DNA of 64,000 nucleotides from Nitrospira sp. (GTDB lineage Bacteria > Nitrospirota > Nitrospiria > Nitrospirales > Nitrospiraceae): the NCBI GenBank assembly GCA_015709715.1, contig CP054184.1, positions 1,163,001 to 1,227,000 on the forward strand, read 5' to 3'. The notes under the pieces are model-generated. The model was not told the DNA's origin. It was given only the letters and a program-made list of their open reading frames with translations, and made no database searches. The translations under genes and the position numbers were made by a program. Each line of letters opens with the position of its first letter. The first letter of the stretch is position 1. Below are positions 1 through 64,000 of this stretch, piece after piece.

Positions 1-2
1 TA

Positions 3-47
3 ACGATTCAAGCCATCCTCGAACAATTGGCCCAATTGCCCGCCTGA
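3..47 (+). CDS. 3' end of an upstream gene (partial)
   Basis: The first bases read as an open frame ending in TGA, giving the C-terminus TIQAILEQLAQLPA. The composition looks like an amphipathic helix, as is common at protein C-termini. The rest of the gene lies outside the window, so no family can be given. Confidence 0.4.
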   Translation, partial: TIQAILEQLAQLPA

Positions 48-154
48 GCCTGTTTGTTCGCACCCGACGCGCGTGGTAGCATAGATCATCCCGATACCGC
101 CGACGAAACCGTCTCTGTGCCCCTCCAAGCGGTGAGGAAAGGGAGGAATGCTCC

Positions 155-886
155 ATGATCCCGCGACTTGCCATACCTGGAAGCAGCCTGTTGCTGCTGG
201 TGACCGCTCACGCCTTCGTCTTCGCAGCCCCGCACATGACCGTCGGAAACAACGGCCCTACCGAAATCAGCGGTGACTACCGCTACGCCTACCATGAGCC
301 TGAGACGGCAGCGGAAGCCCGAGAAACGGCTTGCACCGAAGCGCTCTTTCAAGCGCTGAGCCGCCACCCCACCGTCCGTGAACAGACAGCGCCGATCGTC
401 GACTCACGCCTAATCCGCAGCGTCATCCAGACCCTTGCCAAACAGCACGTCCACGATCAGCGCATCGTGCAGCAAAGTGAACAGGGGCGTACCATCTACT
501 GCAAGGTCAGCGGGCGCTTTGACGTCGACGACGTCCAACGGGTCCTCCTCGCGCACACGACCGGGAGCGGCGAACAGGCTCTGGACCAAAACCGGGCACT
601 AAGGATCATCAGTGCGCGTGAAGCCCCGGATGGGACGGTCGTCGTGGTCTACCAAGCCCTCAAACGACTCGATTGGTTGGGAACGGCGTATCAGGGCAGC
701 TTGCGGGAAGCAGCCGACGTGATGGTGGACTTTTACGATGAGCAGGGCACATTGCTCCGCAGCACGCGGCATCCGGCGAGGAAAACGCCCGGCGGGGAAG
801 ACATCATGAACCCAGGAGAAATCGCCACGCTGAAAATCGCGAAGCCGCTTAACGCGAAGACCTACCGCGTGTGGCTCGTGAAGTAA
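155..886 (+). CDS. Exported protein of unknown function
   Basis: A 243-residue protein with an N-terminal hydrophobic stretch (residues 8-24, ending AFVFAAP) that looks like a signal peptide. A good Shine-Dalgarno (GGGAGG) lies just upstream of the ATG. The middle part (about 40-130), with many charged and Gln/Arg residues and a single GRTIYCKVSGRFD strand-like stretch, loosely resembles periplasmic domains of the LPP20/FlgT type, but I cannot place it with confidence. It is monocistronic and convergent with the SPFH gene downstream. Confidence 0.75.
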   Translation: MIPRLAIPGSSLLLLVTAHAFVFAAPHMTVGNNGPTEISGDYRYAYHEPETAAEARETACTEALFQALSRHPTVREQTAPIVDSRLIRSVIQTLAKQHVHDQRIVQQSEQGRTIYCKVSGRFDVDDVQRVLLAHTTGSGEQALDQNRALRIISAREAPDGTVVVVYQALKRLDWLGTAYQGSLREAADVMVDFYDEQGTLLRSTRHPARKTPGGEDIMNPGEIATLKIAKPLNAKTYRVWLVK

Positions 887-959
887 CCGAGCACCCCGGA
901 AGGGGCCGACAGATGCCGGCCTCTTCTACGGTCTCTATCTCGACAGTCTCTCTCCAGCC

Positions 960-1793
960 TCATCGATCGGTGGCAAGCGGAGGCATATTGATGCCCACCC
1001 GTTCCAGCCCCATGATCACGGTCAAGGCGGACGGCGAATGCTGCACGATTTCCTTCTGCACTTCGATGCGCCGCAGATCCACGAATTCCGGCGCGGTCAG
1101 CCCCAGTGATTCCCGATAGGCCCGATCGGCGATACCCCGCTGCCGCTCTGCCTTTTCCCTCGCCTCTTCCGCCTTCTGAAACTCGACCATCGTGATCTTG
1201 CGCTGTTCTTGCACGATGGTCTGAGTCGTCTGTTCGACGACGCCCTTCGGCGGCAGTATGCTGCCGACGACCACCCGATTGAGGCGGATAGGCAGATTCT
1301 GTTTCTCGATGAGTTTATTTTGAACCTCTCGGGCGATGGCATCCTGCAGCTTGGTTCTGGTCGTTGGGTCGGTCGTCAATTGGAAGAGGGGATACTTCTG
1401 CACCTCTTCGCGAACGAAGGTTCGAAAGGCCTCCTTCACGTTGTTCTGGTACCAATTGGAGCCGTATCGGCTGATCAACTCCGGTGAGCGGCCTTCGATC
1501 ACATTCGCGATGAGAAAGGCATCGAACGAGACGGGGGCGTTTTCGGCCGAGATGATGTCAAAATGCTCCGAATACTGCACCGGTCGGATGTCCACTTCCT
1601 GCACCTTCGTGGTCGGTGCGATCCAGACCCGGCCGGTTTTCGCCGGCACCTCGTCGACGCCGCCATGACCGAAAAAGAACGGTTGGACGATCAAGACTCC
1701 CTCATGCCCGGCCTCAATGGCCGCACAGCCTGAGGTCAACAGCCAGGTAGCCGCCGCTAGGCCCCTCACCACACACCAGGTTCCCTGTCTCAT
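960..1793 (-). CDS. SPFH/Band 7 (prohibitin-like) lipoprotein
   Basis: A 277-residue protein with a lipoprotein signal: a hydrophobic segment followed by the lipobox-like LLTSGCAA around residue 23. Residues 30-190 fit the SPFH/Band 7 fold (prohibitin-like), and residues 195-245 form a charged coiled coil rich in Glu/Arg/Lys (KITMVEFQKAEEAREKAERQ). Band 7 proteins form membrane-associated oligomeric scaffolds; here the anchor would be a lipid rather than a transmembrane helix. The start is well supported by AGGAGG five bases upstream of ATG. A TTGACA-type promoter lies upstream. Confidence 0.85.
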   Translation of the reverse strand: MRQGTWCVVRGLAAATWLLTSGCAAIEAGHEGVLIVQPFFFGHGGVDEVPAKTGRVWIAPTTKVQEVDIRPVQYSEHFDIISAENAPVSFDAFLIANVIEGRSPELISRYGSNWYQNNVKEAFRTFVREEVQKYPLFQLTTDPTTRTKLQDAIAREVQNKLIEKQNLPIRLNRVVVGSILPPKGVVEQTTQTIVQEQRKITMVEFQKAEEAREKAERQRGIADRAYRESLGLTAPEFVDLRRIEVQKEIVQHSPSALTVIMGLERVGINMPPLATDR

Positions 1794-1878
1794 AGGTTCC
1801 TCCTGTGATTAGCTGGGGCCAACGAGCGCGGCGCCACCCGAGGCAAGCGTTCCGACGGGCCCGTCGGTCCACGCCTGT

Positions 1879-1908
1879 ACCTTACGAACCGCAGAGGCGG
1901 GTTGTCAA
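1879..1908 (-). promoter_or_regulatory. Putative sigma-70 promoter for the SPFH gene
   Basis: On the minus strand a perfect -35 TTGACA (1903-1908) is followed after 18 bases by TAAGGT (1879-1884), about 85 bases upstream of the SPFH start. The -10 is weak. Confidence 0.4.
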
Positions 1909-2008
1909 ACAACAGGTAGAGGGGGCTCCGGAAATTCGGACAGTGTGATCAGTGGTAGCCTGGCTTCAGCAAAGCCACCGCGAGGTGGCGACACAAAGGA
2001 GCGAGGTA

Positions 2009-2308
2009 ATGAAGAGGACGAGACGGAACCACGGAGCGACCTTTAAGGCCCAGGTGGCCTTGGCCGCAGTCAAAGGTGACAAGACGGTGGCCGAGTTGGC
2101 CGAGCAGTTCAGGGTCCATCCCACCCAGATCACCGAATGGAAGCAACAGCTGCTGGCTCGGGCGGCGGATGTGTTTGGCGGCTCAAAACCGCCGTCGGAG
2201 GCGCCGGATCTCAAGACCCTGCATGCCAAGATCGGGCAACTGACCCTCGAGAATGATTTTTTAGAAGGCGCGCTCACCAAGGCGGGCTTGCTGAGCGCAA
2301 AGCGATGA
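2009..2308 (+). CDS. IS3-family transposase OrfA
   Basis: A 99-residue helix-turn-helix protein (MKRTRRNHGATFKAQVALAA...), the DNA-binding half of an IS3-type transposase. HTH residues are about 25-50 (KTVAELAEQFRVHPTQITEW), followed by a leucine-zipper-like segment (LHAKIGQLTLENDFLEGAL). The ATG at 2009 has a GCGAGG ribosome site; a longer frame exists upstream but lacks homology. A slippery heptamer T TTT TTA at 2257-2263 lies in frame, and the stop overlaps the orfB start as ATGA. Confidence 0.9.
   Translation: MKRTRRNHGATFKAQVALAAVKGDKTVAELAEQFRVHPTQITEWKQQLLARAADVFGGSKPPSEAPDLKTLHAKIGQLTLENDFLEGALTKAGLLSAKR
2257..2263 (+). promoter_or_regulatory. Programmed -1 frameshift site in the IS3 element
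   Basis: T TTT TTA in the orfA frame (GAT TTT TTA), the X XXY YYZ pattern used for -1 slippage. It is 42 bases upstream of the orfB ATG, and the -1 frame has no stop between the two. Confidence 0.65.
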
Positions 2309-3135
2309 GTGATCGCACCCATCCATTACCGATCGGGCGACAATGCCAGGTGCTGCAGCTGGCCCGGTCGACCGCGTACTACCAATCGAAGCCTGTCTCC
2401 GCCGCGACGCTGGCACTCATGCGCCGGATCGACGAGCTCCATCTGCAGTATCCGTTTGCTGGCGCTCGCATGCTGCGGGATTTGTTACGGCAGGAGGGCC
2501 ATGCCATTGGGAGACGACAGGTCGCGACGCTGATGCGACGGATGGGCATCGCGGCGATCTATCGGAAGCCGAGGACCAGCCAGCGGCATCCTGCCCATCG
2601 GATTTATCCCTATCTGCTGCGTCAGCTGACGATCACGCGGCCGAATCATGTGTGGGCGTCTGATATCACGTACATTCCGATGCGGCGTGGCTTCGTGTAT
2701 TTATGCGCGATTCTCGATTGGGCCAGTCGCCGGGTGTTGGCGTGGCGGCTGTCCAACACGTTGACCACAGACTTCTGCGTGGAGGCGGTACGGGAGGCAG
2801 TCACCCGGTATGGCACACCCGAGATCTTCAACACGGATCAAGGCTGCCAGTTCACCAGCCAGGAATTCACCGGGTTTCTCAAAGACCAGGGTATCCAGAT
2901 CAGTATGGATGGGACGGGACGGTGGCGGGACAATGTGTTTGTCGAACGGCTGTGGCGGAGCCTCAAATACGAAGAGGTCTATCTGCACGCGTACGAGACC
3001 GTCCGAGACGCCCAGGACGGGATGGTACGGTATCTGACCTTCTATAATCAGCTCAGGCCGCATCGCGCGCTTGACGGACGCACGCCCGATCGCGTGTACT
3101 GGGAGAGCGTGCCTGCACGGCCTACGGCCGCGTAG
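2305..3135 (+). CDS. IS3-family transposase OrfB (DDE integrase)
   Basis: The catalytic half of the transposase, 276 residues when read from its own ATG. An N-terminal HTH_21-like region leads into an rve integrase core with the DDE triad visible: Asp in WASDITYI, Asp in NTDQGCQF and Glu in FVERLWRSLKYEEV. The C-terminus has the usual FYNQLRPHRALDGRTP motif. It lies in the -1 frame relative to orfA. The orfB frame stays open back to the slippery site, so a -1 shift at 2263 would yield an OrfAB fusion of about 375 residues; OrfB alone could be made from the ATGA overlap. Confidence 0.92.
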   Translation: MSDRTHPLPIGRQCQVLQLARSTAYYQSKPVSAATLALMRRIDELHLQYPFAGARMLRDLLRQEGHAIGRRQVATLMRRMGIAAIYRKPRTSQRHPAHRIYPYLLRQLTITRPNHVWASDITYIPMRRGFVYLCAILDWASRRVLAWRLSNTLTTDFCVEAVREAVTRYGTPEIFNTDQGCQFTSQEFTGFLKDQGIQISMDGTGRWRDNVFVERLWRSLKYEEVYLHAYETVRDAQDGMVRYLTFYNQLRPHRALDGRTPDRVYWESVPARPTAA

Positions 3136-3254
3136 GCGTACACCGCCCGGCACCACTTAGGAACTGAAAGATTCTGTCCAAAGAAGCGGAGCCATCTCAG
3201 GTGGGACGTACAACTACGGACGATCGGGAGGAGGATGGAAGCAAGTCTCTCCGG

Positions 3255-3662
3255 TTAGAAGATACCGGCCTCGCGCTGCAGCCAGCGCACATACTTAATG
3301 ATGTGGTCGACGTCATCCGCCGTCACGGCATCGATCTTCGGCATGTTCCCAAACTCCCAATGATGGGCGCGTACGCCATTGGCGGCTGCCCGTTGGAAAG
3401 CGACGTCGGCATGATGATTGGGCTCATAAATCTTATGCACGAGGGGAGGACCCTGCTTGCTACCGGTCCCGCGCGGACCATGACAAGCCGCGCAATTGGC
3501 ATTGAACTTGGCCTCTCCGACTTGGACGTCCGCGGGCGCTGCGCCGGCGGACGGTTTGGTCGTTTGGGGATCCGTCGCGCTGGACTCGCAGGCAGCCAGC
3601 CCCGCCACAAGCATCCCCACGCCCAGGCCCAGGAGCCAGGGTGTCGATCGCATTCGTTTCAT
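3255..3662 (-). CDS. Mono-heme cytochrome c lipoprotein
   Basis: A 135-residue class I cytochrome c. The N-terminus is a lipoprotein signal (LGVGMLVAGLAACESS, lipid Cys about residue 25). The heme site is CAACH, and GNMP further on offers the likely axial Met. It should carry electrons on the outer face of the cytoplasmic membrane or in the periplasm. The start at 3662 is chosen because its ATG overlaps the stop of the preceding small membrane gene (ATGA), which implies translational coupling. The upstream open frame to 3893 lacks domain content. Its redox partners are not evident from the neighbours. Confidence 0.88.
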   Translation of the reverse strand: MKRMRSTPWLLGLGVGMLVAGLAACESSATDPQTTKPSAGAAPADVQVGEAKFNANCAACHGPRGTGSKQGPPLVHKIYEPNHHADVAFQRAAANGVRAHHWEFGNMPKIDAVTADDVDHIIKYVRWLQREAGIF

Positions 3663-3832
3663 TGAGGTCTCTCCGGCGGAACCGAGGAGCCGCCTTTCGG
3701 CGCCTGTTGGAGTTGTTCGCGCAACAGCTCTGTCGTTCGACTCAAGGTCAACCGCCGATACAGTCTCGCGGCGATCGGCACTACGATCACCAACGCGATC
3801 GTCAAGTACATGAAAAACTCTTCCGGCGACAT
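3659..3832 (-). CDS. Small single-span membrane protein
   Basis: A 57-residue protein, MSPEEFFMYLTIALVIVV..., with one transmembrane helix (about residues 6-24) and a charged, proline-containing cytoplasmic tail. The ATG at 3832 has GAGAGGA about 9 bases upstream; a second ATG at 3841 has no room for a ribosome site. Its stop overlaps the cytochrome c start by four bases, so the two are probably made together. Function unknown. Confidence 0.6.
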   Translation of the reverse strand: MSPEEFFMYLTIALVIVVPIAARLYRRLTLSRTTELLREQLQQAPKGGSSVPPERPQ

Positions 3833-3861
3833 ACGAACCATCCTCTCCCGTCTCGTTCGGT

Positions 3862-4560
3862 TTAGGGTACCGCATAGGGAACCGGATCCACAACTCCCAG
3901 CCGACGAAACGCCTCCCGGCGAATCAGGCAACTGTCGCAACGACCACAAGCCACACCCGTTTCGCCGGGATCATAACAACTGTGCGTCAACTCAAATGGG
4001 ATCCTCAGATCCAACCCTCGCCGGATAATGTCCGCCTTCGATTGCATCAAGAGCGGCGCCCGCACGTCGATCGTTCGACCGGCAACCCCCATTCTAGTGC
4101 CGAGGCGAGCGACCGTTTCGAACGCATGGATAAATTCAGGGCGGCAATCGGGGTAGCCGGAATAGTCGAGGACATTGGCGCCGAAGTAAATCGCCTGGGC
4201 CTCCAGCGTCTCGGCATAGGCCAAGGCAAGGGAGAGGAAGATAGTGTTCCGGGCCGGTACGTAGGTCACCGGGATGGTAGTCGACCGCTCCTCGTCCGAA
4301 CGGTCCTTCGGTACATCCAGGTCCGCCGTCAACGCCGACCCGCCGAACGCCCTCAGGTTCACCTCGACCACGATATGGCCGGCTGCGCCCAAGGCGTGAG
4401 CCACGGCCTTGGCCCGATCCAGTTCGATGCGGTGGCGCTGACCATAGGCAACGGTCAGGCAGTGGATGGCGTAGCCCTCTTGCTTGGCAACCGCTGCCGT
4501 CACGGTGGAATCCAATCCCCCGCTCAGCAGCACCACCGCATTGGATCGCGTCAGCGTCAT
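3862..4560 (-). CDS. queC: 7-cyano-7-deazaguanine synthase QueC
   Basis: Converts 7-carboxy-7-deazaguanine to preQ0 with ATP and ammonia in queuosine biosynthesis. The 232-residue protein begins MTLTRSNAVVLLSGGLDST, containing the PP-loop SGGLDST typical of the N-type ATP pyrophosphatases. The C-terminal zinc-binding cysteines are visible in HSCYDPGE and ACGRCDSC. The ATG at 4560 is chosen because QueC proteins start a few residues before the PP-loop; a GTG at 4584 is possible. No other queuosine genes lie nearby. Confidence 0.93.
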   Translation of the reverse strand: MTLTRSNAVVLLSGGLDSTVTAAVAKQEGYAIHCLTVAYGQRHRIELDRAKAVAHALGAAGHIVVEVNLRAFGGSALTADLDVPKDRSDEERSTTIPVTYVPARNTIFLSLALAYAETLEAQAIYFGANVLDYSGYPDCRPEFIHAFETVARLGTRMGVAGRTIDVRAPLLMQSKADIIRRGLDLRIPFELTHSCYDPGETGVACGRCDSCLIRREAFRRLGVVDPVPYAVP

Positions 4561-4665
4561 CGGAACAGGAGGGTGATGGGCCACGAGGATCAGGGCAGGG
4601 ACACACTGCGCCGTGTTTCGGATGCGGGCACAGGAGATCGACCGAGCAGAAAAGACGCCGCGCGC

Positions 4666-5244
4666 TTAATCGCGATCTTCTTCCTTTTCGATCTTTTCCA
4701 GCAACTCAAGTCGAGACTGGCATTCCACGCACAACTTGGCGAACGGCACGGCTTCCAAGCGCTTCTCGCTCACTTCCACACCGCATTCGGCGCAGATTCC
4801 GTACGTACCTTCGTTCAAGCGCGTCAAGGCCTCGTCGATCGCTTGGCGCTTCCGGTTACGCATTTCCATCAGAGAAATACCGAGTTCGCGCTCCAGATCC
4901 ATGAGGGCCTGATCCCCCACATCCCTGGCTGATTCCAACCGCCGCTGTTGGTCTTCCGTGAGGGACTGTCCCAGGTTGCCCTCGATCTCGCGGATGATTT
5001 CCTGGCGCTTGCCGAGCAGCATCCGCTGCAAGGATTCGCGTCGTTGCTGACGCTCTTCTCGCTCCTTGGGGGTTTCCTTGGTCGTGAGGGCCGCCACCAC
5101 TCGCGCGGCTACACTGTCTTCGTCTTTTTCTGCCATAGATGGTTCCGTCACCGGACGCTCTTTTGAAGAAGCAGGCTTCTCAGAAGCGGCGGCCTTTGGT
5201 TTCGTCGTTGATGATTTCTTCTTCGCGTGAACTTTCGTCGCCAT
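4666..5244 (-). CDS. TraR/DksA-family zinc-finger regulator with long N-terminal extension
   Basis: A 192-residue protein. The last 120 residues match the DksA/TraR family: a long charged coiled coil and a C4 zinc finger (CAECG ... CVECQ). DksA-type proteins enter the RNA polymerase secondary channel and modulate initiation. The first 60 residues are low-complexity, rich in Lys, Ala, Ser and Glu, so this protein is longer than a typical DksA. A promoter with TTGTCA and TATACC lies upstream. Confidence 0.88.
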   Translation of the reverse strand: MATKVHAKKKSSTTKPKAAASEKPASSKERPVTEPSMAEKDEDSVAARVVAALTTKETPKEREERQQRRESLQRMLLGKRQEIIREIEGNLGQSLTEDQQRRLESARDVGDQALMDLERELGISLMEMRNRKRQAIDEALTRLNEGTYGICAECGVEVSEKRLEAVPFAKLCVECQSRLELLEKIEKEEDRD

Positions 5245-5292
5245 AGAGTCTCATAACCTTTCGTGATGAGTGCAAGGCGAAAAAGTTCGGCA

Positions 5293-5321
5293 GGTATACC
5301 ACGCTACACATCGTTTGACAA
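5293..5321 (-). promoter_or_regulatory. Putative sigma-70 promoter for the DksA/TraR gene
   Basis: On the minus strand TTGTCA (5316-5321) and TATACC (5293-5298) are separated by 17 bases, about 50 bases before the start codon at 5244. This is one of the better promoter matches in the window. Confidence 0.5.
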
Positions 5322-5331
5322 GTACTTAACT

Positions 5332-5347
5332 CCCCAAGATCTTGGGG
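5332..5347. terminator. Palindrome after apt, possible terminator
   Basis: CCCCAAGATCTTGGGG is a perfect 16-base palindrome directly after the apt stop codon. It has almost no loop and no long T run on the apt strand, so it may instead be a protein-binding site. Confidence 0.35.
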
Positions 5348-5348
5348 T

Positions 5349-5864
5349 TTACGGATACACGATCATGGAGTGCACGTCGAAGCCGGCCAACCGATCCCTT
5401 CCATTCAGGTCTTTGAGTTCGACGAGAAAATCGAGCCCTGCGATCTCCCCCCCCAATTGACCGATCAGATCGACGGTCGCCGCCGCCGTTCCCCCAGTAG
5501 CCAGCAGATCGTCCACGATGAGCACGCGCTCCCCCTTCGTCACCGCATCACGATGGATAGACAACACGCTCGAGCCGTACTCCAGATTGTATTTCACTTC
5601 GAAAATGTCGGCCGGGAGTTTCCCCGGCTTCCGCACGGGCACAAACCCAGCCCCCAGACGAGCGGCCAGCGTCCCGCCCATGATGAAGCCGCGGGATTCG
5701 ATGCCCACTACCTTATCAATGCGGCGCCCTTCGTACCGTGCAGTCAATTCGTCGGCGATCGCGCGGAAGGCCTGGGCGTTCTTGAGGAGCGTCGTGATGT
5801 CGTAGAACAGGATGCCGGGCTTAGGAAAGTCGGGAACTTCGCGGATGAGGGCTTTGTAGTTCAT
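5349..5864 (-). CDS. apt: Adenine phosphoribosyltransferase
   Basis: Makes AMP from adenine and PRPP (purine salvage, cytosol). The 171-residue length is the family norm. The PRPP-binding motif is [16 protein letters not shown] at about residues 116-131, and the N-terminus [24 protein letters not shown]... is typical of Apt. It lies 24 bases after the sigma factor gene on the same strand and may be read with it. Confidence 0.95.
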
Positions 5865-5888
5865 GAGGATGACCGGCGCAGGACGTTC

Positions 5889-6887
5889 TCATAGGAGATC
5901 CGCCCTCTTCATAGTTTTCCGTTCGATGGTGCCCCGGAGCCGAACCAGCGCCGCAGTTTCGATCTGTCGCACCCGCTCACGCGTCAGCCCCATCTCTTGG
6001 CCGATCTCTTCTAACGTCCGCGCCTCGGCGCCGTCAAGCCCAAACCGCGCCATGATCACCCTCCGTTCCTTTTCCGGCAACTCCTTGACCCAGGACATCA
6101 GCTCCGCCCGCCGCAGAACGCCTTCCGCCGTATCGGCCGGTGAGAGGCACAGGGGATCTTCGATGATGTCGCGCAGAAAGGTATCTTGGTGGTCGCTGAT
6201 CGGGCTGTCCAGGGAGCAGGTCGTCCGAACCAACTGTTTGAGGTCGGCAACATCCGCCTCGCTGACTTTCAACTTGGCGGCCACTTCGTCGATTCGCGGT
6301 TCCCGGCCAAGTTCATGCACCAGCTGTTCGACCTTGGTCAAGTACCGATTCAGCCGCTCCACCACATGCACCGGCAGCCGAACCAACTTCCCCTGATTGA
6401 TGATGGCTCGTTCGATATATTGCCGGATCCACCAAGACGCATAGGTGCTGAAGCGGAACCCCCGTTTGTAATTGAATTTCTCCACGGCCTTGATCAGGCC
6501 CAAATTGCCCTCTTCGACGATGTCGGCGAACGGAAAGCCCCGGTTCATGTACCGCTTCCCGATGCTGATCACGAGCCGCAGGTTGGCCTCGATCATCTCT
6601 TGACGAGCCACCTCGTCTCCGGCCATAACGCGCTTGCCTAACGATTGTTCCTGCTTAAAATTGAGCAACGTCGAGCGGCGCACCTCGCGCAAGTAACTCT
6701 TGATGGTGTCGAGACCTTCGGACCGTTCCGACTCCTCCGTCCGCGCTTCGGCTTCGGATCCCTCGGACTCAGGACTTGCGGCCGCCGACGCCTCCTCTTC
6801 ATCCTCGTCGCGCACGACGCGCAGCCGACGCGCCGGAGTTGAAGGAGCCATCTCACCGTCTTGCCGAACTGTTGCCCGTCGCGCCAT
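5889..6887 (-). CDS. rpoS: RNA polymerase sigma factor, RpoS/RpoD group
   Basis: A 332-residue sigma-70 factor. It has region 1.2 ([16 protein letters not shown]), the region 2 core ([20 protein letters not shown] then [11 protein letters not shown]), region 3, and a region 4 HTH ([20 protein letters not shown]). The lack of the large RpoD non-conserved region and the overall length point to a group 2, RpoS-like factor; the RpoS name is my inference. The acidic N-terminus (residues 20-55, Glu/Ser-rich) is a lineage extension. The start at 6887 is supported by GGGAG five bases upstream. The acylphosphatase gene precedes it by 11 bases. Confidence 0.9.
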
Positions 6888-6898
6888 AGTGCTCCCTA

Positions 6899-7186
6899 CT
6901 ACCAAATCGCAAAGTCGATATAACGTCCGGTGGCCTGACTCCACTCCACCTGTACCTGGACGACTCGCGCGCCCACCGGCCCCTTTTTGAGGTCCGTGAT
7001 CAAGTCTTCGAGCAAAGTCTTCTTGCCTTCCACGACTAACGCCACCTGGCCGCTGTCTAAATTTTCAACCCCGCCGGTCAGGCCACGAGAGATCGCCATG
7101 CGACGCGTAAACGCACGGTACCCTACGCCCTGCACATGACCGCTGACCAGGATTTTTGCGCGTACCTGTTCGGCCGGCTCGACCAT
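6899..7186 (-). CDS. Acylphosphatase
   Basis: A 95-residue small hydrolase of acyl phosphates. The signature [17 protein letters not shown] contains the phosphate-binding loop and catalytic Arg, and [11 protein letters not shown] contains the catalytic Asn. The start at 7186 follows a GGAAG site; an open frame upstream to 7375 has no family match. It is 11 bases before the sigma factor gene, suggesting co-transcription. Confidence 0.93.
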
Positions 7187-7392
7187 AATCTTCCGTCCCT
7201 CCGCCTGGCAAGTGGATACGGAGACCGAGGTCTGCGCACCACACGGGATATTCTCATAGCTATCGGAGAGCGTCACGCGATTTACACCTTCAGGCGGCTC
7301 ATTCGCCGCTGATATGCCATATCGGCAGGTGCAGAAAAAAAGATGAGCAGGAACAACCTTGGAAGGAGCCGACAAAACCGTCGGATATGGAG

Positions 7393-7469
<77 letters not shown>

Positions 7470-7502
7470 ACCGAGTGGAACCGAAATGAAGTGCGGATTG
7501 TC

Positions 7503-8620
7503 TTACAACAGGGGGGTAAAACGCAAGCCGTGCGCCTCGGCCACTCCCTGACACGTCACCTGACCGTTGAAGACGTTCACGCCTTTGGCCAAGCCAGGGT
7601 CTGAGCGAATCGCTCGCTCCACCCCGTCGGACGCCAGGCGGACTATATAGGGCAATGTCGCGTTGGTCAAGGCCAAGGTCGAGGTATGCGGCACAATGCC
7701 GGGCATGTTCGTCACACAATAGTGCAGCACCCCGTCGACACGATAGACCGGATCCGAGTGGGTCGTGGGTCGCGTGGTCTCGCAACAGCCGCCTTGATCG
7801 ACCGCCACGTCGACGATGACGGATCCAGGCTTCATCCGGGCGACCAGCCCTCGCGACACGATTTTCGGAGCACGCGCCCCCGGCACCAGCACCGCCCCGA
7901 TCACGAGGTCGGCCTCGAGGACCGCCTGTTCAATGGCAGACTCCGTGGCCGCGCAGGTGGCGATGCGCCCACCGTACAAATCATCCAACAACCGCAAACG
8001 CTCGATATCCAGATTGATGACCGTCACCCTCGCGCCCACCCCCACGGCAATTCTTACGGCCGATGTCCCGACGACGCCGGCTCCCAACACGACCACGTGG
8101 CCAGGCTGGACTCCGGGCACCCCAGCCAGTAACACCCCTCGTCCTCCTTGCGCCATTCCCAGGTAATGGGCACCGACCTGCACCGACAGACGTCCCGCGA
8201 TTTCGCTCATGGGCCGCAACATGGGCAGACTCCGGTCGCGCGCCTCCACCGTTTCGCCTCCACCGTTTCATAGGCAATGGCGGTCACATGAGACGCCATC
8301 AAGCTCTTCGTCAACTCCGGCAGGGAAGCCAAATGCAAATAGGTGAACAAGATCTGGCCGGCTCGCAGAAGGCCGCACTCGCTCGCTTGCGGTTCCTTTA
8401 CTTTGACGATGAGTTCGGCTCGACGAAACACCTCGTCTTTCGAAAGGCCGGCCTCGGCGCCTGCTTGCCGGTACTCCTCATCCGAAAAACCGCTCCCCTG
8501 GCCCGCCGATGCCTCGACCAGGACCTGATGCCTCGCTTGCCGCAACACTCGCACGCCAGCCGGCGTCAGGGCGACCCGATGCTCTTGATCCTTGACCTCT
8601 TTTGGCACCCCGATAAGCAT
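7503..8620 (-). pseudogene. ald: Alanine dehydrogenase, frameshifted by a 14-bp tandem duplication
   Basis: Alanine dehydrogenase interconverts L-alanine and pyruvate with NAD. The 5' part (8620 down to about 8270) encodes MLIGVPKEVKDQEHRVALTP... up to AIAYETVEA; the 3' part encodes RDRSLPMLRPMSEIAGRLS..., the Rossmann motif [13 protein letters not shown] and the rest to the C-terminus. Between them the 14-base unit GAAACGGTGGAGGC occurs twice in tandem (8242-8269), shifting the frame. Removing one copy restores a 367-codon gene, the family's normal length. The ATG at 8620 has AAGGAGG. As read, only a truncated protein of about 137 residues is made. A sequencing or assembly error cannot be excluded. 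Confidence 0.9.
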
Positions 8621-8776
8621 CCTCGCCTCCTTCCCACACCTCGATGGACTTATGGGTTCATTATACATGGAACAGCCTCAGCGCTTGGCGCCCGTCGGCC
8701 ACCTTGCGACGGCAAAGATCAGTGCGGTAAGATCCGCCCTCCATCGATCACCCTGTCGGAGAGGAGCACTGCACGC

Positions 8777-9145
8777 ATGGATGCCGGATCCTGCAACGCT
8801 TGTCATGCCACGGGCACGCCCCTGATGAAACTGTCGTTGGGCAAGGACTTTTTCGGTCGCACCTATGATCGGCTGTCGCCCGCGTCGGATCAGAGCCCGA
8901 AGTGGTATTGTGCCCCCTGCTCGATGATGAAGCATCTCCAGCGAGACTTCCGCGATATCCGCGCCGAGTTCGACAAGCTGAGCGCAGGCCAGGCCTCGGC
9001 ATTATCGGAGCCGGAAGCGAAGCAACGGGCTCAGCTTCGCCTGCAGGAAATCGCCGCCATCGCGCACGCACAAGCCGCGGCATCTCCGCTCCTCAACTCA
9101 ACGGATGTTGCGCAGTTGCTCGTGCAGTTCCAGGCCCGGACTTGA
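8777..9145 (+). CDS. CxxC-motif protein, first gene of a redox cassette
   Basis: A 122-residue protein starting MDAGSCNACHATGTP. Two cysteine pairs (CNAC near residue 6 and CAPC near residue 45) could hold a zinc ion; CNACH also formally matches the CxxCH heme motif, but there is no signal peptide. The rest (55-122) is a charged helix with Gln/Ala-rich tail, probably coiled coil. GAGGAG lies 8-10 bases upstream. It is followed after 38 bases by a [2Fe-2S] ferredoxin. Family not recognised. Confidence 0.7.
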   Translation: MDAGSCNACHATGTPLMKLSLGKDFFGRTYDRLSPASDQSPKWYCAPCSMMKHLQRDFRDIRAEFDKLSAGQASALSEPEAKQRAQLRLQEIAAIAHAQAAASPLLNSTDVAQLLVQFQART

Positions 9146-9183
9146 CTGCCAACGCCTCCGACGATCCGTACGGGACAGGTTGC

Positions 9184-9534
9184 ATGACGGGCTATCGACG
9201 ACACATTTTCATCTGTACCAATAAACGAGAGCCGGACGATCCTCGGGGCAGCTGCTCGAAACTCGGTTCCGAGTCTCTCCATGCCTGCTTCAAACAGGAA
9301 GCGAAGCGTCTGAACCTGAAAGGGCTCGTTCGCGCCAACAAGGCCGGCTGCCTGGACTATTGTGCTCAAGGGCCTACGGTCGTGGTGTATCCGGAGGGCA
9401 TCTGGTATCGCGTCACATCAGAGGCGGATGTGAAGGAAATCATGGATCGCCACATTCTGCAGGGTCAGGTCGTTCAGCGGCTGCTGCTGCCGGACCAATC
9501 TCCACCGCCGCTGCTTTCCCCGCTGAAGGCCTGA
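9184..9534 (+). CDS. Thioredoxin-fold [2Fe-2S] ferredoxin
   Basis: A 116-residue protein of the thioredoxin-like ferredoxin family (as in Aquifex Fd and NuoE). The four cluster ligands are Cys11, Cys24 (CTNKREPDDPRGSC) and Cys56, Cys60 (GCLDYC); Cys35 is extra. An electron carrier in the cytosol. The ATG at 9184 is the first that keeps the conserved GYRRHIFICTN start; longer frames run into the preceding gene. It is 33 bases before the next gene in the cassette. Confidence 0.9.
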   Translation: MTGYRRHIFICTNKREPDDPRGSCSKLGSESLHACFKQEAKRLNLKGLVRANKAGCLDYCAQGPTVVVYPEGIWYRVTSEADVKEIMDRHILQGQVVQRLLLPDQSPPPLLSPLKA

Positions 9535-9567
9535 ATCAATCACCCCGTCCTATCGTGTGAGGTTTTC

Positions 9568-9981
9568 ATGCCGGCCGACGACAAATGGAAGGCCAACATG
9601 GCAAAGGTGGCTCACATGAAGGCCTTCCCGGGACTGCTCACCCAATGGCACGAGCTAGCGGGGAAAACGCTCGCCACCGTGACGCCGCTTAAAGGCAAGG
9701 CCGGGTCCTCGCTCTTAATCTGCACCGACGGCTCCTTTGTCGTGGCACCCCCTCTGACGGTTGAGCCCCATCTCCTCGGTGAGGCCCTGCACACCGGCCG
9801 CCTGCAGTTGGAAGCACGACACTCCGCGGCCTACCTGCAGTACGATCGACTGATCGAGCAAGACAAGGCGGCGCAACGGTCGGCGCGCTTGGAGAACATC
9901 CTCGGCGCGATTCGCAATAATATGGAACAGATCCCGGAACTGAAGGACCGACTCAAGGAATTGGTCAAGGAGTGGAGGTGA
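9568..9981 (+). CDS. Cassette protein of unknown family
   Basis: A 137-residue soluble protein. Residues 15-85 look like a compact alpha/beta domain (GKTLATVTPLKGKAGSSLLI), and residues 95-137 form a charged helix likely to be coiled coil (ENILGAIRNNMEQIPELKDR). It has one cysteine. It overlaps the next gene by 10 bases, so the two are translationally linked. I do not recognise the family. Confidence 0.75.
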   Translation: MPADDKWKANMAKVAHMKAFPGLLTQWHELAGKTLATVTPLKGKAGSSLLICTDGSFVVAPPLTVEPHLLGEALHTGRLQLEARHSAAYLQYDRLIEQDKAAQRSARLENILGAIRNNMEQIPELKDRLKELVKEWR

Positions 9982-10277
9982 GCAGTCTGCCGCCGAAAAA
10001 CATGTTCGAGATCTTCTCGCAAGGTCTCTTCGAAGGAGTCAAACCCATGATGCTCATTCGTGATCACCTCGTTCGCCATCCCGATCGGTGTACCCACCAG
10101 GCCATTTGTATGCCCGTCTGTCCGACCAGCGCCTGGCTATCGACACCACCCTATAAGTTCGACCCCTCACGCTGCCTCGAGAGCTGTCGTCTCTGCTTGG
10201 ATGCCTGCCCGTCGCAGGCGATCTACGCCGTATTCAAGAAGGGAGACAAGTTACTGGAGCCGCAGAAGAAGCCGTAA
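9972..10277 (+). CDS. [4Fe-4S] ferredoxin-like protein
   Basis: A 101-residue protein with two cysteine groups: Cys40, Cys46, Cys50 (CTHQAICMPVCP) and Cys68, Cys72, Cys75, Cys79 (CLESCRLCLDACP). This resembles the dicluster ferredoxin fold but has seven rather than eight ligands, so it may hold one full cluster and one labile or absent one. It ends the cassette and overlaps the previous gene. Likely an electron carrier working with the [2Fe-2S] protein; the partner enzyme is not in the window. Confidence 0.85.
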   Translation: MEVSSLPPKNMFEIFSQGLFEGVKPMMLIRDHLVRHPDRCTHQAICMPVCPTSAWLSTPPYKFDPSRCLESCRLCLDACPSQAIYAVFKKGDKLLEPQKKP

Positions 10278-10303
10278 CCGGTGGGCCGTCCCCTGCTCGC
10301 AAT

Positions 10304-10705
10304 TTACCAAACCCGTGGTGCGTCACCGCTTGGTCGAGCGGTGCTATGCTTGAACGCCGGCAGAAGAATTATCACGCTCAAGAGTACCAATCCAAGCGCC
10401 AGCCCAACCGCCCCTCCGTACAGACCGAACGCTGCGGCCCACCCCACATTGTAGATACCAGCAACGCCAAGCCCCCATCGGCGACCGCGCCACAGCCCGA
10501 CCGCCGCAAGTGCGGCACCGCCGGACTGCAGAGATACCGTCACGGCGCCCAAGAGCAAGTGCTTCACGCCGATCATGTAGGGATTCACCAACAGACCCAG
10601 AACGGCAGCCAATGCGAGGACCAGGTCGAGAGCAAACCAGGCGGCCACCGCTCCATACCCTATCCCGAGGCCACGCATCAGCCTGCGGGCAGCAGTCGTA
10701 TTCAT
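10304..10705 (-). CDS. Small integral membrane protein
   Basis: A 133-residue protein with four predicted transmembrane segments (about 13-38, 42-62, 63-85, 88-112), rich in Gly, Ala and Leu. No catalytic or metal motif. It starts 43 bases after the squalene synthase stop and may be the last gene of that unit. Function unknown. Confidence 0.7.
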   Translation of the reverse strand: MNTTAARRLMRGLGIGYGAVAAWFALDLVLALAAVLGLLVNPYMIGVKHLLLGAVTVSLQSGGAALAAVGLWRGRRWGLGVAGIYNVGWAAAFGLYGGAVGLALGLVLLSVIILLPAFKHSTARPSGDAPRVW

Positions 10706-10748
10706 CAGCTGTCGCCCTCATGATCGTCCGATTCGACCGGTACTGCGA

Positions 10749-11786
10749 TCAGACGATCTGTTTCCGCAAGCGGGCCCAATAGGCCGTCCCCGCATACCCG
10801 CACGCGCCGGTCAGGGTGGTCAACGCCATGACGCGATACACCACAGTGCGCGGAGCCTTGACGTTCACAGTGGGATCGAGCAGGTCTGGTGCGGACGCGA
10901 CCCGTTGCAACGTTTCGCCGGCCAGCAGGATCGGCCACATACAAGCCAGTCGTTGACGGATTTCGAATCGCGGAATGGCCATCGTGTACACCCAGCCCTG
11001 ATCGAGATGTTCCATGGCCGCCTTGATCAATCGAAGCAGGATCGGCCTCAACTTCGGCAGACTCTCACCGTGCAACAGGTCGGCCGGCTTCAGCCCAACC
11101 TCATCGAGCAACTGTTCCGGCACATAACAGCGACCATGCTGGAGATCACGTGCGATGTCCTTGACGATGTTGGTCAATTGGAGGCCCTTTCCGAACCGGA
11201 CTCCGATCGCCGCCATCCGTTCGACATCCCATCGCACCATGGCCGGACAGTGCGCACACACCATCCTGGTCCAGAATTCCCCCACGCACCCCGCCACGTA
11301 ATAGGTGTATTGGTCCAGTTCGTTCATGGTCGTAAGGGCAGTGAGTTTCTGCGTCGATTCGGCATGAAACCGCGTGAGATCCATCACCATGCCGTTTGGC
11401 AAGACGCTCATGAGCCAACGGATCCGCGCCTGGTCGGCCGTCTCGAATTCATCGAACACCTGCAAACAGTCGGGCAATCGCTGCAGAAGCACGCGCTCCG
11501 CGGAATCGGCCTGGTGAGGCAAGAGCGCCGTTCGGAGATCCTGCACATCCGTCCGCTCGACTCCGCCGAGGAATTGCTGTTGGAACCGCCGCAGATACTC
11601 GAGCCGCTGCTCGCGGCTGATCAGATCCGTATCGGCGATGGTGTCCGCGGCCCGTGCAAACAAATAGGCCAGTCCCATTTGATCGCGCACGGTCGCCGGC
11701 AGCACGTTGAGGGTCAGGTAAAACGACCGGGAGACTTGCTTGAGGATGCCGTGAAGCAGTTCGTGTCTGACAGCGTGGCTAGTCGT
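10749..11786 (-). CDS. Squalene/phytoene synthase family (HpnC/HpnD-like), non-standard start
   Basis: Condenses isoprenoid diphosphates toward squalene or phytoene, probably in hopanoid or carotenoid synthesis. Both Asp-rich motifs are present (RAADTIADTD and NIVKDIARDLQ). The conserved N-terminus HELLHGILKQVSRSFYLTLN lies upstream of the first standard start codon (GTG at 11705). The frame has no ATG, GTG or TTG there. ACG at 11786 has AAAAGGG six bases upstream and gives a 345-residue protein of normal family length; CTG at 11759 is another option. I annotate from ACG. The cupredoxin gene ends 14 bases upstream. Confidence 0.8.
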   Translation of the reverse strand, partial: TTSHAVRHELLHGILKQVSRSFYLTLNVLPATVRDQMGLAYLFARAADTIADTDLISREQRLEYLRRFQQQFLGGVERTDVQDLRTALLPHQADSAERVLLQRLPDCLQVFDEFETADQARIRWLMSVLPNGMVMDLTRFHAESTQKLTALTTMNELDQYTYYVAGCVGEFWTRMVCAHCPAMVRWDVERMAAIGVRFGKGLQLTNIVKDIARDLQHGRCYVPEQLLDEVGLKPADLLHGESLPKLRPILLRLIKAAMEHLDQGWVYTMAIPRFEIRQRLACMWPILLAGETLQRVASAPDLLDPTVNVKAPRTVVYRVMALTTLTGACGYAGTAYWARLRKQIV

Positions 11787-11800
11787 GGCAGGCCCTTTTC

Positions 11801-12247
11801 TTACCGGACTTCCAGCACCCCTTCCATGCCCTTGTCGCGATGACTCGGCAGGAACAACAACCGTTTGTCGCAGAAAAAAGGATACGTGCCCGGTTTCGTG
11901 GGGGTGAATTGGACGGTCACCGTCCGTCCGGCTGAGACATCGCGCTCGATCGACAGACCAGCGTCCTTCTCCATCAACACAAAATTGTGTGGGGTCAAGG
12001 TGGTGATACTGGTCAAAATCAATTCGACCGGCTTTCCCGCCTGCACGATCAGATGGTGTGGGGTATACGAATAGCTGTCCAACACCACGGTGGCACGCTG
12101 CATCCCGTCCATCTGGTCCATGGGCACCAAGAGAGGAGGGACCTGTGGGGCTGCGTCACTCCCCCAAGCCCCGATTGGATTGGACAATGCCCACAAGATA
12201 AGCACGGCCGCGCAACCAATTCGCCGATATCCGACAGGGATTCCCAT
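11801..12247 (-). CDS. Exported cupredoxin-domain protein
   Basis: A 148-residue protein with a signal peptide (residues 10-29, ending GAWGSDA) and a plastocyanin-like domain. Candidate copper ligands are His in TPHNF, Cys in FFCDKRLL, His in LPSHRDK and Met in KGMEG. The Cys to His spacing (ten residues) is longer than in azurin or plastocyanin. It likely acts in the periplasm in electron transfer or copper handling. It precedes squalene synthase by 14 bases, so they are probably co-transcribed. Confidence 0.85.
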   Translation of the reverse strand: MGIPVGYRRIGCAAVLILWALSNPIGAWGSDAAPQVPPLLVPMDQMDGMQRATVVLDSYSYTPHHLIVQAGKPVELILTSITTLTPHNFVLMEKDAGLSIERDVSAGRTVTVQFTPTKPGTYPFFCDKRLLFLPSHRDKGMEGVLEVR

Positions 12248-12453
12248 GAAGGAGTATCTAACAGAAGCAGGAAGAAGCGGTCAACGGCTGCCCGGAACGA
12301 CCAAGGCCCATCTTGACCCTCTCTGAAATGATATTATCTCTGGAAACCGAGAAGGTTTGCGTCCGGGATTCGGTATAATGCATCCAAGGTCCGCGACCGA
12401 ACTGTCATCCAGAAAAGCGTCGACAGAAAGCGGATCCTCAAGGAGGAAGCGAT

Positions 12454-13368
12454 ATGAAGTGGTTGAAGGGTATCGGCTTGTTATTGATTTCGAACATTCT
12501 TATCTATCTGACCCTGTCGTTTACGGTCAGTATCCTGGTCAACGCCGTCCTGCCGGCCTTCGGCATCGACGTGCGGGGAGCCTTCAACCAGGAACTGCTG
12601 GTGTGGTCGTTGGTGATCGGATTCGGCGGCGCGTTCATCAGCCTGCTGTTCTCGAAACAGATGGCGCGTGCGATGTTGAATTGCACCCAAATCACCCACC
12701 CGCGCACCCATGCCGAACAGGTGATCTATGGTTCGGTGCGCGAGATCGCCGAGCGGCTCCACATTGCGATGCCGGAAGTCTGGATCTATGAATCTCCGGA
12801 TCCCAATGCGTTTGCAACAGGGCCCAGCAAGAACAACGCTATGGTGGCGGTTTCCACCGGCCTCTTGGCCAACCTTCGCGAAGACGAAGTCAAGGCGGTG
12901 TTGGCTCACGAGATGGGACATGTCTTCAACGGCGATATGTTCTCCACTACGGTCCTCGCCGGGTTGATGAACACCTTCGTGCATTACATCAGCAACTTTG
13001 TGTACCACATCGTGGCGCAACCTCAAGGAGACCGGGAGGAAGGCCAGAGCGGAAGTCCGATTCTCGGTTTCGTCGTCTACATCTTCCTCCAAGTGATTCT
13101 GTCCGTCCTGGCCATGCTGGTGGTCAGTTGGCATTCTCGGAGGCGTGAGTATGCGGCGGATGCCTTTTCCGCAAAGGTGTACGGCAAAGAGTCGATGATC
13201 AATGCCTTGCAGGCGATCAATCGGTGGGTCAACCGCGCTCAGTTCGAGTACTCCACTCAGGATGCGTTGGCCACGATGAAAATTTCGGGCAACACCTCGG
13301 CTTTCATGCACCTGCTTGCGACCCATCCTCCGATCGAGGACCGCGTCGCGGCGCTACAGCGCCTATAA
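12454..13368 (+). CDS. htpX: Membrane zinc protease HtpX
   Basis: A 304-residue M48 metalloprotease of the cytoplasmic membrane, which degrades misfolded membrane proteins. Two N-terminal transmembrane helices (about 5-28 and 43-66), the zinc site HEMGH (about residue 152), two more helices, then the conserved third ligand region RRREYAADAFSAK. A strong AAGGAGG site lies upstream of the ATG. The length matches E. coli HtpX. Confidence 0.96.
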   Translation: MKWLKGIGLLLISNILIYLTLSFTVSILVNAVLPAFGIDVRGAFNQELLVWSLVIGFGGAFISLLFSKQMARAMLNCTQITHPRTHAEQVIYGSVREIAERLHIAMPEVWIYESPDPNAFATGPSKNNAMVAVSTGLLANLREDEVKAVLAHEMGHVFNGDMFSTTVLAGLMNTFVHYISNFVYHIVAQPQGDREEGQSGSPILGFVVYIFLQVILSVLAMLVVSWHSRRREYAADAFSAKVYGKESMINALQAINRWVNRAQFEYSTQDALATMKISGNTSAFMHLLATHPPIEDRVAALQRL

Positions 13369-13383
13369 CCAAGGAGTCTTTCC

Positions 13384-14004
13384 ATGCCGTGTTCAAGACC
13401 GACTTGTGGATGGCAGGTCATCGTACTGGGGTTGGTCTTAGGGATTGGGCTCGGCGCTCTTCTGGGCGCCGAGCAGAGCGGTGCCGCAGAACAAGGAGCA
13501 ATTCGCATGGCAGCCAAAACGCCGACCATCTATGACTTCACGCTGAGCGATATCGACGGGAAGCCCGTCTCGCTGAGCCAATTCAAGGGCAAGGTGTTGA
13601 TGCTGGTGAACACCGCCAGCTTTTGCGGCAACACGCCGCAGTACGCGGATCTCGAGAAAATGTACGAAACCTACAAGGATCAGGGCTTTGAGATTCTGGC
13701 CTTTCCTGCCAACAACTTCGGGCAGCAGGAACCGGGCACGAACGAAGAGATCAAGGGGTTCTGCCTGACCAAGTACAGCGTGGCCTTTCCCCTCTTCAGC
13801 AAGATCAGCGTGAAGGGCAGCGACAAACATCCGCTGTACCGCTACCTCACAGAACAGAGTCCCTTCCCTGGCGAAGTCGAGTGGAATTTTCAGAAGTATT
13901 TGGTCGACCGCTCGGGCAACGTCGTGGCCCGGTATCACCACGGCACCAAACCCCTCGCGCAGCAGGTGGTGAAGGACGTGGAGCGGTTCATCGCCGTGCA
14001 GTAA
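13384..14004 (+). CDS. Exported glutathione peroxidase-family protein
   Basis: A 206-residue peroxidase. The N-terminus (residues 10-35) is a signal peptide or anchor, unlike cytosolic BtuE-type enzymes. The peroxidatic Cys81 is in VNTASFCGNTPQY; the catalytic Gln is in FGQQEPGTNEEI and Trp in WNFQKYLVD. It probably reduces peroxides in the periplasm, likely with a thioredoxin-like donor. It follows htpX after 15 bases with its own AAGGAG site, so the two form a stress-related pair. Confidence 0.92.
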   Translation: MPCSRPTCGWQVIVLGLVLGIGLGALLGAEQSGAAEQGAIRMAAKTPTIYDFTLSDIDGKPVSLSQFKGKVLMLVNTASFCGNTPQYADLEKMYETYKDQGFEILAFPANNFGQQEPGTNEEIKGFCLTKYSVAFPLFSKISVKGSDKHPLYRYLTEQSPFPGEVEWNFQKYLVDRSGNVVARYHHGTKPLAQQVVKDVERFIAVQ

Positions 14005-14010
14005 CCGGCG

Positions 14011-14286
14011 TTATGTCTTTTTTACGAAGCTGATGTGATCGCGATACTCCTGGATGGCCGCCCCCAATGCGGCCTTTCCCAGGGGAATGTTGGCCTCCAG
14101 GGCATCTTCCACCGCGTGGTCATCGATCACGACATCATATCGATCTTGCAGGTTGGTCCGAACCGGAACGCCGTCTTGAAACGTTCGCGGCATATAAATC
14201 TCTGTCCAGACTTCCTTCTCGACCAGGCATACGTCGCAAAAACGCTCATATAATAGGGTCAGTTTTTCCTGATCGGTTTCTTTCAT
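14011..14286 (-). CDS. Small conserved-looking protein of unknown function
   Basis: A 91-residue soluble acidic protein, MKETDQEKLTLLYERFCDVCLVEKE..., with one CDVC pair near residue 18. The start at 14286 is preferred because the frame upstream overlaps low-complexity sequence. It is convergent with the peroxidase gene, leaving only six bases between them. No family recognised. Confidence 0.65.
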   Translation of the reverse strand: MKETDQEKLTLLYERFCDVCLVEKEVWTEIYMPRTFQDGVPVRTNLQDRYDVVIDDHAVEDALEANIPLGKAALGAAIQEYRDHISFVKKT

Positions 14287-14406
14287 CGCCCTACTCCCAT
14301 ATCCAGGTTCCATCTTTAAGCGGCTGTCCGGCCCGAAGGCGAACAAGCAGACGCTCCGCATGCATCTGCGGAGTCGCAGCAAAGTAGACCAACAGGAACG
14401 ACCTTT

Positions 14407-15102
14407 TCAACGTGCAGAAGCGTCCGGCGCAGGGGCGGGCGCGGTTGCAGCCGGCTGATCGGCTACGGTAAATCGCATCGTGCCGACCTGGTTCACCGCA
14501 TGAAACGGCTGTTGTCCTAGAGAGGTGATGTAGATCTTGACGAGGTAGTTGCCCAGCGGCCATTGGTCCGCCGGCTTCTTCAATTCCAAAAACCCGTACC
14601 GCTCGTGCCCCGGAACTTCCAAACTATCGCGCACAACGACCCGATCCGACGTCTTGCCGTCGGCGCCGACCGGAAAGACCTGGGCGCCAAACTGTGCTGG
14701 GTCTTCTAACGGCGCCACCTCAAAGACGATATAGACGGCCGGTGTATCCGGCGTGAATACAGTCGTTCCAGGAGCAACAGGCTTGAGGCGAGGATCCTGG
14801 GTATACCAGCCTTTTCGGCCGAAGGTGTCCCATTCCACTTCATACCCACGGGCCATCCTGATCCAGGTGAACAGTGATTGTGGGACTCCTTTCTGTTGCA
14901 CGTCCATGGAAGGGGTCTCGGTGGGCTCGAACTCGGTGGTGGCCTGCTCTTTCGGCACCAAGAGATCACGCCCTTCTCCGGTGCTCGGAACTAACCCCAG
15001 CCCCGTCACAAGGCACAGCACCGCCCCCATGCGAGGCCACTTCCACCTCTTTGTAAGGTGGGCTATCGGCTGCCACACTGCCTTGGCAATGAGGATATGC
15101 AT
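14407..15102 (-). CDS. Exported protein of unknown function
   Basis: A 231-residue protein with a hydrophobic N-terminal segment (about 25-40) and then a mostly beta-type region (75-210), as in periplasmic Ig-like or beta-sandwich domains. It ends in an Ala/Pro-rich tail. Start uncertain: ATG at 15102 or 15030. No catalytic motif is visible. Confidence 0.7.
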   Translation of the reverse strand: MHILIAKAVWQPIAHLTKRWKWPRMGAVLCLVTGLGLVPSTGEGRDLLVPKEQATTEFEPTETPSMDVQQKGVPQSLFTWIRMARGYEVEWDTFGRKGWYTQDPRLKPVAPGTTVFTPDTPAVYIVFEVAPLEDPAQFGAQVFPVGADGKTSDRVVVRDSLEVPGHERYGFLELKKPADQWPLGNYLVKIYITSLGQQPFHAVNQVGTMRFTVADQPAATAPAPAPDASAR

Positions 15103-15187
15103 GTGTTTATGGTACCGACTGTCAAGAAAGGGGTCAACGGGTGCGGTCCCCGGAAAACAACCGAGTCTGTTTCAACCGACGGCCTGG

Positions 15188-15193
15188 TATAAT
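15188..15193 (+). promoter_or_regulatory. Extended -10 promoter for the MFS gene
   Basis: TGGTATAAT, an extended -10 element, lies 20 bases before the ATG at 15214. No clear -35 is present, as is usual for extended -10 promoters. The leader would be very short. Confidence 0.4.
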
Positions 15194-15213
15194 TTTCGAA
15201 CCAGTGTGAGTGC

Positions 15214-16647
15214 ATGAATGCTTCGGGTGCGCCTCTCCAGTCAAACACCGCCCTCCCGCCCCTCTCATCGGCTGCGGCACTTGCGCCGGACGAAGACCAG
15301 ACCTTTCCCGACCTCATGAGTCGTCGATACGGGGTTCGTGATGCGGCATTTCAAGCTGTGGCCCAGGGTGGGGGAGAGCACTATTTCTCCGCCTTCGCCT
15401 TGTACCTACATGCGACACCTCTGCATATCGGCATCCTGGCGGCCCTGCCGCAATTCGTTGGAGTCATCGCACAGCTGGCATCCGTCAAACTCGTCCAGCA
15501 TTTCGGCCACCCTCACCGGCTCCTCCTTACCGGAGGCTGGGCACAAACTCTCTGCTGGGTACCGTTGCTGGCGCTCCCGTTCCTCTTCCCGCAGATCGGC
15601 CCCTGGCTCCTCGTCGGCTGTGCCATGCTGTATTTTGCCTTCGGGCACGGGACCGCTCCTGTCTGGCACAGTCTGCTGGCCGGGCTCGTCGAGCCGGAGG
15701 ACCGAGGCAGTTATTTCGCCAAACGGGCTCGCATGACGGCCCTGGCAAGTTTTGTCGCCCTCGGAGTAGCGGGCAGCATCTTGACGCTCGGACAGAGTTG
15801 GGAGATCGCCTGGCTGGGATTCGTGGTCGTCTTCCTTGGGTCCGCCGCGGCCCGGCTCGCTGCCCTGCGCTGCCAGATGCGCATTTCAACATCGGGTTTG
15901 GTGCAAGGACTCGAGGCCCCGAAAGGCTTCCGGCATTTTCTCTTTCAGACTGCCACCCTGAACTTCCGAAATTTTCTCCTGTTCTCAGGATCCATGCACT
16001 TTGCGGTGCTGTTGTCGGGCCCCTTCTTTGTGGTCTACTTGCTCCGAGATCTGCACTGGACCTACCTCCACTATGCGGGGTGGATGGCAAGCAGCCTCCT
16101 CGCACAATTCCTGACCCTGACTCCGTGGGGGCAATTCGGCGATCGGTACGGCAACAAACTGCTGCTCACCATGACCAGCCTGGCCGTCCCATTGCTCCCC
16201 TTGGGCTACGTACTCAGCGAGAACTACCTGTTTCTCCTAGGATGGAATTTCGGCGGCGGGGTGATCTGGGCCGGGCTCTCGCTCGGACTGCAGAACTATG
16301 TCCTTGATTCAGTCCGCCCCGAGGAACGCACAAGAGGCATCGCGCTGACCAATGCGATGAACGCGGTGGGATGGGGTCTGGGTGCCTTGACCGGAAGCTG
16401 GCTGGCCACGGTGATGCCGGCCACCCTCGCGATTGGATCGTGGGAATTGGCGCCGGCCTCCAACCTGCCCCTGCTCTTCGCATTGTCAGGAATCTTACGC
16501 CTGACCATTAGCGTGAGTTTACTGCACCGTTTCACCGAACCCAGAGCCGTAGGGCGCCCGCCCCACCAGCAACTCTTCCGAGAACTGCCGATCATCAAAC
16601 CGCTTGCGGCACGACTGGATTGGCGGAGTCCTCGCGTGGCTCAATAG
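15214..16647 (+). CDS. Major facilitator superfamily transporter
   Basis: A 477-residue membrane protein with about 12 hydrophobic segments, MFS in layout. Motif A-like charged loops are seen at GQFGDRYGNK in the second half. The substrate cannot be told from sequence. The first 35 residues are soluble and Ala/Pro-rich. It is transcribed alone, from an extended -10 promoter just upstream. Confidence 0.88.
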   Translation: MNASGAPLQSNTALPPLSSAAALAPDEDQTFPDLMSRRYGVRDAAFQAVAQGGGEHYFSAFALYLHATPLHIGILAALPQFVGVIAQLASVKLVQHFGHPHRLLLTGGWAQTLCWVPLLALPFLFPQIGPWLLVGCAMLYFAFGHGTAPVWHSLLAGLVEPEDRGSYFAKRARMTALASFVALGVAGSILTLGQSWEIAWLGFVVVFLGSAAARLAALRCQMRISTSGLVQGLEAPKGFRHFLFQTATLNFRNFLLFSGSMHFAVLLSGPFFVVYLLRDLHWTYLHYAGWMASSLLAQFLTLTPWGQFGDRYGNKLLLTMTSLAVPLLPLGYVLSENYLFLLGWNFGGGVIWAGLSLGLQNYVLDSVRPEERTRGIALTNAMNAVGWGLGALTGSWLATVMPATLAIGSWELAPASNLPLLFALSGILRLTISVSLLHRFTEPRAVGRPPHQQLFRELPIIKPLAARLDWRSPRVAQ

Positions 16648-16662
16648 AACCGGCTGGCCGCG

Positions 16663-16875
16663 CTACATGCCGGACGGTTTGTGCTCCCCCTCTTCTTGCT
16701 TTAGTCTGTCGAAGGCACGATCCGCATTCCCCTTGACCTGATCGGACGACGGTTGAGCCATTGGTTTCGGCCGCTCTTCGGCGCAACTCGTCGTCAACAG
16801 TCCTACCACAAGCAAACCGTCCAGCATCATCGCCAATCGCACGCCGCCCGTCATCCCCTCTCTCCGGTTGCCCAT
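16663..16875 (-). CDS. Small lipoprotein of unknown function
   Basis: A 70-residue protein with a lipoprotein signal: hydrophobic MMLDGLLVVGLLTTSCAEE with the lipid Cys near residue 31. The mature part is about 40 charged residues. Two adjacent ATGs (16878 and 16875) are possible; AAGGAGGA fits the second better. It faces the MFS gene convergently. Confidence 0.65.
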   Translation of the reverse strand: MGNRREGMTGGVRLAMMLDGLLVVGLLTTSCAEERPKPMAQPSSDQVKGNADRAFDRLKQEEGEHKPSGM

Positions 16876-17025
16876 CATGCTCCTCCTTGGCTCACGATCA
16901 TGCCTTGGGTCTCGATGCGTCATTATGGGGAACTCTCCGGAGACTCTCAACCCGTCGCCCCCCTCATTGACTGCCTAGAACAAAGGCGATATTCTCCGGC
17001 ATTGCTCTTTCTGGAAAGGAACACG

Positions 17026-17475
17026 ATGTCGCTACGTGACCGTCTGAGCGAGGATCTGAAATCGGCGATGAAGTCCAGAGACCAGCTGCGCATGGACGTG
17101 ATCCGCATGATCAAGGCCGCCGTGCTGAATAAGGAAGTCGAGCTGAAGCAAGATCTTGACGATGCCGGCATGAGCCGGATCATGACCACGCTTATCAAGC
17201 AGAGACAGGAAGCAGCCGAGCAATACGAGAAGGGCCAACGACCTGACTTGGCCTCCAAGGAACGACAGGAAATCACCATCATCCAAAGCTACCTCCCGGC
17301 CCCCGTCGCAACTGAGGATCTCGCTCGAGTCGTCGCCGCCGTCATTACGGAAACCGGTGCCTCATCCCTCAAAGACATGGGACCGGTGATGAAGACGGTC
17401 CTGGCTCGTCTGGCCGGCCAGTCTGTCGACGGGAAAATCGTCAGCGACCTCGTCAAGGCGGCACTCAACCGGTAA
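17026..17475 (+). CDS. GatB/YqeY-domain protein
   Basis: A 149-residue protein of the YqeY family, related to the C-terminal domain of the amidotransferase subunit GatB. The conserved start MSLRDRLSEDLKSAMKSRD and the middle RQEAAEQYEKGQRPDLA are diagnostic. It is probably a tRNA-related accessory protein, but the function is not settled. GAAAGGA precedes the ATG at 17026; the open frame continues upstream without homology. Confidence 0.93.
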   Translation: MSLRDRLSEDLKSAMKSRDQLRMDVIRMIKAAVLNKEVELKQDLDDAGMSRIMTTLIKQRQEAAEQYEKGQRPDLASKERQEITIIQSYLPAPVATEDLARVVAAVITETGASSLKDMGPVMKTVLARLAGQSVDGKIVSDLVKAALNR

Positions 17476-17611
17476 GCCCCGCTGTCCCACTTAATCTTCC
17501 CTGCCATTTCACCGATAACGTGTCACCGGACCTCGGGCGTCTACGCCGCGTAAGTCCCATGAAGGGCGGTCCTCTCCGGGCCCCATACGGTATTCCGGCA
17601 GGAGGTTCCTG

Positions 17612-18259
17612 ATGAGCATTCTGATCGTGGACGACTCACCGGATCAGCAGATCTTGCTGAGCGCCATCCTCAAAAAAGCCGGACACCGGGACGTAGTGGT
17701 CGCGGACTCAGCCGCGATCGCCTATGGCCACCTCGGCCTATCCGGCCACGCGACCGCTCCATCGACGGCGCCCATCGACCTGATCTTGATGGATTGCCTG
17801 ATGCCCGGCACCGACGGCGTGGCCGCGACCCACCATATCAAGAGCCTCGAACACCTGCGTGATATCCCGATCATCGTCGTCACGGCCAAGACCGATCTGG
17901 ACAACCTCCAGGCTGCCTTTACGGCCGGCGCCATGGACTTCATCACCAAACCGGTCAACAGCGTAGAGCTGCTCGCCCGTGTGAAATCGGCGCTGACCCT
18001 CAAACAGGAAATGGACTGCCGCAAGAGCCGCGAGCAGGAACTCCGCCGCAGCAATGAAGAACTCCAACGAGCCCTCCGCGAAGTGAAGGTGCTCAAAGGA
18101 CTGGTCCCGATCTGCGCCTCGTGCAAAAAAATCCGGAACGATCAAGGCTTCTGGCAACAGTTGGAAGAGTATATTCAACAACATTCGGAGGCGGAGTTCA
18201 GTCACGGCCTCTGCACCCCCTGCATCAAAAAGCTTTACCCTGGCGTTTATACGGCCTAG
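17612..18259 (+). CDS. Response regulator with Cys-rich C-terminal motif
   Basis: A 215-residue protein. The receiver domain (1-125) has the acidic pocket (VDDSPDQQ), phospho-Asp in LILMDCLMPG and Lys in FITKPVN. A short coiled coil (130-160) leads to a tail with two cysteine pairs, CASCKK and CTPC, in the pattern LVPICASCKKIRNDQGFW...HSEAEF. This tail recurs in bacterial receiver and PAS proteins and looks like a small zinc-binding output module. There is no DNA-binding domain. It heads a four-gene signalling block, with a similar receiver 46 bases downstream. Confidence 0.9.
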   Translation: MSILIVDDSPDQQILLSAILKKAGHRDVVVADSAAIAYGHLGLSGHATAPSTAPIDLILMDCLMPGTDGVAATHHIKSLEHLRDIPIIVVTAKTDLDNLQAAFTAGAMDFITKPVNSVELLARVKSALTLKQEMDCRKSREQELRRSNEELQRALREVKVLKGLVPICASCKKIRNDQGFWQQLEEYIQQHSEAEFSHGLCTPCIKKLYPGVYTA

Positions 18260-18305
18260 CTGCTAGCATCCCCCCTACGACACATTCTCACGGAGGCCCC
18301 CTGCC

Positions 18306-19310
18306 ATGGGTATCTTGATCGTCGATGATTCGGCGGACGATCGCCTGCTGATCCAATCCATTCTCGCGAATGCCGGCTACGAGGAGACGTTCGTAGCGGA
18401 ATCCGCCGCAGCGGCGTTTCGCCTGTTGGGACTCGATGGCGGCCGCCAGATGACCAGCCGGATCGACCTGATCCTGATGGACATCCTCATGCCCTCGACC
18501 AGCGGCATTGAGGCCTGCCGGCAGATCAAGGCAGTCGAGCGGTATCGTGACGTGCCGATCATCATGGTAACGGTCAAGACCGATCCGGTCGATCTACAAC
18601 TTGCCTTCGCGGCGGGCGCCGTCGATTATGTCGCCAAGCCCTTGAGCAAAATCGATCTCCTGACACGCGTCCGTTGCGTCCTGCGTCTGGTCCATGAAAT
18701 CGAACGCCGCCGGGCACGCGAACAGGAATTGCTTGAAGTGATGCGCCAATTGCAGGAAGCCAATCAAATGCTGCTGCGGCTCTCGTGTCTCGACGGCTTG
18801 ACCGGGATCACCAACCGACGGCAGTTCGACGACTTCCTGGATCAGGAATGGCGGCGCGCGGCGCGTGAATCGACGCCATTGTCCTTGATCATGCTCGATA
18901 TCGATTACTTCAAAACCTATAACGACAGCCACGGCCACCAGGCTGGAGATGAGTGTCTGCGGCAGGTCGCGCATCTCATTTCCAGCCACGTGAACCGGCC
19001 AGGCGACTTGGTCGCGCGGTATGGCGGCGACGAGTTCGTGATCGTGCTGCCCGGCACGACGGTGGAAGGCGCCGGACAGGTAGCTGACACACTCAGGCGA
19101 AAGGTGGGCGAAGCGGAGATCACGTATTCCAAAGGAGATACCCTCACGATCAGCCTTGGATTCGCAAGCACGGTCCCCAGCCGGGTAGCGTCACCGACCG
19201 ATCTCATTCGAGCGGCGGACCAGGCGCTGTATCAAGCCAAGCAAGAAGGGCGCAATCGGATCAAGCAAGCCGGCGTCCTTTCACTCGTCCATCACACCGA
19301 CAAGGACTGA
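18306..19310 (+). CDS. PleD-like diguanylate cyclase response regulator
   Basis: A 334-residue protein: receiver (1-125; phospho-Asp in [10 protein letters not shown], Lys in YVAKPLS), a coiled-coil linker, then a GGDEF domain (165-325). The active site is intact ([11 protein letters not shown]) and the inhibitory site RxxD (RPGD) sits five residues before it, so it should make cyclic di-GMP with product feedback. Likely activated by phosphorylation from the hybrid kinase downstream; that pairing is inferred from gene order. Confidence 0.95.
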
Positions 19311-19360
19311 GGCACACGCGTTTGCAAGACCCGCATGCGCCGTAGACGATTGAACTCTAC

Positions 19361-21127
19361 ATGGCCAAATCAACGGCGCGCTCCCGGCAGGCCTCCCTCC
19401 CCGCTTCAAAACAACGGTCGACTCACCCTCCCTCAGCTTCCACCAGGCTCAAACAAGAGCAACTCGCCCGCGCTCGAGCGGAACGAGCGCTGCGGCGCGT
19501 CTCCCGTGAGTTAGAGCGTCGCGTAGCAGAGCTGCAGCGCGCAAAAGAGGCGGCCGAAGTCGCCAACCGCGCCAAGAGCGAATTCCTCGCGAGCATGAGC
19601 CATGAAATCCGCACCCCCATGAATGCCATCATCGGAATGGCCGACCTGTTGTGGGAAACCAGCCTGACGCCGGAACAGCGCAAGTATCTGCGGATTTTCC
19701 GCCGGGCCGGCACAAGCCTGCTGACCCTTATCAATGACATCCTGGATCTCTCGAAGGTCGAATCCGGTCGGTTGGACCTCGACCGCATTGAATTCGACCT
19801 CGCCGAATTGATCGACAAGGCTCTGGAGATGCTCGCGCTGCGGGCCGATGAGAAGAGCCTCGAACTGGTCTGCCATCTCTCGCAACAGGTACCCTGCCGG
19901 CTGATCGGTGACCCGAACCGCCTGTACCAGATTTTGCTCAACCTGCTCGGCAACGCGATCAAATTCACGGACAAGGGCTCGGTCGTGATGACCGTCACCA
20001 ACGATCCGGACCACCAGGCCCCAGGCACCATTCGCTTCTCCGTCCAAGACACCGGTATCGGCATCCCCCCGGATAAGCTCACAATGATCTTTGAAACCTT
20101 CACGCAAGCTGATGGAGCCATCGCCCGCCGATACGGCGGAACCGAATTGGGGTTAGCGATCTCGCAACACCTGGCCAGGCTCATGAAGGGGCGGATCTGG
20201 GCCGAAAGTAGGGTTGGTGAGGGCAGCACCTTTCATTGTGTCGTTCGGCTGGACGTTCAGCCCCCCCACATGGACACAGCCGTAGCCGATACGATCGATC
20301 TGACGGGACTCTGCTGCCTCGTCGTGGATGATTACCCCACCAACCGGCTGATCCTCCGAGAGATGCTCTATGACTGGGGTGCGTCCGTGATCGAGGCTGA
20401 AAGCGGAGAACAGGCGCTGGAGCAGCTAGAAGGGGCACGGACTGCCCAGGCCCCGTTCAATCTCCTGCTGCTGGATTGTCGGATGCCGGGGCTCAGCGGT
20501 TTCGACGTGATCGAACGGATTCGTGCCGATGCAACCCTCCACGATCTCACCATCATCGTGCTGACGTCGGACCGGTGGGCCGACGACATTGCCAGAACCT
20601 ATGATCTGGGACTAGGGGGTTACCTCGTCAAACCGATTCGACGCTCGGATCTCCGGCAAACCATCGGCATCGCCCTGGGACGCAACAGGCTGACCACACC
20701 GACACCGGCCGTGAACACCAGCCAGGTCCCCGCTCCCACAGTTCCTCTGCGGATTCTGTTGGTCGAGGATTCGCAAGACAACCAGGTCTTGATCCAGTCC
20801 TACTTGAAGCAGACGCCCCATCGACTGGAGCTCGCAGACGATGGCCACATCGGCGTGGCAAAATTCCAGAACGGCCACTACGATGTGATCCTCATGGACA
20901 TGCAGATGCCCGTCATGGACGGATTGACGGCCACCAAGACCATCCGTCGATGGGAACGCGCACAGGGTCTTCCTCCCGTCCGCATCATCGCACTGACCGC
21001 CTTGGCGCTCAAAGAAGAGACCGCTCGCATCCTCCGGGCAGGCTGCGATGCCCATATGACCAAACCGGTCACGAAAGCCACGTTGCTGGAGACCCTCGCT
21101 GCGCAGGAAAGGATGCGGCCACGATGA
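19361..21127 (+). CDS. Hybrid sensor histidine kinase with two receivers
   Basis: A 588-residue soluble kinase: N-terminal coiled coil (28-75), HisKA with phospho-His81 ([13 protein letters not shown]), HATPase (190-300; N box [10 protein letters not shown]1 DTGIGIPP), then receiver 1 ([10 protein letters not shown]) and receiver 2 ([10 protein letters not shown]). There is no transmembrane or sensory domain, so input probably comes from a partner. The G2 box reads [10 protein letters not shown], with Glu where Gly is usual. The stop overlaps the Hpt gene start by ATGA, so the kinase feeds that protein. Confidence 0.94.
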
Positions 21128-21453
21128 ACAACGGCCCGACCGAGCAGAACGAGGGAACGTCTATCGTACGGATCGACCCGGACCTGCAGGCCATCGTGCC
21201 GGGCTTTCTCGACAACCGGCGGCGGGACGTGGTCACGATCGAGCACTGTCTCAGGACGAAAGATCTCGAGACGATCCGCCTACTGGGCCACCGCATGAAA
21301 GGTGACGGCGGCGGCTATGGCTTCCCGCTCATCAGCGCCATCGGCCACCGGCTGGAACAGGCCGCTCTGAGGCAGGACCTCGTCGCGCTTGAAGCCACTC
21401 TGGCCCGGCTGCGGGATTTCCTTGCCCACGTCACCGTGATCTACGGGGCATAA
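21124..21453 (+). CDS. Hpt-domain phosphotransfer protein
   Basis: A 109-residue stand-alone histidine phosphotransfer protein. The phospho-His is in [17 protein letters not shown], a typical Hpt motif. It would pass phosphate between the hybrid kinase's receivers and another receiver, perhaps the two response regulators upstream. Its ATG overlaps the kinase stop (ATGA). Confidence 0.88.
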
Positions 21454-21590
21454 CCCCTCAACCGACTCCGTTCCAGAGTCTCACCCCTCGGAGAAATCGG
21501 CGAGTCAGGCTGTCAACGGGTGATGAATGTCTGGTTCGAACGGACTGACTATGAGCAGGAAAGAAAAAGAGTTTTATGCAGATTGAACTT

Positions 21591-21666
21591 TGGTGGAGGG
21601 CAGGGGAGTCGAACCCCCGACCCCTACGTTGCGAACGTAGTGCTCTCCCAACTGAGCTAGCCCCCC
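21591..21666 (-). tRNA. tRNA-Ala (anticodon CGC)
   Basis: A 76-base tRNA on the minus strand: acceptor GGGGGGC with GCCCTCC, D arm GCTCAGTTGGGAGAGC, anticodon stem CTACG/CGTAG around TTCGCAA (anticodon CGC), T arm GGTTCGACTCC, discriminator A, encoded CCA. TATAAT on the same strand at about 21823-21828 is a likely -10, though 160 bases away. Downstream (21454-21590) I see no gene, only a T-rich stretch on the transcribed strand that could end transcription. Confidence 0.95.
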
Positions 21667-21877
21667 ACGATATGTAGGCTGCGGACGGTTGTTACGAGGA
21701 AGGAGAAGGCGAGCGCCGTCTGATTAACCGCAGGCAAACCTGGGCGCAAGTGCACAGGTGTTCATTTCTGCGGAGGAGACGGGGAGAAAGGCCGACGCTC
21801 GCCCTCGCATCACTCAGGCGGCATTATACACAACACGCGCCCAGGTCTCCATACGAAGTTATGAATTTCCATAGGCC

Positions 21878-22552
21878 TTACGTCGGATAACGAAAACCGG
21901 TGGTTGCTTCTCCGATCCCGGCGACCGTGACCCGCCGCCCCTCCACTTTCAACCTACCCTCCGCGTAGAGCTGGATTGCGCGAGGGTACACCTGGTGCTC
22001 TTGCTCCAAGATTCGAGCTGCCAGACGATCCGGCGTATCCCCTTCCAAAACCGGCACGGCCGCCTGGATGATAATGGGGCCTTCATCGACCCCTTCGGTC
22101 ACGAAGTGCACGGTGCAGCCTGCGATCTTGCAGCCATGTTCGATGGCCTTCTTCTGCACGTCGAGGCCCGGGAACGACGGCAACAACGACGGGTGGATGT
22201 TCATCATTCGGTTTTCGTAGGTCTTCACCAACACCCCGGTGACGATCTTCATGTAACCGGCCAGGAGCACGAGGTCCACTTCATATTTCTGCAGGATCTC
22301 CAGCACCGCCCGGTCATAGGCTTCGCGGCTGTCCGGACGTCCTGCGAAGGGCTTCGGGTCAAGCCACAGGGCCGTCACCCCATGCTTCCGAGCTCGTTCC
22401 AGACCGGCTGCATCCTGTTTGTTACTGAGCACGACGGCGATCTCCGCCGAGAGCGTGCCCCCCTCGATAGCATCGATGATGGCCTGGAGATTGGAGCCGC
22501 GCCCCGACAGCAGTACCGCAAGACGCAGCAGACGCGGCGACTCAGCCGACAT
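21878..22552 (-). CDS. purN: Phosphoribosylglycinamide formyltransferase
   Basis: Transfers formyl from 10-formyltetrahydrofolate to GAR in purine synthesis. The 224-residue protein has the N-terminal [19 protein letters not shown], the catalytic [10 protein letters not shown] motif (Asn, His) and [13 protein letters not shown] with the catalytic Asp. It overlaps purM by 11 bases and is the second gene of the pair. Confidence 0.96.
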
Positions 22553-23579
22553 AGTCCACTACCCCCTCTTCGGCCGCCTGGGTCACGATCTCTCCCATCC
22601 GATAGGCCCGATCGCCCAATTCAATCGCCTTCGCCATCACCTGGTCAGCATGTTCAGGCGCTACGACGAGAACCAAGCCGATGCCCATGTTGAACACCCG
22701 AGCCATTTCCTCCGCCGACACTCCACCCCGCTCTTGGATCAGGTGAAAGACAGGTAACACCGGCCACGCACCACGCTGAATCCGTGCTCCGCAATGCGGC
22801 GGGAACACCCGCGGCAGATTCTCCGTAATACCGCCGCCGGTGATGTGGGCAATGCCTTTGATGGGATAGGCCTCCGCCAGCGCCAAAATTTGCTTCGCGT
22901 AAATCCGCGTGGGGGTCAGGAGCGTGTCGCCCAAGGTTCCGCCCAGCTCCGGCACCTGGCTGTCGACCGTCAATCCGCTTTTTTCGAACAACACCTTCCG
23001 CACCAAGGAGAAACCGTTACTGTGGACACCCGTCGACGCGAGCCCGATGACGGCATCACCCGGCACGATGCCGCGCCCATCGATCATCTTGGAACGATCG
23101 ACCACCCCGACGGCAAACCCGGCCAAATCGTATTCGCCGGCGGCATAAAACGACGGCATCTCCGCCGTCTCCCCGCCGATCAACGCGCAACCGGCCTGGC
23201 GGCAGCCTTCCGCAATGCCGCGCACGACGGCTTCGGCCGTCCCAAGCGACAGTTTCCCGGTCGCAAAGTAGTCGAGGAAAAACAGCGGCTCAGCGCCGCT
23301 GACCGCAATGTCGTTGACGCACATCGCAACCAAGTCAATGCCGACCGTGTCGTGCTTGTCCATGAGGAAGGCGATTTTCAGTTTGGTGCCGACGCCGTCG
23401 GTCCCTGAGACGAGGACCGGATCGCGATAGCGGTCGGCTTGAAACCGAAACAACCCTCCGAACCCGCCGAGATCGGTCAGGACTTCAGGACGGAAGGTGG
23501 CCCGCACATGTGGCTTGATACGTTCGACGAAGGCATCGCCGGCATCGATGTCGACCCCGGCCTCGCGATAGGTGGTCAT
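22542..23579 (-). CDS. purM: Phosphoribosylformylglycinamidine cyclo-ligase
   Basis: AIR synthetase, the fifth step of purine synthesis. The 345 residues match the family length. Markers are [33 protein letters not shown] (ATP-binding) and [11 protein letters not shown]. First gene of a purM-purN unit, with the 11-base overlap suggesting coupled translation. Confidence 0.97.
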
Positions 23580-23638
23580 AGGCGCCGCATCTTAGCGAGC
23601 CGACGGAGGGTGGGTCAATAAGAGTCTCACCGGCTTAC

Positions 23639-25036
23639 TCAGCTTTCCGGACGCATCTCGACATCCAGCAGCTTGATTTTCCGATGGAGGTGACTGCGCT
23701 CGATTTTGAGGTCTTCCGCCGTGCGGGAAATGTTCCAATGGTGCTCGCGGAGTTTGCGGGCGATGAATTCCTTTTCAAAGGCATTACGAGCATCTCGCAA
23801 GGACTCATACGACCGCGTGAGTAACGAACTGGCGGGCTGGCCGCCGGAAACCGCCTGCGCCGCCGAGGGAGGACGGACCTGGAGCGCCAGCGACGCATGC
23901 GAGGCCTCGATCACGGGACCCGGCACCATGATCATGAGCCGTTCGATCAGGTTACGCAGTTCTCGAATGTTGCCCGGCCACTCATACTGCATAAACACAT
24001 CCATGGCGTCCGGGGAGACCTGCTTGAGCTTGAGGCCCTGTTCCTCCGCATGGAGACGCAGGAAATGCTTCACCAACAGGGGAATGTCTTCGCGGCGATC
24101 TCGCAGGGTCGGCACCACGATCGGCACGACGTTCAGCCGGTAGAACAGGTCTTCCCGAAAGGTGCCCTTCTCGATTTCCTTCAGCAGGTCTTTATTGGAG
24201 GCCGCCAACACGCGCACATCGACCTTGCTCAGCTTCGTCCCTCCGACCCGCGTGAATTGCTGCTCTTGCAGGGCGCGCAACACCTTGGCCTGCGTACTCA
24301 GGCTCATATCGGCGATTTCATCGAGGAAGAGCGTCCCACCGTCGGCCTGTTCGAATTGACCGCGCTTCATCGAGGTGGCTCCGCTGAAGGCCCCTCGCTC
24401 ATGCCCGAAGAGTTCGCTTTCGATCAAGGTTTCGGGAATTGCGGCACAGTTCACCGCCACGAACGGTCGCGTCGCCCTGGGGCTTTGTAGATGAATGGCT
24501 CGGGCCACCAGCTCTTTCCCGGTGCCGTTTTCGCCGCCGATCAAGACTCGACTGTTGGTCGGCCCCGCCGTCGCAATGATCTGTTTCAACTGCTGCATGG
24601 CCGGCGAGTTCCCCACCAGTTCGAATTTTCCCTCCACCTTGGTCCGAAGCCGACGATTCTCCTGCTCCAGCCGATGCTGATCTAGGGCATGTTTGACGCG
24701 GAGAGTCACATTCTCAAGCGACAGCGGCTTCTCGATATAGTCATAGGCGCCGAGCTTGATGGCCTTCACCGCGGTTTCGATAGACCCGTGCCCGGACATC
24801 ATCATGACCTGCGTCTGCGGCACCAACTCGCGCAACCGTCGGAGCGTTTCCAGCCCATCCATTTCAGGCATCCAAATATCGAGCATCATCAACTCGGGGG
24901 GATTCGCTGCACAGAGCTTGAGCGCTTCGATGCCGCTCTTGGCCACGGTCACCTCATACCCTTCATCCTCCAGAATACTGCTCAAGGAATTCAGGATGGA
25001 GACTTCGTCGTCGACAATGAGAATAGAAGCAGCCAT
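23639..25036 (-). CDS. NtrC/NtrX-family sigma-54 response regulator
   Basis: A 465-residue activator: receiver (1-120; phospho-Asp in LMMLDIWMPEMDG), AAA+ sigma-54 interaction domain (140-380; Walker A GENGTGKE, Walker B GGTLFLDEIADM), and a Fis-type HTH at the end (NISRTAEDLKIERSHLHRKI). The sigma-54 contact loop reads GAFSGA rather than GAFTGA. The neighbouring kinase gene ends 18 bases upstream, and together they resemble the NtrY/NtrX pair. Target genes are unknown. Confidence 0.95.
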   Translation of the reverse strand: MAASILIVDDEVSILNSLSSILEDEGYEVTVAKSGIEALKLCAANPPELMMLDIWMPEMDGLETLRRLRELVPQTQVMMMSGHGSIETAVKAIKLGAYDYIEKPLSLENVTLRVKHALDQHRLEQENRRLRTKVEGKFELVGNSPAMQQLKQIIATAGPTNSRVLIGGENGTGKELVARAIHLQSPRATRPFVAVNCAAIPETLIESELFGHERGAFSGATSMKRGQFEQADGGTLFLDEIADMSLSTQAKVLRALQEQQFTRVGGTKLSKVDVRVLAASNKDLLKEIEKGTFREDLFYRLNVVPIVVPTLRDRREDIPLLVKHFLRLHAEEQGLKLKQVSPDAMDVFMQYEWPGNIRELRNLIERLMIMVPGPVIEASHASLALQVRPPSAAQAVSGGQPASSLLTRSYESLRDARNAFEKEFIARKLREHHWNISRTAEDLKIERSHLHRKIKLLDVEMRPES

Positions 25037-25054
25037 GTCTTCTCCATACTCCGT

Positions 25055-27352
25055 TCAGACCGGCAATTCGAAGGTAAACGACGCGCCCTTGGGCTGGTGA
25101 TTTCCGGCATGGATCTGGCCGTCATGATCGGTCACGATGCGCCGCACGATCGCTAAACCCAACCCCGTACCCGTCTTCTTGCGGGAGAAGTAGGGAACGA
25201 ACAGCCGCTCCTGATCCTCCGGCGCGATTCCCGTCCCCTCATCCGCCACCGTCACGACTGCCCGGCGCTGTTTCGTGTCGTACCGGGTGGTGATCCACAG
25301 ACGCCCCTTGTGGTTCATCGCATGGATCCCGTTGTCGCACAGGTTCACCAGCGCGCGCTTGATCTGCTCCCGATCGAAGTTGAAGGCGGGTAGATCGGGA
25401 TCGAGTTCCACGACGCAGTCGATCTCGCGATGGGCGCTCTGGTACAGGGCGACCACTTCCTTCACGACCTCATCCAGCGAGTTCAGCGTCATGTGGGGAG
25501 CCGGCATGCGGGCGAACTTTGAAAATTCGTCCAGCATCTGCTTCAGACTGCCGACTTCGTTGACGATCACCTGGGTGGATTCGTCGCAGATCCGGTCGAA
25601 GTCGGGGGCCTTGTCCTGAAATTTTTTTCGCAACCGCTGGGCCGAGAGCTGGATCGGCGTGAGCGGGTTCTTGATCTCATGGGCGATCCGTTGCGCCACC
25701 TCCCGCCAGGCCGCGGCTTTCTGGGCCTTGATCAGTTCAGACAGGTCTTCAAAAATCAACACGAAGCCCAAATCCTTGTTGGCTTCGTCCTTCATGCGCG
25801 AACAATGGACGCCGATCGTCAGGAACCTGCCCTGCAAGTCCAATTGGCCTTCGAGGGCGAGGTTGTCCCGATTGTCGGCCTGCATACGATCGTAGACGGA
25901 TTGAAACAGTTCCAGCTTATACTCTTTGAAGACCTCGTTGGCCGGCCGTCCCCGAAAACGATCGGCCCAGAGGCCGAGGATGCGCTCCGCTGAAGGGTTG
26001 AAGGTGGTGATGATGCCCTGCCGGTCGATCGACAACAAACCCGCTGCGATCGTATCGACCACGGTTTCGATGTAGGCCCGGCGACGATCCAATTCCATGT
26101 TGGACTGCCGTAACGACACGTTGGCCTCTTCCACCTTGGATTTGCTGCTCTGCAGATCGGCGGTCATGCGGTTGAAGGATTCGACCAATGTTCCGATTTC
26201 ATCCGTCGCCTTGACCTCGATGCGCACCGATAGGTCCCCCTGGGCAATGGCCTCCGTCGCCTCCGCGAGACGGTGAATGGGCACGGTAATGCCGCGCGCC
26301 ACATAAAAACCGAACCAGGTGGCGCTGAAGAGGATCATGACGGTGATCACGGCGACCAGCAGGTAGGCGCCCGCCTTGATGGGATTCTTCATCGCCTTCA
26401 TTTGCTTGTACTCGGCATACTGGCGGCCGATACTTTCCATCTTGCCGAGCAAGGATTCCGGCACGTAGGCATCCACCACCACGACGCCGTCGATCTCGCC
26501 GCGCCGGATGCTGGATGCGATCGGCACGCCCGCCCGGACCAACCGCCCGGTCTGCGCCTCCTGCACGGAGGTGAGTTCCTGCTTGCCGTTGATGACCTGC
26601 AGCACCAATTGGCCGATCGGCAGATCGAGCACCGAAACAGGCACTTCTGGATCCAACGCCTTTGTCAAGGTTTCCATCTTCGCGGAAAAGACCTCGATAC
26701 CGGCCGTGGCATATTCCGCCCGTTTCCGGGTGATGGCGGCCACCAGGAGATCGCGCTGCTCCGGCGCCAACAGCTCCTCGCGAAAAATCTCGTGGCTGAT
26801 GGCTCGCGCGCTGTTGATCGCCAGGGACACATGCCCGGCATGGTGCAGCCGGGCCACCTCGTAGGAGTCCTTCATCACATGTTCGATTTGGTCGTTGAAC
26901 CAGACATCGACCGCCTTGTTGACCAACCCGCTGGCCACCAACGCCAGCAAGACGGTGGGGATGAGCGAAAAGCCGATGAAGGCGGCCACGAGCTTGGCAC
27001 GAAACCCGGACCCGACAAGCCGATGGCGACGTTCGAAATAAGCCTTGATGAGGTTGCGCGAGAGCAGGAGGGTGAGGACCACGAAGCCGATCAGGTCGAG
27101 ATTGACCAGCAGGAGGACGAAGGCATAGCCGGTGCTGGGGAGAAATGAATCGGACTCTTCGCCAAGCGGAATGGCTGTTTGAGCGTAATAGACGGTCAGG
27201 GCGAGGCAGGGCAGCAGGAGAATCAGGACGATCCAGACCGGCCGGACATGGCGTTTGCGCCGCTCGCTTTCGGCCGTCGCCGTTGCGGCCCCCTGCTTCT
27301 CGCGCACCACATCGGGCGGGACCAGCTTGGTCATGTCCATGGAATCCGGCAC
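25055..27352 (-). CDS. NtrY-like membrane sensor histidine kinase
   Basis: A 765-residue kinase: N-terminal transmembrane helices (about 38-60, 80-100, 125-150), a large extracytoplasmic sensory region (150-335), another helix, HAMP (about 355-405), PAS (420-520), HisKA (AHEIKNPLTPIQL) and HATPase (ADEGTGIAPED, GTGLGLAIV). This is the layout of NtrY. The first codon is GTG at 27352; ATGs at 27340 and 27334 are equally possible. It pairs with the response regulator 18 bases downstream. Confidence 0.93.
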   Translation of the reverse strand: MPDSMDMTKLVPPDVVREKQGAATATAESERRKRHVRPVWIVLILLLPCLALTVYYAQTAIPLGEESDSFLPSTGYAFVLLLVNLDLIGFVVLTLLLSRNLIKAYFERRHRLVGSGFRAKLVAAFIGFSLIPTVLLALVASGLVNKAVDVWFNDQIEHVMKDSYEVARLHHAGHVSLAINSARAISHEIFREELLAPEQRDLLVAAITRKRAEYATAGIEVFSAKMETLTKALDPEVPVSVLDLPIGQLVLQVINGKQELTSVQEAQTGRLVRAGVPIASSIRRGEIDGVVVVDAYVPESLLGKMESIGRQYAEYKQMKAMKNPIKAGAYLLVAVITVMILFSATWFGFYVARGITVPIHRLAEATEAIAQGDLSVRIEVKATDEIGTLVESFNRMTADLQSSKSKVEEANVSLRQSNMELDRRRAYIETVVDTIAAGLLSIDRQGIITTFNPSAERILGLWADRFRGRPANEVFKEYKLELFQSVYDRMQADNRDNLALEGQLDLQGRFLTIGVHCSRMKDEANKDLGFVLIFEDLSELIKAQKAAAWREVAQRIAHEIKNPLTPIQLSAQRLRKKFQDKAPDFDRICDESTQVIVNEVGSLKQMLDEFSKFARMPAPHMTLNSLDEVVKEVVALYQSAHREIDCVVELDPDLPAFNFDREQIKRALVNLCDNGIHAMNHKGRLWITTRYDTKQRRAVVTVADEGTGIAPEDQERLFVPYFSRKKTGTGLGLAIVRRIVTDHDGQIHAGNHQPKGASFTFELPV

Positions 27353-27492
27353 CGGCGCCCCCAGACTCGTATCGTGGCTCGTGAATCCTGCACCACTATA
27401 ACCAATTCTTTGGAGAGTCTCAAAAGACGGATCGGGATGGTACGGGGGACAGGGGCTCGATGCGCGACAAGTCGTCGGCGAACGCAGGGAAG

Positions 27493-27903
27493 CTAGGGAG
27501 TGCGCAACGTCGACTTGCCCGAGGTGAGGGAGACGAATTTCATACGCAAGGCGTACAACATGTCGGTGATGACCGTCTGCTCATCCGCCGTGAGGTTCCC
27601 GCGCGTCTTCTCCTCCAACATGGACAGGATGTCGATCATTTCCTTGGCCTGCGGAAGGTTCAATGGCATCGCCGCTTGCTGGGGATCCAGCTGCTCCCCC
27701 ATGAGCATGAGGGCCGAACTGCCCATGGAGATGACGAAGGAGGAAAAATTGACCGGCAGATGGCCGGCTGCGGCACCGGCATCGTGCCGTTCGTGAGCCT
27801 GTGGAGAGGAGGCGGGAGGAGGCTCGGGTTGCGGCGGCGTGGCCTCTTCACTCCGTCCCCGACGGTCACGAACGACGAATCCCTGTTCCTTCTCGTCACC
27901 CAT
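27493..27903 (-). CDS. DUF1844-family protein
   Basis: A 136-residue protein. The C-terminal 90 residues (NFSSFVISMGSSALMLMGE ... AKEMIDILSMLEEKTRGNLT) match the DUF1844 pattern, with a conserved hydrophobic core and Glu-rich helix. The first 45 residues are charged and Pro-rich. The ATG at 27903 has GGAGG seven bases upstream. Function unknown. Confidence 0.85.
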   Translation of the reverse strand: MGDEKEQGFVVRDRRGRSEEATPPQPEPPPASSPQAHERHDAGAAAGHLPVNFSSFVISMGSSALMLMGEQLDPQQAAMPLNLPQAKEMIDILSMLEEKTRGNLTADEQTVITDMLYALRMKFVSLTSGKSTLRTP

Positions 27904-28040
27904 GAAAGCGCCTCCATTGCTCAACTGGTAAAGCGGCCCGTACCCTACCATAGGGCCTAACCCTACGCAAGACAGGATGCCCGTTGAAGGTGTCCGCGAA
28001 CTCAGCTAGAGTGCACCCTACCAGCCTGAAGGAATCATCG

Positions 28041-28925
28041 ATGTCCGAACGGTTCGACCGAGTCGTCTCCATCATGGCCGCGTTGCGCGCTCCCGGAGGC
28101 TGCCCCTGGGATCGCAAGCAAACGCACGAATCGCTCAAACCCTATCTCATCGAAGAAACCTACGAGGCGCTCGACACGATCGACCGTCACGACTTCGCCA
28201 AGCTCAAGGAAGAATTGGGCGATGTCTTGCTGCAAGTCCTGTTTCACAGCCAGATCGGGTCTGAAGAGGGCACCTTCACCATCGACGACGTCCTCCAGCA
28301 TTTGAGCGACAAATTGGTACGCCGCCATCCGCATGTGTTCGGGGAAGGAGCCGTCGGTCAGCCGGCGCTCAACGCCGATCAAGTCGTTCACCGCTGGGAA
28401 GACATCAAACGGGCCGAACGCCAAGATGCAGGTAAGCCGCAGTCCGTCCTGCACGACATTCCCCAGGCCCTCCCGGCCTTGCTACGGGCCTACCAGACTC
28501 AGGTCCGTGCCGCCCGCGCCGGCTTCGATTGGCCGGATAGCCCCCAGGGCCTGGCTGCGGTGCTCTCCAAAGTGGAGGAAGAGATTGCCGAACTGCGGGA
28601 GGCGGTGCATGAGACGGACACATCCACACAGCCGACGCCCCAGACCAGCGCGGAGCTGGGCGATCTTCTCTTTTCATTGGTGAACGTGGCTCGACATCTG
28701 AAGGTGAACCCCGAAGAGGCGCTTCGACAAGCGACGAACCGTTTCAGCAGCCGGTTTCGCCACATTGAAACCCAAGCGGAGCGGAACGGTCGCACCGTCG
28801 ACGCACTCACGCCGGAGGAGATGGACCACTGGTGGGAAGAGGCCAAACGCCTTGAGCACAATGTTCAGCGGGAACTCCCGTCGCCCCACCCTGCGGCGGC
28901 GAGACAGGCAGAAACAGAGTCATGA
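28041..28925 (+). CDS. mazG: Nucleoside triphosphate pyrophosphohydrolase MazG
   Basis: Hydrolyses nucleoside triphosphates to monophosphates, cleaning the pool. The 294-residue, two-domain protein has the N-terminal APGGCPWDRKQTHESLKPY and the metal-binding EETYEAL ... KEELGDVLLQVLFH pattern, repeated in the C-terminal half (SAELGDLLFSLVNVARHL). The ATG at 28041 follows AAGGA. It overlaps the next gene by ATGA. Confidence 0.95.
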   Translation: MSERFDRVVSIMAALRAPGGCPWDRKQTHESLKPYLIEETYEALDTIDRHDFAKLKEELGDVLLQVLFHSQIGSEEGTFTIDDVLQHLSDKLVRRHPHVFGEGAVGQPALNADQVVHRWEDIKRAERQDAGKPQSVLHDIPQALPALLRAYQTQVRAARAGFDWPDSPQGLAAVLSKVEEEIAELREAVHETDTSTQPTPQTSAELGDLLFSLVNVARHLKVNPEEALRQATNRFSSRFRHIETQAERNGRTVDALTPEEMDHWWEEAKRLEHNVQRELPSPHPAAARQAETES

Positions 28926-29533
28926 GCGACGAGAATCCCTACCAAGAAGGCAAGCGGGCCGGCCTCCACCCCATGCTGGTGCTCTTCGGCGTCATTCTGG
29001 TGATGTGGCTGGTGATCAACTTGGCGGTGCCCAGCGGCAAACAGAAACAGGCGGCGGGCCCGGAAATTTCCCAGATCCCGATGGAGGATCCCGACGCCGC
29101 GCCGGTCATGTACAAGGCATCCGTCACCTTGACGGAGTTCAATGCGATCGGCATTCTCGTCCCCGCGCAGGTCACGACGAGCCAAGTCGTGAACCTGCTG
29201 AACCAATTCAAGCAGGCACGGCTGAATCAAACCCTACCCGGCCTGTTACCAGCGACCAGCCCCGGCCATAAACTCGGCGACCAGGCCGTGGGCGACCTCT
29301 ACATCTTCTCCGATCCGAAGTATGCGACGGAGGAAGTCGTTCGCACCCTCGCGCGGGGAGCCCATGCCCCGGGTGACCTCTACCCCCAGGCCATTCCCTT
29401 CGAAGAGGCGATGGAACATGTACGCGGCCACTACCGCATCGACCTCAACGACACCAGCAACCCCGATACCGGCTCGGTCGGCTTCGCAGACGATTCGGGG
29501 GTCCACAGCCGTCAATACCGTCGTATTTTCTGA
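28922..29533 (+). CDS. Membrane-anchored protein of unknown function
   Basis: A 203-residue protein with one transmembrane helix near the N-terminus (about residues 16-36: MLVLFGVILVMWLVINLAV). The remaining part would be outside the cytoplasm and shows alternating strands and helices but no known motif. Its ATG overlaps the mazG stop, so the two are co-translated. It ends before a convergent intergenic region. Confidence 0.75.
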   Translation: MSDENPYQEGKRAGLHPMLVLFGVILVMWLVINLAVPSGKQKQAAGPEISQIPMEDPDAAPVMYKASVTLTEFNAIGILVPAQVTTSQVVNLLNQFKQARLNQTLPGLLPATSPGHKLGDQAVGDLYIFSDPKYATEEVVRTLARGAHAPGDLYPQAIPFEEAMEHVRGHYRIDLNDTSNPDTGSVGFADDSGVHSRQYRRIF

Positions 29534-29773
29534 CCTTCCCGGCCCCTACTATTCTGTTCAATTCTGAACCTACTATCCCCAGGCTCCATTTGGCCCTAAA
29601 GAATGACCCTAGGTGTTTCCCGATTCCACAATATATAGTGGATTATTTTCCATGACCCCCAATGCCTAAAACTTGTGCAGGCCGCTGAACAACCTTTCTC
29701 TGCAAGGCGGAAAGCCGCCATGCCTGAGTTGTTCACACATTTATCCACAGATTCTGTGCGTGGAGGAAGGGAC
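29534..29773. other. AT-rich convergent intergenic region with two DnaA-box-like sites
   Basis: A 240-base gap between convergent genes. It holds TTGTTCACA (29729-29737) and TTATCCACA (29741-29749), both matching or nearly matching the DnaA-box consensus TTATNCACA and spaced 12 bases start to start. About 90 bases upstream is an AT-rich patch with an imperfect inverted repeat (CCAC-AATATATA-GTGG). A short hairpin GGCGG/CCGCC is at 29706-29719. No gene is seen. Confidence 0.35.
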
Positions 29774-30190
29774 TCAGAGGGCGAGCCCGACCGTCGCCGC
29801 GATCTCAGCGCGCAGGGTATCACGCTCCGCTTCGACCCAGGCTTCCAATTGCGGAAAGTATTGCGCAAGGGGTCCCGTAAAAGGCGGCAACAATACATCG
29901 CCGCGTTCCTGGAGAAACCCTTCGGCCTCGGCAATACGAAGCTTTTGATCACCGATCTTCCTGGAAAGCAATTTGTTGAGCAGCAGCTGCTGACCCGGGC
30001 TACCCGTCACATTGCCCACCAGCTTGGCTTTGACATAGTCCAATTCCTCGGCGAGTGCGATCTTCACCCGGACCGCATGCGTCGCCGCCCAGGTCGCCCG
30101 TTGAATGGAATAGTCATAGGACAGGACCGGCTCCCGAGGCTCGCGAAAGGGACCGGTCACGGTTGAAATGACGAGTTGATTGTTCATCAT
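29774..30190 (-). CDS. Protein of unknown function
   Basis: A 138-residue soluble protein, mostly helical from residue 40 on, with the start MMNNQLVISTVTGPF. Start chosen at 30190 from GGAAG six bases upstream; the frame continues upstream into the heme oxidase gene without meaning. It lies 40 bases after hemY on the same strand and may be the last gene of the heme unit. Not recognised. Confidence 0.7.
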   Translation of the reverse strand: MMNNQLVISTVTGPFREPREPVLSYDYSIQRATWAATHAVRVKIALAEELDYVKAKLVGNVTGSPGQQLLLNKLLSRKIGDQKLRIAEAEGFLQERGDVLLPPFTGPLAQYFPQLEAWVEAERDTLRAEIAATVGLAL

Positions 30191-30230
30191 GAGTCGCTTC
30201 CTTTTCTTCGCTGTGCCGACAGGCACGCAG

Positions 30231-31682
30231 TCAGTACAGAGTTTCCAGATAGCGGAGCATCCGCGTCGCGGTCTCTGTCCCGTCACGGATACAGTCCGGA
30301 ATCCCCACACCGCGATAAGCCGCGCCGGTCACCGCCAGTCCGCCGAATCGTGACAGGGCCGTCTCCAGTTGGGTCAGCCGATCGAGGTGGCCGATCGTGT
30401 ATTGCGGCATGGCACGGTGCCACCGATTCACCTCGACATAGTGTGGGGAGGCCTGCAACCCTACGATGGAAGCCAGGTCGTCGCGCACGCAACGAATCAG
30501 GGCCTCGTCGTCGCGCTGTAAAATGGCCTCTCGTCCCACCCCACCGAGATAGCAACGCACCGACACCTCACTGAGCGGCGCACGATGCGGCCATTTCAGC
30601 GAGGTCCAGGTCGCCGCGATCAAATCCCGGCCTTCGATGCGCGGCACCACGAAACCGAAGCCCTCCAACCGGTCGCCGACCGCCTTGCCGTCATAGACCA
30701 ACGAAATGGTTGCCGTCGAGGCATAGGGAATCATGTCCATCAAGCCGGCAGCCAAGGGCGTGAGCGGTCGGATCAACTCGGCGCTGATATAAGCCGGCGT
30801 TGCCAATACCAAGGCGTCCGCCGCGAGCGCAGTCCCGTCGCCGCAGATCACATCGTACTTCCAGCGCCCAGCGTGAGTCGATCGCACCCGCAAGGCCTCC
30901 GCTTGCACACCGGCCTTCAGCACACCACCCACCTGCCCGATCCTGGCAGCCAGGGCCTCCACCAAGTCGGCCAGCCCGTTTTTCAGCGTGACGAACATGG
31001 TATGCTGCGGGCCCTCGCCGGACGCCTGCTGCCCCCTGGCGCGCCGGGCCGCCATCATCCCCCGAATCACGCTGCCGTATGCCTGCTCCAACTCGTAAAA
31101 TCGCGGAAAGGTTGCCCGCAGGCTCATCTGCTCGGCATCGCCTGCATAGATCCCCGCCATGAGCGGTTCCATGACTCGCTCGCAGGCATGGCGTCCGAAC
31201 CGTCGGCGGAAAAAGGCCGCCAGCGACTCATCCTCGACCGCTCGGCGAGGCGGAATCAAGATATCGCACCCCATACGCGCGAGGTCGAGCCAGGACAACA
31301 AACCGCTGCGAAAGAATGGGCCGAGTTGGCTCGGCGTAAACGTCACCAGCCCTTCCGGCAACTCGTGCAACTGCCCACCCCACAGAACGCTGGCTTTCTT
31401 GGAAACCGGGTTGGTGTTGATCAGCTGATCGGCCAGCCCCAGCCGACGACAGAGGTCCATGGCCCAGGGTTTCTGGGAGAGGAAGGAGTCCGGCCCCGCT
31501 TCCATAACCAATTGCGCGACCCGGTGGGTCACGATTTTTCCACCCCACACTGGCGCCGCATCCAACAGCGTACAGGTCACGGGCAGATTCGCGGTCGCCG
31601 CCTGCTCCACAAGCGCGAGGGCCATGGAGAGTCCTGAGATTCCGCCACCGACGATGACGACTGACTTTGGGGTACGCGCCAC
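30231..31682 (-). CDS. hemY: Protoporphyrinogen oxidase (HemY/HemG type)
   Basis: Oxidises protoporphyrinogen IX to protoporphyrin IX with FAD, the penultimate heme step. The 483-residue protein starts with GTG; the dinucleotide-binding motif is VVIVGGGISGLSMALAL, and the C-terminus (GNAYRGVG-like: VTGAAYRGVGIPDCI) is typical of the flavin-containing oxygen-dependent enzyme. Some databases call this type hemG. It follows hemH after 11 bases in a hemE-hemH-hemY run. Confidence 0.94.
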   Translation of the reverse strand: MARTPKSVVIVGGGISGLSMALALVEQAATANLPVTCTLLDAAPVWGGKIVTHRVAQLVMEAGPDSFLSQKPWAMDLCRRLGLADQLINTNPVSKKASVLWGGQLHELPEGLVTFTPSQLGPFFRSGLLSWLDLARMGCDILIPPRRAVEDESLAAFFRRRFGRHACERVMEPLMAGIYAGDAEQMSLRATFPRFYELEQAYGSVIRGMMAARRARGQQASGEGPQHTMFVTLKNGLADLVEALAARIGQVGGVLKAGVQAEALRVRSTHAGRWKYDVICGDGTALAADALVLATPAYISAELIRPLTPLAAGLMDMIPYASTATISLVYDGKAVGDRLEGFGFVVPRIEGRDLIAATWTSLKWPHRAPLSEVSVRCYLGGVGREAILQRDDEALIRCVRDDLASIVGLQASPHYVEVNRWHRAMPQYTIGHLDRLTQLETALSRFGGLAVTGAAYRGVGIPDCIRDGTETATRMLRYLETLY

Positions 31683-31693
31683 AGGTGGTGCCG

Positions 31694-32659
31694 CTACTGG
31701 ACCAGGGAGGACTCGTGAGCCTCCACCACCGACGCCAGGATGTCGATCAGCGGAGCCGAGGCATTCAACATGGGAATGCGCTCCAGATGCAGGCCCTTGT
31801 CGCGGGCCAGTTGCTTCAACTCGATGTCGATATCGAAGAGGGTTTCCACATGGTCACAAATGAACCCGATGGGGGCAATGAGCACATCACGCTGCCCCTC
31901 CCGCGCCAACTCATCGACCATCCCTTCCACCGCCGGCCCCAGCCACGGTTCGCCGGAGCGGCCCTGACTCTGGTAAGCAAAACGCGTCGGCTGATTGCCC
32001 AGTTCCCGGGTGACCGCCTGTACGGTTCCCGCCACCTCCTGTGGATAGGGGTCCCCCATCGCCACCACGCGTTCCGGCAGGCTATGCGCCGTGAACAGGA
32101 CGGGGACCGTCGCTCGCACGTCTTCCGGAAATTGCGCCAGCACGCGGCGGATGTTCTCAACGATCGCCGCGATCAGCAAGGGGTGCCGATGCCAACTGGT
32201 GACATAACTCACGGGAAGCACACTCCCGAGCTCGACCCGCGCGTCCTCCACTTTTTTCATATAGGCGCCGATGCTGAGCGAGGAATATTGCGGAGCCATG
32301 CAGAGGCCGATGACGCGGTCCGGTTCGTCTTTGAGCAAGGCGGCATAGGCTTCTCTGATGTAAGGGTGCCAATGCCGTAAACCGACATAACAGCGATACC
32401 GCGTCCCACCCAGGCTATTCAGTCGGTCTTCCAGCGCCGCGGCCACCGTCCGGGTGATGTCGAGGACCGGCGATTTGCCGCCGGTAGCGCGATACCGCGC
32501 CCGAATCTCCTCCACCAATTCAGGCGGTGTAGGTCGTCCGCTTCGAACGTCCTTGAGGTAGGGTTCGACATTATCCAAGCAGTCCGGCCCCCCCATGGCC
32601 ATGAGCAACAGAGCCACCGATTCTTGGGATCCAGCCATCCGACCCATCGTCATCGTCAC
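31694..32659 (-). CDS. hemH: Ferrochelatase
   Basis: Inserts Fe2+ into protoporphyrin IX. The 321-residue protein has the substrate-side His in LFTAHSLPERV and the conserved Glu-containing region near PIGFICDHVETLFDID. Several starts are possible (Met 1, 3, 5 or 8). It lies three bases after the hemE stop and 11 before hemY. Confidence 0.95.
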   Translation of the reverse strand: MTMTMGRMAGSQESVALLLMAMGGPDCLDNVEPYLKDVRSGRPTPPELVEEIRARYRATGGKSPVLDITRTVAAALEDRLNSLGGTRYRCYVGLRHWHPYIREAYAALLKDEPDRVIGLCMAPQYSSLSIGAYMKKVEDARVELGSVLPVSYVTSWHRHPLLIAAIVENIRRVLAQFPEDVRATVPVLFTAHSLPERVVAMGDPYPQEVAGTVQAVTRELGNQPTRFAYQSQGRSGEPWLGPAVEGMVDELAREGQRDVLIAPIGFICDHVETLFDIDIELKQLARDKGLHLERIPMLNASAPLIDILASVVEAHESSLVQ

Positions 32660-32662
32660 TCT

Positions 32663-33700
32663 TTAACGCGCGCTGAGCTTGTGGACGAGATCGATGGCGG
32701 CAGCCACATGCTCGACCGGGGTACTGGGAAGAATGCCGTGGCCCAAGTTGAAGATATGCCCCGGGCGACCGGCAGCCCGACGGAGAATCTCCCTCACCCG
32801 CCGCTCGATTTCAGGAATCGGCCCGAACAGTGCGACCGGATCGAGATTCCCCTGCACGGCCCGGTCATGCCCTATGATGGCCCAGGCCTCGTCGAGGTGC
32901 ACGCGCCAATCGACGCCGATCACGTCCCCCCCGGCTTCCCGCATCGCCTTCAGGATCGCCGTCGTACCGGTCCCGAAGTGAATGAGCGGCACCCCCTCGT
33001 GTTTCAGCCCGTCGAAAATCAGCTGCACGTGCGGCATGACATATTCGGCATAGTCGCCTGCGGAGAGACAACCTACCCAGCTATCGAATACCTGCACGGC
33101 TTGGGCCCCCGCCTTGATCTGGCGCCGTAAGTAGCCGGTGATGACGCGTGCGAACGTGTCCATCAACCGGTGCCACGCGGTCGGATCGACATACATCATC
33201 TGTTTCGTCCGAATGTAATTGCGGGAGCTTCCGCCTTCGATGGCGTAACTGGCTAGGGTGAAGGGCGCGCCGGCAAAGCCAATCAGCGGAACACGACCGG
33301 CCAAGGTGCGTCGAGTCAGACTGATCGCATCCATCACATACTGCAGGTCCTCGTCGCCGAGCATCCTGAGCCGCTCCACCGCCGCCCTGTCTCGGACGGG
33401 ATTGTGGATCACCGGCCCCTCGCCTTCGGCAAACTCCAGCGACAACCCCATCGGTTCAAGCGGCAGCAAGATGTCGGCGAAAATAATCGCAGCATCAAGG
33501 GCGAACCGGTCGATAGGCTGGAGCGTGACCTCCGCCGCCAACTCCGGAGTCTTGCACAACTCCAGAATCGAATGTTTCTCGCGCAACCGCCGATACTCGA
33601 CCATGTATCGGCCGGCCTGGCGCATGAACCACACGGGGGTGCAATCGACCGGCTCGCGCCGGCATGCTTTGAGAAATCGATCGTTCATAGTGGGGCGCAT
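32663..33700 (-). CDS. hemE: Uroporphyrinogen decarboxylase
   Basis: Removes four carboxyl groups from uroporphyrinogen III. The 345-residue protein contains the signature PVWFMRQAGRYMVEYRRLR (conserved arginine loop) near the N-terminus and the catalytic Asp in ADILLPLEPMGL. It begins the hemE-hemH-hemY unit. ATG 33700 or 33688 may be the start; neither has a clear Shine-Dalgarno. Confidence 0.96.
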   Translation of the reverse strand: MRPTMNDRFLKACRREPVDCTPVWFMRQAGRYMVEYRRLREKHSILELCKTPELAAEVTLQPIDRFALDAAIIFADILLPLEPMGLSLEFAEGEGPVIHNPVRDRAAVERLRMLGDEDLQYVMDAISLTRRTLAGRVPLIGFAGAPFTLASYAIEGGSSRNYIRTKQMMYVDPTAWHRLMDTFARVITGYLRRQIKAGAQAVQVFDSWVGCLSAGDYAEYVMPHVQLIFDGLKHEGVPLIHFGTGTTAILKAMREAGGDVIGVDWRVHLDEAWAIIGHDRAVQGNLDPVALFGPIPEIERRVREILRRAAGRPGHIFNLGHGILPSTPVEHVAAAIDLVHKLSAR

Positions 33701-34036
33701 TGTAGTGGGGCAGTCTGAATGGAGTCAAACCATCGTCGGCACATCTGCGAGAATCACCCCCTTCCCTCCCTCTGCGCTCGTTTCGTAGGCAGGACTGCCG
33801 GCGAACGAAAAAATCTCAGGACATTTTCCCCGCGAAGTGTGTATAATCTTATCTCGTGTCGTCCACCCTGAGTCCTCTCGATCAGCCAACGGCACAACGA
33901 CTGTCTGACAAGCATTCAGCGGCCTTCTCCGTCTGCCCGTCACGAGCGCCGCGATGAGACCGTAACGTCAGTGGGACCACGGCGCGACACCCTGTAGCTC
34001 CTCGTCGATTCCCACCCATGCAAATCTGGAGGTGGC
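33701..34036. promoter_or_regulatory. Divergent intergenic region hemE/desaturase with a candidate promoter
   Basis: 336 bases between the hemE and desaturase starts, with no gene that I can support. On the plus strand TGTGTATAAT (TATAAT at 33842-33847) follows AGGACA (33818-33823) at 18 bases and could drive the desaturase gene about 190 bases downstream. The 5' leader would be long, and I saw no clear structured RNA in it. The minus-strand promoter for hemE is not evident. Confidence 0.35.
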
Positions 34037-35059
<1,023 letters not shown>

Positions 35060-35069
35060 GCGTGATGGA

Positions 35070-35096
35070 ACGGGCGGGCGCTTCACGCCCGCCCGT
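35070..35096. terminator. Strong hairpin between convergent genes
   Basis: An 11-base-pair stem ACGGGCGGGCG with CGCCCGCCCGT and loop CTTCA, just after the desaturase stop and just before the end of the convergent gene. No T run follows, so it may act in both directions or block readthrough. Confidence 0.55.
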
Positions 35097-35105
35097 CGCT
35101 CGCAC

Positions 35106-35576
35106 TCACCCCCACTCTGCTGCGTCGTCTCTCCGCTCCGTCCGACCATAGCGCGACGCTAACCGCGCCCGAATGTCCCGACTGATCGGATCCAGTGTCG
35201 CCGCTTCTTCCGCCGTCACGATCCATGCATCCTCCGACGCCAACTCGATACGGTAGTGCTGCTTTCTGATCGAGAACCATTCGATGTAGGGATGCGGCAC
35301 CAGGTTCGGATGCGGATCGAATGAAATGAGACTCACATCGCCGATCTGCGGAATCTCGACCTCACTCAGGACGTGGCCGGCCAGGTCTTCATCGGCAAAC
35401 CGGCTGTTCGTGAAACGAATCATCGTGCCAGCGATTTCCCCACGACAGTTGCCGACGAGATAGAATTCGACAGGGCCCAACACCGCAAACGTCATACGTC
35501 CCACCACAGTGCCTTCTTCCCGGTTATCGAGGAACCCCTCCTGCACCCATCGTCCATTGCCGAATTTCTGAGCCAC
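35106..35576 (-). CDS. Protein of unknown function
   Basis: A 156-residue, mostly beta-type soluble protein with N-terminus MAQKFGNGRWVQEGFLDN. No signal peptide, metal motif or known domain is visible. It lies 19 bases downstream of the EamA transporter on the same strand. Confidence 0.7.
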   Translation of the reverse strand: MAQKFGNGRWVQEGFLDNREEGTVVGRMTFAVLGPVEFYLVGNCRGEIAGTMIRFTNSRFADEDLAGHVLSEVEIPQIGDVSLISFDPHPNLVPHPYIEWFSIRKQHYRIELASEDAWIVTAEEAATLDPISRDIRARLASRYGRTERRDDAAEWG

Positions 35577-35595
35577 CTCATCCTCCCTTAGCGCG

Positions 35596-36435
35596 TCACG
35601 GCTCAGGCTCGCTCTTTGCCCAGGATCCGAACAAGACCCCTCCCAGGATCATCGCGCTGCCGAACCAGCCCTGCACATCCAACGATTCACCCAGAAAATA
35701 CCAGGCCAACCAGGCGGCGATCGCCGGCTCCGCGGCAAACAGCAAGGCCACCTGCTGAGCCGGCAGAAGCCGCTGCACCCACATCTGCACGGCGAAGGCC
35801 CCCGTCGCCAGCAACCCCGTGACTGACAACCCGACCAACAGGGCCCGCGTCGGCTCGAAGGCCGCACGCGACGGTACTTCCCACCACATAGCCGCAAAGA
35901 GCGCGACTGTCATGAACAGCAATTGCCACAGGAACAGGGATACTGAATCGGCCACCCGCGTATACCGCTCCAAGCAGGCGATGTGGGCGGCGAACGTCGC
36001 CGCGCTTCCCAAGGTCAATAGGTCACCGAGGTTGGCGGATGCCGTCGGCCGGACCAAAATCCAGAGGCCGACCATCGCGATAGCGTTGGCCAGCCACGTC
36101 CGCGCGCTCAGTCGCCGCAGATAGAGCGGCACGAACACGACGTACAGCACCGTGATGAAGGCGGAATTGGAAGCCGTGGTCCACTTCAGCCCGACCGTTT
36201 GGAGGACATACCCGAGAAAGAGCCACCCGGTCGCGATCAAGCTGGTGCGGAGCGTGAGGGCGTCCAGCACCAGACGACGCCGCACGCCCCACAGCACCAA
36301 CGAAACGGCAGTAAGTCCCAGTAGAAATCGCAGGAAGAGAAAGGCGAGCGGAGGGATTTGTTCAAGGGCGGCCTTCGTCGCTGGAAACGTGGCCCCCCAC
36401 ACGACGGTGGTGAGGAGCAGCGCAAGTTGAGGCAT
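35596..36435 (-). CDS. EamA/DMT-family transporter
   Basis: A 279-residue membrane protein with about ten transmembrane helices in two EamA repeats (first about 1-135, second about 145-275). The first repeat shows the common WGATFPATKAALEQIPPLAF pattern. Such carriers export metabolites or take up nucleotide-sugar-like compounds; the substrate is not predictable here. Confidence 0.9.
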   Translation of the reverse strand: MPQLALLLTTVVWGATFPATKAALEQIPPLAFLFLRFLLGLTAVSLVLWGVRRRLVLDALTLRTSLIATGWLFLGYVLQTVGLKWTTASNSAFITVLYVVFVPLYLRRLSARTWLANAIAMVGLWILVRPTASANLGDLLTLGSAATFAAHIACLERYTRVADSVSLFLWQLLFMTVALFAAMWWEVPSRAAFEPTRALLVGLSVTGLLATGAFAVQMWVQRLLPAQQVALLFAAEPAIAAWLAWYFLGESLDVQGWFGSAMILGGVLFGSWAKSEPEP

Positions 36436-36514
36436 GGTCGAACAGGATTCGGTCAGTGTGGCACGGCCAGCGACCGTTCCGGCATCACCGTCGGCGCAGG
36501 GCGTTGATCACCGC

Positions 36515-36718
36515 CTACGGTTTGCAGAGCACGCACTTTCGCTGGTCGGTGGTGCCGGCCTGTTCCATCGCCGCCAAGGCCCGTTCCTTGTCGGGGTAAT
36601 CGAACCATCCGCCCTCCCAAAAATCGCTGCTCGACACGATGGAGGGCACTTCCGCGCAGCGATCTCGATGGAGCGTCACTCGATCGATCCCCCGTGCGAT
36701 ATGAATCCAATAGCTCAT
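36515..36718 (-). CDS. Small conserved-looking protein with C-terminal CxxC
   Basis: A 67-residue soluble protein beginning MSYWIHIARGIDRV, with a Trp/Asp-rich middle (SDFWEGGWFDYPDKERALAA) and ending RKCVLCKP. Start chosen at 36718 where AGGA lies close upstream. Function unknown. Confidence 0.6.
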   Translation of the reverse strand: MSYWIHIARGIDRVTLHRDRCAEVPSIVSSSDFWEGGWFDYPDKERALAAMEQAGTTDQRKCVLCKP

Positions 36719-36862
36719 GATTCCTGTCCCGTTCCCCGTTGCACCCTTTCGTGGGCACCCTACCACGCGGCGCGACGAAAGGGCAATGCACGCACGCGCC
36801 GACGCCTGCGGCAGTCCCGCAATAATCACCGTTCAGTTGTGGGATGAAATCAGAGAATTGCG

Positions 36863-37039
36863 CTAAGGCAGGAGCTGCCACTCATCCTTCTCGATCACGG
36901 TCTTGACACCGGTCTCGAGCTTCTTGACATCGTCCTTGTCGAACAGGCGCATATACCGCTCGATGCGATCCGGGTCATCGATGCGCTCTTCTTGCATGAT
37001 CCCGCCGGAAGCCTTGTACCGCCGAATTAACATTGGCAT
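36863..37039 (-). CDS. Small soluble protein of unknown function
   Basis: A 58-residue, highly charged protein, MPMLIRRYKASGGIMQEERI..., ending in an acidic helix and DEWQLLP. Start at 37039 preceded by GGAGGA nine bases upstream. No cysteines or membrane span. Not recognised. Confidence 0.5.
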   Translation of the reverse strand: MPMLIRRYKASGGIMQEERIDDPDRIERYMRLFDKDDVKKLETGVKTVIEKDEWQLLP

Positions 37040-37161
37040 CTCAATCCATCCTCCAATTGTGACTCGCGTTTCCACGCCAAGATTCGGTACAATAGTGCAA
37101 AGTCACTCGCAGGGTCAAGCGCTTCCACCGTAGAAGTCCTGGGTCTTTCAAGGAGTCGGCC

Positions 37162-37479
37162 ATGCCGGTTTACGAATATCGCTGCGACCATTGTTCACAC
37201 CAGTTCGAGGCCACTCAATCCATGCATGCGCGGCCGGAGGACACGGTCTGCCCGCAGTGTACCGGCATGGGCGCGACACGTATGCTCTCGTCCTTTGCCT
37301 CCCAGGTCAAAGGTTCTCACAAGACCGGGTACGAGGAACAGAAGGCCTACAGCATGTTGAACGAGCGCATGCATCGGTTTTCCAAGCTGCCGCCGGCCAT
37401 GGGGAAACGGGTGCCCGTGACGCCTGAGATGATGTCGGGAGCCGATGCGGCTCCCCCCCCCGGAAACAACGAATCGTGA
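37162..37479 (+). CDS. FmdB-family zinc ribbon protein
   Basis: A 105-residue protein of the FmdB (CxxC-CxxC) regulator family: start MPVYEYRCDHCSHQFE, then CPQC around residue 31, giving a two-CxxC zinc ribbon. The tail (50-105) is low-complexity and Pro/Glu-rich. AAGGAGTC precedes the ATG. Family function is not settled. Confidence 0.88.
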   Translation: MPVYEYRCDHCSHQFEATQSMHARPEDTVCPQCTGMGATRMLSSFASQVKGSHKTGYEEQKAYSMLNERMHRFSKLPPAMGKRVPVTPEMMSGADAAPPPGNNES

Positions 37480-37581
37480 TCACCGCCGGCACGGATCCCG
37501 GACGGTGAGCCCATTCACTCACCCTTCCACGCAGGGACCTGAACCGACGCGGCGAAGGAGCGACAGGGAGTCTCGTCGAGC

Positions 37582-38406
37582 ATGGATAGTCGAATCAGCC
37601 TGTATGTCGGTCTGCTGCTGTTATGCCTGGTGAACGGACCGGCCTGGGCTGAAGTCGCAGGCTCGTTGGTGATTGCCGGCAACGGTCCCGAGCAGACGGT
37701 GATTGAGTCCCTCGCCCGCGCATTTGAAAAGGCCAACCCCCGGGCCTATGTCGATATCCTGTGGGACGACAACTCCAAGCCAGTCGAGATGGTCAAGGGC
37801 AAACAGGCCCAGATTGCCGTGACCGGCACCCCGGAAGAGGGCCTGCGCGCCTTGCAAATCGGATGGGACGGCATCGCCATCATGGTGCACCGCTCGAACT
37901 TCACCAAGGAAGTCACCTCGCAGGAAGTCGGCGAATTGTTCTCCGGCAAATTCAAGTTTTGGGCGGACTTGGGCGGGCCTGACACAAAAATCCTCCTGAT
38001 CGACCGGCCGCGGAATCAAAACAACCGCGACGCCTTCGAGCAGCAACTAGGCATCACCGGCAAGATTCCGGAAGGCACAAAGGTCATCCCGAAAGACGAG
38101 AAGGTCATCAAAACCATCGCCGGGACCCTTCCGCCCCTCTCCGCCGTGGCCTATCTGTCGCTCGGTCAGGCCTTGGAAGCCGTCGCCTCCGGCGTGCCGG
38201 TTCGCCTCTTGCCCGTCGATAAGGCGGAGCCGGAAACCCCGACCGTGAAAGACGGACGGTATCCGCTCCGGCGACCGGTGCTGCTCCTCTCGAGCATGGA
38301 GCCGAACCAGTTGGTCGAAGCATTTGCACAGTTTGCGCTGACGGACGAGGGCCAGAAGATCATCGGCGAATCCTATACTCCGCTCCCAAAGCCATCATCT
38401 CCATAA
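37582..38406 (+). CDS. PstS-like periplasmic substrate-binding protein
   Basis: A 274-residue protein with a signal peptide (1-21, ending GPAWAEV) and a PBP-like fold of the PstS type (GSLVIAGNGPEQTVIESLARAFEK). Its length is short for PstS and no ABC permease or ATPase genes lie nearby, so it may bind another oxyanion or act as an orphan sensor. Followed 12 bases later by the IPT/TIG protein. Confidence 0.82.
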   Translation: MDSRISLYVGLLLLCLVNGPAWAEVAGSLVIAGNGPEQTVIESLARAFEKANPRAYVDILWDDNSKPVEMVKGKQAQIAVTGTPEEGLRALQIGWDGIAIMVHRSNFTKEVTSQEVGELFSGKFKFWADLGGPDTKILLIDRPRNQNNRDAFEQQLGITGKIPEGTKVIPKDEKVIKTIAGTLPPLSAVAYLSLGQALEAVASGVPVRLLPVDKAEPETPTVKDGRYPLRRPVLLLSSMEPNQLVEAFAQFALTDEGQKIIGESYTPLPKPSSP

Positions 38407-38418
38407 AAGGAGGCATTC

Positions 38419-38874
38419 ATGCGCGCCATTCTTACGGCGGTCCTTGGCACCGCAATGCTTAGTGGAAGCATCCTGTCACTTTCCATCTTGGCCCATGCCC
38501 AGGAAGGGGCAATGGTCGAGGGAGCCGGATTTACCATGTTCGGCACCGAATCGATCAAGGGCTCGGACGCGTCCAAATTGGAGAAGGATCCGGTTTGCGA
38601 CCGCACGAAACGCCCCTCGATCGCCAAGGTGGAGCCGGATGAGGCGAAGCCCGGCGAGAAGGTCACGATCAAAGGGGAAAATTTCGGCACCAAGGAATGT
38701 TTCCACGGCGTCACCTTCAGCGCCGCCTCCAGGGAAAAGATCGACTATCAGTTCGTGAACGACAGCACCATCGAAGCGGTGGTGCCGGAAGCTAAGGCCG
38801 GCATGTCCTTCATCATTGTCGTGGCGGGCGGAGGTAGCGCCCAGTCCAAACCCCTCCTCATTAAGGAAAAATAG
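38419..38874 (+). CDS. Exported IPT/TIG-domain protein
   Basis: A 151-residue protein with a signal peptide (1-29, ending AHAQEG). The mature part (60-148) matches the IPT/TIG beta-sandwich: PSIAKVEPDEAKPGEKVTIK, with ENFGTKEC. A strong AAGGAGG site precedes the ATG. Such domains mediate binding in periplasmic or surface proteins. Ended by a 13-base-pair hairpin. Confidence 0.82.
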   Translation: MRAILTAVLGTAMLSGSILSLSILAHAQEGAMVEGAGFTMFGTESIKGSDASKLEKDPVCDRTKRPSIAKVEPDEAKPGEKVTIKGENFGTKECFHGVTFSAASREKIDYQFVNDSTIEAVVPEAKAGMSFIIVVAGGGSAQSKPLLIKEK

Positions 38875-38881
38875 GGCCGTT

Positions 38882-38909
38882 CCGGCAGGAGGCCGCGGCC
38901 TTCTGCCGG
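38882..38909. terminator. Hairpin terminator after the IPT/TIG gene
   Basis: CCGGCAG at 38882-38888 pairs with CTGCCGG at 38903-38909, extended inward by GAGGCC/GGCCTT to about 13 pairs. It begins 8 bases after the stop. A TTTTCC stretch follows further on. Probably a terminator. Confidence 0.5.
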
Positions 38910-39037
38910 GTTCCACCAGCCTGCGGTTTTCCCCTTCCCTCGTCTCGACAACTCTCTTGATCCTGTGCTAGGTTACGCGATCTTTTTGGAGGCGAATCAG
39001 AGGTGAGCTACGGCTCCGCCCCTCGCTCGATCCCGTC

Positions 39038-40456
39038 ATGTTCCGGAAGATTCTCGTTGCCAATCGTGGCGAAATCGCCATGCGCATCATTCGCGGGTGT
39101 CGCGAACTCAACATCGCGACGGCGGCGATCTATTCCGAAGCGGACTCCTCCGGCATCTACGTCAAGAAGGCCGATGAGTCCTACCTCGTAGGGCCCGGCC
39201 CCGTCAAAGGCTTCCTTGACGGGAAGCAGATCGTGGAGATCGCCAAGCGCATCGGCGCGGACGCGATTCATCCCGGCTACGGCTTCCTGTCGGAAAACGC
39301 CAAATTCGCCCAGCTCTGCCAAGCGTCTGGCATCACCTTTATCGGACCGTCCCCTGAGGCCATCAACCTCATGGGCAGCAAGGTCAAGGCGCGCGAGATC
39401 GCTCGGCAGGCCGGCGTTCCGATCGTGCCCGGCACCGAAGGCGGCATCACGGATATCGAGGAAGCCCTCGCCTTTGCGCACCAGACCAATTACCCGGTCA
39501 TGATCAAGGCCAGCGCCGGCGGGGGAGGCCGCGGGCTCCGCGTCGTGCGATCCGATCAAGAATTGCGCGACAACATGGCGGTGGCCTCGCGCGAGGCGCA
39601 GGCAGCCTTCGGCGACGGCAGCGTCTTTCTCGAAAAATACATCGAGCGCCCCCATCACATCGAGTTCCAAATTCTAGGCGACAAACACGGCAACATCATC
39701 CATCTGGGTGAGCGCGATTGCTCCATCCAACGACGCCATCAAAAATTGATCGAAATCGCCCCCTCACTGGTCCTGACGCCAAAACTCCGGGCTGAGATGG
39801 GTGAAGCGGCCATCGCCATCGCCAAGGCCGTTCAATACGACAATGCCGGCACGGTCGAGTTCCTGCTGGACCACGAAGGCCAGTTCTACTTCATCGAAAT
39901 GAACCCTCGGCTGCAAGTCGAGCATACGGTCACCGAGCAGATCACGGCCATCGACATCGTGCGCAATCAAATTTCCATCGCAGCCGGCAAGCCCCTGGAA
40001 ATTCGCCAGAAGGATGTCACCTTGCAGGGCCATGCCATCCAATGCCGGATCAACGCCGAGGATCCCCGGAACAATTTCATGCCCTGCACCGGCACCGTGA
40101 CGGCCTATCTGTCACCCGGCGGCATCGGCGTTCGGATCGACGGGGCGGTTTACCGCGATTACACGATTCCTCCCTATTACGACGCGCTGCTGGCAAAATT
40201 GACCGTTCGCGGGCGCACCTGGGAGGAAACCGTCAGCCGCATGCGCCGTTCGTTGGAAGAATACGTCCTGCGCGGCGTGAAGACGACGATTCCGTTCATG
40301 AAGAACATCATGGTGGAACAGGATTTTCAGGCCGGCCGATTCGACACGTCCTACTTGGACACCCATCCGGACCTGTATCAATACGAAGAATCCGAGGAGC
40401 CCGAGGACCTGGTGCTGGCGATCTCCGCTGCGATCGCCGCCTACGAAGGGCTCTAG
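39038..40456 (+). CDS. pycA: Pyruvate carboxylase subunit A (biotin carboxylase)
   Basis: Carboxylates biotin with bicarbonate and ATP. The 472-residue protein is a complete biotin carboxylase: N-terminal MFRKILVANRGEIAMRIIRG, ATP-grasp loop KASAGGGGRGLRVVR, and HIEFQILGDKHGNIIHLGER. Paired with the carboxyltransferase gene 69 bases downstream, it should be one half of a split pyruvate carboxylase, as in many autotrophs; a 2-oxoglutarate carboxylase role is also possible. Plausible role: refilling the reductive TCA cycle. Confidence 0.93.
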   Translation: MFRKILVANRGEIAMRIIRGCRELNIATAAIYSEADSSGIYVKKADESYLVGPGPVKGFLDGKQIVEIAKRIGADAIHPGYGFLSENAKFAQLCQASGITFIGPSPEAINLMGSKVKAREIARQAGVPIVPGTEGGITDIEEALAFAHQTNYPVMIKASAGGGGRGLRVVRSDQELRDNMAVASREAQAAFGDGSVFLEKYIERPHHIEFQILGDKHGNIIHLGERDCSIQRRHQKLIEIAPSLVLTPKLRAEMGEAAIAIAKAVQYDNAGTVEFLLDHEGQFYFIEMNPRLQVEHTVTEQITAIDIVRNQISIAAGKPLEIRQKDVTLQGHAIQCRINAEDPRNNFMPCTGTVTAYLSPGGIGVRIDGAVYRDYTIPPYYDALLAKLTVRGRTWEETVSRMRRSLEEYVLRGVKTTIPFMKNIMVEQDFQAGRFDTSYLDTHPDLYQYEESEEPEDLVLAISAAIAAYEGL

Positions 40457-40525
40457 GCTCCGACTGCCGGACAGCAACCCCTCAACCCTCAGACAGAAGC
40501 GGATCCGCCGCCAGAGGCCGTCAGT

Positions 40526-42508
40526 ATGGCAACGAAGAAGACGAAGAAAGTCGCCCCCAAGAAAACGCAATCCAAAAAAACTCCCGCGTCCGGTTCACGA
40601 GCGGCCGCGCGTCCCGTCGTAAAGGCACAGACGGCCGCGTCCGAGCTGCACCTGAAACCGGCACCGGGCAAGAAACTCCTGCTGACGGAAGTGGCGTTGC
40701 GCGATGGGCACCAATGCCTCCTCGCCACCCGCATGCGCACCGAGGACATGCTGCCGATTGCGCAGAAGCTCGACAGCGTCGGCTTCTGGTCGCTGGAAGT
40801 CTGGGGCGGCGCCACCTTCGACACCTGCCTCCGCTTCTTGAAAGAAGATCCCTGGGAGCGACTCCGCGCCCTGCGCCAGGCCATGCCGAATACGAAGCTC
40901 CAGATGCTGTTGCGTGGTCAAAACCTCGTCGGCTACCGACATTACGCCGACGACGTGCTGGACAAGTTCATCGAACGATCGGCGGCCAACGGCATCGATG
41001 TCTTTCGCATTTTCGACGCGCTCAACGACGTACGCAACCTGGAGCGCGCCATCCGTGAGGTGAAGGCCTGTGAGAAACATGTGGAGGCCGCCATCTCCTA
41101 CACCACCAGTCCCGTCCACCATCTGGATGGGTTCGTCAAGATGGGGAAACGGCTGGAGGACCTCGGCACCGACACCATCTGTATCAAGGATATGGCCGGC
41201 CTGTTGGCTCCGATGGACGCCTACCTACTGGTCAAGAAGTTGAAAGCGGCCGTGCGCGTTCCGATCCATCTCCATTCGCACTACACCTCGGGCATGGGAA
41301 CCATGTCCGCGCTGATGGCAGTCATGGGCGGCGTGGACATGCTCGATACCTCCATCTCCCCCCTCGCAGGCGGCGCCTCGCATCCTCCGACGGAGTCGAT
41401 CATCTCGGCCCTCCGGGGGACCCCGTACGACACGCAGCTCGACCTGCGCGACCTGCAACCCATCGCCGAACACTTCCGCAACGTTCGACGGAAATACCGG
41501 CAGTTCGAAAGCGACTTCACCGGCGTGGATGCAGAAATCCTCACGTCGCAGATTCCCGGCGGCATGTTGTCAAACCTGGCGGCTCAGTTGGCCGAACAGA
41601 ATGCACTCGACCGCATGAAAGAGGTGATGGACGAAATTCCCCGCGTCCGCAAAGACATGGGATACCCTCCGCTGGTCACGCCGACCAGCCAAATCGTCGG
41701 CACCCAGGCGACGCTGAACGTGCTGACCGGCGAGCAGGGCGAGCGCTACAAAGTCATCACCACCGAAACGAAGAATTACTTCCTGGGCCTCTACGGTCGC
41801 GCACCAGGACCGGTCGACAAGGAAATCATGGCGCGGGCCATCGGAGATGAGGAACCGGTCAAGGGCCGGCCGGCCGATCGGTTGGAGCCGGAGTTCGAGA
41901 AACTTCGGCAGGAAATGCCGGAAACGGCGCGGACGCCCGAGGATCAGTTGTCGTTCGCCCTCTTCCCGGCCATCGCGAGGGATTTCTTCGAGGCGCGGGA
42001 GCGCGGCGAACTGCAACCTGAGCCATTGGAACCGACCGACACCAAAGGACCGGCAGTCGCGCACGACCTCCGACTCGCACCGGCCGAGTTCAACATCACA
42101 GTGCACGGCGAAACCTACCATGTGGTGGTCTCCGGCTCAGGCCGCAAGACCGATGGTCGGAAACCCTACTACATCCGCGTAAACGACCGGCTGCAGGAAG
42201 TGTCGTTGGAGCCACTCCAAGAAGTGCTCACCGGAGTGCCGGAAACGCCTGAACCAGGGAGCACGGCCAAACCCAAACGTCCACGGCCGACGAAGCCGGG
42301 CGACGTGGCGCCGCCCATGCCCGGCCGTGTCGTAAAGGTGCTCATTTCCGAGGGCAGCCAGGTCAAAACCGGCGATCCGCTCCTGATCATCGAAGCGATG
42401 AAGATGGAAAGTCAGGTGCCCGCCCCGATGGACGGACGAGTGACCGCCATCCTGGTCGCGGAAGGCGACAACGTTAAGACCGACGAAACCGTCATTCAAC
42501 TGGAGTAA
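40526..42508 (+). CDS. pycB: Pyruvate carboxylase subunit B (carboxyltransferase and biotin carrier)
   Basis: Transfers CO2 from carboxybiotin to pyruvate, giving oxaloacetate. The 660-residue protein has a Lys/Ala-rich tail (1-50), the DRE-TIM carboxyltransferase (LLTEVALRDGHQCLLATR and VPIHLHSHYTSGMGTM), the PYC_OADA region, and a C-terminal biotin domain with the biotinyl Lys in IEAMKMES. It is the partner of the pycA product, not a sodium-pump decarboxylase, since no membrane subunits are near. The basic tail is unusual. Confidence 0.93.
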   Translation: MATKKTKKVAPKKTQSKKTPASGSRAAARPVVKAQTAASELHLKPAPGKKLLLTEVALRDGHQCLLATRMRTEDMLPIAQKLDSVGFWSLEVWGGATFDTCLRFLKEDPWERLRALRQAMPNTKLQMLLRGQNLVGYRHYADDVLDKFIERSAANGIDVFRIFDALNDVRNLERAIREVKACEKHVEAAISYTTSPVHHLDGFVKMGKRLEDLGTDTICIKDMAGLLAPMDAYLLVKKLKAAVRVPIHLHSHYTSGMGTMSALMAVMGGVDMLDTSISPLAGGASHPPTESIISALRGTPYDTQLDLRDLQPIAEHFRNVRRKYRQFESDFTGVDAEILTSQIPGGMLSNLAAQLAEQNALDRMKEVMDEIPRVRKDMGYPPLVTPTSQIVGTQATLNVLTGEQGERYKVITTETKNYFLGLYGRAPGPVDKEIMARAIGDEEPVKGRPADRLEPEFEKLRQEMPETARTPEDQLSFALFPAIARDFFEARERGELQPEPLEPTDTKGPAVAHDLRLAPAEFNITVHGETYHVVVSGSGRKTDGRKPYYIRVNDRLQEVSLEPLQEVLTGVPETPEPGSTAKPKRPRPTKPGDVAPPMPGRVVKVLISEGSQVKTGDPLLIIEAMKMESQVPAPMDGRVTAILVAEGDNVKTDETVIQLE

Positions 42509-42511
42509 CCG

Positions 42512-43477
42512 GTGCGGCTCGCGGTGCCGCTTGCTCGTCTCTCGGGCACCATCCTCGGCTGCCTGCTCATCTGGTGCCTCACAGGGATCCTGATGACCGG
42601 CTGTGCAGCAGCTCCCGATATCCCCCCCTGGTTCGACGCCATCCACCGTCTACCGGTTAAGACCGCCACGGTCGGCGGCCACCGCCTTGCCTACCTCGAT
42701 CACGGCGATGGCCCCCCGCTCATACTCCTGCACGGATACGGCGGGTCCATGTGGCAATGGGAATACCAGCAGGGCCCGCTGGCCGAACGATTCCGCATCA
42801 TCACCCCAGACCTGCTCGGATCGGGCTTTTCAGACAAGCCTGAGCTGGACTATCGCCCCGATGTCCTGATCGAGTCCGTCCGTGGACTGATGGATGCCCT
42901 CGGCCTTCGACAGGCTACGCTGATCGGCAACTCGATGGGCGGCGGCGTCGCCATCGGCATGGCCCTCACGCATCCCGAGCATGTCGACCGGCTGATCCTG
43001 ATCGACGGTCTACCCGACCGTGTGCGCGAACGCCTCTCCAGCCCGCTGATGAAGCGGGCCGTGAACACACGTATGCCCCTATGGCTCGCTCGTCTGGGCA
43101 CCACCCTGTTCGGCAGCCGCACGGTGGATGCCGTGCTGAAGGAAATCGTCTACAACCAGAACTTGCTGACGCAAACCGTCCTGGACCGATCCAACCGAAA
43201 TCGGCAACGGGGTAACGTCCTCGGCCCGCTGTTTTCACTGCGGGACCAACTGCCCCTGTGGGAGAACCAGTTCGCTCGGCGGCTCGGCGACATCCGACAG
43301 CCGACCCTCGTCCTCTGGGGCGAACAGGACCGATTGTTCCCACCGCAGGTGGGACGCGATCTGCAGGCGGCCATCCCGAATGCCCGGTTCGTCCTCATTC
43401 CCAACGCCGGGCACATCCCACAATGGGAACAACCGCAGGCGGTCAATCGAGAGATCACCGAATTCCTGCAACCTTGA
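42512..43477 (+). CDS. Alpha/beta hydrolase lipoprotein
   Basis: A 321-residue hydrolase. The nucleophile is Ser in LIGNSMGGGVAIG, the acid is Asp in WGEQDRLFP and the His is in IPNAGHIPQWEQ. The N-terminus is a lipoprotein signal (LTGILMTGCAAAP), so the enzyme sits in the envelope. It starts GTG four bases after pycB. Substrate unknown. Confidence 0.88.
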   Translation: MRLAVPLARLSGTILGCLLIWCLTGILMTGCAAAPDIPPWFDAIHRLPVKTATVGGHRLAYLDHGDGPPLILLHGYGGSMWQWEYQQGPLAERFRIITPDLLGSGFSDKPELDYRPDVLIESVRGLMDALGLRQATLIGNSMGGGVAIGMALTHPEHVDRLILIDGLPDRVRERLSSPLMKRAVNTRMPLWLARLGTTLFGSRTVDAVLKEIVYNQNLLTQTVLDRSNRNRQRGNVLGPLFSLRDQLPLWENQFARRLGDIRQPTLVLWGEQDRLFPPQVGRDLQAAIPNARFVLIPNAGHIPQWEQPQAVNREITEFLQP

Positions 43478-43547
43478 CAGAGTATCCGCTCGGCCATAGA
43501 GTGACAGAGCGGCTCAGTACCTTTTCTCATCCTGATAGAGAGGCCCC

Positions 43548-44231
43548 ATGATGTCGACGACCATTCCTTCATTTCGTATTGCGATACAGGCGGGTCTTGT
43601 GATGGTGCTCACCCTCGGGCTCAGCGCTTGCGGCAACGTTCCGCTTCCCGGCCACCGAGACTTTTCCTACAAAGAGTTGCCGGTCGCCGACGGGAGCGCC
43701 AAGGCCGGCGAAGGCCACAATATCCTGTTCCAGGGTAAGCCGTTGATGCTCTCCGGCATGGGCGTCCAGGTCGGAGACCAGGTACGAGACGTGAAACTGG
43801 TCCAGACCGACCTCTCCCTGCTCAACATCAACGAAACCAAGGGCAAGGGCAAGGTCCGTATCATCAGCGTCGTCCCGTCCCTCGACACCAAGGTCTGCGA
43901 GCAGCAGACCCATTATCTCAGCGAAAAGAACAAGGGCCTCGACCGCATGGTGGAACTCATCACCGTCAGCATCGACACCCCCTTCGCCCAAAAGCGATTT
44001 GCGGAGGAGGCCAAGATCGGCAACGTGACGTTCCTCTCGGATTTTCGCGGAGCCGATTTCGGCAAGGCCCATGGGCTCTTGCTCAAGGATCTGCACATCC
44101 TCAGTCGGGCCATTCTGGTGGTGGACAAGGACAACAAGGTCCGGTATCTCCAAATCACCCCGGAGTTGGGGCAACTGCCTGACATGGAGGAAGCCTTTCG
44201 GTTTGCGCGCTCGCTGGTGACGGCGAGCTGA
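43548..44231 (+). CDS. tpx: Thiol peroxidase (Tpx-like), membrane lipoprotein form
   Basis: A 227-residue 2-Cys-like peroxiredoxin of the Tpx family, which reduces peroxides. The N-terminus is a lipoprotein signal (VLTLGLSACGN, lipid Cys about residue 27). The peroxidatic Cys is in VPSLDTKVC. The region aligned with the Tpx resolving Cys (SRFC in E. coli) reads KRFAEEAK, so the resolving Cys is absent. It would therefore act by a 1-Cys mechanism, outside the cytosol. Followed after 6 bases by sthA. Confidence 0.88.
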   Translation: MMSTTIPSFRIAIQAGLVMVLTLGLSACGNVPLPGHRDFSYKELPVADGSAKAGEGHNILFQGKPLMLSGMGVQVGDQVRDVKLVQTDLSLLNINETKGKGKVRIISVVPSLDTKVCEQQTHYLSEKNKGLDRMVELITVSIDTPFAQKRFAEEAKIGNVTFLSDFRGADFGKAHGLLLKDLHILSRAILVVDKDNKVRYLQITPELGQLPDMEEAFRFARSLVTAS

Positions 44232-44237
44232 GGCGGC

Positions 44238-45641
44238 ATGGCGCACTTCGATCTCCTGGTCATCGGTACGGGTCCTGCCGGTCAGAAGGCCGCCATCCAA
44301 GCGGCCAAGCTGGGCAAGCGAGTCGGCATCGTCGAACGGAAACAGGTCGTCGGCGGCGTCTGCACCAATACCGGCACCATTCCCAGCAAATCCCTCCGCG
44401 AAGCCGTACTCTACCTCTCCGGCTTCCACCAACGCGGCCTGTACGGCGCCAGCTATCGCGTCAAGCAGGACATCACGATGGAAGACCTCACCTTCCGGGC
44501 CAACCACGTGATCCGCCGAGAAATCGAAATCATTCAGAATCAAATGGCTCGCAACAACGTCGAGATGTTTTTCGGCGAAGCGAGCTTCGTGGATCCACAC
44601 CGGCTCCGCATCACCATGCCGGACGACCGCGTCGAACACACGGCTGACTTCATCGTCGTCGCCTGCGGCACCATCCCCGCCCGTCCCGACCACATCGTGT
44701 TCGACGACCGCACGATCATCGACACCGACGGCATGCTCGGGCTCACGCAGTTGCCCAAGTCCATCACGATCATCGGCGGCGGCGTGATCGGAACGGAATA
44801 TGCCTCCATCCTCGCCACCATGGGGATCCACGTCACCCTCATCGAACGCCGGCCTCGCCTGCTGGAGTTCGTCGACCAGGAGATCATCGAAGCGCTGCAA
44901 TACCACATGCGCGGCATCGGCGTGACCCTGCGATTCAACGAAGAGGTGGTGTCGGTTGAAACCCAACCGTCAGGACAGGTCATCGTACGGCTGAAGAGCG
45001 GAAAGGAGATCGGCGCCACAACCGTGCTCTACTCGGTCGGTCGAATCGGGGCCAGCGCCACGCTCAACCTCGAAGCCGTGGGGTTGACGGCGGATGCCCG
45101 CGGACGGCTGGGCGTCAACGAGCACTATCAAACCGCCGTGCCGCATATTTACGCGGCGGGCGACATTATTGGCTTTCCTGCGTTGGCCTCCACCTCCATG
45201 CAGCAGGGTCGCCACGCCGCCTGCCATGCGTTCGGCATACCCTTTTCGACACAATCGGAATTGATGCCCTACGGTATTTATTCCATCCCGGAAATCTCCA
45301 TGGTGGGTCGGAACGAGGATGAGTTGACTAAGAACGGCATCCCCTATGCCGTCGGCATCGCTCGGTATCGCGAAATCGCACGCGGCCAACTCATCGGCGA
45401 CGAGATCGGCATGCTGAAACTGCTGTTCCATAACAAAACGCGGGAGTTGCTCGGCGTCCACGCCATCGGCGACGGCGCGACCGAACTCATTCACATCGGC
45501 CAGACCGTCATGGCCTACCACGGCCAGATCGATTACTTCGTGGACACCGTCTTCAACTATCCCACCCTCGCGGAATGTTATCGCGTGGCCGCGCTGGACG
45601 GCATCAATCAACTGCCGCGTCCCTGGGCGCCGAGGGCGTGA
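44238..45641 (+). CDS. sthA: Soluble pyridine nucleotide transhydrogenase SthA
   Basis: Flavoprotein that transfers reducing equivalents between NADH and NADP. The 467-residue protein has the FAD motif LVIGTGPAGQKAAIQ, the family's site GGVCTNTGTIPSKSLREA (a single Cys, not the CxxxxC disulfide of lipoamide dehydrogenase), and a second Rossmann motif TIIGGGVIGTEYASIL. These features identify SthA among flavin disulfide reductase relatives. It closely follows tpx, perhaps supplying reductant. Confidence 0.93.
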   Translation: MAHFDLLVIGTGPAGQKAAIQAAKLGKRVGIVERKQVVGGVCTNTGTIPSKSLREAVLYLSGFHQRGLYGASYRVKQDITMEDLTFRANHVIRREIEIIQNQMARNNVEMFFGEASFVDPHRLRITMPDDRVEHTADFIVVACGTIPARPDHIVFDDRTIIDTDGMLGLTQLPKSITIIGGGVIGTEYASILATMGIHVTLIERRPRLLEFVDQEIIEALQYHMRGIGVTLRFNEEVVSVETQPSGQVIVRLKSGKEIGATTVLYSVGRIGASATLNLEAVGLTADARGRLGVNEHYQTAVPHIYAAGDIIGFPALASTSMQQGRHAACHAFGIPFSTQSELMPYGIYSIPEISMVGRNEDELTKNGIPYAVGIARYREIARGQLIGDEIGMLKLLFHNKTRELLGVHAIGDGATELIHIGQTVMAYHGQIDYFVDTVFNYPTLAECYRVAALDGINQLPRPWAPRA

Positions 45642-45669
45642 CGCGTCGCACGCATGAAGGAGGACAGGC

Positions 45670-46338
45670 ATGTCGTTTTCGAATCATCTTCGAAAGTTGG
45701 CTCAACCCGTGTGGGACGCCCAGCTGACGCACCCCTTCGTCGTGGCCTTGGGGAAGGGCACCCTGCCCGAACGCAAATTCCGCTACTACATTCTGCAAGA
45801 CGCTCGTTTCCTCGGTGACCTCGCCAAGGTCTTCGCTGCCGGGGCATTGCGCGCACCGGACTCCGAATCGGCCCTCCGTTTCGCCAAGCTGGCCGAAGAA
45901 ACCATTACCGTCGAACGCAGCCTGCACGAAAATTACGGCAAGCGCTGGAACCTGTCCGCCCAGGCCATGCTCAACGAGCCGATGGCCCCCACCAACTACG
46001 CTTACACCCGCCACATGCTCGCCGTGGCCCAAGGGGGCACCGCCACCGAAATCGCGGTGGTCGCCCTGCCCTGTGCCTGGATCTATTGCGTGGTCGGCAA
46101 ACACCTGCTCCAAGACGGTCCACCCTCGACCAAACATCCCTACCGCGCCTGGCTGCTACTCTACGCTTCTCCGGAATTCGAAGCCGTGCAGGAATGGATG
46201 CGCGCCAAGGTGGACGCCTGGGCCCGCGTGGCGGGCTATGAGGAAAAGAAAAGGATGGAACAGGCCTTCATCGTCAGCTCGAAATACGAGTGGATGTTTT
46301 GGGAGATGGCCTGGAATGAGGAGAAGTGGCCGGTGTAA
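45670..46338 (+). CDS. tenA: TenA-family thiaminase II
   Basis: Hydrolyses thiamine degradation products to salvage the pyrimidine (HMP). The 222-residue all-helical protein has the TenA start (FSNHLRKLAQPVWDAQLTHPF) and the catalytic Cys in ALPCAWIYCVVGKHL, with the FVSSKYEWMFWEMAW-like C-terminal Glu. GAAGGAGG precedes the ATG. thiD lies 3 kb downstream but not in the same operon. Confidence 0.94.
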   Translation: MSFSNHLRKLAQPVWDAQLTHPFVVALGKGTLPERKFRYYILQDARFLGDLAKVFAAGALRAPDSESALRFAKLAEETITVERSLHENYGKRWNLSAQAMLNEPMAPTNYAYTRHMLAVAQGGTATEIAVVALPCAWIYCVVGKHLLQDGPPSTKHPYRAWLLLYASPEFEAVQEWMRAKVDAWARVAGYEEKKRMEQAFIVSSKYEWMFWEMAWNEEKWPV

Positions 46339-46480
46339 GGGGCAAGAAAACAGGTGGCAGGCCTGCCCCCTTGCTCGCGCAACGCGCGGCCTCGGAAGGC
46401 CCTCGTTGAACGCGGGTAGTATGGTTCCTCCCTGCTCACAGCAATCTATCTATAGCCCATCACGCAGGAAGTGGGAACAC

Positions 46481-46645
46481 TTAACTCGCTTTCGGATAGC
46501 GGTACGGTTCCTCGTAGGGTTCGGGCTCCTGTTCAGGCGCCGACTCGTCCATCATCGTCGTAATTTCGTCCTCCTCCACCACCGTCGCCCAAACTGCGAT
46601 CACGAGTACGAGAATTGTTAAGCCGAGAAGAAAGAAAACAGGCAT
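46481..46645 (-). CDS. Tiny single-span membrane protein
   Basis: A 54-residue protein: one transmembrane helix (residues 3-22, FFLLGLTILVLVIAVWATVV) and an acidic, Pro/Tyr-rich tail (EQEPEPYEEPYRYPKAS). An AGGAGG site lies five bases upstream of the ATG at 46645. Function unknown, but the translation signal is strong. A second GGAGG further upstream may reflect regulation. Confidence 0.6.
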   Translation of the reverse strand: MPVFFLLGLTILVLVIAVWATVVEEDEITTMMDESAPEQEPEPYEEPYRYPKAS

Positions 46646-46744
46646 GGTGACCTCCTGTGTTCCTGGTGGTCCTCCTTTCATGCTAGTCCCGGTGGAGACT
46701 CGCCGACTACCCGGTAGATCCCTAGGTGGAGCCTGGCCATTTCC

Positions 46745-47788
46745 ATGACCGACCGTGCCTCATCAGCCACCGTCCTGACGCCACGTGAAGTCGGCCTGCA
46801 TCTCGGCGGCTTACTGCTGGTGATGGGACTCCTGGCGCTCTGGTACTGGCTTTCGACCGGTGCGCGCGCCGTCCCAAGCCTCATTGAAATGCTCGGCGAT
46901 GACGATCCGTCGACAAGGGTGGCGGCGGCAGAGCAACTGGGCCACATCGGCCAGGCAGCCCAGGCCGCTGCGCCGGCGCTGTCGGCTCAAGCCACCAGAG
47001 ACGTGAACCAACATGCCAACACGACGGCGGCCGCCGCCCTGAAGTCCATCGACCTAACCACGGCGCGACACGTCATGACTCATTTCAGTTCCAGGTTGCA
47101 GGATCAGGATGCTCAGCAGCGCCGGACCGCCGCGGCAGTGCTCGGCAGCCTCGGGCCGGTCGCACAGCCGGCCGTACCCGCCCTGTTGACGGCGGCGCAC
47201 GATCCCGATGACCTTGTTCGGCGGAACGCGCTGGCGGCCCTCGGAAGCATCGGCATTCCCGCCCCTCTCATCACGGCGGCCTTAGTGGAAGGCCTGCACG
47301 ATGCCTCCTCCATCGTGCGGCATGGAGCCGTCTCCCAGTTTGCCTTTATGGTTCCGGTGCCGGAGGAGGCAGCATCCGCTCTGACGGCAGTGCTCACTAG
47401 CGGCGATCCCACATTAGCGACCCTTGCCGGTCGAGCCATCGAACGGTCCAAACAGGACCCCTCTCCAGCGCGAGCCCTCGCCATGATGATTCAGTATCGA
47501 ACGGCGCGCGAGTACGCGCTGCACCAGCTCGCGCAACTCGGCCCGGCGGCCCATGAGGCCCTCTCGGCCGTGCTTCCGTTGCTTGAGGACGACCAGCCGT
47601 TCATTCGATACCTGGCAGCCCAGACGATCCATGCAATGGGACCTGCCGCGCAGTCCGCCACCACCGTTCTGCAGCGGCATCGCGAAGACCGTGACCCAGT
47701 GGTGCAGGCGAGCATCGCAGAGGCCTTGGCGGCGATCGATCCGTCACCAACCTCTCCAGGACAGGCAGCACAGGGACTCAGCCGATGA
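46745..47788 (+). CDS. Membrane-anchored HEAT-repeat protein
   Basis: A 347-residue protein with one transmembrane helix (about residues 20-40, HLGGLLLVMGLLALWYWL), then tandem HEAT-like helical repeats (AVPSLIEMLGDDDPSTRVAA, AVPALLTAAHDPDDLVRRNA, LLEDDQPFIRYLAA). HEAT repeats form a binding solenoid, here presumably periplasmic or membrane-attached. It overlaps the next gene by ATGA. Confidence 0.83.
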   Translation: MTDRASSATVLTPREVGLHLGGLLLVMGLLALWYWLSTGARAVPSLIEMLGDDDPSTRVAAAEQLGHIGQAAQAAAPALSAQATRDVNQHANTTAAAALKSIDLTTARHVMTHFSSRLQDQDAQQRRTAAAVLGSLGPVAQPAVPALLTAAHDPDDLVRRNALAALGSIGIPAPLITAALVEGLHDASSIVRHGAVSQFAFMVPVPEEAASALTAVLTSGDPTLATLAGRAIERSKQDPSPARALAMMIQYRTAREYALHQLAQLGPAAHEALSAVLPLLEDDQPFIRYLAAQTIHAMGPAAQSATTVLQRHREDRDPVVQASIAEALAAIDPSPTSPGQAAQGLSR

Positions 47789-48282
47789 CCACCACGCCCC
47801 CAATTTCACCCTGGCTGGCCCGTCTGACCCGTACAGGCTTTTGGGCTGCCGTGCTCGGCGGACTTCTTCTCCCCTGGGGCATCATGCTAGGTGTGGACTA
47901 TCTGGTGCGCGGGGTACCCTGGCTTCAGTCCTGGTACACCTTCACGCTGCACCTGTTCGCACCGGGCTACAATCTGTTTCTAGTCGGCCTGCTGACGGCC
48001 GTCCCCTTTATCGCACTCGCCCTGACGATCCTGTTGCACCTGGGCAAGGCCCCGATTGTACCGGCGCATATTCCTCGACAACGGGCCTATGGGATCGCCT
48101 GTGCGAGCGTGGTTATGGTGGCCCTAGCCACCTGGACCCATATCGAAGTCCTCGTCCATCCGGATGCGCAGGGGGCCCTGGCGTATTTCTTCCTCCCCGT
48201 CTGGCTCCTGTGTGCCCTCCCGGTCGGCTATGCGTTGGGGCGACTGGCCGCACGATGGCTGGTGCCAGGGAGCGCTGAGTGA
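47785..48282 (+). CDS. Membrane protein of unknown function
   Basis: A 165-residue protein with four or five predicted transmembrane segments. No known motif. Translationally coupled to the HEAT-repeat protein (ATGA overlap), so the two may form a complex. Confidence 0.75.
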   Translation: MTTTPPISPWLARLTRTGFWAAVLGGLLLPWGIMLGVDYLVRGVPWLQSWYTFTLHLFAPGYNLFLVGLLTAVPFIALALTILLHLGKAPIVPAHIPRQRAYGIACASVVMVALATWTHIEVLVHPDAQGALAYFFLPVWLLCALPVGYALGRLAARWLVPGSAE

Positions 48283-48310
48283 CCTCCGTCACCGCTGCCC
48301 AGGCCCAGGC

Positions 48311-48338
48311 TGGACAGCATCGGCGACGTGGGTATAAT
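48311..48338 (+). promoter_or_regulatory. Sigma-70-type promoter for the FlgO-like gene
   Basis: TGGACA (48311-48316) and TATAAT (48333-48338) with 16 bases between, 35 bases before the ATG at 48374. A good match. Confidence 0.6.
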
Positions 48339-48373
48339 GTGACGCTGATGCGTCTCGCCAAGAGCCCGTACCA

Positions 48374-49354
48374 ATGACACGCCTGTTCTGGTTGATCGCA
48401 CTCCTGTCCTACTGCGACGTATCCGCCTGGGCCGCCTCCAAGTATGAGGACAGCCTCAAGGAGTTGGCGGAAGGAGTGGCGGCCGAAGCCATCAAACTCA
48501 AGAAAGATCGCCTCGCGGTGCTGGATTTCGTCGATGAGAAGGGTGCGGTCACGCCGATCGGCCGGTTTTTGGCGGAGGAATTGGCAACGCATTTGCTCGT
48601 CGCCGGAGAGTTGAAGATCGTCGACCATAACCTCCTGCTCGCGACCATGCACAAACACGCGCTGACCGCATTGGAGGCATCGCAGGCCAAGGCGGCCAAG
48701 AAAGTGGCCAAGGCGCTGCGTGCCGATCTGTTTGTCACCGGCAGTTACCGCGAGTTGCCCGAGGGGATGCAAGTGACCACCAAGCTGATCGGGCCCTATA
48801 CCGTAGCCCCAGTCGGGGCGGCCAGAGCCACCGTCCCCAAGGCTGGCCCGCTGTCGGCCCTCCTGAAGCAGGCGGCCCAACCGCCGGATCCCGCCACGCA
48901 GCCGAAACCGATCATTCCCACGATTCCGGTGTTGCGGGCGAGCAAAAACGAGATCTATTCGATCAACATCATCGACATCACCCAGCGGGACGGTTCCATC
49001 GCACTCGATCTGGTATTTGAAAACCGCTCCGCTCGTCCTGTAAAAATCCTCTGTCAGCTTCAAGACACCTATTTGCAGGACGAACAGGGGACACAGTGGA
49101 TGCTGGACGTTGCCCATCAACGTGAAGGACTCTGTACCAGAGGGATGGAAATCCTCCCTCGGCAGCAACAGCGCGCGAACTTGGTCTTTCCCATGCAAGA
49201 CAAATCCGTCCAGGGGACCGTCTCGCTGCATTATCGGGAAGCCTCACCTCGGCAGGACCGCATCCTCACCTTGGACGGCCTGACCGTCACAGTCGCGCCT
49301 GCCTCAGAACCGGAGCCGACGGCCACGCAGGACCCCACGCCCCCCGCACCCTAA
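48374..49354 (+). CDS. FlgO-like exported protein
   Basis: A 326-residue protein with a signal peptide (1-20, ending SAWAA). Residues 35-150 match the FlgO/TolB-N-like fold (LAVLDFVDEKGAVTPIGRFLAEELATHLL), usually found in outer-membrane-associated proteins; the remainder (195-310) forms a beta-type domain. FlgO proteins are linked to motility or envelope, but no flagellar genes are present here, so the role is open. Own promoter upstream. Confidence 0.8.
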   Translation: MTRLFWLIALLSYCDVSAWAASKYEDSLKELAEGVAAEAIKLKKDRLAVLDFVDEKGAVTPIGRFLAEELATHLLVAGELKIVDHNLLLATMHKHALTALEASQAKAAKKVAKALRADLFVTGSYRELPEGMQVTTKLIGPYTVAPVGAARATVPKAGPLSALLKQAAQPPDPATQPKPIIPTIPVLRASKNEIYSINIIDITQRDGSIALDLVFENRSARPVKILCQLQDTYLQDEQGTQWMLDVAHQREGLCTRGMEILPRQQQRANLVFPMQDKSVQGTVSLHYREASPRQDRILTLDGLTVTVAPASEPEPTATQDPTPPAP

Positions 49355-49392
49355 ATTCATCGCTTCGGAACCATTTGCACAGGGAACAGCCA

Positions 49393-50187
49393 ATGATCAA
49401 ACAAGTCTTGACGATAGCGGGCTCAGATTCGGGCGGCGGAGCAGGGATTCAAGCCGACATCAAGGCCCTGTCGGCCAACGGCGTGTACGCCATGTCCGTG
49501 ATCACAGCTCTCACGGCTCAAAACACGGAAGAAGTGATTGATGTCTTCGAAGTTCCTCCCGCGAGTGTGGCGGCGCAGCTGGATGCGATTTTCGATGATT
49601 TTGACGTGGCGGCGGTCAAAACTGGAATGTTGTCGTCGGCCGAGATCATTCGCACGGTGGTACGGCTGCTCAAACCGCAGCAGGTCACCAACCTCGTGGT
49701 AGACCCGGTGATGGTCGCCAAGGGCGGGCAGGCCCTGCTGAAGCCCGAGGCCGTCGATGTCATGAAGAAGGACCTGTTCCCACTGGCCCTGCTGGTCACA
49801 CCGAATATCCACGAGGCCCAGCAGCTCTCCGGTATCGAAATTACGTCCCTGGCCGACGCCCGACGTGCCGCCAAAGTGATTCATCAATTCGGCTGCGCCC
49901 ATGTGCTCATCAAGGGCGGGCACTTACCGACCGATCGCGCCACCGACCTCCTCTATGACGGCCGCTTCTTCAATGTCTTCAAGGGGGAGTTCATCGACAC
50001 CCCGCATACCCATGGCACCGGCTGCACCTACGCGTCGGCGATTGCAGCCCATCTGGCGCGCGGGAAGACCATAGCCGATGCGGTCCAAACCGCCAAGACG
50101 TACCTGACCGAGGCCATCAGACATAGTCTGGCCATCGGACATGGGAAAGGACCAACCAACCATTTCTTTTTTCTGAATCAGGGTTAG
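49393..50187 (+). CDS. thiD: Hydroxymethylpyrimidine/phosphomethylpyrimidine kinase
   Basis: Phosphorylates HMP and HMP-P in thiamine synthesis. The 264-residue protein has the N-terminal TIAGSDSGGGAGIQADIKAL and the ribokinase-type catalytic loop HTHGTGCTYASAIAAHLARG. The ATG at 49393 is preferred over 49375 because the family starts just before the TIAGSDS motif. No TPP riboswitch is visible upstream. Confidence 0.94.
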   Translation: MIKQVLTIAGSDSGGGAGIQADIKALSANGVYAMSVITALTAQNTEEVIDVFEVPPASVAAQLDAIFDDFDVAAVKTGMLSSAEIIRTVVRLLKPQQVTNLVVDPVMVAKGGQALLKPEAVDVMKKDLFPLALLVTPNIHEAQQLSGIEITSLADARRAAKVIHQFGCAHVLIKGGHLPTDRATDLLYDGRFFNVFKGEFIDTPHTHGTGCTYASAIAAHLARGKTIADAVQTAKTYLTEAIRHSLAIGHGKGPTNHFFFLNQG

Positions 50188-50193
50188 TCGCCT

Positions 50194-51489
50194 ATGGCTC
50201 GCATCCTTGGATCACCGCTTTCACTTCTTCTGGCCGGATGGATCTGGCTGCTCTTATCGACCTTACTGGGCTGGGCCACCTTTCTCGGCATCGTGCGCGG
50301 GGCTCCGCTGCCCTATGGGTTTCGCCTGTTGCACGTGCACGGCGCGCTGGTCGGGGGTCTGCTGCAGCTGCTCCTGGGGTTGGCTCTGACGGTGGTCGAG
50401 TTGTCCGGCCCCGATTCGAAACGACCCAAACAACCCGGACTGTTCCTGGGCTTGAACCTCGCCGTCCTGGCCTTGGCCGTCGGGACGTGGCTGCGCCAAC
50501 CGAACCTGACCCTGCCGGCCGGCCTCGGGCTTCTATTCCTGTTCGCACCCGTCACCCGGCGGTTGTTTCTCGCCCTCGCCACACGTCCGGACCGTACTCC
50601 ACTGGTCACCTTCTTTTTCGGATTTGCATGTGCGGGCCTGTTCGGCAGTCTGGTCTTAGGAGAATTGCTCGCCGGGGGCTGGGTTCCCATTGAACATGGC
50701 AGACTCCGTTTAGGTCATATCCATGGGAGCTTGCTGATCTTTTTCACACTCGCGGTCGTCGGCTCCCTGCAATTGGCGCTGCCCGCCTTATTGCATCAGC
50801 CGCTCTACAGTGCGCGCCTGGGCCAGGTGGCACTCCTCCTCTTACCGGCTTGTGTGGCAGGACTGCTCACGGGGTTTCTGCTGTCCTCCATCCCCATCCA
50901 GCTGGTGGCCGGCGGCTTTCTCGTGGCCACCTTGGCCCTCTATGCGGCGAACCTGTTCCTCACCTGGAAACAAGCCGGTCAGCCGGGCTCGGCCGGAAGT
51001 GATCACCTCATGACGGCAGTCTTCTTCCTCCTCCTTTTCACGATCCTGGGCATCGCCGTGGGGATCAATTCGCTGTGGACGCCACCGGCCATGCCCTATG
51101 GCACACTCCATCTGGTCGCCTATACGCACAGCGGATTCTTGGGCCTGTTCGTCCAAGCGATGGTCGGTGCGCTCTCTTATGCCTTGCCCGCCCTGCTGGC
51201 CGCGCAGCGGGTAGTTAGCCACAAGAAGCGGTCGGTCTACCACGAACGCCTGGCTCACACCATGGATCGCTGGCGGGCCGTGCAGGTCGCCGGCCTGAGC
51301 TTCGGCACTTTGGGGTTGGTGCTGGTGGCGTCGGTCATTTGGAATGTCCCTCTCTCATCGCCCTGGGTTCAAAGCCTCACCTGGATCAGCTTGAGCCTGT
51401 TATTGGGCCACATAACGTTGGTCACGATGAAAATCGTCCAGGTGGTGGGAACCTATCCGACGAGCGAACGAGACCACAAGGGTGCCTGA
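50194..51489 (+). CDS. Heme-copper-oxidase subunit I-like membrane protein
   Basis: A 431-residue protein with about 12 hydrophobic segments. Histidine motifs in helices (LLHVHGAL, LGHIHGSLL, HLVAYTHSGFLG) resemble those of subunit I relatives, and could ligate low-spin heme. The HPEVY and paired HH motifs needed for a catalytic oxidase site are absent, so it is unlikely to be a terminal oxidase. NnrS-like or a heme-sensor role are alternatives. It follows thiD after six bases and precedes an alpha/beta hydrolase. Confidence 0.7.
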   Translation: MARILGSPLSLLLAGWIWLLLSTLLGWATFLGIVRGAPLPYGFRLLHVHGALVGGLLQLLLGLALTVVELSGPDSKRPKQPGLFLGLNLAVLALAVGTWLRQPNLTLPAGLGLLFLFAPVTRRLFLALATRPDRTPLVTFFFGFACAGLFGSLVLGELLAGGWVPIEHGRLRLGHIHGSLLIFFTLAVVGSLQLALPALLHQPLYSARLGQVALLLLPACVAGLLTGFLLSSIPIQLVAGGFLVATLALYAANLFLTWKQAGQPGSAGSDHLMTAVFFLLLFTILGIAVGINSLWTPPAMPYGTLHLVAYTHSGFLGLFVQAMVGALSYALPALLAAQRVVSHKKRSVYHERLAHTMDRWRAVQVAGLSFGTLGLVLVASVIWNVPLSSPWVQSLTWISLSLLLGHITLVTMKIVQVVGTYPTSERDHKGA

Positions 51490-51491
51490 CG

Positions 51492-52292
51492 ATGGAACAG
51501 CTCCTTTCATTTCAAGACCGGCTCGGCCACCGCATCGCCGCGGTGCTCGCCACACCGGATCGACCGACGGATCGCGTCGCCCTGCTCTGCCATGGATTTC
51601 TGTCCCATAAGAATAGCAGCAGCAATCTCGCCCTCACTCAGCGTCTCACGAGCCGCGGGGTTGCAACGTTTCGATTCGACTGTTTCGGTCACGGGGACAG
51701 CGAAGGCCCCTTCGCGAAACTGACCACCACGACAGGAGTCGGGCAAACAGGCTCCGCGTTGGACTATCTGGTCAACCGCGGGTACCGGCGGCTGGCCCTC
51801 GTCGGCTCCAGTTTCGGCGGCCTTCTATCGATTCTCGCGACCGCCGAATGGATGACCAGACATCGCTCGCAGCCGGACTCTGTTCCTCCGCTCGCCTGCC
51901 TTGCGCTGAAGTGTCCGGTCGTCGATTTCGGCGAAGAACTGCTGCTGGAGTTGGGCGAGCAGGGGCTTCAGCAATGGAAAGCCACCAACAGCATTCCCGA
52001 CCTCCATGGAGGCCCCCGGCGTATTCCGCTCGACTTTGCCTTTTATGAAGACTGCCTGCAACGCATCGCCTATGAACCGGCCCGCACCATCACCACGCCG
52101 ACCCTGATCGCCCAAGGGGACGCGGATGAATATGTCCCGCTCCATCAAAGCCGTCGACTCCTCGATGCCCTCGCGGGCATCAAACGATTGGAGATCTTGC
52201 CCGGTGCCGATCATCGGTTTACACGAGAGACCGACTTCGAACGCATGTTGACCCTGCTGACCGACTGGGTCATTCACCATTCCTCCTCCTAA
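51492..52292 (+). CDS. Alpha/beta hydrolase (serine aminopeptidase/lipase-like)
   Basis: A 266-residue cytosolic hydrolase. Catalytic residues: Ser in ALVGSSFGGLLSIL, Asp in QGDADEYVP, His in PGADHRFTR. The oxyanion motif CHGFLSHKNSSS is near residue 35. The ATG at 51492 is placed 2 bases after the previous stop, and a longer frame upstream overlaps that gene. Substrate unknown. Confidence 0.87.
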   Translation: MEQLLSFQDRLGHRIAAVLATPDRPTDRVALLCHGFLSHKNSSSNLALTQRLTSRGVATFRFDCFGHGDSEGPFAKLTTTTGVGQTGSALDYLVNRGYRRLALVGSSFGGLLSILATAEWMTRHRSQPDSVPPLACLALKCPVVDFGEELLLELGEQGLQQWKATNSIPDLHGGPRRIPLDFAFYEDCLQRIAYEPARTITTPTLIAQGDADEYVPLHQSRRLLDALAGIKRLEILPGADHRFTRETDFERMLTLLTDWVIHHSSS

Positions 52293-52476
52293 CCGCAGGG
52301 TTCTTCCTGCACCCCGCGCCCCAAGTTGTGCACTCAGTGCCAGAATGAACGCAGCCGGCTATCCCTGATGAGTTGAAATAGCCGTCTCACGCGGGTTTCT
52401 GTCGCTCATTGCTCACATGCGATCTGGCATACCGGTTGCTCTCCTCCTTGCCTGCGTTTTTTCTGGAGGAAGTACC

Positions 52477-54297
52477 ATGAAAACTCCTACAAGCTTGTTC
52501 ATGTTCAGCATTGCTGGTTGTATCAGTATCACGCTGACGCCGATCGGCATGGTCTCTTCTGCCCATGCCGCTGATGCCACAACCACCAGTCTGAGCCTGT
52601 TGCAACAGCCGGCGCTCGCCGATGCCGTGGCCAAAGCCACCGCCGCCGGCACCACCGCCGTCCTTCCGACTCCGGCTGCTTTGGCCCTTGTGGCGCAAAA
52701 GGGTCAGACCGCCGTTGGAACCATCACCCTGCACAAGGGCGGCACCGACCGGCACACCTACTACCTCAGTACCAATCAATCCTGGGTCTGGATGAATCCG
52801 CCCTACGGCAGCACCCAGACCATCACGACCGAAGTCGATCAATTGGTCATCACGGCCCAGACGGCCAACCTTCCCATCGGGACCCATAGTGCCGTCGTCT
52901 ACGTCGTCGACTCCGGACCGAACAACTTTACGAACATGCTGCGCGTCCCGGTCACCCTGACGGTCACCGCCGCCCAGCAGGCCACAGCGCCGCCCCCGCC
53001 GCCGGCTTCGCCGCCCCCTGCGCCCGTGACTCCGCCCCCGGCTCCCGTGGTTCCCCAGCCGACCCCGGTGGCCGTGACACCCCCGCCGCCGACCCCGGTG
53101 GCCCCGCCGCCGGCACCTCCGATCACTTCGACGGGAATTGCGTCAAACCCGATGGCCTTGGCCTTGACGGCCCCCAAAGGCCAAACCGCCATGGGCACTC
53201 TGACATTACGCAAGGGCGGAACGGCGCAGCATTCCTATTACTTGAGCACCAATCAATCCTGGGTCTGGATGAATCCGCCCTACGGCAGCACCCAGACCAT
53301 CACGACCGAAGTCGATCAATTGGTCATCACGGCCCAGACGGCCAACCTTCCCATCGGGACCCATAGTGCCGTCGTCTATATCGTTGAATCGGGGCCGAAC
53401 AACTTTTCAAACATGCTGCGCGTCCCGGTCACCCTGACGGTCACCGCCGCCCAGCAGGCCGCAGCGCCGCCCCCGCCGCCGGCTTCACCGCCTCCTGCGC
53501 CCGTGACTCCGCCCCCGGCTCCCGTGGTTCCCCAGCCGACCCCGGTGGCCGTGACACCCCCGCCGCCGACCCCGGTGGCCCCGCCACCGGCACCGCCGGC
53601 ACCTCAACCCAGCGTGTCGTCGCCGATCCAGGCCACCCCGACCGCGCTCGCCCTGACCAGCGCCAAAAATGTCGGGACCATCTCGCTGAAGAAGTCCGGG
53701 ACGGCTCAGCATTCCTACCTGATCAGCGCCAGCCAGTCATGGATTTGGATGAATCCCCCCTATGGCAGCACCCAAACCATCACAACCGAAACGGACAGCA
53801 TCACCGTCACGGCCTATACGGCAAGCCTTCCGGCTGGGACCCATTCCGGTGTCATCTACATCGTGGAATCGGGGCCGAACGGATTCACCAACACCCTGCG
53901 CATCCCTGTCACCGTCACGGTAAGCTCCACTCAGACAGCGGATAACAACCCGACGGCACCCAGCCAACCAACGGCTACGACTCCCCCGCCGCCACCGCCA
54001 AGCCCAACGGCGCCTCCTCCGGTCGCCAACGCCCCGGGGACGACGACTCCGCGGACAGCTACGGCCACGGTGAGTTGGAACGCCAACAGCGAGCAGGACT
54101 TGGCCGGGTATCGTGTCTATGTCGGGACACGATCCGGCAGCTATAACTTCGCCGGTCCCTTCGAAGTCACAAAGGGGACGAGCTTCACGGTGCCGAACCT
54201 GCCGGTAGGGACGACCTACTTCTTCGCCGTCTCGGCATTCGACAAATCGGGTAATGAAAGCGCGAAATCCGTCGAGGTCAGTAAGAGCCTGTTCTAA
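52477..54297 (+). CDS. Secreted three-repeat protein with Pro-rich linkers and C-terminal fibronectin III domain
   Basis: A 606-residue protein with a signal peptide (ending SSAHAAD). Three homologous domains of about 90 residues (Trp-containing TNQSWVWMNPPYGST near residues 99, 258 and, as ASQSWIWMNPPYGST, 418) resemble BACON/Ig-like beta-sandwich repeats. Domains 1 and 2 are separated by Pro-rich linkers (about 168-215 and 327-372). Residues 529-606 form a fibronectin type III domain (YRVYVGTRSGSYNF). The ATG at 52477 follows GGAGG. Domains 1 and 2 with their linkers are almost identical in DNA, offset by 477 bases. Likely a surface or adhesive protein. Confidence 0.88.
   Translation: MKTPTSLFMFSIAGCISITLTPIGMVSSAHAADATTTSLSLLQQPALADAVAKATAAGTTAVLPTPAALALVAQKGQTAVGTITLHKGGTDRHTYYLSTNQSWVWMNPPYGSTQTITTEVDQLVITAQTANLPIGTHSAVVYVVDSGPNNFTNMLRVPVTLTVTAAQQATAPPPPPASPPPAPVTPPPAPVVPQPTPVAVTPPPPTPVAPPPAPPITSTGIASNPMALALTAPKGQTAMGTLTLRKGGTAQHSYYLSTNQSWVWMNPPYGSTQTITTEVDQLVITAQTANLPIGTHSAVVYIVESGPNNFSNMLRVPVTLTVTAAQQAAAPPPPPASPPPAPVTPPPAPVVPQPTPVAVTPPPPTPVAPPPAPPAPQPSVSSPIQATPTALALTSAKNVGTISLKKSGTAQHSYLISASQSWIWMNPPYGSTQTITTETDSITVTAYTASLPAGTHSGVIYIVESGPNGFTNTLRIPVTVTVSSTQTADNNPTAPSQPTATTPPPPPPSPTAPPPVANAPGTTTPRTATATVSWNANSEQDLAGYRVYVGTRSGSYNFAGPFEVTKGTSFTVPNLPVGTTYFFAVSAFDKSGNESAKSVEVSKSLF
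52771..53594 (+). repeat. Near-identical 477-base tandem duplication inside the secreted protein gene
   Basis: Copy A (from about 52771) and copy B (from about 53248) run parallel for some 345 bases, covering a domain and its Pro-rich linker, with only a handful of differences near 52900 and 52980. The period is 477 bases (159 codons), so the frame is kept. A third, diverged copy follows. Confidence 0.85.
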
Positions 54298-54327
54298 GCC
54301 GCAACCTGCGACGGGATGATCGAGAGG

Positions 54328-54362
54328 CCGTAAGCCGGTGCGCCCCTGGCGCCGGCTTACGG
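54328..54362. terminator. Strong bidirectional hairpin between convergent genes
   Basis: CCGTAAGCCGG (54328-54338) pairs with CCGGCTTACGG (54352-54362), with an inner CGCC/GGCG extension. The stop codon of the minus-strand gene lies in the right arm. It separates the secreted repeat protein gene from the SUMF1-like gene. Confidence 0.6.
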
Positions 54363-55208
54363 TAAAGCGGACGGAGAGACCGACCTCGCACAGCGAAACC
54401 CCGTATAACTGTTCCGAGTGTCCGGTGGAAGTTTAAACCGGCCATAGGTGAGCAAGTACTTCGGCAGATCCGACCACGACCCGCCACGCAAGACCCGAAA
54501 GGATCCCGCCTCCGGCCCGGTTGGATTGTTGGAAGGGCTGACTTCATAGTAGTTCACGCCATACCAGTCCGCCACCCATTCGGCGACATTCCCCGCCATG
54601 TGCGAGAGCCCATAGGGGCTGAGCCCTTCGGCGAGTCGCTGCACCGAGACCAACACCTGGTTGTAGCTGAACCTGGCGCCGAGCCCAAAATTGGCCAGCT
54701 CCGCCGTCGGCATACGGTTCCCCCAGGGAAACAGGCGGCCATCGGTCCCGCGCGCAGCCTTCTCCCACTCCGCTTCCGTCGGGAGACGAGCCCCGCGCCA
54801 ACGGCAGTATGCCTCCGCATCAAACCAGGTCACACCGACCACCGGGCGATCTCCATGCGTAGCAAGATCCACCTCCTGCCATTGCCAAGGGGCCGGACGT
54901 CTCTCTGCCGACAGGAATGTCGCATAGTGCGCCGTCGTTACTTCATCACGATCGATGGCGTACCGGTCCAGCCAGACTCGATGCTGCGGTCGTTCATCCT
55001 CCAACGATTCCGTTCCGCTGCTTCCCATCAGAAATTCCCCCTCTGGAACCATGACCATAGGAGTGTCCCGGCGGAGCAGCACCTCGGGGGTTCCGTGCGG
55101 TTTCCGAAGTTGCCCCAGCTGTGCATGCACGGGCTCGTTTGTCGAGGGCCAACGCAGAGGGAGCAGCAGGAACAGGCCGACCAACAGCATCGCGCGTTTG
55201 GCGATCAC
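54357..55208 (-). CDS. SUMF1/FGE-fold (sulfatase-modifying factor) family protein
   Basis: A 283-residue exported protein (signal near residues 8-25) with the FGE-type fold: MVMVPEGEFLMGSSGTESL, RLPTEAEWEKAARG, GNVAEWVADWYG and LRGGSWSD. The cysteine pair of true formylglycine-generating enzymes (after RGGSW) is not present, so it probably is not a sulfatase activator; relatives include PvdO- and EgtB-like proteins. Start GTG at 55208 overlaps the methyltransferase stop (GTGA), suggesting coupling. Confidence 0.85.
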   Translation of the reverse strand: MIAKRAMLLVGLFLLLPLRWPSTNEPVHAQLGQLRKPHGTPEVLLRRDTPMVMVPEGEFLMGSSGTESLEDERPQHRVWLDRYAIDRDEVTTAHYATFLSAERRPAPWQWQEVDLATHGDRPVVGVTWFDAEAYCRWRGARLPTEAEWEKAARGTDGRLFPWGNRMPTAELANFGLGARFSYNQVLVSVQRLAEGLSPYGLSHMAGNVAEWVADWYGVNYYEVSPSNNPTGPEAGSFRVLRGGSWSDLPKYLLTYGRFKLPPDTRNSYTGFRCARSVSPSALP

Positions 55209-55882
55209 GGGATGATGCCACCCACGACCCAATGTCGGTCATCCGGCACGTCGATGAGCAGCCGGGACAGGTTCATGTGCGCCAACTGGCCGGCGACTTC
55301 ATCTTCGGTAAACGCGGCCAGCAGCGAGTGGTAAAAATCGCGCTGCAGGATGGGGTCTTCATCGGCGGTATATTGCTGGACGATGGCCCGAGCCGCCTCG
55401 GGGGATTCCGGACGTAACAGATCCATGACCAGGATACAGGCTCCGGGTTTGGCCAATTGCCTGAGACGCACCCAGAACTGCAACGGATTCGGAAGGTGAT
55501 GGAGCAGGCTGTTGGAGAGGAGCACATCCGCCGCCTCCGGCAGCTGCAAAGTTTGGAGCCGCTCGCAACAGAGCGCGATACGATGGGTCAAACCTGCCTC
55601 CGCCACCGCTCTCGCCGCGAGGTCCAGCATGGGCCGGCTGGCATCCACCGCCGTCACCCGCGCGTCGGGAAAGGCGCGGGCAAAGCGTATCGGAATGTCG
55701 GCCGGCCCACAGCCCAAGTCCACGGCATGGCCGCCGCTCCAGTCTGGAAAGTATTCTCGAAACCGGTTGACAAACCCTTGATTCTCTTCCGCGAAATCGG
55801 CCTGGGCGTAGGCGCGGGCCTGGTCCGCATCATCCATCAATTCCGCTTCAAGTTCTCGCTTCATCTCCGGCCTCACCATCAT
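55205..55882 (-). CDS. Class I SAM-dependent methyltransferase
   Basis: A 225-residue methyltransferase. Motif I AVDLGCGPADIPIRFA, motif II VTAVDASRPML and LLSNSLLHHLPNP are visible. The substrate is not predictable. The start is ATG 55882 or ATG 55864 (the latter has GAGG six bases upstream). It precedes the SUMF1-fold gene with a GTGA overlap. Confidence 0.88.
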   Translation of the reverse strand: MMVRPEMKRELEAELMDDADQARAYAQADFAEENQGFVNRFREYFPDWSGGHAVDLGCGPADIPIRFARAFPDARVTAVDASRPMLDLAARAVAEAGLTHRIALCCERLQTLQLPEAADVLLSNSLLHHLPNPLQFWVRLRQLAKPGACILVMDLLRPESPEAARAIVQQYTADEDPILQRDFYHSLLAAFTEDEVAGQLAHMNLSRLLIDVPDDRHWVVGGIIP

Positions 55883-56151
55883 GTCGCCTATTCACGCGTA
55901 CCCGGTCACCAGTCTGAACCACTCTTTCGGTCGACACCCGCGCATAAAGCCGACTCCAGCCCGGATACCCTTCCTGTGCTATGCGAGCATACATTCCGTC
56001 GCGAAACCATCGGGCATTCAACGGCACGGTCCCGCCCTCCATGGTATTTTCGATTTCGCTGCCGATCATCCCGGAGCCCGTCGACCGTAATCACCGCAGA
56101 GGCCACGGCCTGCTTCGGCACGCCTCCGTTCGAGATGCTGGTTTGATACAG
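55848..56151 (-). pseudogene. MOSC-domain protein remnant (internal deletion and frameshift)
   Basis: On the minus strand one frame gives the MOSC N-terminus, LYQTSISNGGVPKQAVAS ... DRQRNRKYHGGRDRAV (56151 to about 56020). A different frame then gives the C-terminus, ARWFRDGMYARIAQEGYPGW ... RLYARVSTERVVQTGDRV (about 56018 to 55848). The two parts meet near 56018. About 60 residues of a normal MOSC domain are missing between them, and no start codon is clear. MOSC proteins carry molybdenum-cofactor-linked sulfur. This copy should be non-functional. Confidence 0.8.
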
Positions 56152-56183
56152 GTAGGGAATCGGCGACTGAGTCGACCCGGCCC

Positions 56184-57098
56184 TCAAGAGCAGAATCCCC
56201 CTTCGCAGCCTTCCATGGCAACCGCTTCCAGCGCGACCCATCCGTCCCGCTCGCGAGCCCCTTTGACGTACACGCCGAAAGCCGCGTAAGCGGATTCGAT
56301 CTCGTTGCGCTGCTCACTCAGCAACCCGGACAGCAGGAGCCTCGCCCCCCCGGTCGCCAAGCCGCACAATGGCCCGCGGCAATCCAACAGGGTTTGGCGA
56401 TCCAAGTTGGCCAAAACGAGCGTGGGTTCGAGCGCCGAAGCGGCGGCGTCCGACCCTACATCGCCCACCGACAGCGTGAGCCGTCCGTCGAACCCGTTGA
56501 CCTCGGCATACTCACGCGCACAGTCGATCGCCGTCGGATCATTGTCCACGCCCACCGCCTGCGCCGCCCCTAGACGCAGAGCCACCATCGCCAAGATCCC
56601 GCTGCCGGTTCCCATATCCAAAACGCGATCGTGGGGCCTGACTACCTCCTGCAGCCAGGCAATCAGCAGCTGCGTCGTCGCATGGTGCCCAGTCCCGAAG
56701 GCCTGTTTGGGATCGATGGTCAAGGTCACGTCATCATCTTGAGGCAGCACGGATTTCCAGCTCGGTCTGATGACCACACGCCCGATCCTGACCGGCTCCA
56801 CCAGCCGCGCCCATTGCTCGTTCCAATCCCGGTCTGCCAGTCGTCCGATGCGGATGGCCTTCTCCGCATGATCATGCCCCAGCTGCGCCAACGCCTGTCG
56901 GAGCCGCATCCACGTCTCCGGCCCGCAGGATGCCGCTGGCCAATAGAGATGGACAACCTCGCCCTCTTGCCAGGCCCCGGTGACGGCCGGGTCATTCAAC
57001 AGGCCGAGCACTTCTCCGGCATCCATCGACGTCCGCACGTCGACTTGCACCCACTCGGTTTCGGACACTGTCTCGCCTCGCTTGGTGGTTGACCTCAT
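56184..57098 (-). CDS. prmA: Ribosomal protein L11 methyltransferase
   Basis: Methylates ribosomal protein L11. A 304-residue protein with the PrmA signature DPKQAFGTGHHATTQL and SAM motif VLDMGTGSGILAMVAL. The catalytic tetrapeptide region reads LANLDRQTLL where most PrmA have NILA. It is upstream of the MOSC remnant. Confidence 0.93.
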   Translation of the reverse strand: MRSTTKRGETVSETEWVQVDVRTSMDAGEVLGLLNDPAVTGAWQEGEVVHLYWPAASCGPETWMRLRQALAQLGHDHAEKAIRIGRLADRDWNEQWARLVEPVRIGRVVIRPSWKSVLPQDDDVTLTIDPKQAFGTGHHATTQLLIAWLQEVVRPHDRVLDMGTGSGILAMVALRLGAAQAVGVDNDPTAIDCAREYAEVNGFDGRLTLSVGDVGSDAAASALEPTLVLANLDRQTLLDCRGPLCGLATGGARLLLSGLLSEQRNEIESAYAAFGVYVKGARERDGWVALEAVAMEGCEGGFCS

Positions 57099-57127
57099 CT
57101 CAGACTCCCAGTATCGTCAGCGGTACC

Positions 57128-59005
57128 ATGTCCAGCCTCGACCACACACGCACCCGCGCGCGGGAGAACAGCTTGCAACGAGTCGTCCGCCGCGCGGAGC
57201 GAATGGAACTCCGGGGCCGCCGCACCAGCGAACGGTTCACCTTTTGGCGTCTCACGATCGTTGCCGTCGGCCTGTTCCTGCCGATCCTGCTCCACAAACT
57301 GGGCTGGACCGTCACCGGCAACGCCATGCTGGGGTTCTTCTTCTCTGGGTTCCTCGTTGTGGCCTGGTATCATAACAGGCTCGAAGAACGCTTGCATCGG
57401 TTAGGGCGCTGGATGGCGCTGAAGCGCACACACCTCGCGCGTATGCAACTGGCCTGGTCCGCCATTCCCCTTCCGGTCTCGGTGCCGGATCGACATGGTT
57501 ATGCCCGAGACCTCGATTTGGCCGGCCCCCATTCCCTTCTCCATTTGATCGACCAAACCATCTCGTCCCAGGGCCGCGAACGGCTGGCCTCATGGCTGTT
57601 CGACCAGCCTTCGACCGTTGCCGGATGGACTGCACGCCGGCAGCTCATCCGCGACCTCACCCCTCTCATCCTATTGCGGGATCGATTGTCGGTGGAAGCC
57701 CAAACGATCGATGAAGCCGATATCGACGGGCGCCGTTTGCTTTCCATTCTCAAGACCGAAGTGGGCCATCCCAGCTTGCTGCCGCTCTTGCTGACTGAAG
57801 CCACGTTGGCCCTTGCGACGGCGGGGTTGCTGCTTGCCGATCTCCTGTTCGGCATCGGTGACTACTGGTTGCTGTCGTTCATTCTGTACGCCATCGTATT
57901 TCTGAGCGTCCGGGGTCGTTCCGAGGAAATATTCGACCACGCGCAGGCTCTTCATCGGCAACTGGAGCGGCTCAGCGCCGTGCTGGGGTCTCTTGAACGG
58001 CGCGCGTGGCGACCGGCTTCGCGATTGGCCGAACTCTGTGCGCCGCTGGTCCAACAACGGACCAGCCCCTCGCGCTCGCTGAAGCAGGCGGCTTCGATCA
58101 TGAACCGACTGAGCGCGCGCGCCCATCCCCTGGTGCACTATCTCATCAACGCCGTCGGCCCCTGGGACCTGTACCACACCTATCGGCTCCATCAATTACA
58201 AGACCGTATCGCCGCCGTCGCGCCCCTGTGGTTCGAAACGCTGGCCGAATTGGACGCCGCCGCCTCGTTGGCCGCCTTTGCTTGGCTCCATCCTGACTAT
58301 CCTTGGCCCACCCTGCACGGCCCTGAAGCCGCAGCCAACGGCGATGCACCGATGTTAAAGGCTCAAGGGCTGGCCCATCCCCTCATCCCCTCCGGGGTGC
58401 GTGTCGCGAACGACCTGCACCTCCAGGGCCGCGGGCGGATTCTCTTGGTGACGGGCTCCAACATGTCCGGCAAGAGCACCTTTCTCCGCACCATCGGCAT
58501 CAACACCTGTCTGGCGCAGACCGGCGCGCCGGTCTGCGCCCGCGACTTCCATTGGTCGTTGGTCCGCCTCGGCAGCTGCATCCGCGTGGACGATTCTCTG
58601 GATGGCGGCTTGTCGTTCTTTTACGCCGAGGTGAAGCGACTCAAGACCATCTTGAACAGCGCGCAAGACCGGCAGGGCCCGCCCGTGCTGTGGCTGATCG
58701 ACGAGGTCTTCAAGGGGACGAACAACCGCGAGCGGCTCATCGGGGGACGCGCCCTCATCACCGCGCTGGCTGGAAGCAACGGCTTCGGTCTGGTCACCAC
58801 GCATGACTTGGAGTTGGCCGAACTGGATCAGCGGCTCGCGACAGTGACCAACGTGCACTTCCAAGAGACCATCGCCGAACAGACCCTGCAATTCGACTAC
58901 CGCCTCCGTCCTGGCCCTTGCCCCACGACGAATGCTCTGCGCATCATGGCGTTGGAAGGCCTGCCGGTCGAATCCCCTGCTCCGCCGACGCCGCGCAACA
59001 GGTGA
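57128..59005 (+). CDS. MutS-family ATPase with transmembrane segments
   Basis: A 625-residue protein. The C-terminal 200 residues are a MutS ABC ATPase: Walker A LVTGSNMSGKSTFLRTI, Walker B LWLIDEVFKGTNN (Asp-Glu) and the LVTTHDLELAEL His motif. It lacks the mismatch-binding domain I and has two predicted helix pairs (about 38-72 and 218-258), so it is a membrane form of unknown role, unlike MutS or MutS2. ATG 57128 is preferred to 57089, which overlaps prmA. Confidence 0.9.
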   Translation: MSSLDHTRTRARENSLQRVVRRAERMELRGRRTSERFTFWRLTIVAVGLFLPILLHKLGWTVTGNAMLGFFFSGFLVVAWYHNRLEERLHRLGRWMALKRTHLARMQLAWSAIPLPVSVPDRHGYARDLDLAGPHSLLHLIDQTISSQGRERLASWLFDQPSTVAGWTARRQLIRDLTPLILLRDRLSVEAQTIDEADIDGRRLLSILKTEVGHPSLLPLLLTEATLALATAGLLLADLLFGIGDYWLLSFILYAIVFLSVRGRSEEIFDHAQALHRQLERLSAVLGSLERRAWRPASRLAELCAPLVQQRTSPSRSLKQAASIMNRLSARAHPLVHYLINAVGPWDLYHTYRLHQLQDRIAAVAPLWFETLAELDAAASLAAFAWLHPDYPWPTLHGPEAAANGDAPMLKAQGLAHPLIPSGVRVANDLHLQGRGRILLVTGSNMSGKSTFLRTIGINTCLAQTGAPVCARDFHWSLVRLGSCIRVDDSLDGGLSFFYAEVKRLKTILNSAQDRQGPPVLWLIDEVFKGTNNRERLIGGRALITALAGSNGFGLVTTHDLELAELDQRLATVTNVHFQETIAEQTLQFDYRLRPGPCPTTNALRIMALEGLPVESPAPPTPRNR

Positions 59006-59128
59006 GGAAACATTGCATCGTTTCGTCTCTTTCGGCAGACTGAGGCGTCGTCCCCTCTAACCCGGGAGTCGCCCATCGAGCCGCATTTCGCATCTCCACC
59101 GAACACCCGATTTCCGCTCCGCGGGCTC

Positions 59129-62100
59129 TTGATTGCGCAGTTCTGCGGGGCCTTCAACGACAACGCATGGAAGTTCATGGTCGCGCTGCTGGGCATTCGC
59201 GCCGTCGCCTCCCAGCTGGCTCCCGGACCGGAACTCGAGACCGCTTCGCAGGCCCAAACCACACTCGCGATGGTGGTCTTCACCTTACCGCTCATCCTGA
59301 CTTCTCTCATCGCCGGCCTGTTCGCCGACCGCCTCAGCAAACGCACCGTCATCCTCACGATGAAGGTGATGGAGGTGCTCCTCATGGTCGGAGCCACCTT
59401 CGCCCTGTTGACCCACCCGACTGGAGGATTCTGGGCGCTCGCGGTCCTCGCCGGCATGGGCGTGCACAGCGCCATCTTCAGCCCGGCCAAGTACGGCATC
59501 CTCCCGGAGTTGCTTCCCCACGAACGGCTGGCGCAGGGGAACAGTGTCCTCGAGCTCTGGACGTTCCTGGCGATCCTCACTGGCACGACGGCCGGCGGGT
59601 TTCTGCTGGCTGGAGCCGGGGACCGGCCCTGGATCGCGCCTGCTGTGCTGGGGCTGCTGGCCACGGTCGGACTGGCGGCAGCGTTGTCGATCCCGACGGT
59701 TCCTCCCGCCCGCGCGGCCGGTGGCCTCTTCGATACCTTGCGAGGCGCCTGGTCGTCGTTACGTGCGGATCGTCTGCTGCGACTGGCCATCATCGGGGCC
59801 GTCTTCTTCTGGACCATCGCCAGTCTCGTCGTGCAAAACGTGCTGGTCTATGCGAAGGCCGTGCTCGGCCTCTCCGACGCCCTGGCCACCGTTCCCTCCG
59901 CCCTGATCTCCGTCGGGATCGGTCTGGGTGCCCTGGTGGTCGGTCGCCTCTCGCGCGCGAGGGTGGAATACGGCTTGGTCCCCCTGGGAGCCGCCGGGGT
60001 GGCGTTCTTCCTGCTGGTGCTCGGATGGTGGCGGCCGCCCTTCAGCGGCACGCTCGCGGTGATGATCCTGCTGGGCATGGCCAGCGCATTGATCTTCATC
60101 CCGATCAATGCCCTCGTCCAATGGCTGGCTCCGCACGACCGGCGCGGCTCGGTCATCGCTCTGGAGAATATCTGTGTGTTCACGGGCATTCTCCTGGGCT
60201 CGTTGAGCGGCGGCATGCTGGCCCACGCCGGTCTCTCCACCAGCGGCATCTTCCTGGCTACGGCTTTCGGCACGACGGTCGGCACCTTCTGGGCGCTCTG
60301 GCTCATGCCGGAAACCTTCCTTCGGCTCGTGTTGGTACTGTTCACCAATACGCTTTATCGCCTGCGCATCATCGGACACGAACACGTCCCGATGACGGGC
60401 GGTGCGCTCCTGGTCCCCAACCACATTTCCTTTATCGACGGTTTTCTGCTGATCGCCAGTCTGGACCGCCCCATCCGGTTCATCGTCGACGCCCAGTACG
60501 TCGAGCATCCCTTCTTCAAACCCTTCATGCGGGCCCTGCAGGTTATTCCGATCTCGTCGCATGGCGGCCCGCGCGTTATCCTCAAGGCCCTGCGCGAAGC
60601 GGGGAACGCGTTGGATGCGGGGGAACTGGTCTGCATCTTCCCCGAAGGCCAAATCACCCGCACCGGCAATCTGTTGCCCTTTCGCCGCGGCTTCGAGCGG
60701 ATCGTCAAGGGACGGACCGTACCGATCGTCCCGGTTCACCTGGACCGTGTCTGGGGCAGCATCTTCAGCTTTGTGGGCGGCCGCTTCTTGACCAAATGGC
60801 CGGAGCGGATTCCCTACCCCGTCACCGTGTCGTTCGGTACGCCGATTCCCGCCGAGACGCCGGCCCACGAACTTCGCCGCCTCGTGCTGGAACTCGGCGA
60901 AAGGGCCTGGCACGTGCGGAAGCCGGACCGGCGTCCCTTGCACCGCGCGTTCATCCACAGTATGCGCCGACACCCCTTCCGTCTGGTGATGGCCGATGCC
61001 ACGAAGCCACGCGTGACCTGCCTGCAGGCCTTGATCGGTGCCATCGCCCTCGCGCGTGTCTTGAAAACCCATTGGGAGAACCAGGCGAACGTCGGCTTGC
61101 TGCTGCCTCCCACGGTGGCAGGCGGATTGGTCAACGTCGCCGCGACGCTGGCGGGCCGGACCAGCGTGAACCTCAACTACACCGTCGGGAAGGCCGGCTT
61201 GGAATCGGCGGTCCGGCAGGCGCAACTCCAAACGATCGTCACCAGTCGCAAATTCGTCGAGAAGGCCAAGCTGGACCTCCCCGAGGGCCCCACAATGCTC
61301 TGGTTGGAAGACCTCGCCGCCACCATCGGCGGGCCGCAGAAGGCCCTGGCCGCGCTGCTCACCCTATTGGCGCCGGTTCGTCTGATCGAATCGGCTTGCG
61401 GGCAACAGCGCCGCGTGACGATGGATGACCTCGCCACCATCATTTTCAGCAGCGGCAGCACCGGGGAGCCGAAGGGCGTCATGCTGTCGCACTACAGTCT
61501 CGACGCGAATGTGCAGGGGGTCTCACAGGTGTTGCCGCTCGACGCGCAAGACCGCATTCTCGGCATCCTGCCGCTGTTTCATTCCTTCGGCTACCTGGTG
61601 TTTTGGTATGTAGTGCTGAACGGCGCCGCCATCGTGTTCCATCCGTCGCCGCTCGACGTGGCGGCCATCGGCGAACTCTGCGCCACCCATCGCCTCACGT
61701 TCCTCGTCAGCACGCCGACGTTCCTGCAACTCTACCAACGCCGCTGCACGCCGGAGCAATTCAGCACGCTGCGTGTGGTGCTCACCGGGGCAGAGAAACT
61801 CCCGCTCCGCCTCAGTCAATCCTTCGAGGATCGTTTCGGCATCAGGCCCATCGAAGGGTACGGCGTCACGGAATGCGCCCCGGTCATCGCGGTCAACTGT
61901 CCCGACTTCCGCGCCTCCGGCTTCTACCAGCCGGCTTCCCGCCGAGGAACCGTGGGGCGGCCGCTGCCGGGCGTCTCCGTCCGCATCGTCGATCCCGACA
62001 GCTTCGCCGTCCTGCCGCCCGGCACAGCCGGCATGTTGCTCGTGAAGGGGCCGAACGTCATGGATGGGTATCTGGGCCGCGCAGATCTCACGGCACAGGC

Positions 62101-62512
62101 CATCCACGACGGCTGGTACATTACCGGCGACATTGCAATGCTCGACGAAGACGGCTTCCTCACCATCACTGATCGCCTCTCGCGGTTCTCGAAGATCGGC
62201 GGCGAGATGGTCCCGCACCGACGCGTGGAAGAGGCCCTTCAACATGCCTCGGGCGAGGAGTTGCAGATCTGTGCCGTGACGGGCGTACCCGACGAGAGAA
62301 AAGGGGAGCAGCTGGCCGTGCTCCATACCCTTTCCGACGAAGTGATTCCGCACCTCCTAGCCAAGGCGGCCGCTGACGGACTGCCCAATCTCTTCCTCCC
62401 CGCACGCAGCCACTGCATCAAGGTGGAGGCGCTGCCGGTGCTGGGCACGGGCAAACTCGATTTGCGAGCGCTGAAACGTATCGCAATGGAACGGTTGGGG
62501 CTCACGCCATGA
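59129..62512 (+). CDS. MFS transporter / acyltransferase / acyl-[ACP] ligase fusion (LplT-Aas-like)
   Basis: A very large fusion. Residues 1-400 form an LplT-type MFS transporter (about 12 helices). About 420-600 is a PlsC acyltransferase (VPNHISFIDGFLL with the HX4D motif; FPEGQITRTG). The last 500 residues are an AMP-forming acyl ligase (IIFSSGSTGEPKGVMLSHYS, YGVTECAPVIAV, GWYITGDIA). It would take up lyso-phospholipid, then reacylate it. The first standard start, TTG at 59129, cuts into helix 1 (conserved FPLRGLLIAQFCGAFNDN begins at about 59111). Upstream non-standard candidates are ATC 59075 and ATT 59012. Confidence 0.9.
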   Translation: MIAQFCGAFNDNAWKFMVALLGIRAVASQLAPGPELETASQAQTTLAMVVFTLPLILTSLIAGLFADRLSKRTVILTMKVMEVLLMVGATFALLTHPTGGFWALAVLAGMGVHSAIFSPAKYGILPELLPHERLAQGNSVLELWTFLAILTGTTAGGFLLAGAGDRPWIAPAVLGLLATVGLAAALSIPTVPPARAAGGLFDTLRGAWSSLRADRLLRLAIIGAVFFWTIASLVVQNVLVYAKAVLGLSDALATVPSALISVGIGLGALVVGRLSRARVEYGLVPLGAAGVAFFLLVLGWWRPPFSGTLAVMILLGMASALIFIPINALVQWLAPHDRRGSVIALENICVFTGILLGSLSGGMLAHAGLSTSGIFLATAFGTTVGTFWALWLMPETFLRLVLVLFTNTLYRLRIIGHEHVPMTGGALLVPNHISFIDGFLLIASLDRPIRFIVDAQYVEHPFFKPFMRALQVIPISSHGGPRVILKALREAGNALDAGELVCIFPEGQITRTGNLLPFRRGFERIVKGRTVPIVPVHLDRVWGSIFSFVGGRFLTKWPERIPYPVTVSFGTPIPAETPAHELRRLVLELGERAWHVRKPDRRPLHRAFIHSMRRHPFRLVMADATKPRVTCLQALIGAIALARVLKTHWENQANVGLLLPPTVAGGLVNVAATLAGRTSVNLNYTVGKAGLESAVRQAQLQTIVTSRKFVEKAKLDLPEGPTMLWLEDLAATIGGPQKALAALLTLLAPVRLIESACGQQRRVTMDDLATIIFSSGSTGEPKGVMLSHYSLDANVQGVSQVLPLDAQDRILGILPLFHSFGYLVFWYVVLNGAAIVFHPSPLDVAAIGELCATHRLTFLVSTPTFLQLYQRRCTPEQFSTLRVVLTGAEKLPLRLSQSFEDRFGIRPIEGYGVTECAPVIAVNCPDFRASGFYQPASRRGTVGRPLPGVSVRIVDPDSFAVLPPGTAGMLLVKGPNVMDGYLGRADLTAQAIHDGWYITGDIAMLDEDGFLTITDRLSRFSKIGGEMVPHRRVEEALQHASGEELQICAVTGVPDERKGEQLAVLHTLSDEVIPHLLAKAAADGLPNLFLPARSHCIKVEALPVLGTGKLDLRALKRIAMERLGLTP

Positions 62513-62519
62513 GGAGCCT

Positions 62520-63500
62520 ATGATCGGTGACGCCCCGTCGCCCGCTCCGCTGATCGACTGCCACGTACACCTGGCGGCCCTGCCGGAAGGCGACAACGGG
62601 TGCTTCATTTCGCCGAAGCTCCTGAACAGTCCGCTCTTTCGATTTCTCCTGTGGAAACACGACCTCTCGCCGGCCCATCCCCGTGAAGCCAACCTGACCT
62701 ACGTCGAACACCTGGTCGCCGAGCTGCGGGCCTCCCGCCATGTGCAGAAGGCCGTCCTCCTCGGCATGGACGGTTTCTACGACCAGGCCGGCCTGCTCAA
62801 TCGGCAACAGACCGAGTTTCTCATCAGCAACGAGTATGTCTTCAAAACCGTGCAGGCCCATCCCGACCTGTTTCTCGCCGGCCCCTCCATCAACCCACAA
62901 CGGGAGGATGCCGTCGACGAGGTCCATCGTTGCGCCGACGCCGGCGGGGTGCTCGTCAAGGTCTTGCCCAATGCCCAACACTTCAATCCCGCCGACGCGA
63001 AATATACGCCCTTCTATCGCGCGCTGGCCGAACGGCGATTACCGCTCCTGAGCCATGTCGGGTTTGAGTTCAGCTTGATCGGGAAGGATCAATCGGTCGG
63101 TGAGCCGGATCGCCTCCGTACCGCCCTCGACGAAGGCGTCACGGTGATCGCCGCCCATGCCTGCAGCTACGGCCTCATGCTCTATGAAAAGTTTCTCCCC
63201 ACCTTTCAAGATCTCGCGCGCCGCTACCCCAACTTCTACGCGGATATCTCAGCCCTGACCCTGCCCAACCGGATGCGCATGTTGCTCTACCTACGCCGCC
63301 ACCCCGAACTGCAGGCGCGGCTCCTGTTCGGCACCGACTACCCCCTCTCGGTCCTGCACCTGGCAGCTTGGGGCCGCGTGGGGATTCGCGCATTGACCAA
63401 GATGATCCGCACCAAGAACCGGTTCGACCGCCAAGTCGAAGTCTGCCGCGGGCTCGGTGTGAGGTTTCAGTCTCTGGGTGAGGTGGTAAGACTGCCGTAA
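62520..63500 (+). CDS. Amidohydrolase-family (TIM-barrel) protein
   Basis: A 326-residue metal-dependent hydrolase or decarboxylase of the amidohydrolase-2/ACMSD type: HxH in IDCHVHLAALPEG, metal His in LLSHVGFEFSLIG and AAHACSYGL, and Asp in LFGTDYPLSVLH. Substrate unknown. It begins seven bases after the fusion gene and is likely in its operon. Confidence 0.88.
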   Translation: MIGDAPSPAPLIDCHVHLAALPEGDNGCFISPKLLNSPLFRFLLWKHDLSPAHPREANLTYVEHLVAELRASRHVQKAVLLGMDGFYDQAGLLNRQQTEFLISNEYVFKTVQAHPDLFLAGPSINPQREDAVDEVHRCADAGGVLVKVLPNAQHFNPADAKYTPFYRALAERRLPLLSHVGFEFSLIGKDQSVGEPDRLRTALDEGVTVIAAHACSYGLMLYEKFLPTFQDLARRYPNFYADISALTLPNRMRMLLYLRRHPELQARLLFGTDYPLSVLHLAAWGRVGIRALTKMIRTKNRFDRQVEVCRGLGVRFQSLGEVVRLP

Positions 63501-63588
63501 AACTGGGCTCTCCCCCAGGCTGAATCCCTGTTCGACTATGGTATAGTTCGCGCGTACGTTACCCGCTCACTCCGAAAGGAGCTTCACC

Positions 63589-63984
63589 ATGGCCAGGCCT
63601 CCGCGTCGCACCATTGTCATCCTGAGTGGATTCTCCGGCTTCCTGCTGCTCTCGGCCTGCACCCTCAAGGGCACGACGCAGCAAATCACCGATACGACCG
63701 GCAATATCACGGCGTCCACATCCGGACGCACTTGGTGGAACGAAGACGGTCTGTTGAAGCAAGAGCACAAGATCGCCGCCTTCACGACCTACAACGCGCA
63801 GAACCTGGAACAGGATGCCGCCCGCGGACAGGGAGAGTATCTCGCCTCGCTCGACAGCCTCATGGGGAGACCCGCCGATCCCGCACTCGGACGGCTGGCC
63901 CAAGACTCGTTCACGCAGTGGAGCCGGTCTGGCAGCGCCTCGACCGACGACCTCGTCCGTCGGGTGCAGGCCGCGCGCCACTAG
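63589..63984 (+). CDS. DUF3015-like lipoprotein
   Basis: A 131-residue lipoprotein: signal FSGFLLLSACTLKGT with lipid Cys about residue 24. The mature region (TTGNITASTSGRTWWNEDGL ... QDAARGQGEYLASLDSLMG) fits the DUF3015 pattern of exported proteins. AAAGGAG precedes the ATG. Function unknown. Confidence 0.82.
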   Translation: MARPPRRTIVILSGFSGFLLLSACTLKGTTQQITDTTGNITASTSGRTWWNEDGLLKQEHKIAAFTTYNAQNLEQDAARGQGEYLASLDSLMGRPADPALGRLAQDSFTQWSRSGSASTDDLVRRVQAARH

Positions 63985-64000
63985 CCGCAACAGAACCACA

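Follow-up and report, generated by a model that had tools for sequence, protein, structure and literature searches.

Recurrent intragenic gene conversion acting on an old triplication very probably explains the mosaic structure of gene A, which encodes a Pro-rich repeat protein of Nitrospira sp. composed of three BACON_2-like units and a C-terminal fibronectin type III (FN3) domain. Units 1 and 2 of this gene are almost identical over much of their length and diverged over the rest, and the same division of the unit into a position-specific and a homogenised part recurs in other species of the genus. The gene is located in what we call the window, the whole stretch of 64,000 nucleotides analysed here (contig CP054184.1).

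Layout and probable export of the gene A protein

The repeat reported in an initial annotation of this DNA is real: three domain-plus-linker units are contained in one open reading frame of a single-contig genome, and the Pro-rich linkers, the diverged third copy and the FN3 end are all present (Table 1). The protein was also described there as Trp-rich, which does not hold. With 96 Pro and 7 Trp in 606 aa, it is Pro-rich.

Table 1. Position and character of the gene A features (window coordinates).
Feature	Position	Strand	Description	Basis
Gene A, open reading frame	52417-54297	+	single frame holding all three repeat units	
Gene A, preferred start ATG 52477	52477-54297	+	606 aa; three BACON_2-like units and C-terminal FN3	
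Signal region (predicted)	52477-52572	+	type I signal peptide with AxA end (29-31) or lipoprotein signal (G14-C15)	alignment
Unit 1, BACON_2-like	52663-52983	+	position-1 type	profile match
N block of unit 1	52663-52770	+	position-specific, unhomogenised; counterpart 53140-53247; 42/108 differences	tree groups by position
Putative exchanged tract I, copy 1 side	52771-52901	+	identical to 53248-53378; 0/131 differences	
Patch with position-specific differences	52902-52932	+	between both exchanged tracts; 8/31 differences	
Putative exchanged tract II, copy 1 side	52933-53108	+	unit end and linker; pairs with 53410-53585; 3/176 differences	
Pro-rich linker 1	52984-53136	+		
Unit 2, BACON_2-like	53137-53460	+	position-2 type	profile match; AF2 model
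Pro-rich linker 2	53461-53625	+	homogenised with linker 1 apart from tail	
Unit 3, diverged	53626-53940	+	position-3 type; 3 aa shorter near start	
Pro-rich linker 3	53941-54054	+		sequence
C-terminal FN3	54055-54270	+	E 8.2e-7; 29.6 bits against a cut-off of 25	Pfam PF00041

The conserved start of the gene is probably the ATG at 52477 rather than the opening of the reading frame at 52417, because a GGAGG sequence precedes this ATG and the N-terminal residues M1-K2, G14-C15, A29, A31 and A32 are invariant in 16/16 aligned sequences. Judged by this N terminus, the protein is probably exported, in agreement with its earlier description as secreted. Since both G14-C15 and A29-x-A31-A32 belong to the invariant residues, a lipoprotein and a plainly secreted protein may both be compatible with the N terminus, and Cys15 might be lipidated. 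At the other end of the protein, the final residues SKSLF (54280-54294) are likewise invariant in 16/16 gene A proteins, and the proteins of paralogue B and gene C described below end similarly. This ending may belong to a sorting or assembly signal common to these proteins, beyond the FN3 fold alone.

Mosaic identity of units 1 and 2

The repeat copies lie at 52678-52977, 53155-53454 and 53635-53934, spaced by 477 and 480 bases, with 87% identity over 300 nt for the second copy and 66% for the third. Over the whole unit, units 1 and 2 are 84% alike and share an identical tract of 131 bases; unit 3 is 66-68% alike to the others. Comparison of 52771-53117 with the sequence 477 bases downstream revealed only 12 differences in 347 bases. 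Thus, the near-identical domain and linker that had been reported do exist, but the tract covers approx. 347 and not 477 bases, and the first ~36 codons and the linker tail have diverged strongly. Likewise, position 52771, from which the duplication had been reckoned, is indeed the first base of the identical tract, but it lies inside the domain (unit residue 38) and not at a domain boundary.

When the same mismatches were shuffled 2000 times, the longest run averaged 25.3 bases and never reached the 131 observed, and all 20 fourfold degenerate sites in the region of tract I (unit codons 32-75) are identical. The linker tail at 53109-53136 differs from its counterpart at 13 of 28 bases. The first 32 codons of the two units are only 59% identical, and these codons are nearer to those at the same position in another species than to each other. 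Because the 31-base patch between the tracts keeps its positional difference, at least two exchanged tracts appear to border an unconverted stretch in this strain. The residue preceding SGP/YGP is D in 20/22 position-1 units as against 4/22 position-2 units.

Age and distribution of the three-unit gene

Homologues of gene A were found by protein search in all 29 genomes sampled from the genus, with one genome per species, and 22 of them hold an intact gene with exactly three units (L007-L028), among them single-contig genomes other than that of the window (G001, G015 and G021). Of the remaining genomes, G020, again a single contig, has four units, of which the second and third match at 100% along their full length; G006, G022 and G023 have two units, with an N in the linker of G023; in G009 and G010 the gene is split at contig ends; and in G002 only the signal-like and FN3 parts, with zero recognised units, were found. 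Units shorter than 96 aa, e.g. the second unit of L032, were left out as partial. Change of copy number, which had been proposed for this gene, is thus supported elsewhere in the genus, by the four units of G020, and for this strain it is at most a possibility.

The genomic neighbourhood is conserved as well. The order thiD, 431-aa protein, hydrolase, gene A, FGE-sulfatase and methyltransferase was found in 19/19 named loci (L037-L055), partially where contigs end; these loci overlap the 29 genomes in part, and the other 4 of the 23 loci match the FN3 domain only. The 19 repeat-protein loci comprise 17 from Nitrospira, one from Nitrospiraceae and one from Nitrosospira, and include Candidatus Nitrospira defluvii (FP929003.1). 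Three-unit genes in 22/29 genomes together with neighbours kept in 19/19 loci indicate that the three-unit layout is older than most of the sampled species. In a search of the phylum, 26/295 genomes matched at E <= 1e-6: 16 belong to the genus of the window and matched strongly, and 10 others of its family matched weakly (E 3.0e-7 to 6.5e-12). A plasmid collection contained zero matches to the gene A protein.

Two observations concern the surroundings of the gene. The 431-aa reading frame between thiD and the hydrolase gene (50194-51489) has counterparts with 59-66% identity over 394-437 aa in 17/19 named loci and zero Pfam or NCBIfam matches at E <= 1. In the draft genome G016, a second gene of the family (L042, ~7483-8840 of JAHFEW010000075.1) adjoins a normal gene A. 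It has a similar signal region and FN3 end, no BACON unit is recognisable in it by eye, and it is surrounded by pieces resembling the neighbouring hydrolase, FGE-sulfatase and methyltransferase genes. The arrangement is best read as a tandem segment duplication, and G002 may hold a similar unit-less gene.

Homogenisation of units 1 and 2 across the genus

In the 22 three-unit genes, mean identity over codons 36-50 is 0.94 between copies 1 and 2 of one genome, 0.87 between orthologous copies 1 and 0.87 between copies 1 and 2 of different genomes. Over codons 12-26 the corresponding values are 0.61, 0.72 and 0.59. Hence, over the first ~30 codons a copy resembles its orthologue more than its partner copy in the genome, and this relation is reversed from about codon 30. 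In 19/22 genes the divergence of copies 1 and 2 has its change-point within codons 27-37, with P <= 0.035 in 17 of these (200 shuffles).

Fourfold sites gave the same picture. Copies 1 and 2 agree within and across genomes at 0.392 and 0.370 of these sites in the N block, at 0.760 and 0.560 in the middle of the unit and at 0.674 and 0.429 in its C part, and orthologous copies 1 agree at 0.483, 0.593 and 0.436, respectively. When L028 is left out, the within- and cross-genome values are 0.351 and 0.363 (N block), 0.746 and 0.562 (middle) and 0.655 and 0.438 (C part). Because the N-block values without L028 do not differ in favour of the same genome, exchange in the N block appears to be zero. 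In the middle of the window gene, units 1 and 2 share 20/20 fourfold sites, and a unit from any other genome agrees at 14/17 at best.

Trees are consistent with these results. For the rest of the unit, 9/22 genomes have their copies 1 and 2 as sisters, compared with 1/22 for the N block, and position labels change 12 times and twice, respectively. Similarly, copy 2 of the same genome lies nearer to copy 1 than every orthologous copy 1 does in 1/22 genes for the N block, 9/22 for the middle and 6/22 for the C part. Swapping labels within genomes gave means of 14.9 changes for the N block and 17.9 for the rest of the unit, and the observed numbers were reached by 0/500 and 2/500 swaps; the corresponding figures were 8/500 for the middle alone and 0/500 for the C part alone (10 changes). 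Since copies 1 and 2 are not sisters in 13/22 genomes even outside the N block and positional signal persists to some degree in the rest of the unit, homogenisation appears to be episodic and incomplete.

The test for long identical runs between copies 1 and 2 was not significant (P > 0.05) in 6/22 genes and uninformative in one more, the copies of which are identical, and it was also significant (P < 0.05) for copies 1 and 3 in 14/22 and for copies 2 and 3 in 10/22. Because this test ignores the conservation of the domain middle in all copies, we put more weight on fourfold sites and trees. By these measures, silent sites included, units 1 and 2 show concerted evolution in their middle and C part and none in the N block, and unit 3 shows it weakly.

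For unit 3, fourfold sites of the middle agree within and across genomes (without L028) at 0.528 and 0.489 with unit 1 and at 0.503 and 0.462 with unit 2; in the C part the values are 0.386 and 0.375 with unit 1 and 0.433 and 0.349 with unit 2. Only in L028 does unit 3 resemble another copy in its genome more than it resembles the best-matching orthologous unit 3. Unit 3 thus seems to join in the exchange weakly. The N blocks of units 2-4 in G020 are of type 3. Units 1 and 2 of G021 do not differ anywhere and, by inspection, have type-3-like N blocks. Exchange of whole units would fit both genomes, and in G021 replacement of a whole unit would fit better.

Paralogues of gene A

Two paralogues in the same genome share the BACON_2-like unit or units and a C-terminal FN3-like region ending in S(K/R)S(L/I/V)(F/Y) with gene A. 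The FN3-like end of B was assigned by its similarity to gene A; PF00041 matches only A and C of this genome at E <= 0.01. Paralogue B differs from gene A in its other linkers and in its two to four units across the genus. In the genome of the window (G000:C1:627366-628910, L006), units 2 and 3 of B are identical at every unit base. The 21 B loci comprise 10 with three units, one with four, eight with two, several of them in drafts, and two that are split in two frames; the B-like matches of G004, G008, G009 and G025 were left out. One of the genes read as two frames (G015:C1:855000-858700, L076) contains an in-frame TGA and may be a pseudogene or reflect a sequence error. In the 10 three-unit B genes, units 2 and 3 are 75.8-100% alike, with 100% in three genes, that of the own genome included, and in six of the ten they are nearer to each other than to any unit of another genome. 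Paralogue B thus appears to behave much like gene A. Paralogue C (G000:C1:3277228-3277740) consists of a single BACON_2 unit and fn3, without a Pro linker. Because this relative has a single unit, it suggests that export signal, BACON_2 and FN3 make up the basic form of the family.

Origin of the mosaic

Taken together, the comparison shows that the layout with three BACON_2-like Ig domains on Pro-rich linkers ahead of the C-terminal FN3 domain is old, and that units 1 and 2 have been repeatedly homogenised within genomes. The homogenised part begins near codon 30 of the unit and reaches the domain end, in the window gene including most of the linker, and the first ~30 codons of the units keep their positional type. 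We presume recombination of the RecA type, acting between tandem copies that lie 477 bases from each other. If exchange is mostly non-reciprocal, i.e. gene conversion, the number of units would stay at three, and an occasional unequal crossover would alter it, as in the four units of G020. The exchanged tracts would make copies 1 and 2 of this strain resemble fresh duplicates. Recombination between the copies, already suggested in the initial annotation, is the best account of their near-identity.

Unequal crossing over combined with selection for three units could produce a mosaic as well. The number of units varies, with four in G020 and two to four in paralogue B, and type-3 units have come to occupy further positions in G020 and, as judged by inspection, in G021. 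However, tracts on both sides of an unconverted patch together with the kept N-block order 1-2-3 would need several matched crossovers, and gene conversion would take fewer steps. With a sample of one genome per species, crossing over is the less likely of the two, though it keeps a real share of the probability.

A recent in-frame duplication of one domain and linker in this strain, the initial reading, is much less probable. Such an event resembles what is seen in the spacing of 477 bases and the 12 differences in 347, and duplications of this kind seem to happen in relatives, since G020 has a unit 3 that is 100% identical to its unit 2. But a recent duplication would copy the whole 477-base period, and a fresh copy of the whole unit is disfavoured because 42 of the first 108 unit bases and 13 of the 28 bases of the linker tail differ. 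Moreover, most sampled genomes of the genus (22/29) have three units, and the N blocks group by position across species, by which a recent duplication is already largely refuted.

Purifying selection for an identical function of units 1 and 2, without any exchange of DNA, has still less to commend it. In its favour, no part of the domain is better conserved than the unit middle, which holds for every copy including the third, and around WMNPPYGS the within-genome identity of copies 1/3 and 2/3 is 0.86. Silent sites speak against it by showing the same pattern, with 20/20 fourfold sites identical against a best value of 14/17 elsewhere and 0.760 against 0.560 in the pooled data. An assembly or collapse artefact is hardly credible: among the three relatives with two units, one draft consists of 40 contigs and another of 80, and G023 (6 contigs) carries N in its linker, but the window belongs to a one-contig genome of 4,156,062 bases with an estimated completeness of 99.97% (tool estimate), its copies differ at dozens of sites, and other single-contig genomes (G001, G015, G021) also have three units. 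A simple assembly duplication is unlikely because the copies differ at dozens of sites in a one-contig genome.

Fold and possible role of the protein

The initial annotation expected a BACON- or Ig-like fold, and structure prediction bears this out. The AF2 model of unit 2, computed with 40 related units, is a nine-stranded sandwich with a mean pLDDT of 85.9. With this model, the first-ranked Foldseek match was the GH115 glucuronidase 4zmh_B (E 1.9e-5). ASH/PapD-like, ciliary and MSP domains came next, and lower in the ranking stood the GH5 xyloglucanase 3zmr_A (E 1.9e-4), whose part matching the gene A unit we take to be its BACON domain. VIA gave Z 13.7 to the ciliary chain 7n6g_4C and 12.4 to the ASH/PapD-like 6fvi. 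At the sequence level the match is borderline: the whole gene A protein reached 25 bits with BACON_2 (PF19190) against a cut-off of 25, with unit 3 as its best stretch (residues 404-467 of 626). In a six-frame search of the own genome, gene A stayed under the cut-off with 20.3 bits, and B (25.4) and C (44) passed it. Single units matched at E <= 0.01 in 17/41 cases of alignment A1, which holds 41 of the 55 unit stretches found, window unit 2 not being among the 17. NCBIfam contained nothing near a cut-off for gene A, and among PDB chain sequences there were zero relatives of the unit profile at E <= 1. We regard the unit as a predicted BACON_2-like Ig sandwich, a fold common to many families. 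A viral fold library yielded 16 matches at E <= 0.001, including Ig-like parts from glycoside hydrolases and tail proteins of phages; these were taken as reflecting the common fold and not as a sign of phage origin.

BACON domains, as proposed in PMC11216935, may act as membrane-bound spacers for other domains. With the BACON and BACON_2 proteins of that comparison system (PF13004, PF19190), which come from Bacteroidota, the protein of Nitrospira shares the Pfam BACON_2 match and the Ig-like sandwich. It differs in having zero glycoside-hydrolase modules, and none of the five neighbouring reading frames scanned matched one. The loop reads SW(V/I)WMNPPYGSTQTI in gene A, compared with WLSLSPTSG in paralogue C. 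We identified neither an adhesin domain nor a surface anchor in the gene A protein, and the full-length AF2 model (pLDDT 59.6, with low-confidence linkers) is too poor for domain packing. The surface or adhesion role suggested earlier is plausible. Most likely, though at about even confidence, the protein would serve outside the cytoplasmic membrane as a spacer or as a multivalent adhesion or matrix protein. More tentatively, and with the odds against it, the unit may be functionally split, with a position-locked N block (strands 1-3) and a homogenised face from WMNPPYGSTQTI to the linker that binds a repeated ligand multivalently. If so, the N blocks would be kept distinct by each unit's own neighbour or place in an assembly, and recombination would keep renewing the shared face while selection rejects N-block exchange.

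Relation to known systems and significance

Gene A is a clear example of a known process and not of a new one. The Periscope Proteins (PMC8201768, PMC9704523) are bacterial surface proteins with tandem repeats of variable length for which intragenic recombination has been proposed. Like them, gene A encodes one chain of individually folding tandem domains, some copies of which have high DNA identity over part of their length, and its repeat number differs between relatives. Unlike them, it has mostly three units (2-4) on long Pro-rich linkers in place of a demonstrated rod, identity is partial and mosaic, and the variation known here is between species. In the spider aciniform silk gene AcSp1, intragenic concerted evolution holds the repeats >98% alike (PMC3933166). 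Repeats of one gene are kept alike by the same kind of process in gene A, with the difference that the N block stays position-specific and homogenisation reaches only a part of every unit. What sets gene A apart from these systems is that its units are consistently divided in this way, the N block being locked to position and the remainder homogenised.

A literature search joining Nitrospira with the BACON domain gave zero matches, which does not prove that the protein is absent from print. Papers on Nitrospira and fibronectin type III included none about the gene A protein, judged by title and the start of the abstract, and none of the matches listed for tandem repeats, gene conversion or concerted evolution dealt with Nitrospira.

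Near-identical adjacent domains need not mean a new duplication, and the analysis of gene A corrects a natural misreading of this kind. The gene A family offers a clean natural experiment, in which it is possible to tell exchanged from protected stretches of a repeat and in which a paralogue behaves similarly. Nitrospira are major nitrite oxidisers that grow as aggregates. A genus-wide and probably exported repeat protein is a reasonable candidate for studies of aggregation and matrix formation in these bacteria.
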